Shown in pieces: positions 1-49,048 of a stretch of DNA of 49,048 bases. Position numbers and translations under genes: made by a program. The notes beneath the pieces were generated by a model. It did no database searches, was not told where the DNA came from, and was given only the letters and a program-made list of their open reading frames with translations. Positions within the stretch are counted from its first letter, which is position 1. Each line of letters starts with the position of its first letter. This DNA comes from Selenomonas bovis DSM 23594 (GTDB taxonomy: Bacteria; Bacillota; Negativicutes; Selenomonadales; Selenomonadaceae), in contig NZ_KB908397.1 in NCBI RefSeq assembly GCF_000381005.1, positions 1 through 49,048 of the forward strand, written 5' to 3'.

Positions 1-182
1 CGGTTCTTATTGGCCTGAGAGAATGTCTGGTAAAGTGCGGATAAATCCATTTCATCCACAAAGTGGCGTAGCAGACGGACCGGGTCATCCTTTGGAATTT
101 GAAATTCAAAATTTAAGGGAAGGCAGAGTTGAAAACTTCCGCCGAGGGATGTATAATCTCCTTGTAAAATTTGATTTTGCAT
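1..182 (-). CDS. IS1182-like transposase, N-terminal part, cut by the window edge
   Basis: Reading the reverse strand from an ATG at 182 gives an uninterrupted frame of 60 codons that runs off the window. The segment around residues 29-60 (IPKDDPVRLLRHFVDEMDLS, then ALYQTF) is the opening typical of IS1182-family DDE transposases, which start with a short variable tip followed by a 'P.D...R.L...V..MDLS.LY' pattern. The catalytic domain lies outside the window, so activity cannot be judged. No strong Shine-Dalgarno precedes the ATG. Two hairpins follow immediately upstream (200-237 and 245-289), as is usual near the end of an insertion element. Family assignment rests on remembered sequence pattern, not on a search. 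Confidence 0.7.
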   Translation of the reverse strand, partial: MQNQILQGDYTSLGGSFQLCLPLNFEFQIPKDDPVRLLRHFVDEMDLSALYQTFSQANKN

Positions 183-199
183 ATCTATATTTTACGCCT

Positions 200-237
200 G
201 TTGCCAAGGATTTTTAAGTCCTTAGCAACATTTTTTT
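200..237 (+). terminator. Intrinsic-terminator-like hairpin upstream of the transposase
   Basis: GTTGCCAAGGA (200-210) pairs with TCCTTAGCAAC (219-229) with one mismatch, followed by seven T residues (231-237). It reads as a plus-strand terminator. Placed just outside the transposase start, it may shield the element from transcription entering from one side. Confidence 0.55.
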
Positions 238-244
238 GCAAACT

Positions 245-289
245 AAAAGGGGCTGCTACACGTTGTTGATACGTGCAACAGCCCCTTTT
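245..289. repeat. Hairpin with 11-bp arms, possible right end of the insertion element
   Basis: AAAAGGGGCTG (245-255) is the exact reverse complement of CAGCCCCTTTT (279-289). The arm is A-rich on one side and T-rich on the other, so it could act as a bidirectional terminator. Its place outside the transposase start also suits an IS terminal region. The other end of the element is not in the window, so the boundary is inference. Confidence 0.45.
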
Positions 290-393
290 GTGTGAGGTGA
301 ATAAAATAATCTCGAGGTCCGTTGTAAAATATTTTCCGTCTAGAGAAACCAAGTGACTGTGCACAAAGTGACTTCTCATTCATGCAACCGCCC

Positions 394-439
394 TTTACTG
401 TAAGGGCGCTGCACAATGTCCACGAAGTGGACGTTTGTG
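394..439 (-). repeat. Dispersed 3'-end palindromic repeat, copy 1
   Basis: This 46-bp stretch matches the reverse complement of 40833-40879 with few differences (shared runs include GCACAATGTCCAC and AAGTGGACGTTTGTG). It contains a palindrome (GTCCAC/GTGGAC) and overlaps a second one (CGCCCTT/AAGGGCG, 389-408). In both copies the element lies just downstream of a gene stop codon (HD-GYP gene here, ribF there) and in the same orientation relative to that gene. This suggests a REP-like 3'-end element. The rest of the 183-502 gap shows only the hairpins listed and no gene. Confidence 0.6.
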
Positions 440-502
440 TATGTAGCTTTGTGTGGCGGATATTGCCTGTTCAGGGAAGAGACGCGGGCTGCGTGCAGCG
501 TC

Positions 503-1543
503 TCATTGCTCGTGCAGGCGGTAGTCTTTGTCTGAGTCGATGATGAGGATCATGATGTCTGCGTATTTCGGGTCGAGCTGTTTGCCGCTGGCTTTTTCGA
601 TTTCCTTGCGCACGACATCCTGCGGGAGGATGTCGCGGTAGCTGCGTTTGGAGGTCATGGCATCGTAGGTGTCGGCGACGGCGATGATGCGCGCGTAGAC
701 GGGGATGGTATCGCTCTTGAGGCCATCTGGGTAGCCGGTACCGTCGTAGCGTTCGTGGTGCCAGCGTGCACCGATCTTGAGCTCTGGGAATTCGGCGACG
801 TAGTTGAGGATGTTGTAGCCGATGATGGTGTGCTGCTTGATGATGTCATATTCCTCATCCGTGAGGCGAGAGGTCTTGCGCAGGATGGCTTCTGGGATGC
901 CAATCTTGCCGATGTCGTGCAGGAGCCCCATGTAATAGATGCGTTGCTGTTCTTCCTTGTTCCAGCCGAGCCGATAGGCGAGGAATCTCGCGTAGGTGGC
1001 AACGCGCTGCGAGTGGCCGCGCGTGTAACGGTCCTTGGCATCGACGGTCTTGGCGAGCGCCATGATGGTTTCCTCGTAGAGCCGTCGGCTGGAGGCCAGG
1101 CGGTCTTCCGCGAGCTGTGTCTGGCGGCTGACTTCTGTCTCGAGGTTCTTGTTCAGATACTCAAGCGCGAGCACCTGCTCCACCTTTTTGACGACGAGGA
1201 TAGGGATGAATGGCTTGCGGATGATATCAAAGGCTCCCGCCATCGCACAGGCGGCTTCTTTTTTCTGACTGTGGTCTGCTGTCGTCATGAGGATGGGGAG
1301 GTTTTTGTACTGCTCCTGCTGATGGATGGCGCGGAGGAGGTCGAAACCTGTCATGTCAGGCAGGCTATCTGCAATCAGCAGGAGATTGATGGGGGATTGG
1401 GCGAGGAAGCCGAGGGCATCTTTTCCGTTGCGCACACTGGTGAATCGGACTTTACGGCTGAGGTAAAGCTGCAGCTGCTGGCTGTCAGACGGGTTTCCGT
1501 CGACAACGAGGACTGTCATTTGTTTGAGTTGCATGTGATCCAT
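503..1543 (-). CDS. Receiver-domain HD-GYP protein, probable cyclic-di-GMP phosphodiesterase
   Basis: The 346-residue protein has an N-terminal receiver domain (about 8-125), a short coiled linker (about 128-158) and a C-terminal HD-GYP domain (about 158-340). The HD pair is H209-D210 in a LLHDIGKIG motif. The second signature is HHERYDGTGYPDG with G270-Y271-P272, so the phosphodiesterase site looks intact. The receiver is odd. Aligning P62 and G66 with the usual D..MP...G pattern puts Ala58 at the phospho-acceptor position, with Asp59 next to it, and only one acidic residue (D15) is seen where two are usual. K110 and T87 are present. It may therefore be a pseudo-receiver not switched by phosphorylation. 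It is monocistronic on the reverse strand. A 7-bp inverted repeat at 479-504 overlaps its stop and could be a weak terminator. Confidence 0.85.
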   Translation of the reverse strand: MDHMQLKQMTVLVVDGNPSDSQQLQLYLSRKVRFTSVRNGKDALGFLAQSPINLLLIADSLPDMTGFDLLRAIHQQEQYKNLPILMTTADHSQKKEAACAMAGAFDIIRKPFIPILVVKKVEQVLALEYLNKNLETEVSRQTQLAEDRLASSRRLYEETIMALAKTVDAKDRYTRGHSQRVATYARFLAYRLGWNKEEQQRIYYMGLLHDIGKIGIPEAILRKTSRLTDEEYDIIKQHTIIGYNILNYVAEFPELKIGARWHHERYDGTGYPDGLKSDTIPVYARIIAVADTYDAMTSKRSYRDILPQDVVRKEIEKASGKQLDPKYADIMILIIDSDKDYRLHEQ

Positions 1544-1606
1544 GTAGCGGGGGCCCTCCCAAAATAGTCAGTTGATGAAATCATCATTCATGGGGAAACA
1601 GTTTGT

Positions 1607-1694
1607 CCAATTGTGTTGCGTCTGTGGCTTGCGTTCTTTAGGGAATCACTGATGAAATGAGGTGGTAAAATTCGTATATTCATCAGTGGCTCCT
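1607..1694. repeat. Degenerate MITE-like repeat (AGGAACC...GGTTCCT family)
   Basis: AGGGAATCACTGATGAAATGA (1640-1660) and the reverse complement of the segment ending at 1694 (AGGAGCCACTGATGAAT) form imperfect terminal inverted repeats. They match the ends of the elements at 10496-10524 and 39700-39858. The flanking stretch 1607-1638 (TTGCGTCTGTGGCTTGCG) aligns with 40885-40913 through mostly C/T changes, as expected for an old, decayed copy. It lies in the 460-bp gap 1544-2003. Confidence 0.5.
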
Positions 1695-1760
1695 TAGATT
1701 TCATAGCAATATATGTATGGTTTATTAATCTATTCATTATATCATGGGATGAAAGACGTA

Positions 1761-1775
1761 GCAAGAATTTCTTGC
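1761..1775. promoter_or_regulatory. Palindrome upstream of the sulfate operon promoter, possible operator
   Basis: GCAAGAA and TTCTTGC flank a single T, a perfect 7-bp inverted repeat. It is centred about 58 bp upstream of the -35 hexamer at 1826. The spacing fits an upstream activator site, for example for a LysR-type regulator, but no regulator gene is nearby. No equivalent is seen upstream of the second sulfur operon. Confidence 0.3.
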
Positions 1776-1825
1776 GACATCGGAGGGTCACGGAAGCGCC
1801 GATAGAATAAATTTCTCGGCAGCAG

Positions 1826-1854
1826 TTGACAATGGGGAGGGAAGGGCTTAGAAT
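1826..1854 (+). promoter_or_regulatory. Sigma-A promoter of the sulfate assimilation operon
   Basis: TTGACA (1826-1831), a 17-bp spacer and TAGAAT (1849-1854) are close to consensus. Transcription would start near 1861, about 140 nt before the first gene, which leaves room for the leader RNA described next. Confidence 0.85.
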
Positions 1855-1860
1855 AACACT

Positions 1861-1972
1861 ATCGATTCATAAAACATATAAGAAAGATAGGAATGAGTTG
1901 CAGGTCATTCGACAGCGAAAGCCTGAGACGTCCGTCGTTTATTTGTGTACGACGGGTGTCTTGGGCTTTTTT
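1861..1972 (+). promoter_or_regulatory. Sulfur-operon attenuator leader RNA, copy 1
   Basis: The leader carries AAAACATAT (1871-1879) and a compact hairpin at 1901-1925. The hairpin has outer stem CAGG/CCUG, an asymmetric internal loop (UCA on the 5' side, AG on the 3' side), inner stem UUCG/CGAA and loop ACAG. Twenty-four nucleotides (1902-1925) are identical to 44909-44932 in front of the second sulfur operon. The last five bases of the hairpin (GCCTG, 1921-1925) are also the start of the terminator stem, so hairpin and terminator exclude each other. That is the layout of an antitermination switch, with either a small ligand or an RNA-binding protein. The ligand is not known from sequence. 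Confidence 0.7.
1921..1972 (+). terminator. Conditional intrinsic terminator in the sulfate operon leader
   Basis: GCCTGAGAC (1921-1929) pairs with GTCTTGGGC (1958-1966) using two G-U pairs. An inner stem CCGTCGT/ACGACGG lies within it, and six T residues follow (1967-1972). It ends 31 nt before the sbp start codon, so read-through must be regulated for the operon to be expressed. Confidence 0.75.
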
Positions 1973-2003
1973 GTTCCTGTTTTTGCGGAAAGGAGCGATC
2001 GGG

Positions 2004-3029
2004 ATGAAAAAGGCGAAGTTTTTGGCGGCTGCGGCGGGACTTTTCTTGTTGGCAGGGGTGTTCACGGGCTGCGGCAGTGATGCGGAGGAGTCGGCGGAAG
2101 GCAAGGAACTGCTCAATGTCTCGTATGATCCGACGCGTGAGCTCTATCAAGAGTTCAATGCGGCGTTCTCGGAGAAATGGCAGGCGGAGACGGGAGAGCA
2201 GGTGAATTTCAAGCAGTCGCACGGCGGCTCGGGCAAGCAGGCGCGGGCGGTGCGCGAGGGCTTGGAGGCGGATGTCGTGACGCTCGCGCTCGCCTACGAT
2301 GTTGATGAGATTGCCGCGGAAGGACTCATCGACAAGGATTGGATGGAGAAGTTCCCCGACCATTCGGCGCCGTATACGTCGACGATCGTGTTCCTTGTGC
2401 GCAAGGGGAATCCGAAGCAGATCAAGGACTGGGACGATCTCGTGCGCGAGGATGTCTCCGTCGTGACGCCGAATCCGAAGACGTCGGGCGGCGCGCGCTG
2501 GAACTATCTCGCGGCCTGGGCGTACGCGAGTGAGAAGACGGGCGGCGATGAGGCGCAGACGAAGGCGTTCATGAAACAGCTCTTCTCGCGCGTCGTGGCG
2601 CTCGACTCGGGGGCGCGCGGTGCGACGACCTCGTTCGTGCAGCGCGGTCAGGGCGATGTCCTCATTGCCTGGGAGAACGAGGCGCTGCTCTCGGTCAAGG
2701 ACGCGCCGGACAAATATGAGATCGTCACGCCGTCGCTGAGCATCCTCGCGGAGCCGTCGGTGGCGGTCGTGGATGATGTCGTGGACCGGAAGGGGACGCG
2801 CAAGCTCGCGGAGGCCTATATCAAGTATCTGTATTCGCCGGAGGGGCAGGAAATCGCGGCAAAGCATTTTTACCGGCCGCGCAACGCGGAGGTTGCGGCG
2901 GCCTATCAGTCGCAGTTCCCAAAGCTGCGCCTCGTGACGATTGATGAGGCGTTCGGCGGCTGGACGAAGGCGCAGGCGGAGCATTTCGCGGATGGCGGTA
3001 CGTTCGACCAGATTTACGAGAAGCAATAG
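2004..3029 (+). CDS. sbp: Sulfate/thiosulfate ABC transporter substrate-binding lipoprotein
   Basis: This is the extracytoplasmic binding protein that delivers sulfate to CysTWA. The start at 2004 is chosen because GGAAAGGAG lies 8 nt upstream and the product begins with a lipoprotein signal (MKK, hydrophobic core, FTGC lipobox with C23). The longer upstream frame would run through the leader terminator. After the signal come [17 protein letters not shown] and [15 protein letters not shown], both characteristic of the Sbp/CysP family. Its 341 residues are normal. It is the first gene of the operon and is separated from the permease genes by a strong hairpin (3077-3102). sbp and cysP are hard to tell apart from sequence alone. 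Confidence 0.92.
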
Positions 3030-3076
3030 GGCTGCCCGCTGGGCGGCAGGGCGCGGCATGGGGCCGCGTTTTCTGG

Positions 3077-3102
3077 GGAAGCGCTGGCGGAACAGCGCTT
3101 CC
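3077..3102 (+). other. Intercistronic hairpin between sbp and cysT
   Basis: GGAAGCGCTG and CAGCGCTTCC form a perfect 10-bp stem with loop GCGGAA. No T-run follows, so it is not a full terminator. Such hairpins after the binding-protein gene often stabilise its mRNA end and lower expression of the permease genes; that role is inferred. Confidence 0.6.
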
Positions 3103-3120
3103 ATGAGTGAGGTGTTCTTC

Positions 3121-3945
3121 ATGCGGGCTGCGGCTCACGTCATTCCGGGCTACCGGTTCACGCTCGGTATCACGTTTTTCTATCTGTCCATGATCCTCCT
3201 GATCCCCCTGGCGGCGTTCCTGCTCTACGCGAGCGGCATGGGGGTGGGGAAGTTCCTCGCGGTCGCGACGGAGCTGCGCGTCGTCCACGCGTATCTCGTG
3301 AGCTTCGGTACGTCGCTGGTGGCGGCGCTCGTGAATGCGGTGTTCGGCCTGCTGCTCGCGTGGGTGCTCGTGCGGTATGATTTCCCCGGCAAGCGACTGC
3401 TCGACGGGCTCATCGACCTGCCGTTCGCGCTGCCGACGGCGGTCGCGGGCATCGCGCTCACGACGCTCTACGCGGAGAATGGCTGGCTTGGGCAGTTCTT
3501 CTACGCGGCGGGGATTCCCTCGGCGTTTTCCGTTCTCGGCATCACGATTGCGCTGGTGTTCGTGGGGATTCCTTTCGTGGCGCGCAGCGTGCAGCCCGTG
3601 CTCGAGGGGCTCGATCCGCAGCTCGAGGAGGCGGCGGAGATGCTCGGCGCGAGCCGGTGGCTGACGTTTCGCCGCGTGGTGTTTCCCGAGCTGCTGTCGC
3701 CGCTGCTCACGGGGTTCGCGCTCGCGTTCGCGCGCGGTATCGGCGAGTATGGCAGCGTGGTGTTCATCGCGGGCAACCTGCCCTATGAGACGGAGATCGC
3801 GCCGCTGCTCATCATGGCGAAGCTCGAGTCGTTCGATTATCCGTCGGCGGCGGCCATCGCCATCGTGATGATGGCCGCGTCGTTTCTCGTGCTCCTGGCG
3901 CTCAATGGTTATCAGCGCTGGCGCATGCACCATCAGGGGGTGTGA
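3121..3945 (+). CDS. cysT: Sulfate ABC transporter permease CysT
   Basis: This is one of the two inner-membrane permeases of the sulfate importer. About six hydrophobic segments are visible. The cytoplasmic coupling loop reads EEAAEMLGASRWLTFRRVVFPEL, split here as EEAAEMLGAS and WLTFRRVVFPEL, the EAA motif of the CysT/CysW family. I start it at ATG 3121, with GAGGTG placed 7 nt upstream, giving 274 residues. An in-frame ATG at 3103 sits in the hairpin arm and has no ribosome site. The frame opens much further upstream, but that would overlap sbp. cysW follows with its start within 3 nt of this stop. Confidence 0.92.
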   Translation: MRAAAHVIPGYRFTLGITFFYLSMILLIPLAAFLLYASGMGVGKFLAVATELRVVHAYLVSFGTSLVAALVNAVFGLLLAWVLVRYDFPGKRLLDGLIDLPFALPTAVAGIALTTLYAENGWLGQFFYAAGIPSAFSVLGITIALVFVGIPFVARSVQPVLEGLDPQLEEAAEMLGASRWLTFRRVVFPELLSPLLTGFALAFARGIGEYGSVVFIAGNLPYETEIAPLLIMAKLESFDYPSAAAIAIVMMAASFLVLLALNGYQRWRMHHQGV

Positions 3946-3947
3946 GG

Positions 3948-4772
3948 ATGAAAAAGGAAAAAGGCCTGGGCGCCTGGCTGCTCATCGCGCTTGCCGCGCT
4001 GTTCCTCTGCGTGATGCTCGTGCTGCCGCTCGTGCTTGTCGTGCATGAGGCGCTCGCGCGCGGTGCGGCGGCGTATCTTTCGGCCGTCGCGGAGCCGTTC
4101 GCGGTCAAGGCACTGCAGCTCACGCTCCTCGCGACGGCGGTCGCGGTGGGTGCGAATACGCTGTTCGGCCTCGCGTCAGCCTGGCTGCTCACAAAGCATG
4201 ATTTCCGCGGCAAGGCGCTGCTCGGCTCCCTCATCGATCTGCCGTTCGCGATCTCGCCTGTGGTCGCGGGCCTGTTCTTCGTGATGCTGTTCGGCCGCAT
4301 GAGCCCGCTCTATCCGCTGCTGCGCGCGGAGCACATTCAGATTCTCTTCGCCGTGCCGGCCATCGTGCTCGCGACGGTGTTCGTGACGTTTCCTTTCATC
4401 ACGCGCGAGCTCGTACCGGTCATGGAGAGCCAGGGGCGCAGCGAGGAGGAGGCGGCGACGACGCTTGGCGCGAGCGGCTGGCAGATGTTCTTCCATGTGA
4501 CGCTGCCGAATATCAAGTGGGCGCTGCTTTATGGCGTGATTCTCTGCACGGCGCGCGCGATGGGAGAGTTCGGCGCGGTCTCGGTCGTCTCGGGCCATAT
4601 CCGCGGCAAGACGAATACGCTGCCGCTGCACATCGAGATTCTCTACAATGAATACAATTTCACGGCAGCCTTTGCCGTGGCGTCGCTGCTCGTCCTGCTG
4701 GCCGTCGTGATCCTCGTGCTCAGGAATATCGTGGAGTGGCGTGCAAAAAGGGGGATGCATCATGCCCATTGA
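3948..4772 (+). CDS. cysW: Sulfate ABC transporter permease CysW
   Basis: The second permease subunit has 274 residues and about six membrane segments. Its EAA-type loop (EEEAATTLGASGWQMFFHVT, then LPNIKW) is typical of CysW. GARAMGEFGAVSV-like sequence (ARAMGEFGAVSVVSG) is the family signature near the C-terminus. ATG 3948 is preceded by GGGGGTG; a GTG at 3942, overlapping the cysT stop, is the alternative start. It overlaps cysA by 11 nt, so translation is probably coupled. Confidence 0.92.
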   Translation: MKKEKGLGAWLLIALAALFLCVMLVLPLVLVVHEALARGAAAYLSAVAEPFAVKALQLTLLATAVAVGANTLFGLASAWLLTKHDFRGKALLGSLIDLPFAISPVVAGLFFVMLFGRMSPLYPLLRAEHIQILFAVPAIVLATVFVTFPFITRELVPVMESQGRSEEEAATTLGASGWQMFFHVTLPNIKWALLYGVILCTARAMGEFGAVSVVSGHIRGKTNTLPLHIEILYNEYNFTAAFAVASLLVLLAVVILVLRNIVEWRAKRGMHHAH

Positions 4773-5832
4773 GGTGGAGCTTCGTCATATTGAGAAGCAT
4801 TACGGTTCGTTCCAGGCATCACGCGATGTGAGCTTTACGGCGGAGCGCGGCAGGCTCATCGGCCTGCTTGGTCCGTCGGGCAGCGGCAAGACGACCATCC
4901 TGCGCATGATCGCGGGGTTGGAGACGCCGGATCGAGGGGATATCTTCATCGGCGGTCGTCGCGTGAATGACCTCGCGCCGGGAAAGCGCGGCATCGGCTT
5001 CGTCTTCCAGAACTACGCGCTGTTCCGGCACATGACGGTGCGTGAGAACATCGCGTTCGGCCTGAAGATCCAGGAGGTGCCGCAGGCAAAGCGCCGAACG
5101 CGCGTCGATGAGCTGCTGGAGCTCATCGGCCTGACGAGCTTCGGCGCGCGGTATCCGATGCAGCTCTCCGGCGGGCAGCGCCAGCGCGTCGCGTTCGCAC
5201 GGGCGCTCGCGCCGGAGCCTGAGCTGCTGCTGCTCGATGAGCCGTTTGCCGCCATCGACGCGAAGGTGCGCAAGGAGCTGCGGAGCTGGCTGCGGCGGAC
5301 AATCCACAGGCTCGGCATCACGAGCATCTTCGTCACGCATGACCAGGAGGAGGCTGTCGAGGTCGCGGATGACATCATCATCACGAACCGCGGCCATATC
5401 GAGCAGGTCGGCACGCCGGTCGCCATCTACCAGTCGCCGCGCACGCCGTTCGTCGCGGATTTCATCGGCGAGTCGGTGCATGTGCCGGATTATACGATTT
5501 TCAAGGGCTTCGACGGGGACGAGGGCACGGCGGAGCACACGGGCATCATCCGTCCGGAGTTCCTCGAGATCGGCGCGGACGCCGACGAGATGCGCCTGCC
5601 GCTCGCGTCGGAGGACGGAACAGTGCGCGGCGTCTACTTCCGCGGCGACAGCCTGCAGGTCGATGTCGAGGTCAAGGGACAGCTCCTGCACGGGCGGCGC
5701 AGCCTAGAGAAGCGGCCCCTCCGGGAGGGGGACGCGGCCAAGGTGTTCATCCACCGCATCTACAGCTTCGCGGACGGCGGCACGCGCATTCTCGAGAATG
5801 CGGCGAAGCGTCAGGATTCCGTGGTGATTTGA
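4762..5832 (+). CDS. cysA: Sulfate/thiosulfate import ATP-binding protein CysA
   Basis: This 356-residue ATPase energises CysT/CysW. The Walker A motif is GPSGSGKT at 37-44. The ABC signature is LSGGQRQR, Walker B is ELLLLDEPFAAID, and the switch histidine lies in VTHDQEEAVEVAD. The C-terminal 100 residues form a TOBE-like regulatory region, as in E. coli CysA. The ATG at 4762 follows AAGGGGG, and the upstream GTG of the same frame lies inside cysW. It is the last transporter gene and is followed after 1 nt by the APS reductase genes, which ties import to reduction. Confidence 0.94.
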   Translation: MPIEVELRHIEKHYGSFQASRDVSFTAERGRLIGLLGPSGSGKTTILRMIAGLETPDRGDIFIGGRRVNDLAPGKRGIGFVFQNYALFRHMTVRENIAFGLKIQEVPQAKRRTRVDELLELIGLTSFGARYPMQLSGGQRQRVAFARALAPEPELLLLDEPFAAIDAKVRKELRSWLRRTIHRLGITSIFVTHDQEEAVEVADDIIITNRGHIEQVGTPVAIYQSPRTPFVADFIGESVHVPDYTIFKGFDGDEGTAEHTGIIRPEFLEIGADADEMRLPLASEDGTVRGVYFRGDSLQVDVEVKGQLLHGRRSLEKRPLREGDAAKVFIHRIYSFADGGTRILENAAKRQDSVVI

Positions 5833-5833
5833 G

Positions 5834-7537
5834 GTGAAGGATTTGAAACTGAAGGAAGAAACATCAGATATCCTCGTCATCGGCGGCGGTGCTGCCGGCT
5901 GCTACGCAGCGCTCACGCTCGCGGCGGAGCGGCCGGAACGCTCGGTCCTGCTCGTCGACAAAGCGGGCATCGAGCGCAGCGGCTGCCTCGCGGCCGGCGT
6001 CAACGCACTCAACGCGTATATCACGCCCGGGCATACGCCGGAGGACTACGCGGACTACGCGGCGGCGGACGCGGCGGGCATCGTGCGTGACGATCTGTTG
6101 CTCACGATGTCTGAGCGGCTCAACGAGGTCACGCGCCGCATGGAGGAGCTCGGGCTCGTTATCCTGAAGGATGCGGACGGGAACTACGTCTCGCGCGGCT
6201 GGCGCAACATCAAGATCAACGGGGAGAATATCAAGCCGCTGCTCGCGGCCGCTGTGCGGCGCGCGAAGAATGTCCGCGTGCTGGAGCATGTCGATGTCGT
6301 GAATCTCTTGAAAGCGGCGGACGGGCGCATCGCCGGCGCCTGGGGCATCGACCTGCGCGAGGACGCGGTCTGCTATTTCCGTGCGCGCGCCGTCATCTGT
6401 GCGACGGGCGGCGCGGCGGGCCTTTACCGGTCCAACCATCCGGGCGCGGCGCGCCATACGATGTGGTATTCGCCGTTCAATACGGGCGCTGGCTACGCGA
6501 TGGGCCTGCGCGCGGGCGCGGAGATGACGTCGCTGGAGATGCGGTTCATCGCGCTGCGGTGCAAGGACACGATCGCGCCGACGGGCACGATCGCGCAGGG
6601 CGTGGGCGCGCCGCAGGTCAACGCGCGCGGCGAGAAGTACCAGGCGGGCTACGGCAACACGACGTCGGAGCGCCTCTACGCGGTCGTGAGCGAAAATCTC
6701 GCCGGACGCGGCCCTTGTTACCTCGAGACGCAGGGCATCACGGCGGCGCAGGAGCAGTCCCTCGAGCGCGCGTATCTCAACATGGCGCCCGCGCAGACGA
6801 TGCGCTGGCGTGAGACGGGGCTCGGCCCGCGTACGGCGAACGTCGAGGTCGAGGGCACGGAGCCCTATATCGTCGGCGGCCATACGGCGAGCGGCTACTG
6901 GGTGGACACAACGCGGCAGACGACGGTGCCGGGTCTCTTCGCCGCGGGCGATGTCGCGGGCGGCTGCCCGCAGAAATACGTGACGGGCGCGTTTGCCGAG
7001 GGGGCCTATGCCGCCGAGGGGGCTGCCTGCTATGCGGCGGCGCAGGAGGTGCTCCCCGTGCCGACAGAGGCTGCGGCGGCGGTGCGCGCGCGCGTCGAGC
7101 GCCTGCGCGAGCAGCCGGCCGCGGCGCCGCTCTTCACCGTCGACGCGCTCGAGGAGGCCATGCAGCAGGTCATGGACGAGGAGGCGGGCGGCATCACAGC
7201 CGGCTACCGCTATACGGAGCGCCAGCTCGCTGCGGCGGCGCATCACATCGCGCGCCTCACGCGGCTCAGTGAGGGGCTGCGCGCAGAGGACGCCTACGGA
7301 CTGCTGAAGATCTTCGAGCTGCGCGAGCGGCTGCTCGTCTGCCGCGTGCTCATCGAGCACATGAAAGCGCGGCGCGAGACGCGCTGGCACTGCTTCGCGG
7401 AGAACCTAGACCATCCGGCGCGGGAGGCGCGCTATGAGAAATATGTCAATTCCAGGCTGAAGGACGGCAGGGTGGAGATCATCCTGCGCGATCTGGTGAA
7501 ACGGGGGCAGCACTATGAGCATACGCTTGGAAACTGA
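5834..7537 (+). CDS. aprA: Adenylylsulfate (APS) reductase alpha-subunit-like flavoprotein
   Basis: This FAD protein of the fumarate reductase/AprA superfamily probably reduces APS to sulfite and AMP in the cytoplasm. The dinucleotide site is [15 protein letters not shown] near residue 13. Segments that match AprA active-site regions are [16 protein letters not shown] (Trp), [17 protein letters not shown] (Arg) and [13 protein letters not shown] (His). The C-terminal FAD segment is [12 protein letters not shown] 5834 opens the frame; TTG 5843, with AGGTG 6 nt upstream, is an equally good start and would remove three residues. The context between cysTWA and cysDN argues for an assimilatory role, unlike the dissimilatory enzyme of sulfate reducers. 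A fumarate-reductase-like function is the main alternative. Confidence 0.82.
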
Positions 7538-7826
7538 GAAATGCATCGGCTGCGGCCGCTGCGCGGACGTCTGTCCCGGCAATCTCCTCGTCATCGAGGC
7601 GGGCCGGGCCCGCCTGCGCGACGCGCGCGACTGCTGGGGCTGCACGGCCTGCGTCAAGGCGTGCCCGCGCGCGGCGATCTTCTACACGCTCGAGGCGTCG
7701 CTCGGCGGCGCGGGCGGCAGGCTCTACGCCGAGAACAGCCGCGACACGCTCACCTGGGTGCTGCGCCTCGCGGACGGCGAGGAACAGCGCATCGCGGTCA
7801 ATAAGAAGCAGGCGAATGATTACTGA
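7515..7826 (+). CDS. aprB: APS reductase beta-subunit-like ferredoxin, two 4Fe-4S clusters
   Basis: This 103-residue protein has two cluster motifs: C10, C13, C16, C20 and C40, C43, C46, C50, each ending in CP. A non-cluster C-terminal tail of about 50 residues follows. It overlaps the end of the flavoprotein gene by 23 nt, so the two are almost certainly translated together and form a complex in which this subunit passes electrons to the FAD. Dissimilatory AprB is about 150 residues with a longer tail, so this is a short version. The electron donor is not visible here. Confidence 0.82.
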
Positions 7827-7846
7827 ACAACTGAGGAATCGTAAGC

Positions 7847-7880
7847 TCCGACAGCGGGACACAGATTTTGCGCTGCCGGA
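7847..7880 (+). other. Hairpin in the aprB-cysD gap
   Basis: TCCG and CAGCG (7847-7856) pair with CGCTG and CGGA (7871-7880) around one mismatch. It lies in a 121-bp gap inside the sulfur operon with no T-run or promoter that I can see. Its role is unknown; it may adjust cysDN expression. Confidence 0.35.
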
Positions 7881-7947
7881 CACGAAAGACACGCGCGGGC
7901 CGCACGGGAGCGGACGCGCGCAGACTACCATCAGGGAGAGAGAAGAT

Positions 7948-8856
7948 ATGGGAAATTTATCGCATCTCGATGCGCTTGAGGCAGAGGCCATCTACATCAT
8001 CCGCGAGGTGGCGGCTGAGGCGGAGAAGCCGGTGATGCTCTATTCCATCGGCAAGGACAGCACGGTCATGATGCACCTCGCGCTCAAGGCGTTCTATCCG
8101 GAGAAACCGCCGTTTCCGTTCCTGCACATCAACACGACGTGGAAGTTCCACGAGATGATCGCGTTCCGTGACGCGCAGGCGAAAAAGTACGGTCTCACGA
8201 TGCTCGAGTACAAGAACGAGGAGGGCATCCGCGAGGGCATCAACCCCTTCGACCACGGTGCGTCCTACACCGATATCATGAAGACGCAGGCGCTCAAGCA
8301 GGCGTTGACGAAGTACGGTTTCACGGCGGCGTTCGGCGGCGGGCGGCGCGACGAGGAGAAATCCCGCGCGAAGGAACGCGTGTTCTCGTTCCGCAACGCG
8401 GCGCAGGCCTGGGATCCGAAGAACCAGCGCCCGGAGATGTGGAAGCTCTACAACGCGGAGCTCCACAAGGGGGAGAGCATCCGCGTATTTCCGCTCTCGA
8501 ATTGGACGGAGAAGGATATCTGGCAGTACATCCGCCGCGAGCAGCTCGAAATCGTCTCGCTCTATTTTGCCAAGGAACGTCCCTGCATCGAGCGCGACGG
8601 CAACATCATCATGGTGGATGATGACCGCATCGTCAAGAAGCTGCACCTGCGGCCCGAGGACATCCAGCAGAGGAAGATCAGGTTCCGTACGCTCGGCTGC
8701 TATCCGCTCACGGGCGGTGTCGAGTCGGACGCCGATACGCTGGACGCCATCGTCGAGGAGACGCTCGGCGCCGTGGAGTCCGAGCGCACGAGCCGCGTCA
8801 TCGACCATGAGGGAGCCGGCAGCATGGAGCGCCGGAAACGGGAGGGCTATTTCTGA
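7948..8856 (+). CDS. cysD: Sulfate adenylyltransferase subunit 2 CysD
   Basis: CysD makes APS from ATP and sulfate together with the GTPase CysN. It belongs to the PP-loop ATP pyrophosphatase family, and the loop is SIGKDS at 33-38. [14 protein letters not shown]-like sequence ([20 protein letters not shown]) near the C-terminus is the CysD signature. The start at 7948 has AGGGAGAG upstream and gives 302 residues, the E. coli length. The longer frame from 7816 adds a low-quality arginine-rich leader and is rejected. The stop overlaps the cysN start by one base. Confidence 0.95.
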
Positions 8857-10496
8857 TGAACGATTTACTGAAATTTATCACCTGCGGCAGCGTGGACGAC
8901 GGCAAGTCCACGCTCATCGGCCATCTGCTCTACGATGCGAAGCTCATCTATGCCGATCAGAAAGAGGCGCTGCTGCTCGACTCGAAGGTCGGCAGCCGCG
9001 GCGGCGCCATCGACTACTCCCTGCTGCTCGACGGCCTGCTCGCGGAGCGCGAGCAGGGCATCACGATCGATGTCGCCTACCGCTATTTCACGACGGACCG
9101 GCGCAGCTTCATCTGCGCTGACACGCCGGGGCATGAGGAGTATACGCGCAACATGGCCTGCGGCGCGTCATTCGCGGATCTCGCCATCATCCTCGTGGAC
9201 GCTTCGAAGGGCGTGCTCACACAGACGCGCCGCCACGCGCGCATCTGCGCGCTCATGGGCATCCGCTATTTCGTCTTCGCCGTGAACAAGATGGACCTCA
9301 TCGGCTACGACGAGGCGCAGTTCCGCGCCATCGAGGTGGAGATCGGCGCGCTCCGGCAGGAGCTCGGGCTCGAGAGCGTCCGCATCATCCCGGTTTCAGC
9401 GACGGAGGGCGACAATATCACGAAGCGCTCTGACCGCATGCCATGGTATGACGGTGAGGTCCTCCAGGAATATCTCGAGACGGTCGACGTCACGGCGGGG
9501 GCCGCCGCGGAGAAAGGGTTCTACCTCCCCGTGCAGCGCGTCTGCCGTCCGAACCAGTCGTTCCGCGGTTTCGCGGGGCAGATTGAGAGCGGTAGCGTCG
9601 CCGTCGGCGATACGGTGACGGCCCTGCCGAGCGGCGAGCAGGCGGAGGTCACGCATATCTTTGTCGCGGATCACGAGGAGAAGCGTGCCAGCGTCGGCCA
9701 GCCCGTCACGCTGCAGCTCAGCCGCGAGGTCGATGTCTCGCGCGGCTGCGTGCTCGAGCGGGAGAGTGGACTAAGCCTCGCTGACGCGTTCGAGGCGGAG
9801 ATTCTCTGGATGGACGATGTGCCGCTCACTGTGGGGAAGAATTTCCTCATAAAGCTCGGCACGAAGAAGATCCCCGGCATCCTTTCCGGCATCGCGTACC
9901 GTACCGACATCCATACGGGCGAGCACGAGCCGGCGGAGCGTCTCGAAAAGAACGAGATCGCGCATGTGACGATTGCCGTTACGGAGCCCATCGTGCTCGG
10001 ATTGTTCGATGAGCACCGCACGCAGGGTGAGCTCCTGCTCATCGACCGCATCACGAACAACACGGCGGCCTGCGGCGTCGTGCGCAGCATCGGCGCCGCG
10101 GAGGACGCGGCGCGTGTCTACGCGACGCCCGCGATGCGCAGCGCGCTCAACTGGCAGAAGCCGCTCGTCACTGTGTTCCGTCCCGGCGCGGACGGCACGA
10201 CGGCGCGCGCCGTCGCGGAGGCGGAATACCGCCTCGTGCAGAGCGGCCGTCACACGTACCTCTACGCGCCGGCGGCGGGCGAGGACTACGCGCGCACGGC
10301 AGCGCACCTCGCGGCGGCGGGCGTCATCGTGCTGCTCGTCCTCGGCGCTGACGCGCCGCGCCTCGACCTCCCGGAGGCAAGAGAGTGGAGCGCGCTCGCG
10401 CCCGCAGGCGAGCAGACGGCGCAGGCCATTGCCGCGCGGCTGCTCCAGGAGACACTGCTCGATGCCGCGTTCGCGCCGGGGCAGTGGGTGATTTGA
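8856..10496 (+). CDS. cysN: Sulfate adenylyltransferase subunit 1 CysN with a degenerate CysC-like tail
   Basis: Residues 1 to about 425 are a complete CysN GTPase, with G1 loop GSVDDGKST (11-19), DTPGHEEYTRNM and NKMD, followed by the beta-barrel domains. The remaining 120 residues (about 428-546) resemble the APS kinase domain of CysNC fusions. NWQKPLVTVF aligns with the QKPAVLWFTG entry strand, SGRHTYLY (463-470) with GRHTYLLDGD, and AAGVIVLLVLGAD (487-499) with DAGLIVLVAFISP. The P-loop GLSGSGKS is replaced by RPGADGTT (442-449), and the part holding the DGDNVR site is shortened. Kinase activity is therefore very unlikely. This makes sense beside an APS-using reductase. The stop codon abuts a small palindromic repeat. 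Confidence 0.93.
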   Translation: MNDLLKFITCGSVDDGKSTLIGHLLYDAKLIYADQKEALLLDSKVGSRGGAIDYSLLLDGLLAEREQGITIDVAYRYFTTDRRSFICADTPGHEEYTRNMACGASFADLAIILVDASKGVLTQTRRHARICALMGIRYFVFAVNKMDLIGYDEAQFRAIEVEIGALRQELGLESVRIIPVSATEGDNITKRSDRMPWYDGEVLQEYLETVDVTAGAAAEKGFYLPVQRVCRPNQSFRGFAGQIESGSVAVGDTVTALPSGEQAEVTHIFVADHEEKRASVGQPVTLQLSREVDVSRGCVLERESGLSLADAFEAEILWMDDVPLTVGKNFLIKLGTKKIPGILSGIAYRTDIHTGEHEPAERLEKNEIAHVTIAVTEPIVLGLFDEHRTQGELLLIDRITNNTAACGVVRSIGAAEDAARVYATPAMRSALNWQKPLVTVFRPGADGTTARAVAEAEYRLVQSGRHTYLYAPAAGEDYARTAAHLAAAGVIVLLVLGADAPRLDLPEAREWSALAPAGEQTAQAIAARLLQETLLDAAFAPGQWVI

Positions 10497-10524
10497 GGAA
10501 CCGCTGAATTAATCAGTGGTTCCT
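10496..10524. repeat. Short AGGAACC...GGTTCCT palindromic repeat
   Basis: AGGAACCGCTGA (10496-10507) and TCAGTGGTTCCT (10513-10524) are inverted copies, with one G/A difference, around ATTAA. The arms match the ends of the 159-bp element at 39700-39858, so this looks like the same element with its interior deleted. It begins inside the cysN stop codon and could also serve as a weak 3'-end hairpin. Confidence 0.6.
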
Positions 10525-10540
10525 TAAGCTATGACGGAGG

Positions 10541-10569
10541 TTGCATTTTCCGCGCGCGTGTGCTAAGAT
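10541..10569 (+). promoter_or_regulatory. Promoter of the valS T-box leader
   Basis: TTGCAT (10541-10546), a 17-bp spacer and TAAGAT (10564-10569). It lies just upstream of the T-box and makes valS independent of the sulfur operon. Confidence 0.7.
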
Positions 10570-10589
10570 AGCTCACATAATAGCTCATA

Positions 10590-10813
10590 TCATGGAAAGA
10601 CGAAGAGGAAGAGGAGTAGCTGCCGGATGTCAGCAGAGAGAGGGCGGTCGGTGCAAGCCCCCGGCAGGATGGCAGCGAAGTCGCTTCTGAGTCGCCCGGG
10701 GGAGGCGTGCGCGTTACCTCGGGCCGCGGCCGCGGCGTTAGAGCGAAGAGCAGCAAGTTAGGTGGTACCACGGAAGCAGGCGCTTTCGTCCTTCGGGACG
10801 GAGGCGCTTTTTT
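10590..10813 (+). promoter_or_regulatory. T-box leader (valine) controlling valS
   Basis: The conserved T-box sequence GGTGGTACCACGG is at 10761-10773. In stem I the specifier region reads GAA-GTC-GCTTCTGAG, giving a GUC (Val) specifier at 10680-10682; distal features (AGAGAG, GGTCGGTG) are also visible. Uncharged tRNA-Val would stabilise the antiterminator and allow valS transcription. The specifier agrees with the downstream gene. Confidence 0.93.
10784..10813 (+). terminator. T-box terminator of valS
   Basis: GCGCTTTCGTCC and GGACGGAGGCGC form a 12-bp stem with loop TTCG, followed by six T residues (10808-10813). The T-box antiterminator competes with this stem. Confidence 0.85.
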
Positions 10814-10869
10814 CATGGGTCACGAGATTTTGCGGGCGTGCCCCGCGATGGTTTAGAGGAGTATCCGAT

Positions 10870-13542
10870 ATGGCAGAGACGAAAGAAACGAACATCCCGA
10901 AGGTCTATGATCCGCAGTCGTTCGAGAAGAAATGGTATCAGTTCTGGGAGGAGCATAAATTCTTCCACGCGGAGGTCGACAAGAGCAAGAAGCCGTACAG
11001 CATGGTCATCCCGCCGCCGAATGTCACGGGCCAGCTGCACATGGGCCACGCGCTCGATAATACGTTGCAGGATATCCTCATCCGCTACCACCGCATGCAG
11101 GGCTACAACACGGTGTGGATCCCGGGCTGCGACCACGCGGGCATCGCGACGCAGGCCAAGGTCGAGGGAAAGCTGCGCGAGGAGGGCACGAATCGTTACG
11201 AGCTCGGCCGCGAGAAGTTCCTCGAGCGCGTCTGGGACTGGAAGGAGAAGTTCGGCAGCCGCATCATGTTCCAGCTGCGCTCCCTCGGCTCCTCGCTCGA
11301 CTGGGATCGCGAGCGCTTCACGATGGACGAGGGCTGCAGCCGCGCCGTGCGCGAGGTGTTCGTGAGCCTCTATGAAAAGGGACTCATCTATCAGGGCACG
11401 CGCATCACGAACTGGTGCCCGTCCTGCAATACGGCGATCTCGGACATCGAGGTGGAGCACGAGACGGAAAAGGGGCATCTCTGGCATCTGCGCTACGCCG
11501 TCGAGGGCGAGCCGGGCCGCTACGTCGAGATTGCGACGACGCGTCCGGAGACGATGTTCGGCGATACGGGCGTCGCGGTGCATCCAGACGATGAGCGCTA
11601 CAAGGATTTCGTCGGCAAGACGCTCATCCTACCGATCGTCGGCCGCCGCATCCCGCTCTTTGCCGATGAATATGTCGACAAGGCGTTCGGCACGGGCGCG
11701 GTCAAGGTCACGCCTGCGCACGATCCGAACGACTTCGAGATGGGGCAGCGTCACCACCTCGAGGAGATCAAGGTCATCGGCAATACGGGCAAGATGCTCG
11801 AGGGTGCCGGGAAATACGCGGGCATGGATCGCTATGAATGCCGCAAGGCGCTCGTCAAGGAGCTCGAGGAGACGGGCGTCCTCGTCTCCGTCGAGGAGCA
11901 TGAGCACGCCGTCGGTCACTGCTCGCGCTGCCATTCGACGATCGAGCCGCTCGTCTCCAAGCAGTGGTTCGTCAAGATGGAGGGCCTCGCGAAGCCCGCC
12001 ATCGAGGCGGTGAAGGACGGACGCATCCAGTTCGTGCCGGAGCGCTTCACGAAGATTTACTGCAACTGGCTCGAGAACATCCGCGACTGGTGCATCTCGC
12101 GCCAGCTCTGGTGGGGCCATCGCATCCCCGCCTGGTACTGCGACGACTGCGGCGAGACGAGCGTCTCGCGCACGGATCTCACGGTGTGCCCGCACTGCGG
12201 GAGCCATCATATCCATCAGGACGAGGATGTGCTCGACACCTGGTTCAGCTCGGGCCTCTGGCCGTTCGAGACGTTCGGCTGGCCGGACAAGACGCCGGAG
12301 CTCGCGCAGTTCTATCCGACGGCGACGCTCGTGACGGGCTACGACATCATCTTTTTCTGGGTGGCGCGCATGGTCATGATGGGGCTGGAGTTCGGCAAGG
12401 ACATCCCGTTCCATCACGTTTTCATCCACGGCCTCGTGCGCGACAGCCAGGGCCGTAAGATGAGTAAGTCCCTCGGCAACGGCATCGACCCCGTCGAGGT
12501 CATCGAGAAGTACGGCGCCGATACCCTGCGCTTCATGCTCATCACGGGCAACACGCCGGGCAACGATATGCGCTTCTACTGGGAGCGCGTCGAGAGCGCG
12601 CGCAATTTCGCGAACAAGATCTGGAACGCGTCGCGCTACATCCTCATGAACCTCGAGGGCTTCGATCGCTCGTTCCGCCCGGAGGAGGCGGACTATACGC
12701 TCGCGGACCGCTGGATTCTCTCACGTTTCGCGCGCACGGAGCAGGGCGTCACGGAGAGCCTCGACAAGTTCGAGCTCGGCGAGGCGGGCCGCATGATCTA
12801 CGAGTTCCTCTGGAATGAGTTCTGCGACTGGTACATCGAGCTCACAAAGGCGCGCCTCTACGACAAGGAGAATGTGCGCGCGAAGAACACGGCGCTCTAT
12901 GTGCTCTCCTATGTCCTCGAGAACACGCTGCGTCTGCTGCATCCCTTCATGCCGTTCCTCACGGAGGAAATCTGGCAGAAGGTGCCGCATGACACGCGGT
13001 TCCCGAGCATCATGATCGCCGACTGGCCGAAGGGGGACGCGGGCCTCATCCACGATGAAGTCGAGGCGCAGATGACGGCCATCATGGAGACAATCAAGAC
13101 CGTCCGCAACCTGCGTGCCGAGGTTGGCGCGGCACCTGGGAAGAAGAGTGAGGTCATCCTCGGCTTCACGGACGAGGCGCTGCGTCCCGTCTTCGCGGCG
13201 CATGAAAGCTACCTCCAGGCGCTTGCGGCCGCGGAGCCCGTGACGCTGCTCGCCGCTGGTGCGGCTAAGCCGGAGAACGCCATGGCGGGCGTTGTCGGCG
13301 GCGTGGAGATCTACCTGCCGCTCAAGGGTCTCATCGACGTGGAGAAGGAGACGGCGCGCCTCACGAAGGAGCGCGAGAAACTCCAAAAGGAAATCAAGCG
13401 CCTGACGGGCAAGCTCAGCAACGAGGGCTTCCTCAAGAAGGCGCCGGCGGCCGTCGTCGCCGGGGAGCGCGAGAAGCTCGCAGGCTATGAGGAAAAGGAG
13501 AAATCCCTCGAGGCACGTCTCGCAGATCTCGCGAAGCTTTGA
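10870..13542 (+). CDS. valS: Valyl-tRNA synthetase
   Basis: This class I synthetase of 890 residues charges tRNA-Val. [14 protein letters not shown] carries the HIGH-type motif (HMGH at 57-60) and [10 protein letters not shown] carries KMSKS (530-534). A large editing domain (CP1) lies between them. The C-terminal region from about 830 is a charged coiled coil (arm), as usual for ValRS. The start at 10870 follows AGAGGAG and excludes the frame extension into the terminator. folC begins 13 nt after the stop, so the two are probably cotranscribed. Confidence 0.97.
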
Positions 13543-13555
13543 TGGAGGAGCGCAG

Positions 13556-14887
13556 ATGAACTATCAGGAAGCATTGGCCTATCTCGACGGGCTCAATGTC
13601 TTTGGCGTGCGCCTCGGGCTTTCCCGCATCAAGCGCCTGCTCTCGCTCCTCGGCAATCCGCAGGACAAGTACCGCACAGTCCATGTGACGGGAACGAACG
13701 GCAAGGGCTCCGTCTCCGCCATGCTCGCGGGCATCCTCCAGAAGGCGACCATCCACACGGGTCTCTATATCTCGCCGCATCTCGTCTCCTACACGGAGCG
13801 CATGCAGGTGGACGGCCAGCCCATCAGCGAGGAGGACTTCGCCGAGGCCATCTCCGCTGTGCGCGTCTTCATCGAGCAGATGCTCGCGGAGGGCGAGGAG
13901 TGCCCGACGCAGTTCGAGGCGCTCACAGCCGCTGCCTTTTACTATTTCGCCGCGCACAAGGTCGAGTATGCCGTCATCGAGGTTGGCCTCGGCGGCCTGC
14001 TCGACTCGACGAACGTCATCACGCCGGAGGTCTCGGTCATCACGAATGTCGCGTTCGAGCACGCGAAGCTCTGCGGCGGCACGCTCGCGGGCATCGCGCA
14101 CCACAAGGCGGGCATCATCAAGGACGGCGTTCCCGTCGTCACGGCGGCGGAGGGCATGCCGCTTGCCATCCTGCGGGAGGCGGCGGAGCAGCACGCCGCG
14201 GATATCTTCGTCGAGGGAGAGGACTTCTCGGTCAGGGGCGGCGCGTTTTCGCCGCGCGGGCAGTCGTTTTCTTTCTCTTCGCCGCTGCTCGGCGTGGACG
14301 GCGCGCCCTATGAGCTCCATCTGCTCGGCGCGCACCAGGTGAAAAACGCGGGCGTCGCCATCATGACGGCCTATCTGCTGCACAACATCGAGCCGCGCAT
14401 CACGGAGCCGGTCGTGCGCGAGGCGCTGCGCCTCGTGACCTGGCCCGGCCGGTTCGAGTATCTCGAGGTGCCGTCAGAGGGGGGCGCGGGCGTGCAGCCC
14501 GTCCTCATCGACGGCGCGCACAACCCCGCGGGCATGGAGGTGCTGCGGCAGAGCCTCGACGCGTATTTCCCGGGGCAGCCGCGCGTGCTGTTGCTCGGCA
14601 TCCTGCACGACAAAGACATCGACAAGATGCTCCGGGCACTCGTGCGGCCGGAGGATCTCATCGTCATGACGCCGCCGCAGTCTGACCGCGCGGAGAAAGC
14701 GCGCGTGCTGGCGGAGGAGGCGGCGCAGTACGCGCGAAGCGTCGCGTACCGCGAGGACAACGTAGAGGCGCTCGCCCTCGCGCTTTCTCTGGCGCAGGAG
14801 GGCCGTCTGCTCGTTGTAGCGGGCTCGCTCTATCTCATCGGCGGCCTGCGCCAGCTGCTGCTCGGAAAGGAGGATTCCCATGCCTGA
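13556..14887 (+). CDS. folC: Bifunctional folylpolyglutamate/dihydrofolate synthase
   Basis: FolC adds glutamate to dihydropteroate and folates with ATP. GTNGKGS (46-52) is the P-loop, and YISPHLVSYTERMQVDG is the family's folate-binding segment. VGLGGLLDSTNVI and LIDGAHNPAGMEVL are the other signatures. The length of 443 residues is normal. ATG 13556 follows GGAGGAG. It is downstream of valS, a common Firmicute order, and overlaps the next gene by 8 nt. Confidence 0.94.
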   Translation: MNYQEALAYLDGLNVFGVRLGLSRIKRLLSLLGNPQDKYRTVHVTGTNGKGSVSAMLAGILQKATIHTGLYISPHLVSYTERMQVDGQPISEEDFAEAISAVRVFIEQMLAEGEECPTQFEALTAAAFYYFAAHKVEYAVIEVGLGGLLDSTNVITPEVSVITNVAFEHAKLCGGTLAGIAHHKAGIIKDGVPVVTAAEGMPLAILREAAEQHAADIFVEGEDFSVRGGAFSPRGQSFSFSSPLLGVDGAPYELHLLGAHQVKNAGVAIMTAYLLHNIEPRITEPVVREALRLVTWPGRFEYLEVPSEGGAGVQPVLIDGAHNPAGMEVLRQSLDAYFPGQPRVLLLGILHDKDIDKMLRALVRPEDLIVMTPPQSDRAEKARVLAEEAAQYARSVAYREDNVEALALALSLAQEGRLLVVAGSLYLIGGLRQLLLGKEDSHA

Positions 14888-16373
14888 TACGCATGGCAAG
14901 GAAGCAATCACGCAAGCGGAAGCGCGTGTGCTCGAAGATCTCAGAGCCAAGCGCCGTGCCCGGCAGTTCGACCGTTGGCTGGGCTGGGCCATCGTGGCCG
15001 TGGGCTTTGCGCTCGCGCTCTCCCCGGGGGCGGCGACGGCAGCGCTGCTCGTCGGCAGCGCGCTGACGCTCTGGCGGCTGCGCGCAGACCCCGCGATGCA
15101 TTTTCGAAGGCTGCCCTTCGACATCCCCGTGCTGATCTTCGCCGGCTTCGGCGCGGCGTCCATCCTCGTCTCACCGGACCCTGCGTTCAGCTTTTACAAC
15201 TACTACAACCTCGTCGGCGTCTATCTGCTCATGTATTTCTTCATCGGGCAGAACCTCCGCACGGGCAGGGAGCTCAAGCTGCTCATCGTCTCGTTGGCGG
15301 CCTCCGCGCTGCTCTGCGTGCTCTACGGCTTCTACCAGTTCGCCTTCGGCATCGATACGAGCGCGATGAAATGGGTGGACGGCGAGGCGTTCCCCGAGCT
15401 GCGCAAGCGCGTCTTTTCCACCTGGGAGAACCCGAATATCTTCGCTGGCTATCTCGATGTCATGATGTGTCTCGTGTTCGGCGTATTCCTCCGCGTGAAG
15501 GCGCGCGGCCAGCGGCTCGTGCTGGCGCTTGCGCTGCTCGCGCTCGCCGCGTGCCTCGCCATGACGTATGCGCGCGGCGCATGCCTGGCCATCGCGGCGG
15601 TGTTCCTGGCCTACGGCGCGCTGCGCGACTGGCGCGTGCTCGTTGCCTGCGTGCTCGTGGGCGGCGGTATCCTCGCGCTCGACCCCGCGCTGCTCGAGCG
15701 GATGACCTCGGTCTTCACGCGGCTCGACACCTCGTCTGAGATGCGCCTCGCGTTCTGGGAGAGTACGGTCGCCATGATTGCCGACCACCCATTCCTCGGC
15801 ATCGGCTGGGGGGCGTACTGGATGGTGTATCCGCTCTACGATTTCTACATGCAGGGCGCGGCGGGTACGACCATCAAGATCGTGCATGCGCACAACATGT
15901 ATCTGAACTACGCGGCGGAGATCGGCATCATCGGCGCGCTCGCGTTTTTCTGGTTCTTTTTCGGCACGCTGGTGACGGCACTGCGCACGCGCTTCCTCAC
16001 GCCGGAGGAGATCGAGCGGGAGGCGCAGGCGGGGCGCGCGCCGCAGCCGACGGATCTCTCGCCGGAGAGCGGCATCGACGAGGAACTGCGCGCCGTCCAC
16101 GAGAGCATCGCGGTGAGGACGGAGGCGCCCGCCTGGAACTGGGCGGCGTTTCGCGCTGAGGTATCGCACTGGGAGGAGCGCCGCCTCGCGTCCGGCTTCG
16201 CGCTCGGCATCGGCTTGGCGCTTGTGTCCATCGCCCTCAACGGTCTCACGGATGACCTGCTCTTCAATATCCCGTCCTCCATGCTCATGTGGATGCTGGC
16301 CGCCGCAGCCGCGAGCCTTTCCTTCGTGAGCAAGCAGGAGCAGGCAGCGACGAGAAAGGAGCAGCAGACATGA
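14880..16373 (+). CDS. O-antigen ligase family membrane protein
   Basis: The 497-residue protein has about ten to twelve hydrophobic segments and a large loop around residues 285-330 containing HPFLGIGWGAYW and IVHAHNMYLNYAAEIGIIG. That is the Wzy_C/WaaL pattern, in which the His of the HAHNMYLN segment is important. A soluble insert of about 80 residues (about 375-450, rich in E, R and P) precedes the last two membrane segments. Its substrate could be lipopolysaccharide O-antigen or another surface glycan; no glycan biosynthesis genes are nearby. It sits between folC and rex with 4-8 nt overlaps, which suggests cotranscription rather than shared function. Confidence 0.82.
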   Translation: MPDTHGKEAITQAEARVLEDLRAKRRARQFDRWLGWAIVAVGFALALSPGAATAALLVGSALTLWRLRADPAMHFRRLPFDIPVLIFAGFGAASILVSPDPAFSFYNYYNLVGVYLLMYFFIGQNLRTGRELKLLIVSLAASALLCVLYGFYQFAFGIDTSAMKWVDGEAFPELRKRVFSTWENPNIFAGYLDVMMCLVFGVFLRVKARGQRLVLALALLALAACLAMTYARGACLAIAAVFLAYGALRDWRVLVACVLVGGGILALDPALLERMTSVFTRLDTSSEMRLAFWESTVAMIADHPFLGIGWGAYWMVYPLYDFYMQGAAGTTIKIVHAHNMYLNYAAEIGIIGALAFFWFFFGTLVTALRTRFLTPEEIEREAQAGRAPQPTDLSPESGIDEELRAVHESIAVRTEAPAWNWAAFRAEVSHWEERRLASGFALGIGLALVSIALNGLTDDLLFNIPSSMLMWMLAAAAASLSFVSKQEQAATRKEQQT

Positions 16374-17008
16374 CCACCACGAAACGCACATCCCTGATTT
16401 CCAAGGCGACCATCGACCGTCTGCCGCTCTATTTCCGCACGCTGCGTCTCGTGCAGGACGAGGGCATCGACGTCATTTCCTCCGATGAACTCGGGCGGCG
16501 CCTCGGCATCACGCCGGAGCAGATCCGCAAGGATCTCGCCTCCTTCGGCCAGTTCGGCAAGAAGGGCGTCGGCTACTATGTCAACGAGCTCAAGCACAAT
16601 GTTGGCGGCATCCTCGGTCTCGACAACCATTGGAACATCGCTGTCATCGGCATCGGCCATCTCGGCGCCGCACTCGCGAACTATCAGAACTTCGTCTCGC
16701 TGGGCTTCAATCTCGTCGCGCTCTTCGACCAGGATCCGAAGGTTATCGGCACGGTGCAGAACCATGTCAAGGTGGAAGATGTGCGCGAGCTCGCCCAGAT
16801 TGTGCGCGAGCGCCATGTGGACATCGGCATCATCGCCGTGCCGGCGGCTTTCGCACAGGAGGTCGCCGACCAGCTCGTCACCGCGGGCGTCAAGGGCATC
16901 TGGAACTTCGCGCCCATCAAGATGCAGGTGCCGGACTCCATGCACATCGTCAATGAGGATCTGTCCATCGGCCTGAGCAGGCTTTCGTATTACATCACGC
17001 GCAGGTGA
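16370..17008 (+). CDS. rex: Redox-sensing transcriptional repressor Rex
   Basis: Rex senses the NADH/NAD ratio and represses fermentative and respiratory genes when NADH is low. The N-terminal winged helix (about 8-80) contains SSDELGRRLGITPEQIRKDL and SFGQFGKKGVGY. The Rossmann domain has VIGIGHLG, and the C-terminus is a domain-swapping helix. Its 212 residues match the family. ATG overlaps the preceding stop (ATGA), with AGAAAGGAG upstream. It is followed by a terminator and then by the propionate cluster, which is a plausible Rex target, though I see no clear Rex operator in the 220-bp gap. Confidence 0.96.
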   Translation: MTTTKRTSLISKATIDRLPLYFRTLRLVQDEGIDVISSDELGRRLGITPEQIRKDLASFGQFGKKGVGYYVNELKHNVGGILGLDNHWNIAVIGIGHLGAALANYQNFVSLGFNLVALFDQDPKVIGTVQNHVKVEDVRELAQIVRERHVDIGIIAVPAAFAQEVADQLVTAGVKGIWNFAPIKMQVPDSMHIVNEDLSIGLSRLSYYITRR

Positions 17009-17070
17009 AAGCGTGTATTGTTAACGCGCTGTTCTTCCGTAATTGACTTAAAAATAATATAAAATATGAC

Positions 17071-17102
17071 AAAAGCCGTCTGAGCAATCTTGACGGCTTT
17101 TT
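17071..17102 (+). terminator. Terminator after rex
   Basis: AAAAGCCGTC (17071-17080) pairs with GACGGCTTTT (17092-17101), ending in a five-T run. It closes the valS-folC-rex unit. The following AT-rich stretch up to 17228 must hold the promoter for the propionate genes, but no hexamer pair there is convincing. Confidence 0.85.
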
Positions 17103-17228
17103 CTATGTGTGATATTCTAAGGCATGGGATATAAATGACGCATGGTGGTATGATAAATCATAGTTATTTCATATAGCTGCGATAACGAAGAGTTATACTA
17201 CATGCAAGTTTCACAAGGGGGATTTCTG

Positions 17229-18731
17229 ATGATTGATATTCTCGATCGCGTCCGCAACAAAGGACTGCAAGCGAAAATCGTCACAGCAGAGGAAGCCGCG
17301 GCCTTTATCCAGCCGGGCATGAACGTCGCCACGAGCGGCTTCACGGCCTCTGCTTACCCGAAGGCTGTGCCAATCGCACTCGCCGAACGCATGAAGAAGG
17401 ATCCGTTCACAATCAACCTCTGGACGGGCGCGTCCACGGGTCCGGAGCTCGATGATGTGCTCGCAGGCGTCCATGGCATCAAGCAGCGCCTGCCGTATCA
17501 GACCGACAAGGTGCTGCGCAATGAGATCAACGACGGTAGCGTCAACTACCTCGACCTGCACCTTTCAGAGTCGGCACAGCTTTCTCGCTGCGGCTACCTC
17601 GGCCACATCGATGTCGCCATCGTCGAGGCTTGCGCCATCGATGAGGACGGCAACATCATCCCGACGACGTCGCTTGGCAATGCTGCGTCCTATGTGCAGA
17701 GCGCGGATACCGTCATCGTCGAGGTGAACACGAGCCAGCCGCTCGAGCTCGAAGGTATGCACGATGTCTACATTCCGCTCGATCCGCCGCATCGCCTGCC
17801 CATCCCCATTGTGAAGGCGAGCGACCGTGTCGGCACGCCGTACATCCCGTGCACGCCGGAAAAGATCAAGTTCATCGTGCCCTGCGATATCCCGGATCAT
17901 ACGCGTCCGCTGCGCGCCATCGACGAGGGCTCCAAGAAGATGTCGGAGTTCACGCTGGAATTCCTCCAGAAGGAGATCCAGGCGGGCCGCATGCCGAAGA
18001 ACCTGCTGCCGCTGCAGTCCGGCGTCGGCAATGTCGCGAACGCGGTGCTCGCCGGCTTCGTGGACTCGGACCTCAAGGATCTCACGGTCTACACGGAGGT
18101 CATCCAGGACGGCATGCTCGACCTCATCGATGCGGGCAAGCTGAACTTCGCGTCCGGTACGGCATTCTCGCCGTCGCCTGAGGGCATGGAGCGTTTCTAC
18201 AAGGATGTCGCGAAGTACAAGAAGTACTTGCTGCTGCGTCCGGAGGAGATTTCCAACAGCCCGGAGGTCGTCCATCGCCTCGGCGTCATCGCCATGAATA
18301 CAGCGATTGAGTGCGATATCTACGGCAACGTCAACTCGACGCATATCACGGGCACGAAGATGATGAACGGCATCGGCGGCAGCGGCGACTTCGCGCGCAA
18401 CGCGTTCCTCACCATCTTCTACACGCCGTCGACGGCCAAGGATGGCAAGATCTCGTCTATCGTCCCATTCTGCTCGCACATCGACCATACGGAGCACGAT
18501 GTCGATATCATCATCACGGAGCAGGGCGTTGCAGACCTGCGCGGCAAGGCGCCGAAGGAGCGCGCGCTCGAGATCATCAACAACTGCGCGCATCCGGATT
18601 ACCGCCCGCTGCTGCTCGACTATTTCCATCGCGCAGACGAGGCGACGAAGCATGCGAATACGCCGCATATCCTCGACGAGGCGTTCTCTTTCCATGAGCG
18701 CTTCCTCAAGACGGGGACGATGCAGAAATAA
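17229..18731 (+). CDS. Succinyl-CoA:acetate/propionyl-CoA:succinate CoA-transferase family protein
   Basis: This protein of the acetyl-CoA hydrolase/transferase family has 500 residues. The catalytic glutamate is probably E290 in VYTEVIQDGML, and GIGGSGDFARNA is the conserved glycine-rich CoA loop. In propionate producers this enzyme moves CoA from propionyl-CoA to succinate, which closes the cycle with the mutase and decarboxylase encoded downstream. ATG 17229 is preceded by AAGGGGG; the frame also opens at 17202 without a good ribosome site. Acetate as the acceptor cannot be excluded from sequence. Confidence 0.9.
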   Translation: MIDILDRVRNKGLQAKIVTAEEAAAFIQPGMNVATSGFTASAYPKAVPIALAERMKKDPFTINLWTGASTGPELDDVLAGVHGIKQRLPYQTDKVLRNEINDGSVNYLDLHLSESAQLSRCGYLGHIDVAIVEACAIDEDGNIIPTTSLGNAASYVQSADTVIVEVNTSQPLELEGMHDVYIPLDPPHRLPIPIVKASDRVGTPYIPCTPEKIKFIVPCDIPDHTRPLRAIDEGSKKMSEFTLEFLQKEIQAGRMPKNLLPLQSGVGNVANAVLAGFVDSDLKDLTVYTEVIQDGMLDLIDAGKLNFASGTAFSPSPEGMERFYKDVAKYKKYLLLRPEEISNSPEVVHRLGVIAMNTAIECDIYGNVNSTHITGTKMMNGIGGSGDFARNAFLTIFYTPSTAKDGKISSIVPFCSHIDHTEHDVDIIITEQGVADLRGKAPKERALEIINNCAHPDYRPLLLDYFHRADEATKHANTPHILDEAFSFHERFLKTGTMQK

Positions 18732-18811
18732 GAAAGTGGATGTGCTGGTTGGCCTGATGACTGGCTGACACGGCACTTCCAGAATAGAACTGAATCAGGA
18801 GGCAACTCGAT

Positions 18812-20467
18812 ATGAGCACGGAACACGAGAAAATCCAAGCTGAACTTGCAAAGTATCAGGCGAGCGTTGAAAAGGCAGTCGCCCGTTTCCCGGAGCGCCC
18901 GCATCTGCCGGAGCAGCGCCTTTACACGCCGCTCGACATCAAGGACACGGACTACGCTGATGAAATCAGCTTCCCAGGCGTCTATCCGTACACGCGCGGC
19001 GTGCAGCCGACGATGTACCGCGGCCGTTTCTGGACGATGCGCATGTACGCAGGCTTCTCCACGGCAGAAGAGTCGAACAAGCGCTATCGCATGCTGATTG
19101 AAAACGGCGCTACGGGTCTTTCCTGCGCGTTCGACCTGCCGACGCAGATCGGCTATGACTCCGATGATCCGATTTCCGAGGGCGAGGTCGGCAAGGTCGG
19201 TGTCGCCATCGACTCCCTCGCCGATATGGAGGTCCTCTTCGACAAGATCGATCTTGGCAAGGTCTCGACGTCCATGACGATCAATGCGCCGGCATCTGTC
19301 CTGCTCGCTATGTACATCGCTGTCGCTGAAAAGCAGGGGGTTCCTGCTGACCAGCTGCGCGGCACGATCCAGAATGATATCCTCAAGGAGTACGCAGCGC
19401 GCGGCACGTACATCTTCCCGCCGCGTCCGTCCATGCGTCTCATCACGAACATCTTCGAGTACTGCTCGAAGAACGTGCCGAAGTGGAACACGATCTCCAT
19501 CTCTGGTTATCACATTCGCGAGGCAGGCTCCACGGCTGCTCAGGAAATCGCCTTCACGATCGCCGATGGCATCGCCTACTGCGAGGCGGCCATCAAGGCA
19601 GGCCTGCACATCGACGATTTCGCCGGCCGCCTCTCCTTCTTCTGGAATGCCCACAACAACGTCCTCGAGGAGGTTGCGAAGTTCCGCGCTTCCCGCCGCA
19701 TCTGGGCGAAGGTCATGAAGGAGCGCTTCCATGCGCAGAAGGATAAGTCCATGAAGCTGCGCTTCCATACGCAGACGGCGGGCTCGATGCTCACGGCGCA
19801 GCAGCCGAACAACAACATCGTGCGCGTTGCCCTGCAGACGGCTGCAGCCGTCATGGGCGGCACTCAGTCCCTCCACACGAATTCCCGCGATGAGGCGCTC
19901 GCGCTGCCGACGCAGGAGTCCGTGACGATTGCACTGCGCACGCAGCAGATTGTCGCCTACGAGAGCGGCCTTGCCGATGTCATCGACCCGCTCGCCGGCT
20001 CCTACTACGTAGAGGCTATGACGAACAAGCTCGAAGCTGAGGCTTGGGACTACATCAAGAAGATCGATGACATGGGCGGCGCTGTCGCAGCCATCGAGAA
20101 GGGCTACATCCAGAAGGAGATTCAGGATTCCGCTTATAAGTGGCAGATGGATGTCGAGTCTGGTGCCCGCGTCATCGTCGGCGTCAACAAGTTCCAGATG
20201 GAGAACGAGGAGCCGCCGAAGGATCTTCTGAAGGTCGATGAGGCCGTCGGCAAGCGCCAGGTTGCCAAGTTGCACGAGATGAAGGCGAAACGCGACAACG
20301 CGGCTGTCGAGGCAGCGCTCAAGGATCTCAAGAGCGCCTGCGAGGATGAAAACGAGAACCTCATGCCGCATATTCTCGCAGCGGTCAAGACGTACGCGAC
20401 ACTCGGCGAAATCTGCAATGTCATGCGCAGTGTCTTCGGCGAGTATGAGGCACATGTGAACCTGTAA
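18812..20467 (+). CDS. Methylmalonyl-CoA mutase, catalytic (large) subunit
   Basis: This 551-residue TIM-barrel subunit interconverts succinyl-CoA and methylmalonyl-CoA. [20 protein letters not shown], split as [12 protein letters not shown] and [12 protein letters not shown], and [16 protein letters not shown] are hallmark sequences, as are [10 protein letters not shown] and the C-terminal [13 protein letters not shown]-like run ([15 protein letters not shown]). The B12-binding domain is absent here and encoded by the next gene, so this is the split type. CAGGAGG lies 9 nt before the ATG. Confidence 0.95.
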
Positions 20468-20538
20468 TCTGCTGAGTGTGAGTCTAGCGGCAGGCGGGCG
20501 GGTGCCCGATGCTGCCGCACTGTCTGGAGGGACAACAA

Positions 20539-20934
20539 ATGGAGAAGAAAATCAGAGTATTAGTGGCGAAACCGGGTCTTGACGGACATGACCGCGGCGC
20601 GAAGGTCGTCGCACGTGCACTGCGCGACGCGGGCTTCGAGGTCATTTACACGGGCCTTCGCCAGACGCCGGAGCAGATTGCTGAAGCAGCACTCCAGGAG
20701 GATGTCAACGTCATCGCGATGAGCATCCTTTCCGGTGCGCATGGGCATCTGTTTCCAAAGGTGGTCAATCTCGTTCGCGAGAAGGGCATGAACGATGTCC
20801 TCATCATCGGCGGCGGTGTCATCCCCGAAACCGATATCCCTGCCCTCAAGGAGGCCGGCGTTGCCGAGGTCTTCACGCCGGGCACGCCGACGACGGACGT
20901 CGTGAAGTTCATCAAGGAGCATGTAAAGCTCTAA
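20539..20934 (+). CDS. Methylmalonyl-CoA mutase, cobalamin-binding (small) subunit
   Basis: This 131-residue flavodoxin-like domain binds adenosylcobalamin. [16 protein letters not shown] contains the DxHxxG-type motif with H17 as the lower cobalt ligand. SILSGAH and IIGGGVIP are the other cofactor loops, and [11 protein letters not shown] ends the fold. ATG 20539 is 8 nt from GGAGG; the upstream ATG at 20509 is less likely. It follows the catalytic subunit by 71 nt and completes the split enzyme. Confidence 0.95.
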
Positions 20935-20973
20935 GAGCCCATTGATTCAGTTTCTTTAAGGGAGGGCGAGCCT

Positions 20974-22002
20974 TTGGATATTGCAGAAGAACTGCTGAAA
21001 GGGAACCGCTTAGCACTTTCCCGCGCCATCACGGCCATCGAGAATGAGTACGATGAAGCGACCGAAATCATGAAGAAGCTTTATCCGCGCACGGGCCATG
21101 CGTTCGTTCTTGGTGTCACCGGGCCTCCGGGAGCCGGCAAAAGCACGCTGACCGACAAGCTCGCGCGCGAGTACCGCAATCAGGGCAAGACCGTCGGCAT
21201 CATCGCCGTCGATCCGACCAGCCCGTTTACGGGAGGCGCCATCCTCGGCGACCGTATCCGCATGAACGGACTCACGCTCGATGAAGGCGTATTCATCCGC
21301 AGCATGGGAACGCGTGGCAGCCTTGGCGGACTTTCGCACAAGACGGCAGATGCGGTCAAGGCGATGGATGCCTTCGGCAAAGATGTGATTTTCGTCGAGA
21401 CGGTCGGCGTCGGCCAGTCCGAGGTCGATATCGTCAAGGCGGCAGATACGACGATGGTCGTGCTCATTCCCGGCATGGGGGATGATATCCAGGCCATCAA
21501 GGCAGGTATCCTCGAGATCGGCGATGTGTTCTGCGTCAACAAGGCAGATCATGACGGTGCCGACAAGCTCGTGCGCGAGATCAACATGATGCTCGATCTC
21601 GACGTCCATGAGCCGGCGCCCATGGACGCGGCACAGAAAGCGCTCTCTGACCAGTTCCACCACATGGCGGTCGGTCCGCAGGCGAATGAGGATGCAAAGC
21701 TTGGTTATTGGCGTCCGCCGATTGACAAAGTCATTGCCAATCAGAACATCGGCGTCAAGGAGCTCATCGCGAGCATCGAGAAGCACCATGCCTACATCAG
21801 CGCGAACGGCGAGCTGCTGGCGCGCCGCACGAAGCGTACGAAAGACGAGATGCTCGACATCCTGTCGAGCAACATCGGCAAATACATCACTGGCAAGATC
21901 GTGGATACGGGCCGCCTCGACGCCTACGTCGAGAAGATCAAGGCACATGAGACGGATCCCTACACGGTCGTCGGCGACATCATGCAGGAAATGCTCCGAT
22001 GA
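20974..22002 (+). CDS. meaB: Methylmalonyl-CoA mutase-associated GTPase MeaB
   Basis: MeaB is the G3E-family chaperone that loads and protects the cobalamin in the mutase. The P-loop is GPPGAGKS (50-57), followed by VDPTSPFTGGAILGDRIRM and the ETVGVGQSEVDIV segment. NKAD supplies base recognition. The frame starts with TTG 20974, with GGAGGG 7 nt upstream; no ATG is suitably placed. The length of 342 residues is normal. Confidence 0.94.
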   Translation: MDIAEELLKGNRLALSRAITAIENEYDEATEIMKKLYPRTGHAFVLGVTGPPGAGKSTLTDKLAREYRNQGKTVGIIAVDPTSPFTGGAILGDRIRMNGLTLDEGVFIRSMGTRGSLGGLSHKTADAVKAMDAFGKDVIFVETVGVGQSEVDIVKAADTTMVVLIPGMGDDIQAIKAGILEIGDVFCVNKADHDGADKLVREINMMLDLDVHEPAPMDAAQKALSDQFHHMAVGPQANEDAKLGYWRPPIDKVIANQNIGVKELIASIEKHHAYISANGELLARRTKRTKDEMLDILSSNIGKYITGKIVDTGRLDAYVEKIKAHETDPYTVVGDIMQEMLR

Positions 22003-22026
22003 GGAGTCATTGAGGAGGCAGATATT

Positions 22027-22443
22027 ATGTTCAAGGTTTTAGGCGTAGACCATATCGGCATCGCAGTCACGGATCTCAAGGAGGTCGGCTCGTTCTGGAG
22101 CGAGGCGCTCGGCCTGCCGGCCAACGGTGAAGAGACCGTCGCAGAGCAGAAGGTCACGACGGGATTCTTCCCGACGCCGAATGGCAGCGAGATCGAGCTT
22201 CTGGCAGCAACGGAGGATTCCTCCCCAATTGCGAAGTTCATCGAGAAGAACAATGGCCGCGGTGGCATCCAGCACATCGCACTGCGTGTCGACAACCTCG
22301 AGGCAGCACTTGCCGACCTCAAGGAGAAGGGCGTGCGCCTCATCGACGAGAAGCCGCGCAAGGGTGCCGGCGGCGCCAAGATTGCTTTCGTGCATCCGAA
22401 GGCTTCGCATGGCGTCCTTCTTGAGCTCTGCCAGCGCGACTGA
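22027..22443 (+). CDS. mce: Methylmalonyl-CoA epimerase
   Basis: This 138-residue protein of the glyoxalase/VOC fold converts (R)- and (S)-methylmalonyl-CoA, linking mutase and decarboxylase. VDHIGIAV supplies the first metal histidine, GGIQHIALRVDN the second and EL near the C-terminus the glutamate. GAGGAGGCAG upstream is the ribosome site. A 96-bp gap with AT-rich sequence and a weak TTGCAA-containing stretch separates it from the decarboxylase genes. Confidence 0.95.
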   Translation: MFKVLGVDHIGIAVTDLKEVGSFWSEALGLPANGEETVAEQKVTTGFFPTPNGSEIELLAATEDSSPIAKFIEKNNGRGGIQHIALRVDNLEAALADLKEKGVRLIDEKPRKGAGGAKIAFVHPKASHGVLLELCQRD

Positions 22444-22539
22444 TTCCTTTCTTATCAGCTCTTAGTAGCTACTTGCAATTTTTGCGAAAAAGGTGCAAAA
22501 TAATGATGCAGTAACAATGCTGATCATAGGAGGGTTAAA

Positions 22540-24069
22540 ATGGCAACCGTTCAAGAAAAGATTGACCAGATGAATGCGAAGAAGGCGCACATCCGCCTGG
22601 GCGGCGGTGCGGCACGCATTGAGAAGCAGCATGCCAAGGGCAAGTATACGGCGCGTGAGCGTCTCGAAAAGCTCTTTGATGAGGGTACCTTCGTCGAGCT
22701 CGACATGTTCATGAAGCATCGCTGCACGAACTTCGGCCAGGAGAAAAAGGATATGCCTGCCGATGGCGTTGTCACCGGCTACGGTACGGTGGATGGCCGT
22801 CTTGTCTATGCCTATGCGCAGGATTTCACGGTTTCCGGCGGCGCGCTCGGCGAGAAGCATGCCCACAAGATCTGGAAGGTCATGGATCTCGCGATGAAGA
22901 TGGGCGCTCCCTGCATCGGTATCAATGATTCCGGCGGCGCCCGCATCCAGGAGGCCGTTGACGCGCTCTCCGGCTATGGCGGCATCTTCTACCGCAACAC
23001 GGCGGCGTCCGGCGTCATCCCGCAGATCTCTGTCATCATGGGACCGTGCGCTGGCGGCGCTGTCTACAGCCCAGCAATTACGGACTTCATCTTCATGGTG
23101 AAGAACACGAGCCAGATGTTCATCACGGGCCCGGCGGTCATCAAGTCCGTCACGGCCGAAGAGGTCACGGCGGAAGAACTCGGCGGTGCTGTCACGCACA
23201 ACAGCCGTTCCGGTGTTGCGCACTTCGCTTGCGAGAACGAGGACGACTGTCTCGCGAAGATTCGCGAGCTGCTCTCGTATCTGCCGAGCAACAACATGGA
23301 GGACGCGCCGTCCGTCGAGCCGACAGACGATCCGGATCGCCAGGATGAGAGCCTCAATACGGTCGTGCCGGACAATCCGAACATGCCGTACGACATGAAG
23401 GATGTCATCCAATCCATCGTGGATAACGGCGAGTTCTTCGAAGTACAGGAGCTTTTCGCGACGAACGTCATCATCGGCTATGCCCGCATGGATGGCCGTG
23501 TCGTCGGTATCGTGGCGAATCAGCCGAACGTCATGGCAGGCTGCCTCGACGTCGATGCCTCGGACAAGGCGGCGCGCTTTGTCCGCTTCTGCGATGCGTT
23601 CAACATCCCGCTCCTGACGCTCGTCGATGTACCGGGCTTCCTGCCGGGCGTCGACCAGGAGCACAACGGCATCATCCGCCACGGCGCGAAAATGCTCTAC
23701 GCATACAGCGAAGCGACGGTGCCGAAGGTCACGGTCATCACGCGCAAGGCTTACGGCGGTTCCTACATCGCGATGTGCTGCCGTGAGCTCGGCGCTGACC
23801 AGGTCATGGCATGGCCGACCTCTGAGATCGCTGTCATGGGCCCTGCGGGCGCAGCGAACATCATTTTCCGCAAGGATCCAGACAAAGAGGCCAAGACGCA
23901 GGAATACATCGATGAGTTCGCGACGCCGTATGTCGCTGCAGAGCGCGGCTACGTCGACATGGTCATCGAGCCGAAGGAGACGCGTCCGCTCGTCATCACC
24001 GCGTTCAACGCGCTCGCGAGCAAGCGCGAGGTCGGTCCTGCAAAGAAACATGGCAATATCCCATTGTAA
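22540..24069 (+). CDS. mmdA: Methylmalonyl-CoA decarboxylase alpha subunit (carboxyltransferase)
   Basis: The 509-residue carboxyltransferase moves the carboxyl group from methylmalonyl-CoA to biotin on MmdC. It has the two crotonase-like halves of the acyl-CoA carboxylase beta family: [21 protein letters not shown] in the first, with the GPCAGGA oxyanion loop, and [21 protein letters not shown] in the second, with [15 protein letters not shown] lies 9 nt upstream. Biotin-binding genes follow directly, supporting a sodium-pumping decarboxylase rather than propionyl-CoA carboxylase, but the membrane beta subunit is not encoded here. Confidence 0.92.
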
Positions 24070-24090
24070 TTCGGAAGCGAGGAACCGCTC

Positions 24091-24240
24091 ATGAAAATCA
24101 ATGCAAGCGATGTCCGTCCTGAGGTCGTAGCCGCTATCTCGGCTGCGGTCCAGATGATGACGGGGAATAAAGTCATCGCTGTGCGCATCAAGCGTACGAG
24201 CAATGCATGGAATCTGGCTGCCCGCGGCGGCAGGCATTGA
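24091..24240 (+). CDS. mmdE: Small subunit of methylmalonyl-CoA decarboxylase, MmdE-like
   Basis: This 49-codon frame lies exactly between mmdA and mmdC, with GAGGA 7 nt before the ATG. The product reads PEVVAAISAAVQMM, then a variable turn and IKRTSNAWNLAARG. That is the pattern found at the C-terminus of OadG/MmdD-type subunits (AAISAAV...R.I.R...W...GR) and in the 55-residue epsilon subunit of the Veillonella enzyme, a subunit that stabilises the complex. It has no membrane segment. Assignment is by remembered pattern and position. Confidence 0.75.
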   Translation: MKINASDVRPEVVAAISAAVQMMTGNKVIAVRIKRTSNAWNLAARGGRH

Positions 24241-24269
24241 GTCAAGCTGAATAATTGGAGGAATTTTCA

Positions 24270-24650
24270 ATGAAAAAGTTCAACATCACGGTCAATGGCA
24301 CCGCCTATGAGGTAGAGGTAGAAGAGGTCAAGTCCGCAGTCAAGGCAGCACCGGCACCGAAGGCTGCTCCTGCACCGAAAGCGGCGCCCACCGCTGCGCC
24401 TGCACCGGCGAAGGCAGCTGTTGCAGCTGGCGCTGGCGAACATTCCATCAATGCGCCGATGCCGGGCAAGATCGTGAAGCTCGTCGCTTCCGAGGGCCAG
24501 GCAGTTAAGGCTGGCGATGTCCTGCTCATCCTCGAGGCCATGAAGATGCAGAACGAGATTACGGCAGATGCCGATGGCGTGGTCAAGACGTTCAATGTCA
24601 CGGCTGGCCAGAGCGTCAAGGTGCATGATTCCCTCGTGATTCTCGGATAA
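24270..24650 (+). CDS. mmdC: Methylmalonyl-CoA decarboxylase gamma subunit, biotin carrier
   Basis: This 126-residue biotin carrier has an N-terminal segment (1-22), an alanine/proline-rich swinging linker (about 25-56, repeated APAPKAAP) and a biotinyl domain from about 58. Biotin attaches to K92 in [13 protein letters not shown] 24270 follows GGAGG by 8 nt; an upstream in-frame ATG at 24255 overlaps the ribosome site. It is the last gene of the propionate cluster and is followed by a strong terminator, so the beta (mmdB) and delta (mmdD) genes must lie elsewhere. Confidence 0.95.
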
Positions 24651-24669
24651 GTATCGCGGAATAAAGTAC

Positions 24670-24705
24670 AAGAAGTCCCTTTCCTTTGCAGGAAAGGGAC
24701 TTCTT
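24670..24705 (+). terminator. Terminator of the propionate cluster
   Basis: A perfect 16-bp stem begins AAGAAGTCCC and closes on a TTGC loop; the right arm ends in TTCTT. The uridine run is short but the stem is very stable. Confidence 0.8.
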
Positions 24706-24797
24706 GTGTAGAATAGAACTATATGAAAATTGTAGATTCATAGATACCATAGCGCGAAAGTGGACGGTGAAACGCACGTCTGAGAGGAAGATAGACC

Positions 24798-26051
24798 ATG
24801 TACCATGTTCAGCTGCATTTTTGGGTGAGAGGCATTGATGAGAAGATTATCCGTATCTGGCAGGAGATAGAACCACTAGAGAGGTTTACCCATCTCTTTC
24901 ATGATTTTTCTCGGTCGATGCACCTACCCAGCGGGAGGAATCAGATCGTCCTGCTCGGTGATGCAGCGACGCTTCAGATTCCCATGCTGCGGCAGGACAT
25001 CGGTATGAAGGGAAAGCTGATTCTCTGCGCGGATTCTGTGCAGAATCTGCCGGAAGAGGATCTCACGTATTTCGATGATGTCTGGCCGCTCGCACATCTC
25101 GGAGAGACGGCAGTCTTTCATTTCCGTCGGCTGCAACGTCTGCTCAAGGAGGAAAAGGACGCATGGCTCACGCAGACGTACCTCGAACAGACCATCAATA
25201 CGTTGCCGGATATGGTCTGGTACAAGGATATCAAGGGGATACATCTCCATGTCAATGATGCGTTCTGCACGGCAGTCAGCAAGCGGAAAAAGGATGTGGA
25301 GGGCAAGGATCATTATTACATCTGGGGCATCCCGCGCGAGGTCTATGAGGCGAGTGACTATGTCTGTGTGGAGACAGAGGAGGATGTGATCAATACGCGC
25401 AAGACATGCCTCTACGATGAGGAGGTCATGAGCGCGCAGGGCCTGCGCAAGCTCAAGACGTACAAGACGCCGATCTTTGACGAGGACAGTCAGGATATCA
25501 TCGGTACCGTTGGCATTGCGCGGGATGTCACGCAGGAAAAGGAGTACCGGAGCACCATTCAGCGGCTCACGCGTGAGGATCAGCTGACATCGTTGCTCAA
25601 CCGGGAGTATTTCTATGACGTCCTCAAGCAGAACGACAGACAGGCCTATACGCTGCTCTCCTTTGATGTCGAAGGATTCCATGGCTTCAATGAACGCTAC
25701 GGTCATCCGCTTGGGGATGCAGTGCTGCAGATCGTCGCGGAGGAGCTGCGGTTGGCGTTCACTACCAATCACGTGGCCCGCCTTGGCGGCGATGAGTTCG
25801 CGGTATTCCTGCCGGATGCCTTATCGGACGAAGCGGCGGAGGCGAGTGTGAGGGCGTTCCAGGAACAGCTCGCTTTCATGCTGTCGATGGATGACCGCAT
25901 GAAGCATCTGCGTGTCAATGCAGGCATCGTGCATGCCGTCCCAGGTATGACGCCGGAGCGGGTCATTCGCGACGGCGGCAGGGCGTTGGATCGCGCGAAG
26001 GAGGTCGGTGGCGGAGCGTGCTGCTCTTCCGGGGAGAGCATGATGGCATGA
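24798..26051 (+). CDS. PAS-GGDEF diguanylate cyclase
   Basis: The 417-residue soluble protein has an unassigned N-terminal region (about 1-125), a PAS-like sensor domain (about 128-250, ending IIGTVGIARDVTQEKEY) and a GGDEF domain (about 260-410). The active-site loop RLGGDEFAVFL (G330-F334) and the metal/nucleotide segment FDVEGFHGFNERYGHPLGD are intact, so it should make cyclic di-GMP. No transmembrane segment is seen, so the signal is probably cytoplasmic. It stands alone after the propionate terminator and may pair functionally with the HD-GYP protein at 503-1543. Confidence 0.88.
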   Translation: MYHVQLHFWVRGIDEKIIRIWQEIEPLERFTHLFHDFSRSMHLPSGRNQIVLLGDAATLQIPMLRQDIGMKGKLILCADSVQNLPEEDLTYFDDVWPLAHLGETAVFHFRRLQRLLKEEKDAWLTQTYLEQTINTLPDMVWYKDIKGIHLHVNDAFCTAVSKRKKDVEGKDHYYIWGIPREVYEASDYVCVETEEDVINTRKTCLYDEEVMSAQGLRKLKTYKTPIFDEDSQDIIGTVGIARDVTQEKEYRSTIQRLTREDQLTSLLNREYFYDVLKQNDRQAYTLLSFDVEGFHGFNERYGHPLGDAVLQIVAEELRLAFTTNHVARLGGDEFAVFLPDALSDEAAEASVRAFQEQLAFMLSMDDRMKHLRVNAGIVHAVPGMTPERVIRDGGRALDRAKEVGGGACCSSGESMMA

Positions 26052-26099
26052 GCGACTGCGCGATATTCTTCGAGGGGCGGCAGATGTCGTGATTTCTCG

Positions 26100-26128
26100 T
26101 TGTGATTTTTCAACGGAAACGGTATAAT
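26100..26128 (+). promoter_or_regulatory. Promoter of the Hsp20 gene
   Basis: TTGTGA (26100-26105), a 17-bp spacer and TATAAT (26123-26128). No CIRCE-type inverted repeat is seen between it and the start codon. Confidence 0.75.
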
Positions 26129-26160
26129 GAAATCAGAATCATCGATAGGAGGAGATTATT

Positions 26161-26610
26161 ATGTTCCGTACGATTCCGTTTCATTTCAAGAACAATGCCT
26201 CGGAAAAGAGCCGCGAAGTGCTCGATCGTTTTTGGGACTTCGCGATGGAGCAGGCGCACAATCCAGTCGGCCGGGCGGCAAGCGTTATCTTCCCATTCCG
26301 CGTGGATGCCATCGAGCTGTCGGATCGTTATGAACTTTTCGCTGAATTGCCAGGATTCACAAAGGAGGAGATCACGGTCGCTTATGAGGGGGACTGCAGG
26401 CTGACGATTCGTGCGGAGCGTCCGGAGCCGGAGATGGAGTCCGTGCGCTACCTCTGCCGTGAACGTCGTACGGGAACGTTCGAGCGTTCCTTTGAGATTG
26501 ACGACATTGATAAGGATGCGGTGACTGTTTCCTTTGAGAACGGTGTGTTGCACATCGTGTTGCCCAAAGTACAGGTTGATGCAGACAAGATGGTGTATGA
26601 CATCAAGTGA
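26161..26610 (+). CDS. Hsp20/alpha-crystallin small heat-shock protein
   Basis: This ATP-independent holdase has 149 residues. The alpha-crystallin domain spans about 45-145, including YELFAELPGFTKEEITVAYEG and FENGVLHIVLPK (the conserved GVL motif). The N-terminal arm is phenylalanine-rich. AGGAGG precedes the ATG. It is monocistronic between its own promoter and the terminator at 26675-26705. Confidence 0.93.
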   Translation: MFRTIPFHFKNNASEKSREVLDRFWDFAMEQAHNPVGRAASVIFPFRVDAIELSDRYELFAELPGFTKEEITVAYEGDCRLTIRAERPEPEMESVRYLCRERRTGTFERSFEIDDIDKDAVTVSFENGVLHIVLPKVQVDADKMVYDIK

Positions 26611-26674
26611 TCCGCTTCATGAACAGTTCGGATGAGGAAAACATACTTTCTTTAGGAAGATTTTCCTATTTTTG

Positions 26675-26705
26675 GACGGTTGCTTTTTGGCGACTGTCTT
26701 TTTTT
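26675..26705 (+). terminator. Terminator after hsp20
   Basis: GACGGTTGC (26675-26683) pairs with GCGACTGTC (26690-26698), followed by seven T residues. The remaining gap to 26867 holds no convincing gene. Confidence 0.85.
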
Positions 26706-26867
26706 GTTTGGTTAGCAGGAAATTCATTCCTCAAAGGGGAATATAGAACTGAAAGAAGAATGTGTTGCGGGACGGGGGAGGAGATGCGCTGGAGCGCAGT
26801 CCTGCCGGACGCCCGTTCCTTCATGGAGAGGGAAGGCATGGTCCTGCAAATTTAGGAGGGATTCCCT

Positions 26868-27656
26868 ATGATGGATGATGCGGATTGGGTGAACTTCAAG
26901 AGAAAGCTCAAGGCAAAGACGGAAATCGATCTCGACCTTTATAAGGAACCGCAGATGAAGCGGCGAATCGGCAATCTCGTGAATCGCGGCAAGTTCGATG
27001 GCTATACAGCATATTTCGATCATGTCGTGCAGGACAAGGATGATTTCGCCGCGTTCATCGAATATCTGACCATCAACGTATCTGAGTTTTTCCGCACGCC
27101 GGAGAAGTTCGGCAAGCTGGAGACGGATGTTATCCCCGACTTGCTGAAGCGGTCGCCGCGACTCAAGATCTGGAGCGCGGGCTGTTCCATCGGAGCAGAG
27201 CCGTATTCGCTCGCGATCATTCTTAAGGAACTCACGCCGGGGGTCAAGCATCAGATTCTCGCGACGGATCTCGATGTGGAGATCCTTGCCAAGGCGCGGC
27301 AGGGGGTCTATACGGAGAACGAGCTCAAGAGCATGACGCCGGAGCGGCGCAGTCGGTATTTCGACCGCGTGGAGGGCGGCAAATTCGCGGTAAAGGATGA
27401 GATCAAGCGCTGCATCGAGTTCAAGCGGCACAATTTGCTCAAGGATTCCTTTGAGACGGGGTTCGATCTTATTCTCTGCCGCAATGTCGTGATTTATTTC
27501 ACGGAGGAGGCGAAGGACCAGCTCTATGCGAACTTCTTCCGTGCCTTGAAGCCGGGCGGTATCCTCTTTGTCGGCGCGACGGAGGCGATTCTGAATTTTC
27601 GGGCGCTGGGCTATACGAGCTTTCAGCCATTTTTCTATCAGCGGCCGCTGGCATGA
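26868..27656 (+). CDS. cheR: CheR-type chemoreceptor glutamate methyltransferase
   Basis: The 262-residue protein uses SAM to methylate glutamates on chemoreceptors. The N-terminal helical domain (about 1-75) includes PQMKRRIGN. The SAM domain has WSAGCSIGAEPYSLAI, ILATDLDVEILAKA and FDLILCRNVVIYF, and FRALKPGG leads to the end. AGGAGG lies 8 nt before ATG 26868. No other chemotaxis gene is present in the window, so it is an orphan here. Confidence 0.92.
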   Translation: MMDDADWVNFKRKLKAKTEIDLDLYKEPQMKRRIGNLVNRGKFDGYTAYFDHVVQDKDDFAAFIEYLTINVSEFFRTPEKFGKLETDVIPDLLKRSPRLKIWSAGCSIGAEPYSLAIILKELTPGVKHQILATDLDVEILAKARQGVYTENELKSMTPERRSRYFDRVEGGKFAVKDEIKRCIEFKRHNLLKDSFETGFDLILCRNVVIYFTEEAKDQLYANFFRALKPGGILFVGATEAILNFRALGYTSFQPFFYQRPLA

Positions 27657-27674
27657 GCGACAGGAAGCGATGGG

Positions 27675-28658
27675 ATGTCGGATATGTATGCAAATCCCGA
27701 GATTGAGACGATGCCGCGCGAGGCGCTGCAGGCGCTGCAATTGGAGCGCCTGCAGAAGGCGGTGAAATGGGCGGGAGAAAAGAGCGGTTTTTACCAGGAC
27801 GCTTTTGCCAAAGCCGGCGTTTCTGCGGCGGATATCCAGGCACTCTCTGATATTCGCAAGTTGCCCTTTGTGACGCCGCTGGATTTGCGCAGCCATGATG
27901 TGTATGACAGGCTGACGCTACCGCTCTCGGGCGTGCTACGGTTCAGCTACCAGGAGCAGCCGGCCGGGGAGTTCCTGCAGCTCTATACGAGCGGCGACGT
28001 GGCGCATAATGTTGAGATGATGCTGCGCGGGCTCGTCGCAGCGGGTGTGAATAGGACTTCGGTGGTCGGCGTGCAGGGGGATCTCTCGGACAGCCGTCTG
28101 CTCGATGTGCAGTATGCGCTTGAGATCCTCGGTGCGGCCGTCGTGCCGCTCGGCACGGACTACCGGCGCTGGTTCCGCCTCATGGACTGTGTGAGCATGG
28201 ATGCTGTTGTGAGTACGCCGCAGCTCATCATGCAGCTCGTCATCCAGCTGCAGGCAGTGGGGAAGGATATCGCGGCATATCCACTGCGCATGCTTTTCAG
28301 CCTGAACGATATGGGGCTGCAGAATCTCCTGCAGCGACACGTCGTGCAGCGGTCGCATGCACGCGTCTATAATTTCTTCGCACCGCCGGCACTCGGCATG
28401 GCGGGGGCGCTCTTTTCCTGCCCCGCACAGCAGGGACAGCATGTACAGGAGGATTATTGGTATCCTGAGGTTATCGCGTTTGGGACAGATACGCCGGTCG
28501 AGGATGGACAGATGGGTGAGTTGGTGCTCACGTCGCTCATGGCTGAGGCGCTCCCGCTCATCCGGTTCCGCACGGGACAGGCAGTGAGTCTGTGCAGCGA
28601 CCCTTGTGCCTGCGGCCGTACGTTCGTGCGCGCGATGACGCCGCTGCAGGGGATTTGA
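27675..28658 (+). CDS. Truncated, degenerate PaaK-like (phenylacetate-CoA ligase family) protein
   Basis: Residues 10-75 (ERLQKAVKWAGEKSGFYQDAF, in parts, and DIRKLPFVTPLDLRSHD) match the N-terminus of PaaK ligases. Later segments (YNFFAPPALGMAGALFSCP, MGELVLTSL, LPLIRFRTGQAVSL and CACGRTF) match the adenylation core. The SSGTTG phosphate loop expected near residue 95 is missing; the sequence there is RFSYQEQPAGEFLQLYTSGD. The protein stops at 327 residues, right after the CGRT segment, so the mobile C-terminal domain of about 100 residues is absent. It is probably not an active ligase. The frame is intact, so it may be a repurposed protein rather than a pseudogene. It follows cheR by 18 nt. 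Confidence 0.7.
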   Translation: MSDMYANPEIETMPREALQALQLERLQKAVKWAGEKSGFYQDAFAKAGVSAADIQALSDIRKLPFVTPLDLRSHDVYDRLTLPLSGVLRFSYQEQPAGEFLQLYTSGDVAHNVEMMLRGLVAAGVNRTSVVGVQGDLSDSRLLDVQYALEILGAAVVPLGTDYRRWFRLMDCVSMDAVVSTPQLIMQLVIQLQAVGKDIAAYPLRMLFSLNDMGLQNLLQRHVVQRSHARVYNFFAPPALGMAGALFSCPAQQGQHVQEDYWYPEVIAFGTDTPVEDGQMGELVLTSLMAEALPLIRFRTGQAVSLCSDPCACGRTFVRAMTPLQGI

Positions 28659-28732
28659 GGAACCACAAGTTCATTCAGCCTTTTCTTGTACTGGGAGCCG
28701 GGCGCATAGCTGCGGCGAAGTGTTTTTTTAGG

Positions 28733-28756
28733 AACTGCGCTTTGCCGCAGTTTTTT
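28733..28756 (+). terminator. Terminator before sbcD
   Basis: AACTGCG (28733-28739) and CGCAGTT (28746-28752) form a 7-bp stem with T-run 28751-28756. It ends the cheR unit. A single AGGAACC repeat end sits upstream at 28658-28664. Confidence 0.75.
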
Positions 28757-28800
28757 CTTTGGAACGATGTGTGCTATGGGATGGAGATTACGGAGGAATC

Positions 28801-29958
28801 ATGCGATTTTTACATACAGCAGACTGGCATCTCGGCAAGTTGTTTGGTCAGCGCTACATGACGGAGGATCAGCGCTATGTGCTCGAAGAGCTCGTCGCGC
28901 TGGCCGTGGATGAGGACGTGCAGGCCGTCGTGATCGCGGGGGATGTCTATGACCGAGCGGTACCGCCCGCCGAGGCTGTGGCGCTTTTCGACGAGGTGCT
29001 CGCCCACCTTGTGGGAAAGGGCATCGCGGTGCTCTATATCGCGGGCAACCACGACAGTGCGGCCCGCCTTGATTTCGGCAGGGAACTGCTCGCCGCGAGC
29101 GGCGTCTACTTGCGCGGGTGCGTGCGCGGGGAGGACGCGCCGGTCGTACTCGAGGATGCGGCGGGGCCGGTGTATTTTTCGCTGCTGCCTTTTGCGACGC
29201 CCGTGGAGGTACGCGCGGCATTTCAGGTGCCGCGAGAGGAACCGCTGGATTTCGACGCGGCGATGGCGCGCCAGGTGCAGGCGGCGCGCGCGCAGATTCC
29301 GGACGGCTGCCGTTCGGTGGCTGTCGCGCACGCATTCCTCGCAGGCGGCCGCAGCGCTTCCTCCGAGCGGCCGCTCTCCGTCGGCGGCACGGACCAGGTG
29401 CGGCCCGCGCATTTCCTGCCTTATAGCTATACGGCGCTCGGCCATCTGCATGGGCCGCAGCGCGCGGGAGCGGAGAAGATCCGCTACGCGGGATCACTGC
29501 TCAAATATTCCTTTGACGAGGCTGCGCAGAAAAAGGGGGCGCTGGTCGTGGAGCTCGCGGCAGACGGTGCCGTAGAGACGAGGTTCGAGGCGCTGGCGCC
29601 GCGCCACGACGTGCGCATCGTGCGCGGCACCTTGGAGGAGCTGCGGCAGGCGGACTTTGACCCTCTGCCGCATGATGACTATGTGCGTGTGGATCTCCTC
29701 GATCGTGCGACCATTCTCAATGCCTATGACAAGCTCACCGCCATCTATCCGAATCTCTTCGCGCTCACCCGGCCGAATTGGCAGGCGGCGCAGGCGGAGG
29801 AACTGCGGCTGCGCCCGCAGGCGGGAGAGGTGTCGGAGCTTGCCTTGTTCCGGGATTTCTATGAGGAGATGACGCGGGAGACGTTTTCCCCCGATCAGCA
29901 GAAGTATCTCGAGGCGGTCCTTGAGGAAATGGCGCGGGAAGAGAGGGAGGAAGTATGA
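28801..29958 (+). CDS. sbcD: DNA double-strand break repair nuclease SbcD
   Basis: SbcD is the Mre11-type nuclease subunit of SbcCD, which opens hairpins and trims DNA ends. Manganese-binding motifs are visible: HTADWHLGK, IAGDVYDRAVPP, YIAGNHDS, AVAHAFLAGG and YTALGHLHGPQ. The 385-residue length is normal. I start at 28801, where CGGAGG precedes; the upstream extension contains the terminator region. It overlaps sbcC by 4 nt (ATGA). Confidence 0.95.
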   Translation: MRFLHTADWHLGKLFGQRYMTEDQRYVLEELVALAVDEDVQAVVIAGDVYDRAVPPAEAVALFDEVLAHLVGKGIAVLYIAGNHDSAARLDFGRELLAASGVYLRGCVRGEDAPVVLEDAAGPVYFSLLPFATPVEVRAAFQVPREEPLDFDAAMARQVQAARAQIPDGCRSVAVAHAFLAGGRSASSERPLSVGGTDQVRPAHFLPYSYTALGHLHGPQRAGAEKIRYAGSLLKYSFDEAAQKKGALVVELAADGAVETRFEALAPRHDVRIVRGTLEELRQADFDPLPHDDYVRVDLLDRATILNAYDKLTAIYPNLFALTRPNWQAAQAEELRLRPQAGEVSELALFRDFYEEMTRETFSPDQQKYLEAVLEEMAREEREEV

Positions 29959-32561
29959 GGATCAGGAAACTCAGCCTGCAGGCATTCGGCCCCTATGTCG
30001 GCAAGGTGGCGCTCGACTTCGCGCGGGGGCTGGGAGAGAATCGCTGCTTCCTCATCCACGGTATGACGGGCGCGGGGAAGACGACGCTGCTCGACGCGAT
30101 CTGCTTTGCGCTTTACGGCAAGGCGAGCGGCTCTCTGCGCACGGGTACGATGCTGCGCTCGGACAAGGCGGCGCCGGAGACAGAGACCTGGGTGGAGCTG
30201 GAATTCGCGCTCGGCGCGCGCGGCTACCGCGTGCTGCGCAGTCCGGCCTATCGGCGCGAGGACAGGAAGAGCGCGACGAGGGCGCGGGCGGAGCTCTACG
30301 TGCAGCGCGGCGGCGAGGAGGAATTGCTCGTCACCGGCACGAGCGAGGTAACGGAGTATCTCGAGACGCTGACGGGCTTTCGCTGCGAGCAGTTCCGACA
30401 GGTCGTGCTGTTGCCACAGGGTGAGTTCCGCGCGTTCCTCATGAGTGATTCCCGGCGGCGCGGCGAGCTCATGCAGGCGCTCTTCCACACGGAGCGGTAT
30501 GCCGCGCTCGAGAAGCGGCTGAAGGAGCGTGCGCTCGATCTCGCGGCGTGGGCACGGGACTGCCGGGCGCAGCAGGCGCAGCTGCTCATGCAGGCGGAGG
30601 TCGCCTCGGCGGAGGAGTTTGCGGCAGCGCTCGCGCAGCAAGAGCAGGCGCTCACCGCTTGCCGGGAAAGAACTGCATCCCTGCGGTTGGCGCATGAGGA
30701 GCAGCAGCGCCGACTCGTCAGCGGGCAGACGCTCGCGGCGGCGTTCGCGCGTCTCGCGCAGGCGGAGAAGGACTGCGCGTCAGATGAGAAGAAGAAAGAG
30801 AGCGTAGAGATGTTTCGCGCGCAGCTGGCGCAGGCGCAGCAGGCGGCAGCGATCCTCGACAAAGAGCGGCAGGCGGCAGAGGAGGCAGCGGCTGAGGTAA
30901 GGAGCAGCGAGGAGGCAGAGCGCCTCGCCGCGGCGGCCGCGCGGGCAAAGCAGGCGGCCACGCAGGCGGCTCAGCAGCTCGCGGCGCAGCAGGAGAAGGA
31001 AGAGGAACGCGCGGCGCTGCGGCGCAAGGTGCAGCAGCTCGAGCTGGCCAAGCGTGCTGCGGCGGATGCGGAGCGCCTGGCCCATGCGCTCGCGGCGGCC
31101 GAGCGTCGCGAAGCCGCCTGCCGCGTGGAGCGGATCGACACGGAGACGGCGGCCGAGCAGGCAAAGCTGAGGCTGGAGCGGCTGCAGGCCCTCGAGCGCC
31201 TGGGCAAGGCCGTCTCTCTGGCCCGCGGCCTGGAGGACGGGACGCCGTGTCCTGTCTGTGGCTCTTGCTCGCATCCGCATCCGGCGGAGGCGCAGGACGT
31301 CGTGCCGGAGGAGCAGGAGGTCCACGAGGCGGCAAAGGTGCTCGAGAAGCTGCGGCAGCGCGTACGTGGTGCGCAGGAAGAAGAGCAGAAGGCCGCAGCG
31401 GCGGCAGCGGCGCTCAAGGGACAGCTCGCCGCGCAGAAAGAGAATCTGCCGGAAGGCGTCGCGCCTGCTGCGGCGGCTGTGAACCGGGCCTGGTGCGATG
31501 CCTCTCGAGCGCTGCAGGAAAGCGAGCAGGTACTCAAGCAGTGCGAGGAGGCAAGCCGCCGGACGGAAACGGCCGCGAGCGCCTCCGCCGCGAGCGCGAA
31601 GAGCGCCGCCGCGCATGCAGAGCAGCAGCGCGCGCGGGCAGTGCAGGCGCAGCAGCAGTTCGCAGCCGCGCGCGCGGACGCGGGATTTTCCACGCAGGCT
31701 GCGTATGACGCGGCGCTTGCGGGACGCTGGCGCGAGAAGGCGCACCGCGATGAGGTGGCGCAGCACATCCGCGCCTTTGAGGACGCGGCGCTCAGACACC
31801 GGGCGGCGTGGGAGGACGCGGCGCGTGAGACAGCGGGGCAGACCGCGCCGGACCTCGCGGCGCTCAAGGCGGCTGCGTCTGCCGCAGAGGCGGCGTGGCG
31901 GCAGGCGGCGAGGCAGGAAAGCGAGACGACGCTGCGGATCGAGCAGGGCAAGAAATGGCAGGCTTCCCTGCAGAAGCTCGCTGTCGAAGAAAAAAGCATC
32001 GAGCAGGCGTACGGCCTCGCCGGCCGCCTCGCGCAGGTGGCCGGCGGCGAGCAGCCCTACCGCATCCATTTCCAGACGTATATCCAGCGTTCCATCTTCC
32101 GCGATGTCATGGATGCGGCCAACGAGCGCCTTGGCACCATGAGCGGCCAGCGCTACGCGCTCGCGCTCGGCAGCCAGTCGGATGGGCGCAAGGCGGATGG
32201 TCTCGAGATCGCGGTCTACGATGCCTATACGGGAAAATGCAGGGAGGCGCAGTCGCTCTCAGGCGGCGAGTCGTTTCTCGCCTCGCTTTCGCTCGCGCTC
32301 GGGCTGGCCGATGTCGTCGAGCGCTACGCGGGCGGCATCCGCCTCGATACGATGTTCATCGACGAGGGCTTCGGCTCTCTCGACAGCGAAACGCTCGACC
32401 TCGCCATCGAGGCGCTGCTGAAGCTGCAGGAGGGCGGACGCGTCATCGGCATCATCTCCCATGTCGAGGAACTCGCCGCGCGCATTCCGTGTCGCCTCGA
32501 GGTCACGAAGTCCCCCGAGGGCAGTGCGGCGCATTTCGTCACGGGGACTGCGCGGCAATGA
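29955..32561 (+). CDS. sbcC: DNA repair ATPase SbcC
   Basis: SbcC is the Rad50-type SMC ATPase partner of SbcD. The Walker A region is HGMTGAGKTTLLDAICFALYG near residue 35. The middle is a long coiled coil very rich in alanine, glutamine and glutamate. The zinc hook is CPVC (C432, C435). The signature LSGGESFLASLSLALGLAD and Walker B MFIDEGFGSLD are near the C-terminus. At 868 residues it is shorter than the E. coli protein (about 1,050), so the coiled coils are shorter but all catalytic parts are present. Confidence 0.95.
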   Translation: MRIRKLSLQAFGPYVGKVALDFARGLGENRCFLIHGMTGAGKTTLLDAICFALYGKASGSLRTGTMLRSDKAAPETETWVELEFALGARGYRVLRSPAYRREDRKSATRARAELYVQRGGEEELLVTGTSEVTEYLETLTGFRCEQFRQVVLLPQGEFRAFLMSDSRRRGELMQALFHTERYAALEKRLKERALDLAAWARDCRAQQAQLLMQAEVASAEEFAAALAQQEQALTACRERTASLRLAHEEQQRRLVSGQTLAAAFARLAQAEKDCASDEKKKESVEMFRAQLAQAQQAAAILDKERQAAEEAAAEVRSSEEAERLAAAAARAKQAATQAAQQLAAQQEKEEERAALRRKVQQLELAKRAAADAERLAHALAAAERREAACRVERIDTETAAEQAKLRLERLQALERLGKAVSLARGLEDGTPCPVCGSCSHPHPAEAQDVVPEEQEVHEAAKVLEKLRQRVRGAQEEEQKAAAAAAALKGQLAAQKENLPEGVAPAAAAVNRAWCDASRALQESEQVLKQCEEASRRTETAASASAASAKSAAAHAEQQRARAVQAQQQFAAARADAGFSTQAAYDAALAGRWREKAHRDEVAQHIRAFEDAALRHRAAWEDAARETAGQTAPDLAALKAAASAAEAAWRQAARQESETTLRIEQGKKWQASLQKLAVEEKSIEQAYGLAGRLAQVAGGEQPYRIHFQTYIQRSIFRDVMDAANERLGTMSGQRYALALGSQSDGRKADGLEIAVYDAYTGKCREAQSLSGGESFLASLSLALGLADVVERYAGGIRLDTMFIDEGFGSLDSETLDLAIEALLKLQEGGRVIGIISHVEELAARIPCRLEVTKSPEGSAAHFVTGTARQ

Positions 32562-32599
32562 TGACGTCTCCGGAGGGCGGGCAAATAGATAATTTTCTC

Positions 32600-32628
32600 T
32601 TTACAAGTCCGCGGGCGAATGCTATACT
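32600..32628 (+). promoter_or_regulatory. Promoter of the rimP-nusA-infB operon
   Basis: TTTACA (32600-32605), a 17-bp spacer and TATACT (32623-32628) lie 94 bp before the rimP start. Confidence 0.8.
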
Positions 32629-32654
32629 TAATAAAGAAATTTGAGCGTTTTTTG

Positions 32655-32680
32655 AAAGAGTGGGTGTGAGCCCACTCTTT
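32655..32680 (+). other. Leader hairpin of the rimP-nusA operon
   Basis: AAAGAGTGGG and CCCACTCTTT form a perfect 10-bp stem with loop TGTGAG, followed by the mixed pyrimidine tract CCTCTT. It may be an attenuator for the operon, or the sbcC terminator overlapping a new promoter; the weak T-run leaves this open. Confidence 0.5.
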
Positions 32681-32721
32681 CCTCTTATGTTTATGGTAAT
32701 TTTCTTGCGGGAGGTGGAGGA

Positions 32722-33174
32722 ATGGCAAATCCGATCGAAGAAGCTGTGGAACAGATGGCGCGCAAGCTGCTCGAGGAACAGGCGGGCGTCGAGCTTGTCG
32801 ATGTCGAGTATGTGAAGGAGCATGACTGGTATCTGCGCGTTTTCATAGATAAGGAAGGCGGCATCGATATCGATGACTGTCAGACGCTCAGTGAGAAGCT
32901 CGAGCAGCAGCTCGACGCGACGAGTCTCATCGCGGACAGCTACATACTCGAGGTCTCGTCGCCGGGGCTCGACCGCGTGCTGCGCAAGCCGCGCGATTTC
33001 GTGCGCGAGCAGGGCAAGAAGGTAGACGTCGCGCTCTACGCGCCGCTCGACGGCAAGAAACAGCTGACGGGCGTGCTCGAAGCGTATGACGACGCTGCGA
33101 AGACCGTTACGATCAGCGGGATGGCGCTGCCGCTGGCGAAGGTCTCGCAGATCCGGTTGCATATTGATTTTTGA
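32722..33174 (+). CDS. rimP: Ribosome maturation factor RimP
   Basis: RimP assists 30S subunit maturation. The 150-residue protein has the N-terminal alpha/beta domain (VELVDVEYVKEHDWYLRVF, in parts, and DIDDCQTLSEKL) and an SH3-like C-terminal domain after EVSSPGLDRVLRKPRDF. GGGAGGTGGAGG precedes the ATG. It opens the classical Firmicute operon. Confidence 0.95.
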   Translation: MANPIEEAVEQMARKLLEEQAGVELVDVEYVKEHDWYLRVFIDKEGGIDIDDCQTLSEKLEQQLDATSLIADSYILEVSSPGLDRVLRKPRDFVREQGKKVDVALYAPLDGKKQLTGVLEAYDDAAKTVTISGMALPLAKVSQIRLHIDF

Positions 33175-33231
33175 TTATCATGCGAGGGGGCGGCGTAACG
33201 CGGTCTCCGCTGCAGTAGGAGGATATATATT

Positions 33232-34374
33232 TTGGCAGCAAGAAGAAGCAAAGCGAAGGCAAAGGCACAGGAGCCGGGCTTCCTTGAGGCGCTCAAGGAG
33301 CTCGCACGTGAAAAGGGCGTAGAGGAGGAGGTCCTCTTCGACGCCATTGAGGCGGCACTCATCTCGGCGTATAAGCGGAATTTCGGTTCGGCGCAGAATG
33401 TGCGTGTCGTGCTCGACCGCACGACGGGTGCCTATCACGTTTATGCCATCAAGACGGTCGTGGAGACGGTAGAGGATGACGTGCAGGAGATCTCGCTCGC
33501 GCAGGCGCGCACCATCCGCCCGGACTACGAGGTTGACGATGTGCTCGAAATCGAGGTGACGCCGGCGAACTTCGGACGTATCGCGGCGCAGACGGCGAAA
33601 CAGGTCGTCGTGCAGCGCGTGCGCGAGGCGGAGCGCGGCATCATCTACGAGGAGTTCATGAGCCGCGAGGGTGACATCATCACGGGCCTCGTCTCGCGCG
33701 TCGAGAACCGCAACGTGTTCATCGACCTCGGCAAGACGGAGGCCGTGCTCACACCGACAGAGCAGATCGCTGGCGAGACGTACGAGCATGGCGACCGCAT
33801 CAAGGCGTATATCGTCGAGGTCAAGAAGACGAGCAAGGGGCCGCAGATCGTCGTCTCCCGCACGCATCCTGGCCTCTTGAAGCGCCTCTTCGAGCTTGAG
33901 GTGCCGGAGATCCAGGAGGGCATCGTCGAGATCAAGTCGGTGGCGCGCGAGCCGGGCATGCGCTCGAAGATCGCTGTCTACTCGAAGGACGATGACGTCG
34001 ATCCCGTCGGCTCCTGCGTCGGCCACAAGGGCATGCGCGTGCAGGCCGTCGTCGATGAGCTCGGCAGTGAGAAAATCGACATCGTGAAATGGAACGAGGA
34101 CAGCGCGAAGTTCATCGCGAACGCGCTGAGCCCCGCGAAGGTCGTCTCTGTGGCCGTCAACGAGGATGAGAAGGTCTCGCGCGTTGTCGTGCCGGACTAT
34201 CAGCTCTCTCTCGCCATCGGCAAGGAGGGACAGAACGCGCGTCTCGCCGCGAAGCTTACGGGCTGGAAGATCGATATCAAGAGCGAGTCGCAGGCAGCGG
34301 ACGAGGTGCTCGACGCGGGCATGAGCGAGGTCGCCGTCGAGAGCGACGCTTCCTTCACAGCGGAAGGTGAATGA
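33232..34374 (+). CDS. nusA: Transcription termination/antitermination protein NusA
   Basis: NusA binds RNA polymerase and controls pausing, termination and antitermination. The 380-residue protein has an N-terminal domain (about 10-125), an S1 domain (about 135-200, GDIITGLVSRVENRNVFIDLG in parts) and two KH domains (about 210-345, GSCVGHKGMRV and AIGKEGQNARLAAKLTGW). The acidic C-terminal repeats of E. coli NusA are absent, as in most Firmicutes. The start is TTG 33232, with AGGAGG 9 nt upstream. Confidence 0.95.
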   Translation: MAARRSKAKAKAQEPGFLEALKELAREKGVEEEVLFDAIEAALISAYKRNFGSAQNVRVVLDRTTGAYHVYAIKTVVETVEDDVQEISLAQARTIRPDYEVDDVLEIEVTPANFGRIAAQTAKQVVVQRVREAERGIIYEEFMSREGDIITGLVSRVENRNVFIDLGKTEAVLTPTEQIAGETYEHGDRIKAYIVEVKKTSKGPQIVVSRTHPGLLKRLFELEVPEIQEGIVEIKSVAREPGMRSKIAVYSKDDDVDPVGSCVGHKGMRVQAVVDELGSEKIDIVKWNEDSAKFIANALSPAKVVSVAVNEDEKVSRVVVPDYQLSLAIGKEGQNARLAAKLTGWKIDIKSESQAADEVLDAGMSEVAVESDASFTAEGE

Positions 34375-34375
34375 C

Positions 34376-34678
34376 GTGGCGGCAAAGGCAGGAAAAGTCA
34401 AGAAGATACCGGAGCGGCTCTGCGTCGGTTGCCAGGAGAAACATCCGAAAAAGGAACTCATCCGCATCGTGCGGAGCCCGGAAGGGGAGTTCTCCGTCGA
34501 TCGCACGGGCAAGAAATCAGGGCGCGGCGCCTACATCTGTCCGCGCGTCGAGTGCCTCGAGAAGGCGCGCAAGGGACATCGTCTCGAGCGTTCCTTCGCC
34601 TGTGCCATCGACCCGGCGGTCTATGAGGCGCTCGCGGCGGAACTCGCTGTCGGCGCAGCTCCGGAGGAACGCGCATGA
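34376..34678 (+). CDS. ylxR: YlxR/RnpM family RNA-binding protein
   Basis: The 100-residue protein has the DUF448 signature RLCVGCQEKHPKKELIRIVR, followed by GRGAYICPRVECLEKARK. Members are small RNA-binding proteins, and the B. subtilis protein is reported to modulate RNase P. GTG 34376 is chosen because GGAAGG lies 8 nt upstream; GTG 34367 overlaps nusA. It overlaps the next gene by 4 nt. Confidence 0.9.
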   Translation: MAAKAGKVKKIPERLCVGCQEKHPKKELIRIVRSPEGEFSVDRTGKKSGRGAYICPRVECLEKARKGHRLERSFACAIDPAVYEALAAELAVGAAPEERA

Positions 34679-34986
34679 GCGAGCAGCGCATCGTGAACCT
34701 CCTGAGCATGGCACAGCGGGCGGGCCGTATGGCCTCCGGTGCCTTTGCTGTCGAGGAGGCCGTGAAGAAAGGGAAGGCTGACTTCCTGATGATTGCGGCT
34801 GACGCGCAGCAGGAAACGAAACGAAAATTTGAAGAATTAGCAGATAGATACGACGTCCCCGTCGCGCATCTCCTCACGAGGGATGCGCTCGGCGCCTGCC
34901 TGGGCAAGGAATACCGTGCGGTCGCAGCATTGCTCGACGCAGGATTTGCGAAGCGCTTGCAGGAGCTCCTGAAGGAGCAGGGATGA
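34675..34986 (+). CDS. ylxQ: L7Ae-family (YlxQ) K-turn-binding ribosomal-type protein
   Basis: This 103-residue member of the L7Ae/L30e family binds RNA kink-turns. [29 protein letters not shown] (seen in parts) and the short [19 protein letters not shown] segment fit the family. Its place between ylxR and infB is fixed in Firmicutes. The exact RNA target is not known from sequence. Confidence 0.9.
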
Positions 34987-35005
34987 TACCTACGGGGGTG
35001 GATTA

Positions 35006-37438
35006 ATGTCCAAATATAGGGTTTATGAATTAGCAAAGGAATTCCATACAGATACGAAGAATATCCTCGACATCCTGAAGAAGAATCATTTCAAGGCGGT
35101 CAATAATTTCTCGAGCGTCGGCGACGCGGAGCATGCCGCGGTGAAGAATCATTTCGCGGGCAAGAGCGGCAAGTCGCAGGAAAAGGCGGCAGCACCAGCG
35201 CCGCAGCCGGAGAAGCGCGCGCCACAGCCGAAGCAGGAGGTGCGGCAGGAGTCGAAGCGGGAAAGCGGACAAGCGGGCGGTGAGACGCGCCGCAGGAGCG
35301 AGAACCGTCCGGCGGAGCGCCGCACAGCCGCAGCGCACAGCGAGAGCCGCAGCGGCAGCCACAGCAACGAGAGCCGCAGCAGCGAAAATCGCGGCGGTGA
35401 GAATCGCGGCAATCGCGGCGGCGACAGCCGCAGGAATGGCGGCAATGGCCGCAATGATCGCAGCGGCGGCAATGGCCGCAGGGGTAGGAACGATCGCACG
35501 GAGAATCGCGGCGGCAGGAACGACCGCAGGGGTGGCAGAAACGACCGCCGCAGCGGCAGGAATAACCGCAGGGGCGGCCGCCAGCAGCCGGCACCGAAGG
35601 TTGAGATCGCGCGTCCGACGCATATCAAGCTCCCCGAGAGCATCGCGGTCAAGGATCTCGCCTCGAAGATGAGCTACACGGCGGCAGAGGTCGTCAAGAA
35701 GCTCTTCATGATGGGCGTCATGGCGACCATCAACCAGGAGATCGACTTCGAGACGGCGGCACTCGTCGCCTCCGAGTTCGGCGTGACGTGCGAGGAGCTA
35801 CCGCCTGATGTCGATCCGACGGAGATCCCGGAGATTGAGGATGATCCGAAGAGCCTCAAGCTCCGTCCGCCGGTCGTCACGGTCATGGGCCACGTCGACC
35901 ACGGCAAGACGAGCCTGCTCGACTGCATCCGCAACACGCATGTGCAGACGCACGAGGCGGGCGGCATCACGCAGCACATCGGTGCCTATCAGGTTAACTG
36001 CAAGGGCAAGAAGATCGTCTTTCTCGATACGCCGGGCCATGAGGCGTTCACGGCCATGCGCGCGCGCGGTGCCCAGATCACGGATATCGCCATCCTCGTC
36101 GTCGCGGCAGATGACGGCGTGATGCCGCAGACCATCGAGGCCATCCATCACGCGAAGTCGGCAAATGTCCCCATTATCGTAGCGGTCAACAAAATCGATA
36201 AGCCGGGCGCCAACCCTGATCGCGTGAAGCAGGAACTCATGGAACAGGGCCTCGTGCCGGAGGAATACGGCGGCGATACCATCATGGTGCCCGTCTCGGC
36301 GAAGAAGCAGATCGGCATCGACGACCTGCTCGAGAACGTCCTGCTCGTCGCGGAGGTCGAGGAGCTCAAGGCGAACCCGAACCGCGCGGCGCGCGGCGTC
36401 ATCGTCGAGGCGAAACTCGACAAGGGACGCGGCCCGGTCGCGACGGTGCTCGTGCAGAATGGCACGCTGCGCATCGGCGACTCCATCGTCTGCGGCACGA
36501 CGTACGGCAAGGTCCGCGCGATGATCAACGATCGCGGCGAGAACGTCAAGAAGGCCGGCCCGTCGGTACCGGTCGAGATCCTCGGCCTCGGCGATGTGCC
36601 GGAGGCGGGCGACGTGCTCGCGGCGCTCGACGAAAAGCAGGCGCGTTCCATCGCGGAGGCGCGCATCGAGCGTCAGCGCAACAACCTCATCAAGAGCAAG
36701 AAGGTCTCCCTCGACGATCTCTTCCATCAGATCCAGGAGGGCGAGATCAAGGATCTCAACATCGTCATCAAGGCGGATGTGCAGGGCTCTGTCGAGGCGC
36801 TCTCGAGCTCTCTTCTGAAGCTCAACAAGAACGACGAGGTCCGCGTCTCCATCGTCCACTCGGGCGTCGGCGCGGTCAACGAGTCGGATGTCATGCTCGC
36901 CTCGGCGTCGAACGCCATCATCATCGCGTTCAACGTGCGTCCGGATGCGAACGCGCGCCGCGTCGCCGATACGGAGAGCGTCGACATCCGCACCTACCGC
37001 GTCATCTACGATGCCATCAACGACGTCAAGGACGCGATGAGCGGCATGCTCAAGCCGAAGTACAAGGAAGTCGTACAGGGCCGCGTGGAGATCCGTCAGG
37101 TCATGAAGTTCTCCAAGGCGCTCGTCGCAGGCTCCTACGTGCTCGAGGGCAAGATCTGCAACAACTCGAAGATCCGCATCATTCGCGACAACATCGAGAT
37201 CTTCGACGGCGAGATCGACTCGTTGCGCCGCTTCAAGGACGAGGTCAAGGAAGTCCAGGCGGGCTATGAGTGCGGCATCTCCATCATTGATTTCCGCGAC
37301 TTCAAGGAAGGCGACATCATCGAAGCCTATACGATGGAGGAAGTGGAGACGAGCATCACCGAGGCGAACAAGGCGGCCGCCAAGAAGCGCGAGGCGGAGG
37401 CCAAGGCCAAGGCAGAGAAAGAAAAAGCGGCTGAGTAA
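35006..37438 (+). CDS. infB: Translation initiation factor IF-2
   Basis: IF-2 brings initiator tRNA to the ribosome using GTP. Residues 1-50 form the IF2N domain ([21 protein letters not shown] in parts). Residues about 55-200 are a disordered region dominated by R, G, N, S and D in short repeats such as NRGG, GGRND and RRGGRND. A second IF2N-type domain follows at about 210-260. The G domain has GHVDHGKT (295-302), DTPGHEAF and NKID, and domains II-IV complete the 810 residues. GGGGGTGG is the ribosome site. Confidence 0.97.
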
Positions 37439-37453
37439 AGGAGGCGTATGCAC

Positions 37454-37843
37454 ATGAGCCAGCTCCGGGTAGAAAAGGTGCAGGAACTCATGAAGCAGGA
37501 GATTTCTGAAATCATCCTGCGCGAGCTCAAGGACCCGCGCATCGGGTTCGTGACTGTGACATCTGTGGAATGTACCGGCGACCTCCGTGAGGCAAAGATC
37601 TACGTGAGCCTCATGGGCAGCGAGCAGCAGGTCAAGGATTGCTGGACGGGGCTGCAGAGCTCCCTCGGCTTCATCCGCCGCGAGATCGGAAAGCGGATCC
37701 GCCTGCGGTTTACGCCGGAACTCACCTTTGCGCTCGATAAGTCTCTCGACTACAGCGCACATATCCAGAAACTCCTCTTGAAAATCCAGGCGGAGGATGC
37801 GGCGAAAGCCGCGTCCGCTGCTGATGCGGAGGGAGAAAAATAA
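37454..37843 (+). CDS. rbfA: Ribosome-binding factor A
   Basis: RbfA is a KH-type 30S maturation factor. MSQLRVEKVQELMKQEISEII (in parts), DPRIGFVTVTSVE and LRFTPELTFALDKS are the family motifs. I start at 37454 because AAGGAGG lies 9 nt upstream; the ATG at 37448 would leave only 3 nt. The product has 129 residues. Confidence 0.95.
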   Translation: MSQLRVEKVQELMKQEISEIILRELKDPRIGFVTVTSVECTGDLREAKIYVSLMGSEQQVKDCWTGLQSSLGFIRREIGKRIRLRFTPELTFALDKSLDYSAHIQKLLLKIQAEDAAKAASAADAEGEK

Positions 37844-37844
37844 A

Positions 37845-38804
37845 ATGCTTACATTGAGTGAAACAGCGGCAGCGCTGCAAGGCGCCGCAAAGGTTGTCAT
37901 CACGGCCCATGTGAATCCCGACGGCGACGCCATCGGCTCCTCGCTCGGCCTCATGCACCTCCTGCGGGCGCTTGGCAAGGACGTCACGGTTTTGCTTGAT
38001 GATGATATCCCGGCAGCCTTCTCGGTGCTGCCGGGATATGATGTTATAGAGAGGCCGCGGGAGGGCGAGGCCATCGCATGCGATGTCTTCGTCATCCTCG
38101 ACACGATGTCGGACCGCATCGGGGGAACTTCCAGTGTCGTCCGTGCGCGGCGCATCCTGAACATCGATCATCATCATACGAACACGGGCACGGCGGGCGA
38201 GGAGCTCTACCTCGATGGTACGCGCGCCGCGACAGCGGAGATCATCTATGACCTCGCGGGCGCACTCGGCGTCCGGCCGGACGCCGCAGCCGCGGCCTGC
38301 CTCTATACGGGGCTCGCGACGGATACGGGATTCTTCCGCTTTTCCAACGCGACGGCGCATACTTACCGCGCGGCCGCCGACCTTCTCGAGGCCGGCGCCG
38401 AGCCGCATGTGATATCCGAGGCGCTCGAGGTGCGGCCGCTCCAGACCGTGCGCGATCTCGCGGAGGCGCTTTCCCAGATGGAGCTTTTTGCGGACGGGAA
38501 GGCCTGCGGCATTTTCCTCACGCAGGCGCAGACGGCGCGCATGGCGTCGACGGAGAGCTTCATCGGTCACATCCGCGTCATCGACGGCGTGGATGTCGCC
38601 GTCGTGCTCAAATGCAAGGAGCCGGAGCTCTGCCGCGTGAGCATGCGCTCGAAGCGCGTCGACGTGAGCCGCATCGCGGCCTCCTTCGGTGGCGGCGGCC
38701 ATGTGCGCGCGGCGGGCTGCACGCTCACACAGCCGTTCGCTGAGGCGAAGCAGACCATCATGGACGCGATTGCGCGCGCCATCCGCGAGGACTGGACGGC
38801 ATGA
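37845..38804 (+). CDS. nrnA: DHH-family oligoribonuclease/pAp phosphatase NrnA
   Basis: NrnA degrades short oligonucleotides and dephosphorylates pAp. HVNPDGDAIGSSLGLM and the DHH motif D108-H109-H110 (NIDHHHTN) bind manganese. The DHHA1 domain ends with FGGGGHVRAAGCTL. ATG 37845 is two bases after the rbfA stop, with GGAGGGAG upstream, giving 319 residues. It is followed with a 4-nt overlap by truB, the usual Firmicute order. Confidence 0.93.
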   Translation: MLTLSETAAALQGAAKVVITAHVNPDGDAIGSSLGLMHLLRALGKDVTVLLDDDIPAAFSVLPGYDVIERPREGEAIACDVFVILDTMSDRIGGTSSVVRARRILNIDHHHTNTGTAGEELYLDGTRAATAEIIYDLAGALGVRPDAAAAACLYTGLATDTGFFRFSNATAHTYRAAADLLEAGAEPHVISEALEVRPLQTVRDLAEALSQMELFADGKACGIFLTQAQTARMASTESFIGHIRVIDGVDVAVVLKCKEPELCRVSMRSKRVDVSRIAASFGGGGHVRAAGCTLTQPFAEAKQTIMDAIARAIREDWTA

Positions 38805-39691
38805 CGGCGCGCGAAGATGGCTTCCTGAACCTGCTCAAGCCGCCGGGCATGAGCTCGCATGACGTCGTCGGCTGCGCGCGGCGCGTGCTCGGCATGAAGA
38901 AGGTCGGCCACGCTGGGACGCTCGATCCCGGCGCGGCGGGCGTCCTGCCTGTGGCGGCGGGCGCGGCGACGCGCCTCATCGAGTATCTCGAGCACGCGGA
39001 GAAATCATACCGCGCGGAGCTGTTGCTCGGCGTGGCGACGGACTCGGGCGATCTTGGCGGCGAGGTCGTGGCGCGGCAGGCGGTCAGCATGCCTGCCGCG
39101 TCCGAGGTCGAGCAGGCCCTTGCCGCGTTCCGCGGCGAGATCTCGCAGGTGCCACCCGCGCACTCCGCCATCAAAATCGGCGGCAGGCGCGCTTACGAGC
39201 GCCTGCGCGCGGGTGAGACGGTTGAGCTGCCGGCGCGGCGCGTAACCATCCATCGGCTGGAGCTGCTCGCACTCGATGCTGCACGTCATACCCTGCTGCT
39301 CGATGTCGATTGCTCGCGCGGCACATATATCCGCTCGCTCTGCCGCGATATCGGCAAGCGCCTCGGCATGCCCGCCGTCATGAGCTTCCTCGTGCGCACG
39401 CGCGTCGGTGATTTCTCCCTGACGGAGGCGCTGACGCTCGAGGAGTTTGCCACGCGGGGGCGCGGCGCGCTCGAGGCGCCGGAGGAGCGCCTCTCAGGAC
39501 TTCCCCGCTACGATCTGCCGCGGGGACGCGCACGTGCCTTCTGCAACGGGCTGCCGACGCACGACATCTCTTTGGTGATGCCCGAGGCGGCGCACCTGCG
39601 CGTCTACGGCGAGGGACAGTTCCTCGGTATCGGACGCGTGGACGCGGCGGCGCAGAGCGTCGTGCCGGAGAAGGTCCTCTCGCGCAGCTAA
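38801..39691 (+). CDS. truB: tRNA pseudouridine-55 synthase TruB
   Basis: TruB makes pseudouridine 55 in the T-loop of tRNAs. FLNLLKPPGMSSHDVV opens the catalytic domain. The active aspartate is D42 in AGTLDPGAAGVL, and DVDCSRGTYIRSLCRDIG is a further signature. A C-terminal PUA-like region completes the 296 residues. The start overlaps nrnA by 4 nt. Confidence 0.96.
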   Translation: MTAREDGFLNLLKPPGMSSHDVVGCARRVLGMKKVGHAGTLDPGAAGVLPVAAGAATRLIEYLEHAEKSYRAELLLGVATDSGDLGGEVVARQAVSMPAASEVEQALAAFRGEISQVPPAHSAIKIGGRRAYERLRAGETVELPARRVTIHRLELLALDAARHTLLLDVDCSRGTYIRSLCRDIGKRLGMPAVMSFLVRTRVGDFSLTEALTLEEFATRGRGALEAPEERLSGLPRYDLPRGRARAFCNGLPTHDISLVMPEAAHLRVYGEGQFLGIGRVDAAAQSVVPEKVLSRS

Positions 39692-39699
39692 TTCTTCCA

Positions 39700-39858
39700 A
39701 GGAACCGCTGATTAAATGAAGTGCTCCGGATTTACGTGGATGCGCTGTACTCTTCGGAGACAAACCGCAGGCGTAGCCGAAGCTACGCTGAGGATGGTAG
39801 AGGGCGAGAGGACAGTGCAGACGCGTGAAGACGGAGTGCTGAATGAATCAGTGGTTCC
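39700..39858. mobile_element. MITE-like element, 159 bp, between truB and ribF
   Basis: The left end AGGAACCGCTGATTAAATGA and the reverse complement of the right end (GGGAACCACTGATTCATTCA) are terminal inverted repeats. The pairing continues inward (TGCTCCG with CGGAGTGC), so the whole element can fold into a long imperfect hairpin. It has no coding capacity. Shorter or decayed relatives are at 1607-1694, 10496-10524 and possibly 28658-28664. The right end is only 27 bp from the ribF start, so its insertion may affect ribF expression. No clear target-site duplication is visible. Confidence 0.65.
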
Positions 39859-39885
39859 CCAAATCACAGAAACAGGACTGATACC

Positions 39886-40821
39886 ATGCAGGTCTACCAT
39901 AAACTGAAAGACTTCACAAAGAAATATCCGCGCATGGCGGTTGCGCTCGGCATGTTCGACGGTGTCCATATCGGCCACCAGAGCATCATCCGCCGGGCCG
40001 TCGACCTTGCGCGCAGCGTAGAGGGGACGAGCGCGGTCTTCACGTTCAGCAATCATCCGCTCTCGGTGCTCTCGCCGCAGCATATGCCGCTGCAGCTTGG
40101 CACGGAGGCGCTCAAGGAGCAGCTCGTCGCGGGGCTGGGCGTCGATGTCCTTGTCTCCATCCCGTTTACGCGGGAATTTGCCCAGCGGACGCCGGAGGAG
40201 TTCCTCGAGCTCCTGCGCGCCGATTTCGCGCCGCGTTTTGTCGTCACGGGGCCGAATTACACCTTCGGGCAGAGGGGGCGGGGAACGCATCGTCAGCTCC
40301 TGCGCGACGGCCCGGCCTACGGTTTCCAGACGGAGATCTGTCCCGCCGTGCTCCGCGGCGGCCGGATCGTGAGCTCGACGCGCATCCGCGCGCTCATTGC
40401 TGAGGGAGAGCTCGCGATGGCGAACGATTTCCTAGGCCATCCCTTCCGCCTCGTCGAGCGCGTCATCCACGGCGATCGCCGCGGGCGTACGCTCGGTTTC
40501 CCGACGGCGAACCTGCCGATCCTGCCAGGCGTCGCCATGCTGCCGAACGGTGCTTACGCCGTGCGCGTCGCCTATGACGGACAGTTGTACGGCGGCATGG
40601 CGAGCATCGGCAGCAATCCGACATTTGCGGGCTGCAGCCGTCGCGTGGAGGTCAACATCGCGGATTTCTCGGCAGACATCTACGACCGCGAGCTCACCGT
40701 CGATTTCCTCGCCAAGCTGCGCGACGAGCAGCGCTTCGCCTCAGCGGAGCAGCTCGTGCGGCAGCTCACGAAGGACCGCGCGCGTGCGGCCGCCATCTGG
40801 CGCACGCAGCTGCCATCGTAA
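39886..40821 (+). CDS. ribF: Bifunctional riboflavin kinase/FAD synthetase
   Basis: RibF makes FMN and then FAD. The N-terminal nucleotidyltransferase domain has VALGMFDGVHIGHQSII, GPNYTFGQRGRG and SSTRIRALIAEG. The C-terminal kinase domain has HGDRRGRTLGFPTANL and the SIGSNPTF segment. The 311 residues are normal. AGGA lies 9 nt before the ATG. It closes the operon; the repeat at 40833 and terminator at 40932 follow. Confidence 0.96.
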   Translation: MQVYHKLKDFTKKYPRMAVALGMFDGVHIGHQSIIRRAVDLARSVEGTSAVFTFSNHPLSVLSPQHMPLQLGTEALKEQLVAGLGVDVLVSIPFTREFAQRTPEEFLELLRADFAPRFVVTGPNYTFGQRGRGTHRQLLRDGPAYGFQTEICPAVLRGGRIVSSTRIRALIAEGELAMANDFLGHPFRLVERVIHGDRRGRTLGFPTANLPILPGVAMLPNGAYAVRVAYDGQLYGGMASIGSNPTFAGCSRRVEVNIADFSADIYDRELTVDFLAKLRDEQRFASAEQLVRQLTKDRARAAAIWRTQLPS

Positions 40822-40832
40822 CATACTCAACG

Positions 40833-40879
40833 CACAAACGTCCACTTTGTGGACATTGTGCGCCCGTCCTTGCAGTAAA
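40833..40879 (+). repeat. Dispersed 3'-end palindromic repeat, copy 2
   Basis: This copy begins 12 nt after the ribF stop. Its reverse complement matches 394-439, and the GTCCAC/GTGGAC palindrome is conserved. An adjoining palindromic stretch (40876-40925, TAAATCC/GGATTTA ends with a GCGCTGCGCCTGCGGCTTGCGC core) resembles 1607-1638 and the inside of the 39700-39858 element. Confidence 0.6.
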
Positions 40880-40931
40880 TCCAGCCAATCGCGCTGCGCC
40901 TGCGGCTTGCGCTCTTGGGGATTTATATAGT

Positions 40932-40994
40932 AAGTGCCTGTGCGTTTCCCCACGGAGAAAATGCTCCATGGGGAGAGCGCACAGGCACTTTTTT
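40932..40994 (+). terminator. Terminator of the rimP-ribF operon
   Basis: AAGTGCCTGTGC (40932-40943) pairs with GCACAGGCACTT (40979-40990), with an inner CCCCA/TGGGG pairing and a six-T run to 40994. It faces the rpsO terminator from the other strand. Confidence 0.85.
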
Positions 40995-41023
40995 ATTTAT
41001 GACACGAACTGCTGTGAGAAATG

Positions 41024-41062
41024 AAAAAGACGCACGCGCCTTCTCGCGAAGTCGTGTGCGTC
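41024..41062 (-). terminator. Terminator of rpsO
   Basis: On the reverse strand GACGCACACG pairs with CGCGTGCGTC (plus-strand 41029-41062), followed by five U (plus-strand A-run 41024-41028). Confidence 0.8.
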
Positions 41063-41086
41063 CCGAAAGACTCATTGCTTGATGAA

Positions 41087-41365
41087 TCAGCGCTCCACCG
41101 TGGAACGGAGGCCGAGCTTCGCGATGATGGCGCGATAACGCTCGATGTCCTTCTTGTAGAGGTAGCTGAGGAGACGGCGGCGATGGCCGACCATCTTCAG
41201 CAGGCCGCGGCGGGAGTGATGATCTTTCTTGTGCTCCTTGAGGTGATCCGTGAGGTACTGGATGCGAGCCGTGAGAACGGCGATCTGCACCTCGGGCGAA
41301 CCCGTGTCACCCTCGTGCACCGCGTATTTTGCCATGATTTCCTGTTTTGCTTCCTGAGTCAGCAT
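41087..41365 (-). CDS. rpsO: 30S ribosomal protein S15
   Basis: S15 binds 16S rRNA early in 30S assembly. The 92-residue product contains [39 protein letters not shown] (in parts) and LGLR, all diagnostic. TAGGAGG precedes the ATG. It has its own promoter and terminator. In many bacteria rpsO follows ribF on the same strand; here it is next to ribF but inverted, and pnp is not present. Confidence 0.97.
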
Positions 41366-41400
41366 GTTGTCTTTTCCTCCTAATCTTGATATGCTGCACC

Positions 41401-41459
41401 GTCAGCGAAGAAACGGCCGGAGTTGCCAGCCTCTGCGCCGCGGCATGGATGGTGCTGAC
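41401..41459 (-). promoter_or_regulatory. Structured rpsO leader, possible S15 autoregulation site
   Basis: In the reverse-strand leader, GTCAGC (plus 41454-41459) can pair with GCTGAC (plus 41401-41406), enclosing GC-rich inner stems, about 25 nt before the ribosome site. S15 is known to repress its own mRNA through leader structures in several bacteria. That this one does so is inference. Confidence 0.35.
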
Positions 41460-41470
41460 GCACCTTGCAT

Positions 41471-41499
41471 AGTATATCACAGGCCCGCGCGCCTGTAAA
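41471..41499 (-). promoter_or_regulatory. Promoter of rpsO
   Basis: On the reverse strand TTTACA (plus 41494-41499), a 17-bp spacer and TATACT (plus 41471-41476). Confidence 0.85.
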
Positions 41500-41543
41500 C
41501 TGGAAAATCCGCGGCCTGCCGTGTTTTCTCGGTGGTTCTCGGA

Positions 41544-41572
41544 TTGCAATTTCAGAGAAAGCGTTTTATAAT
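41544..41572 (+). promoter_or_regulatory. Promoter of the thiamine operon
   Basis: TTGCAA (41544-41549), a 17-bp spacer and TATAAT (41567-41572), 20 bp upstream of the TPP riboswitch and divergent from the rpsO promoter. Confidence 0.85.
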
Positions 41573-41591
41573 AAAAGGGAAAATCATATAG

Positions 41592-41696
41592 CGAGGGGAG
41601 CTTGCTGAGGACAGTTGTCCTCCGAGCAGGCTGAGAGGGCAGTGGAGCTGCCGACCCGGAACCTGATTTGGATAATGCCAACGTAGGGAGCGCCGT
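41592..41696 (+). promoter_or_regulatory. TPP riboswitch (THI element)
   Basis: The conserved blocks CTGAGAGG (41631-41638), GACCCGGAACCTGAT and GGATAATGCCAACGTAGGGA are present in order. Bound thiamine pyrophosphate should favour the terminator at 41711-41740 and switch off thiSGHE. Confidence 0.95.
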
Positions 41697-41710
41697 TGTA
41701 TCGCGGAGAG

Positions 41711-41740
41711 AAGACTGTCCAAGCAGGGGCAGTCTTTTAT
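41711..41740 (+). terminator. Riboswitch-controlled terminator
   Basis: AAGACTGTCC (41711-41720) pairs with GGGCAGTCTT (41727-41736), followed by a T-rich tract. It lies between the TPP aptamer and thiS. Confidence 0.75.
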
Positions 41741-41807
41741 TTATTTGCGGAGAATCGTTACGTCATTCAGCGTTCCTCGCAGTTGTTCTCGGAAAGGGGG
41801 GAGGTGT

Positions 41808-42005
41808 ATGGTGAAGATCAACGGTGAGCCGCAGGACGCGGCGGGACAGAGCGTCGCCGCGTATCTCGAGGCCGCAGGCTATGACAGCCGCGCGGTCGCG
41901 GTGGAGTACAACGAGGCGATTTTGCCGAAGGCGCAGTATGCAGCGACGCAGCTCGCCGACGGCGATGTCGTGGAGATAGTCTGTTTCATGGGCGGCGGCT
42001 GCTGA
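41808..42005 (+). CDS. thiS: Sulfur carrier protein ThiS, ending GGGC
   Basis: ThiS carries sulfur as a C-terminal thiocarboxylate for the thiazole ring. The 65-residue ubiquitin-like protein has VKINGEP at the start and DGDVVEIVCFMGGGC at the end. Functional ThiS needs a terminal Gly-Gly; here a cysteine (C65) follows G62-G64, so either processing or direct use of a different end is required. ATG 41808 follows GGGGGGAGG. No thiF gene is in this operon, but a ThiF/HcyF-like E1 is encoded at 45288. Confidence 0.9.
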   Translation: MVKINGEPQDAAGQSVAAYLEAAGYDSRAVAVEYNEAILPKAQYAATQLADGDVVEIVCFMGGGC

Positions 42006-42044
42006 GCCGCTGCCAGTTACTGAAGAGAGAAAGGAAGCAATGGT

Positions 42045-42824
42045 ATGGTGCAGAATGAGGAAGACCTGCTGGAACTTGGCGGACGGAAATTCGCTTCGCG
42101 GTTCATTCTTGGCTCGGGGAAATACTCCTTGCAGCTCATCGAGGCGGCCGTGCGCGACGCGGGCGCCGAGATCGTGACGGTGGCCGTGCGGCGCGCGAAC
42201 ACGAAGGAGCATGAGAACATCCTCGACTACATCCCGAAGCAGGTGACGCTGCTGCCGAATACGTCGGGCGCGCGCACGGCGGAGGAGGCCGTGCGCATCG
42301 CGCATCTCGCGCGTGAGCTCGGCTGCGGCGATTTCGTAAAGATCGAGATTATGCGCGACTCGAAGTATCTGCTGCCGGATAACGAGGCGACGGTGCGGGC
42401 GACGGAGCAGCTCGCCAAGGAGGGCTTCATCGTTCTGCCGTATATGTATCCTGACCTCAATACGGCGCGCGACCTCGTGGACGCCGGCGCAGCCGCCGTC
42501 ATGCCGCTCGCCGCGCCCATCGGTTCGAACAAGGGGCTCGTGACAAAGGAGTTCATCCAGATCCTCATCGACGAGATCGACCTGCCCATCATCGTCGATG
42601 CCGGCATCGGCAGCCCGGCGCAGGCCTGCGAGGCGATGCAGATGGGCGCAGCGGCTGTCATGGCGAACACGGCGCTCGCGACGGCGGGCAACCTACCGCT
42701 CATGGCCGCGGCGTTCCGCGATGCGATTATCGCGGGACGCAAGGCGTACCGCGCGGGTCTCGGCCGTGTGCTCGCGCGCGGCGCGGCCGCCTCGGATCCC
42801 CTCACGGGCTTCCTGCGGGATTGA
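42045..42824 (+). CDS. thiG: Thiazole synthase
   Basis: ThiG joins DXP, dehydroglycine and ThiS-thiocarboxylate into the thiazole phosphate. The 259-residue TIM barrel has FILGSGKY near the start. The probable Schiff-base lysine is K99 in DFVKIEI, and [12 protein letters not shown] and [11 protein letters not shown] are phosphate and substrate loops. A gap of 12 nt separates it from thiH. Confidence 0.95.
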
Positions 42825-42836
42825 GGGGGCGAGGAG

Positions 42837-44096
42837 ATGAGCGAAAAGGAAAACAATTTCTTCGTCGACTCGGCGAAGCTCAGCGAGAAAGCGCTCGCAA
42901 AGAAGCACCGCCTGGAAAACGATCCGTCCTGCCGTAAGGATCCGATGGAATATTTCCCGGATATGGAGCGGATCACCTCGGATGTGCGCGGCAAGGTCAT
43001 CGCGCAGATGGAGGCCTATGATGAATCGCGCTATACGGCGGTCGACGTGCGGCGCGCGCTCGATCATGAGCGCTGCAGCATCGAGGACTTCAAGGCGCTG
43101 CTCTCTCGCGCGGCCGCGCCGTTCCTCGAGGAGATGGCGCAGCGCGCGCGGCGCGAGACGAGCCGCCATTTCGGCAATACGGTCTATCTCTTCACGCCGC
43201 TCTACATCGCGAACTACTGCGAGAATTACTGCGTCTACTGCGGTTTCAACTGCTACAACGACATCGAGCGCCTGCAGCTCACGCCGGAGCAGGTCGCGCA
43301 CGAGATGAAGGTCATCGCCGAGAGCGGCATGGAGGAAATCCTCATCCTCACGGGCGAGAGCAAGACGAAGAGCGACGTCCATTACATCGGCGAGGCCTGC
43401 AAGCTCGCGCGGAAGTATTTCAAGAACGTCGGACTCGAGGTCTATCCGATGAATACGGAGGACTATCGTTACCTGCACGCGTGCGGCGCGGACTATGTGA
43501 CGGTGTTCCAGGAGACGTACGACCTCAAGAAATACGAGACGCTGCACCTCCTCGGGCACAAGCGCGTCTGGCCGTATCGGTTCGAGGCGCAGGAGCGCGC
43601 GCTCCGGGGCGGCATGCGCGGCGTGGGATTCTCCGCGCTGCTCGGGCTCTCGGACTATCATAAGGACGCGCTCGCGACGGCGCTGCACGTCTACTACCTG
43701 CAGCGCAAATATCCGCAGGCGGAGTTCTCGCTCTCATGCCCGCGCCTGCGCCCCATCATCAACAATGAGAAGATCAATCCGCTCGATGTGAGCGAGAAGG
43801 TGCTCTGTCAGATCCTCTGCGCGTACCGCATCTTCCTGCCCTATGTCGGCATTACGGTGTCCTCGCGCGAGAACGTGCGGTTCCGCAACGGCATCGCGAA
43901 GATCTGCGCGACGAAGATCTCGGCGGGCGTCTCGACGGGCATCGGCGACCATGAGGAGAAATACACGGGCAGGGATACGGGCAAGACGGGCGACGAGCAG
44001 TTCGAGATCTCCGATACACGCAGTATCCGCAGCATGTACGGCGATATGGAGCGCGAGGGACTGCAGCCGGTGCTCAATGACTACCTCTATGTCTGA
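42837..44096 (+). CDS. thiH: 2-iminoacetate synthase ThiH
   Basis: ThiH is a radical-SAM enzyme that cleaves tyrosine to give dehydroglycine for ThiG, the anaerobic alternative to ThiO. The cluster motif is C128, C132, C135 (NYCENYCVYCGF). The C-terminal region is typical (SCPRLRPI, STGIGDH and a terminal 'GD.QFEI.D.R' run). The length of 419 residues is somewhat above E. coli ThiH. The choice of ThiH agrees with an anaerobe. It overlaps the next gene by 8 nt. Confidence 0.94.
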   Translation: MSEKENNFFVDSAKLSEKALAKKHRLENDPSCRKDPMEYFPDMERITSDVRGKVIAQMEAYDESRYTAVDVRRALDHERCSIEDFKALLSRAAAPFLEEMAQRARRETSRHFGNTVYLFTPLYIANYCENYCVYCGFNCYNDIERLQLTPEQVAHEMKVIAESGMEEILILTGESKTKSDVHYIGEACKLARKYFKNVGLEVYPMNTEDYRYLHACGADYVTVFQETYDLKKYETLHLLGHKRVWPYRFEAQERALRGGMRGVGFSALLGLSDYHKDALATALHVYYLQRKYPQAEFSLSCPRLRPIINNEKINPLDVSEKVLCQILCAYRIFLPYVGITVSSRENVRFRNGIAKICATKISAGVSTGIGDHEEKYTGRDTGKTGDEQFEISDTRSIRSMYGDMEREGLQPVLNDYLYV

Positions 44097-44829
44097 GTTG
44101 CGGCAGGTGTTTCCTGCGTCGCGTGAGGCAGAGCTCTCCCGCGTCCTCTGTGTCACGAACCGCCATCTCGTCGCAGACGGCGCGTCTCTGCCGGAGGCGG
44201 CTGCTGGCAGCGCTGGCGGGCGAGAGCTCGCGGACGGGGCGGCGGAAGACGTCGCTCACACTGCAGGCGCGGAGGACTGGACACCGTTCCTGCGGCGTCT
44301 GGAGATGGTCGTGCGCGCGCGGCCGCGCGCCGTCATCCTGCGTGAGAAAGATCTGCCGCCCGTTGCCTATGAGCGGCTCGCGCAGGAGGTGCTCGCCCTC
44401 TGCCGTGCGGCCGGTGTGCCGTGCCTCCTTCACACGCACGCGGCACTCGCGCTGCGGCTTGCGGCCGCGGGCCTGCATCTGCCGCTCGCGCTGCTCCGGG
44501 AGCTTCCGCTCGCGCAGCGGCAGCGCTTCGCTTTGCTCGGGGCGTCGTGCCACTCCGTTGAGGATGTGCGCGCGGCGGAGCGGCTCGGCTGCAGCTATGT
44601 GACGCTCGGCCACATCTACGCGACCGCGTGTAAGCCGGGCCTGCCGCCGCGCGGGCGGGATCTCTTGCGGCGCGCCTGCGCGGCGGCGCGGATTCCCGTC
44701 TATGCCATCGGCGGTATCACGCCTGCGCGCCTCGCGGAGGTGTGCTCGGACGGGGCGGCGGGCGCTTGCGTGATGAGCGGACTCATGCGCGGCTCTGACT
44801 GGATTCCTGGAATTGAGAAAATCTGTTGA
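44089..44829 (+). CDS. thiE: ThiE/TenI-family thiamine phosphate synthase
   Basis: This TIM-barrel protein of 246 residues joins the pyrimidine and thiazole halves if it is ThiE. VLCVTNRHL, VILREKDLP, GASCHSVEDVRAAERLG and the pyrophosphate loop YVTLGHIYATACKPGLPPRG match the family; VYAIGGITP ends it. It carries an insert near residues 35-65 not usual for ThiE. The start ATG 44089 overlaps thiH and has no clear ribosome site, so coupling is likely. A TenI-like role is the alternative. The next promoter (44826) overlaps its stop. Confidence 0.8.
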   Translation: MSELRQVFPASREAELSRVLCVTNRHLVADGASLPEAAAGSAGGRELADGAAEDVAHTAGAEDWTPFLRRLEMVVRARPRAVILREKDLPPVAYERLAQEVLALCRAAGVPCLLHTHAALALRLAAAGLHLPLALLRELPLAQRQRFALLGASCHSVEDVRAAERLGCSYVTLGHIYATACKPGLPPRGRDLLRRACAAARIPVYAIGGITPARLAEVCSDGAAGACVMSGLMRGSDWIPGIEKIC

Positions 44830-44854
44830 CATTTCCCGGCGGCTGCTCTATAAT
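44826..44854 (+). promoter_or_regulatory. Consensus sigma-A promoter of the second sulfur operon
   Basis: TTGACA (44826-44831), a 17-bp spacer and TATAAT (44849-44854) are a perfect match to consensus. The spacing to the downstream AAAACATAT block is the same as in the sulfate operon. Confidence 0.92.
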
Positions 44855-44860
44855 GTCAGT

Positions 44861-44991
44861 AATGTTTTAGAAAACATATTGTTATTATATGATTGAGCGG
44901 TCCGCCGTAGGTCATTCGACAGCGAAAGCCTGCGGGAAGCGTGGGGAGCGTGGCAGAAGTGTCTGCTCCTCGGCTTTCCGCGGGCTTTTTT
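44861..44991 (+). promoter_or_regulatory. Sulfur-operon attenuator leader RNA, copy 2
   Basis: This copy contains ATGTTTT/AAAACAT as a palindrome (44862-44877), with AAAACATAT at 44871-44879. The same compact hairpin as copy 1 lies at 44908-44932, with 24 identical nucleotides; the closing C-G becomes U-G. GCCTG (44928-44932) is shared with the terminator stem. Outside these blocks the two leaders differ, which argues for selection on the motif rather than a recent duplication. Confidence 0.7.
44928..44991 (+). terminator. Conditional intrinsic terminator of the second sulfur operon
   Basis: GCCTGCGGGAAGC (44928-44940) pairs with GCTTTCCGCGGGC (44973-44985) over 13 bp including G-U pairs, followed by six T residues (44986-44991). 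It lies 90 nt before the first start codon. Confidence 0.85.
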
Positions 44992-45081
44992 GCGCAGCGG
45001 GGCGAGAGAGAATACGCCGCAGCCGGTGGCCGCGACGCGCCTTGCCGCCCTGTCGGCAGAGGATAGCGAGGAGGATATAAG

Positions 45082-45291
45082 ATGAAACTGACTGTCAATG
45101 GAGAACCACTGGAAATCGAGAAACCCATCAATGTCAAGGAACTGCTCGTCGACGCCAAGGCCGAGCAGCCGGAATATGTGACCGTAGAGCTCAACGGGGA
45201 GTTCGTCGATCACTCCGGCTTTGAGTCGACGCTCGTGAAGGACGGCGACACGGTGGAGTTCCTGTATTTCATGGGAGGCGGTGCGAGATGA
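45082..45291 (+). CDS. hcyS: HcyS-like sulfur carrier protein with a C-terminal Ala-Arg extension
   Basis: This 69-residue ubiquitin-like protein of the ThiS/MoaD family ends DTVEFLYFMGGGAR. The two residues after the glycines (A68, R69) must be removed before adenylation, and a JAMM protease two genes downstream can do this. The same logic is known from the protein-thiocarboxylate route to homocysteine in Wolinella succinogenes (HcyS, HcyD, HcyF, MetY). GAGGAGG lies upstream of the ATG. It overlaps the E1 gene by 4 nt. Confidence 0.85.
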   Translation: MKLTVNGEPLEIEKPINVKELLVDAKAEQPEYVTVELNGEFVDHSGFESTLVKDGDTVEFLYFMGGGAR

Positions 45292-46106
45292 GCAGCCTGA
45301 CGAACGAACAGCTCGAACGGTATTCCCGCCATATCATCCTCCAGCAGGTCGGCGGCAGGGGGCAGGAGAAGATCCTCGGCAGCAAGGTGCTTGTCATCGG
45401 TACGGGCGGCCTCGGCGCGCCGGCCGCGATGTATCTCGCCGCGGCCGGCGTCGGCACCATCGGCCTCGTGGACTTCGATGTCGTCGACCTCTCGAACCTC
45501 CAGCGCCAGATTATCCACCAGACGGCGGATGTCGGCAAGCCGAAGGTCGATTCCGGACGGGAGACCATCGAGGCGATGAATCCGGATGTCGATGTGCATA
45601 CGTACAATGAGCTCGTGACCTCGGCGAACATCCGCGACATCATCCGCGATCAGGACTACGACTTCATCATCGACGGCACGGACAACTTTCCCGCGAAGTT
45701 CCTCATCAACGACGCTTGCGTCTTTGAGAAGAAGCCCTTCGTCCACGCGGGCATCATCCGCTTCCAGGGACAGCTCATGACGTATGTGCCGGGTGCGGGG
45801 CCGTGCTACCGCTGCGTGTTCAAGACGATGCCGCCGAAGGATGCCGTGCCGACGTGCCGGCAGGCGGGTGTCCTCGGCGTCATGGGCGGCATCATCGGCA
45901 CGCTGCAGGCGACGGAGGCGCTCAAGTACATCCTCGGCGTCGGCGAGCTGCTCACGGGATATCTGCTGACGTACGACGCACTCACGATGAAGTTCCGCAA
46001 GGTGAAGCTCCCGCGCGATCCACACTGCGCGATCTGCGGCGAACATCCGACGATTACGGAACTCATCGATTACGAGCAGCCGGCCTGCGATCTCAGAAAG
46101 CATTGA
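45288..46106 (+). CDS. hcyF: ThiF/MoeB/HcyF-like sulfur-carrier adenylyltransferase (E1-like)
   Basis: The protein activates the carrier C-terminus as an acyl-adenylate. The ATP-binding Rossmann loop is GTGGLG (38-43), followed by LVDFDVVDLSNLQRQI. Two CxxC pairs (GPCYRC and HCAIC) bind zinc, and the C-terminal half has GVLGVMGGIIGTLQATEALK. Its 272 residues match stand-alone ThiF/MoeB types without a rhodanese domain. It is the only such enzyme in the window and may serve both HcyS and ThiS. Confidence 0.9.
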   Translation: MSSLTNEQLERYSRHIILQQVGGRGQEKILGSKVLVIGTGGLGAPAAMYLAAAGVGTIGLVDFDVVDLSNLQRQIIHQTADVGKPKVDSGRETIEAMNPDVDVHTYNELVTSANIRDIIRDQDYDFIIDGTDNFPAKFLINDACVFEKKPFVHAGIIRFQGQLMTYVPGAGPCYRCVFKTMPPKDAVPTCRQAGVLGVMGGIIGTLQATEALKYILGVGELLTGYLLTYDALTMKFRKVKLPRDPHCAICGEHPTITELIDYEQPACDLRKH

Positions 46107-46116
46107 GGAGGGCGCT

Positions 46117-46530
46117 ATGGTCATCGAATTGAAACTCGCGGACTATCTGGAGATGGTCCGCCACGCCCGCGCGCTCGCGCCCATCGAGGACTGCGGCCTT
46201 CTGGGCGGCACAGTCGCAGACGGCGTCAAGACCGTGGAGAAGGTGTATTACCTCACGAACACCGACCACAGCGAGGAGCATTTCTCCCTCGACCCGAAGG
46301 AGCAGTTCGCGGCGGTGAAGGAGATGCGGGCGAATGGCTGGCAGCTGCTCGGCAACTGGCACAGCCATCCCGCGAGCCCCTCGCGCCCGAGCGAGGAGGA
46401 CAAGAGGCTCGCGTTTGACAGCAAGGCGAGCTATTTCATCCTCTCACTGCATGGCGGCGAGCCCGTGTTGAACAGCTTCCATGTGAGCAGGGAAAAGAAA
46501 GTCACGAAAGAGGATCTGAGAATCAGGTAA
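46117..46530 (+). CDS. hcyD: JAMM/MPN+ metalloprotease (HcyD-like)
   Basis: This 137-residue zinc isopeptidase domain has the JAMM residues E24 (PIEDCGLLGG), H82, H84 (WHSHPASPSRPS) and D95. In sulfur-carrier clusters this protease trims residues after Gly-Gly; here the expected substrate is the GGGAR end of the carrier encoded at 45082. GAGGAGG precedes the ATG by 6 nt. Confidence 0.88.
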   Translation: MVIELKLADYLEMVRHARALAPIEDCGLLGGTVADGVKTVEKVYYLTNTDHSEEHFSLDPKEQFAAVKEMRANGWQLLGNWHSHPASPSRPSEEDKRLAFDSKASYFILSLHGGEPVLNSFHVSREKKVTKEDLRIR

Positions 46531-46570
46531 AGAGCGGGGCCGGGGACTCCGGCCACAGGAGGAGAGCAAG

Positions 46571-47431
46571 ATGGCAGTAGATTACAAGGCACTCAAGAAG
46601 GGCGGCCTCATGCGCCAGCGGCAGAAGGATTGTTTCTCGATGCGCCTGAAATCCGTCGGCGGTCATTTCACCGCGGGGCAGCTCGCGACCGTGCAGCAGG
46701 TGGCAGAGAAGTACGGCAAAGGATATGTACATCTCACGAGCCGGCAGGGCATCGAGATCCCGTACATCAAGCTGCAGGAGATCGACGAGGTCAAGGAAGT
46801 CCTCAAGAAGGGCGGCGTCGAGGTCGGCGTCTGCGGGCCGCGCGTGCGCACCATCACGGCCTGCCAGGGGGCGGCGACCTGTCCGTCAGGCCTCATCGAC
46901 ACGGTGAAGCTCGCCAATGAGTTCGACCGCCGCTACGGCGGGAAGGAACTGCCGCACAAGTTCAAGTTCGGTTTTACGGGCTGCCACAACAACTGCCTCA
47001 AGGCGGAGGAAAACGACCTCGGCGTCAAGGGCGGCGTGCTGCCGAAATGGGAGGCGGCGAGCTGCATGTACTGCGGCGTCTGTGAGGCTGTCTGCCCGGA
47101 GAAAGCCATCTGCGTGGACAAGGAAAAGAAGGCGCTCGCCTTTGACCAAGAGTCTTGCGTCTACTGCGGCAAATGCATCAAGAGCTGCCCGACGGATGCA
47201 TGGACGGGAGAGAATGGCTTCGTCATTTCCTTCGGCGGGCTCTACGGCAACCGCATCGCCATCGGCCGCCATTTCCTGCCCATCGTCTTCGATGAGGCCA
47301 AGGTCTACGAGATCGTCGACGTCACGCTGAAGTTCTTCGAGGAGAATGCGAAGCCGAGCGAGCGCTTCGCGAACTGCCTCGACCGTGTGGGCTGGGATGT
47401 ATTCGAGAAGAGAGTGGAGGAAGTCTTATGA
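46571..47431 (+). CDS. Small siroheme-type sulfite reductase with ferredoxin domain
   Basis: The 286-residue protein has a compact nitrite/sulfite reductase fold. Siroheme-4Fe4S ligands are C98 and C104 (C-x5-C) and C138 and C142 (C-x3-C). A two-cluster ferredoxin insert follows (C165, C168, C171, C175 and C196, C199, C202, C206). It is half the size of NirA/CysI, like the AsrC and small assimilatory anaerobic enzymes. Placed between the carrier-processing genes and MetY, it should supply sulfide from the sulfite made by the APS reductase. Nitrite as a substrate is less likely from context. Confidence 0.85.
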   Translation: MAVDYKALKKGGLMRQRQKDCFSMRLKSVGGHFTAGQLATVQQVAEKYGKGYVHLTSRQGIEIPYIKLQEIDEVKEVLKKGGVEVGVCGPRVRTITACQGAATCPSGLIDTVKLANEFDRRYGGKELPHKFKFGFTGCHNNCLKAEENDLGVKGGVLPKWEAASCMYCGVCEAVCPEKAICVDKEKKALAFDQESCVYCGKCIKSCPTDAWTGENGFVISFGGLYGNRIAIGRHFLPIVFDEAKVYEIVDVTLKFFEENAKPSERFANCLDRVGWDVFEKRVEEVL

Positions 47432-47676
47432 GTGAGAAGCACACAGATGCCGCCATCGACATCACGGATGTCGTCTGCCCTATCACGTTCGTCAAGGTGA
47501 AGGTCGCGCTCGAGGATCTCGCGGACGGGCAGACGCTCGCCGTGCACCTGAATGACGGCGAGCCCATCCAGAACGTGCCGCGCAGCCTCAAGGACGAGGG
47601 ACACAAGGTGCTCTCCGTTGACCAAAATGGGGACGGCACGTATGACCTCGTCGTGGAAAAGGGTGGTCTCGCATGA
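47428..47676 (+). CDS. TusA-like sulfur-transfer protein
   Basis: The 82-residue protein has the TusA/SirA/YeeD fold signature (DITDVVCPITFVKVKVALEDL, in parts), with C17 as the expected persulfide cysteine. The usual CPxP is CPIT here. It overlaps both neighbours by 4 nt. In this operon it may pass sulfane sulfur or sulfide to the carrier protein; the direction is inference. Confidence 0.82.
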   Translation: MSEKHTDAAIDITDVVCPITFVKVKVALEDLADGQTLAVHLNDGEPIQNVPRSLKDEGHKVLSVDQNGDGTYDLVVEKGGLA

Positions 47677-48893
47677 GATTCACCACGCGGCTCCTGCACG
47701 AGGCGTTCGCGCCGGACGCGGCGACGGGGGCGACGACGCAGCCGCTCTACCAGACCTCGGCGTTCTATCAGCCGACGGCGGAGGAGATGGCGCGCGTCTT
47801 CGCGGGACGCAAGCCGGGCTTCGTCTACACGCGCGTGAACAATCCGACCATCGCGCGCTTCGAGCAGCGTGTGAACGCGCTCGAGGGCGGCGTCGGCGCC
47901 GTGGCCTGCGCGTCCGGCATGGCGGCTGTATCGCACGCCGTGCTCAACATTCTCTCGCAGGGCGATGAGATCCTCGCATCGGGCGGACTCTACGGCGGCA
48001 CGAGCTCGCTCTTTCGCGATTTCGCGAGCTACGGCATCGGCGTGCGCTACGCGGCGGGCGACAGCGTGGCGGATTTCCGCGCGGCGCTCACGAAGCGCAC
48101 GCGGCTCATCTACATCGAGACCATCGGCAATCCGACGCTCGACGTCGTTGACATCGCGGCGCTCTCTGAGCTCGCGCACGCGCACGGCGTACCGCTCTTC
48201 GTCGACAATACGGTGACGACGCCGTACCTCTGCCAGCCGCTCGCGCACGGCGCCGATGTCGTCATCCACTCGACGTCCAAGGCGCTCAACGGCAACGGCA
48301 ACTCCATCGGCGGCATCGTCGTCTCGGGCGGCAAGTTCCGCTGGGATGCGGCGCGTTTCCCGAAGCTCGGGGAGTATCCGTTCGGGCCTATGAGCTATCT
48401 CGTTCGCCTGCGTATGCGCATGGTGACGGACTACGGCGGCTGCATGGCGCCGTTCAACGCGTATCTCACGGGCATCGGGCTTGATACGCTCGCGCTGCGG
48501 CTCGACCGGATCACGTCGAGTGCATTCGCGCTCGCTGCGTTTTTCGCGGCGCGCGGGGAGCGCGTGAATTATCCAGGTCTGCCGGAACATCCCTCGCATG
48601 CACTCGCGGCGCGCCAGTTCGGCGGGCGCTACGGCGCGATGCTCACGCTGCGCCTCGGCACACGGGAGCGCGCGTTCCGTTTCATCGATGCGCTGCACTA
48701 CGCGCTCAATGTCTCGAACATCGGCGACGCGCGCACGCTCGTGATCCATCCGGCTTCGACAATCTTCCTCCACGCGAGCGAGGAGGAAAAGGCGAATGCC
48801 GGCGTCACGGACGATCTCGTGCGAATCAATGTGGGATTGGAAGACATCGAGGATCTGCAGGAGGATTTCGCGCAGGCGCTCGACGCGCGCTGA
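47673..48893 (+). CDS. metY: O-acetylhomoserine sulfhydrylase-type PLP enzyme
   Basis: This Cys/Met-metabolism PLP enzyme has 406 residues. FVYTRVNNPTIARFEQRVNALEGG (in parts), CASGMAAV and HSTSKALNGNG, with K203 as the PLP lysine, define the family. It most likely makes homocysteine from an activated homoserine, using the carrier thiocarboxylate or free sulfide. The NNPT and GNG sequences fit MetY better than cystathionine gamma-synthase, but methionine gamma-lyase cannot be excluded by eye. It is the last gene of the operon. Confidence 0.88.
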   Translation: MRFTTRLLHEAFAPDAATGATTQPLYQTSAFYQPTAEEMARVFAGRKPGFVYTRVNNPTIARFEQRVNALEGGVGAVACASGMAAVSHAVLNILSQGDEILASGGLYGGTSSLFRDFASYGIGVRYAAGDSVADFRAALTKRTRLIYIETIGNPTLDVVDIAALSELAHAHGVPLFVDNTVTTPYLCQPLAHGADVVIHSTSKALNGNGNSIGGIVVSGGKFRWDAARFPKLGEYPFGPMSYLVRLRMRMVTDYGGCMAPFNAYLTGIGLDTLALRLDRITSSAFALAAFFAARGERVNYPGLPEHPSHALAARQFGGRYGAMLTLRLGTRERAFRFIDALHYALNVSNIGDARTLVIHPASTIFLHASEEEKANAGVTDDLVRINVGLEDIEDLQEDFAQALDAR

Positions 48894-48928
48894 ACGCGAA
48901 GCCGTGAAAACAGCGATTTGTCTTGCGG

Positions 48929-48973
48929 GGGGCTGTCTCACGAAAGCATTTTCGTGCGGATAGCCCCGTTTTC
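48929..48973 (+). terminator. Terminator of the second sulfur operon
   Basis: GGGGCT and CACGAAA on the left pair with TTTCGTG and AGCCCC on the right, followed by TTTT. The last 75 bp of the window show nothing I can assign. Confidence 0.75.
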
Positions 48974-49048
48974 TTTGACCTCAATCACGGTCATCTGACA
49001 CTGGCGATAATCATGGCATAAAAAACAGTACAAGAAACAGGCGGTCAC

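Follow-up and report, generated by a model that had tools for sequence, protein, structure and literature searches.

Proteins of the BglG/LicT/SacY family use a small protein domain to hold a short, imperfect RNA hairpin, the RAT, against a transcription terminator. The ANTAR antiterminators, such as EutV and NasR, likewise set RNA hairpin structure against a terminator, their target consisting of two hairpins with six-base loops. Terminator control of Bacillota sulfur genes is also exerted by the SAM riboswitch (S-box, RF00162). The HMP-PP riboswitch (thiS motif), in those parts of its description that bear on its architecture and setting, is a compact RNA with the aptamer embedded in the terminator; the genes it accompanies concern HET-P, thiS-type genes lie close to it, and in some cases it forms a tandem with a second riboswitch located in front of it (PMC6478431). 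In bacilli, an attenuator leader was described 5' of an alkanesulfonate transporter operon, together with a common element that a sulfonate ABC operon shares with an unknown gene; the sections of that paper dealing with these leaders name no partner protein (Naville and Gautheret, 2010; PMC2965389).

The DNA considered here (the window) is a stretch of 49,048 nucleotides from Selenomonas bovis DSM 23594, in which the leaders of two sulfur operons carry the same small hairpin. This hairpin belongs to an RNA class that overlaps terminators, precedes sulfur genes and is associated, in bacterial genomes and in viral contigs, with yezD, the gene for a DUF2292 protein. It is like the BglG/LicT/SacY targets in that hairpin and terminator overlap and have bases in common, and unlike them in its single internal loop, its sulfur targets and its proposed DUF2292 partner; it is unlike the ANTAR targets in being one hairpin with a loop of 4-5 bases. 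The HMP-PP riboswitch, as far as the cited parts of its description go, is similarly terminator-linked, compact and near thiS-type genes, whereas the present hairpin lies 5' of its terminator, has five bases in common with it and precedes sulfur genes (PMC6478431). The SAM riboswitch occurs in some of the same leaders, but there it is a separate upstream element with its own terminator, and the hairpin is no part of RF00162. The sulfonate leaders of bacilli, judged by their description in the text, may be the same element (PMC2965389). Within the parts of the open-licence literature covered, no description of the element or of YezD/DUF2292 was found. A hairpin held by a protein against a terminator is a known kind of control; what appears to be new is this class of RNA and this family of proteins.

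Two leader hairpins in the Selenomonas bovis window

The 24 bases of AGGTCATTCGACAGCGAAAGCCTG occur exactly at 1902-1925 and 44909-44932, bearing out a sequence-only reading of the window, which had claimed this identity for two leaders 43 kb apart; directly 5' of the repeat, position 1901 has C and position 44908 has T. With up to three mismatches allowed, no further copy was found in the window or in the rest of the 2.69-Mb genome, and 100 dinucleotide shuffles yielded none. Folded alone, both copies (1901-1925 and 44908-44932, + strand; repeat search and folding) adopt the antiterminator-type hairpin that had been drawn from the letters, with an outer stem (C/U)AGG/CCUG, an internal loop UCA/AG, an inner stem UUCG/CGAA and a loop ACAG. 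The folding energy of the hairpin with a few flanking bases is -11.6 kcal/mol for copy 1 and -16.2 kcal/mol for copy 2. Once downstream sequence is included, the minimum free energy structure is in each case the terminator (-41.4 kcal/mol, z -6.4, for 1890-1975; -57.1 kcal/mol, z -5.1, for 44895-44995). By folding, with coordinates taken from the sequence, the two intrinsic terminator stem-loops extend over 1921-1966 and 44928-44985 and are followed by T tracts at 1967-1972 and 44986-44991, all on the + strand. GCCUG (GCCTG in the DNA, 1921-1925 and 44928-44932) is both the 3' end of the hairpin and the base of the terminator 5' arm; since these five bases are common to the two structures, hairpin and terminator exclude each other, as had been proposed. 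The stem sequences of the two terminators are not alike, also in agreement with the earlier reading. For the second operon, a probable promoter (TTGACA, 17 nt, TATAAT; + strand) can be read at 44826-44854.

As a separate observation, a AAAACATAT-like DNA motif lies at 1872-1882 and 44870-44880 of the window. It recurs 5' of Selenomonadaceae sulfur operons (L004, L008, L013, L016; L217-L223), is present both with and without hairpin and yezD, and is possibly a transcription factor binding site.

The domain content behind both hairpins is consistent with sulfur operons. Operon 1 (+ strand) begins with a sulfate-type ABC substrate-binding protein (SBP; 2004-3029), recognized by Pfam SBP_bac_11 on the longer frame 1893-3029, the start at 2004 having been picked from the ribosome-binding site. 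By Pfam, two ABC permeases and an ATPase (CysT/CysW/CysA-like) occupy 2941-5832, and FAD-binding, PAPS_reduct-domain and GTP_EFTU-domain proteins, with an 87-aa ORF, 5834-10496. We take the FAD-binding protein to be AprA-like and the PAPS_reduct-domain and GTP_EFTU-domain proteins to be CysD/CysN-like. The 87-aa ORF (7541-7804), which follows the FAD protein and precedes the PAPS_reduct-domain protein, had no Pfam match at 1e-3 and is perhaps a small subunit partnering the AprA-like protein. Operon 2 (+ strand, Pfam) starts with a ThiS-family sulfur carrier (45082-45291) and continues with ThiF-family, Prok-JAB, NIR_SIR and Cys_Met_Meta_PP genes (45288-48893).

At gathering score, Rfam 15 matched only a TPP riboswitch in the whole window and left the hairpins unmatched; no family reached the gathering threshold at the hairpin in 9 + 20 further loci or in L390, and permissive scans of both window leaders returned chance-like matches only. 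Known Rfam families, riboswitches included, were rejected for want of a gathering-score match, so the comparison suggested by the earlier reading brought up no characterized family at the hairpin. The TPP riboswitch itself (RF00059, 41584-41707, 58.8 bits) lies 5' of ThiG and other thiamine genes.

Antitermination of the LicT/SacY or ANTAR type would obey the same logic of a protein-held hairpin set against a terminator, and an ANTAR (PF03861) protein is encoded in 18 of 20 hairpin-positive genomes, the window genome included, these 20 having been picked from genomes in which hairpin and yezD are both present. Such a reader is nevertheless scarcely credible here. CAT_RBD (PF03123) was found neither in the window genome nor in 16 of the 20, on which ground LicT/SacY was rejected, and the Rfam bglG leader model, whose gathering score is 80, reached 14.4 bits at copy 1 and was unlisted at copy 2. 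Against ANTAR speak the absence of its protein from G068 and G640 and the misfit between paired six-base loops and a single hairpin with a loop of 4-5 bases. Of the earlier likening to RAT hairpins bound by LicT/SacY-type proteins, the binder must therefore be dropped, while the antitermination-type leader RNA is retained on the strength of the further copies and covarying stems described below.

Relatives of the hairpin and the genes behind them

With up to three mismatches, the 24-base repeat was matched in 12 of 189 Selenomonadaceae genomes, and a covariance model built from 12 hairpins (R1), applied to 380 Negativicutes genomes, had matches in 42 at E<=1e-3. Among the R1 matches the inner stem UUCG/CGAA also appears as UUCU/AGAA, UUUG/CAAA, UCCG/CGGA and UUAG/CUAA, and the outer stem AGG/CCU as GAG/CUC and GGC/GCC. 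What is constant across relatives is the U-N-A/AG internal loop, the 4-bp inner helix and the loop of 4-5 nt, with helix sequences that covary; among the unpaired positions, variation is absent or almost absent at only six. Weak R1 matches without a terminator (L069, L076, L082, L084, L086, L088, L095, L099 and others) were not counted as copies. In a collection of genome contigs, 34 of 41 loci lie in Selenomonadaceae, and the seven outside the family are taken as chance, about seven being expected by a hand estimate. The R1 search of Negativicutes, which the sequence-only reading had suggested, thus supplied further copies 5' of sulfur genes with covarying stems.

When geometry alone was scanned for (an outer helix of 3 bp, U-N-A, an inner helix of 4 bp, loop, AG), diverged forms came out next to yezD genes from other families, one example being GGCUGAUCAG-N5-CUGAAGGCC. 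Across 1.26 Mb of loci, many of them collected because they carry the element, 68 distinct hairpins overlapped a terminator, vs 4 in reversed sequence. In yezD regions, which were hand-picked by yezD matches after hairpins had already been seen in part, a 4-bp inner helix gave 46 hairpins in Negativicutes, 42 of them with a terminator, and 22 in other Bacillota, of which 17 had one. The corresponding counts, with terminator-linked hairpins in parentheses, were 10 (2) and 11 (5) for a 3-bp inner helix, 2 (1) and 1 (0) for a 5-bp inner helix, and 2 (0) and 1 (1) in the reversed-sequence control. A loop length of 4 or 5, U and A in the 5' strand of the internal loop and AG in its 3' strand were likewise enriched with terminators. 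Among 43 aligned hairpins, all seven of seven pairs have changes on both sides; because the aligned hairpins were found by requiring pairing, it is the geometry controls that carry weight over these pair counts. A chance origin of the hairpin is rejected by dinucleotide shuffles and reversed-sequence controls.

Both within Selenomonadaceae and outside the family, in other Negativicutes as well as further Bacillota, the element stands 5' of sulfur genes, and these many additional copies support the sulfur regulon proposed from the two window leaders. Targets in Selenomonadaceae include the sulfate-type SBP, the sulfur carrier operon, MetY and ABC transporter genes, the last presumably MetN/MetI-like; another is a two-repeat DUF2292 protein with MetY-like or sulfite-reductase genes behind it. 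Other Negativicutes have the element near MetY and ABC genes; in other Bacillota the targets, by translation, are cysH, Sat, AprA, SsuB/C, CysK, an SsuE-like gene and SBP. Named carriers are several Selenomonas species, Mitsuokella jalaludinii and Cytobacillus spongiae. The order in Cytobacillus spongiae is SAM riboswitch, yezD, hairpin-terminator, phosphoadenylyl-sulfate reductase (cysH), phosphate-type transporter, sat, cysC and nitrite/sulfite reductase. The hairpin of this species is missed by the geometric scan because its third outer pair is A-G; it came to light on reading the sequence and with a less strict pattern. At L177 (4832-5060) and L178 (5689-5920), the hairpin, with a second terminator, comes directly after a SAM riboswitch and that riboswitch's own terminator, and these are tandem two-input leaders.

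Some loci carry other genes. At L039, L042 and L051 an esterase-family gene (by Pfam Esterase at L042) that is not plainly sulfur-related lies behind the hairpin, and at L039 and L042 an ATP-grasp-like gene is found there as well. No clear gene was found behind hairpin and terminator at L025 and L043, both of genome G272; the two leaders are nearly identical, and the stretch is perhaps duplicated or mobile. In two other Bacillota genomes (L274, L288), hairpins lie 5' of genes resembling those of NifB-type radical SAM and nitrogenase-related proteins.

Association with YezD in genomes and viral contigs

YezD corresponds to DUF2292 (PF10055; Pfam gathering threshold 22 bits), against which the two-repeat Selenomonadaceae protein, YezD2, scores 32.5 and 68.7 bits and the copy of the window genome 31.5 bits. 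The predicted structure of YezD2 consists of two alpha-beta-beta repeats (mean pLDDT 83.7, pTM 0.75); a phage YezD was modelled poorly (mean pLDDT 58). In some families a pair of adjacent single-domain yezD genes takes the place of the two-repeat gene, suggesting that YezD may act as a dimer or pseudo-dimer by analogy with CAT domains, which form dimers. A PDB sequence search with YezD2 gave no match, and fold searches gave none at E<=0.001 (best Z 4.1) and no RNA-binding relative; the absence of CAT-type folds among the fold matches listed excludes nothing. The partners are small, with about 25 nt of RNA and about 55 residues per YezD repeat.

In the window genome (G000), a two-repeat YezD is encoded at G000:C26:26460-26795 (L144), and this partner was invisible to the sequence-only reading because contig C26 is not that of the window. 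No hairpin was found 5' of this yezD; a palindrome-like ATTATGATAT...ATATCATAAT lies upstream of it, and a divergent cystathionine-lyase-like gene adjoins. Elsewhere the element stands 5' of yezD itself (L004, L012). A hairpin with terminator is present in 43 of 76 yezD regions, 20 of them 0-400 nt behind yezD.

Hairpin and gene are strongly associated. Among the 380 Negativicutes genomes, an R1 match (E<=1e-3) and DUF2292 coincide in 39; 3 have just the hairpin, 104 have just yezD and 234 lack both (Fisher p 3e-15, phylogeny uncorrected). A model trained on Negativicutes hairpins only (R3) was applied to other Bacillota, where at E<=0.01 it matched 19 of 37 yezD-positive vs 1 of 123 yezD-negative genomes (Fisher 1.5e-13, phylogeny uncorrected), the 123 being all yezD-negative genomes of G380-G525 and the single match G455. 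The model R2 gave 19 yezD-positive vs 0 yezD-negative genomes in other Bacillota at E<=1e-3, and 29 vs 11 at E<=0.1, a comparison that is partly circular in that R2, unlike R3, contains hairpins from those genomes. Within Selenomonadaceae, the same SBP gene is present in 15 of 45 yezD-negative genomes, five of them of the window's genus, and none of the 14 readable SBP leaders has the hairpin. A terminator-linked hairpin was found in 22 of 25 SBP loci of yezD-positive genomes, the 25 having been preselected by R1 or the exact pattern.

The hairpin-positive genomes lacking a DUF2292 call can be considered individually. Of the three in Negativicutes, G078 has yezD in fragments (L027), G099 is a genome 70% complete, and the match in G019 (L069) has no visible terminator. 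Eight of the 11 R2-positive, yezD-negative genomes were examined, with G483, G624 and G661 left out. In G553 and G405 a DUF2292 protein lies directly 5' of the hairpin, at 22.4 and 23.7 bits (cut-off 22). G585 has a YezD-like ORF 0.8 kb upstream of the hairpin (E 2e-4 with an HMM of our own, no Pfam match), and G455 one about 100 nt upstream, recognized by eye only. The hairpin region of G579 is cut by a contig end, that of G561 contains no hairpin with terminator, and the geometric scan found none in the 2.6-2.8-kb loci of G530 and G581. The G585 locus looks like a prophage because a DNA-methylase-like ORF precedes the hairpin and a phage sigma-factor family gene follows it.

In the other direction, a hairpin match is missing in 104 of 143 yezD-positive Negativicutes with the narrow R1 model and in 18 of 37 yezD-positive genomes of other Bacillota with R3. 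Some of these are misses of the model, as at L271 and L282-L284, where the geometric scan recovered a hairpin; in others the absence may be real. These 18 genomes, and the fact that yezD is not always adjacent, might be taken to mean that YezD is a metabolic passenger, with a more general factor or RNA kinetics alone reading the hairpin. That account is very improbable, as the pair persists in G553 and G405, which at first seemed to be without yezD, and in viral contigs.

Scanning viral contigs with four patterns yielded 57 loci, near-identical ones being L346/L355 and L345/L351. Thirty-four have CCAG, CCGG or CUGG forms, 26 of these with a terminator call. A DUF2292-like ORF was found in the stretch examined in 13 of the 26 and not detected in the other 13, as against 0 of the 31 remaining loci, which comprise eight without a terminator call (0/8) and the GATCAG loci, which stood outside the terminator test. 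An alternative split into 23 real and 34 other loci, drawn after outputs had been seen and counting L358 as real without a terminator call, gives 13/23 vs 0/34. The ORF precedes the hairpin by 0-1.3 kb. Of 12 ORFs of this kind that were scanned, eight exceed the DUF2292 Pfam cut-off (L334, L338, L340, L345, L349, L352, L355, L389) and four fall under it (L335, L343, L347, L358). Behind the hairpin are terminase small and large subunits at L334, a sigma-like gene at L345 and a regulator gene at L349. Terminase (L353, L386), portal (L343) and head-tail (L335) genes follow it at loci where the YezD-like ORF was recognized by eye only. A PHROGs scan of nine genes behind phage or prophage hairpins matched seven, with no match for L333 and L347. 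In annotated phage records, tblastn with one phage and one cellular YezD found no match. The viral scan with GCTGATCAG gave 23 loci, 21 of which share one sequence except for one base; no YezD-like ORF was found at any of the 23 at E<0.01. The shared sequence, CTGCTGATCAGTGC(G/C)ACTGAAGGCAT, occurs in 21 viral contigs (among L360-L382) and is probably a conserved coding sequence unrelated to the hairpin. A sulfur role is not evident in the viral setting, yet the joint presence of hairpin and DUF2292 gene in these sequences is regarded as the best evidence for YezD as the reader.

This setting also bears on the alternative raised in the sequence-only reading, a very small riboswitch. On that account the hairpin itself would bind a sulfur metabolite, and yezD would be just one more gene of the same regulon. 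The position of the hairpin 5' of metabolic genes and its strongly conserved internal loop would suit an aptamer, and small terminator-linked aptamers exist, such as that of the HMP-PP (thiS) riboswitch in the portions of its description used here (PMC6478431). We consider a riboswitch decidedly unlikely nonetheless: merely six unpaired positions approach invariance, the hairpin tracks the presence and absence of yezD even among relatives that keep the same SBP gene, and in viral contigs it accompanies DUF2292 genes 5' of terminase or regulator genes.

Proposed mechanism and implications

Protein-dependent antitermination, in which YezD binds the hairpin and allows read-through into sulfur genes in response to a starvation signal, is in our view quite likely. 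The hairpin, composed of the outer helix, the U-N-A/AG loop, the 4-bp inner helix and an A-rich loop, would form first behind the polymerase. Without YezD, the stronger terminator would overtake it by taking its last five bases, and transcription would stop. If bound by YezD, in this genome a two-repeat protein encoded elsewhere, the hairpin would keep these five bases paired, and the polymerase would read through to the sulfur genes. We infer YezD as the binder, read-through as the outcome and sulfur starvation as the signal, the last being suggested because SAM riboswitches precede yezD in some loci (L177, L178, L390). Low SAM would there lead to more YezD, and hence to the opening of the sulfur operons.

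The association reveals a pair and not a direction, so YezD could also bind the hairpin and promote termination, or guard the mRNA or its translation. Action of this opposite or other-level kind is unlikely: hairpin and terminator share bases, and a factor that stabilizes the one should therefore block the other, while SAM riboswitches 5' of yezD, by which YezD would be made at low SAM, fit an activator of sulfur genes.

It is fairly likely that YezD/DUF2292 constitutes an unrecognized family of RNA-binding antiterminators that serves Bacillota sulfur regulons and phage late genes and has a hairpin code of its own, the proposed code being a loop of 4-5 bases and, separated from it by exactly 4 bp, a U-N-A/AG internal loop. 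If this is correct, a function would be provided for a widespread family annotated as an 'uncharacterised small protein', and the control of sulfate, sulfonate, cysteine and methionine genes in many Bacillota would be explained by a protein-RNA antitermination pair distinct from the BglG and ANTAR families. The two-input leaders would then combine a SAM riboswitch with a protein-read hairpin, and phages would use the same pair as a switch before late genes. So small an RNA, together with so small a protein, would also make a handy gene-control part.
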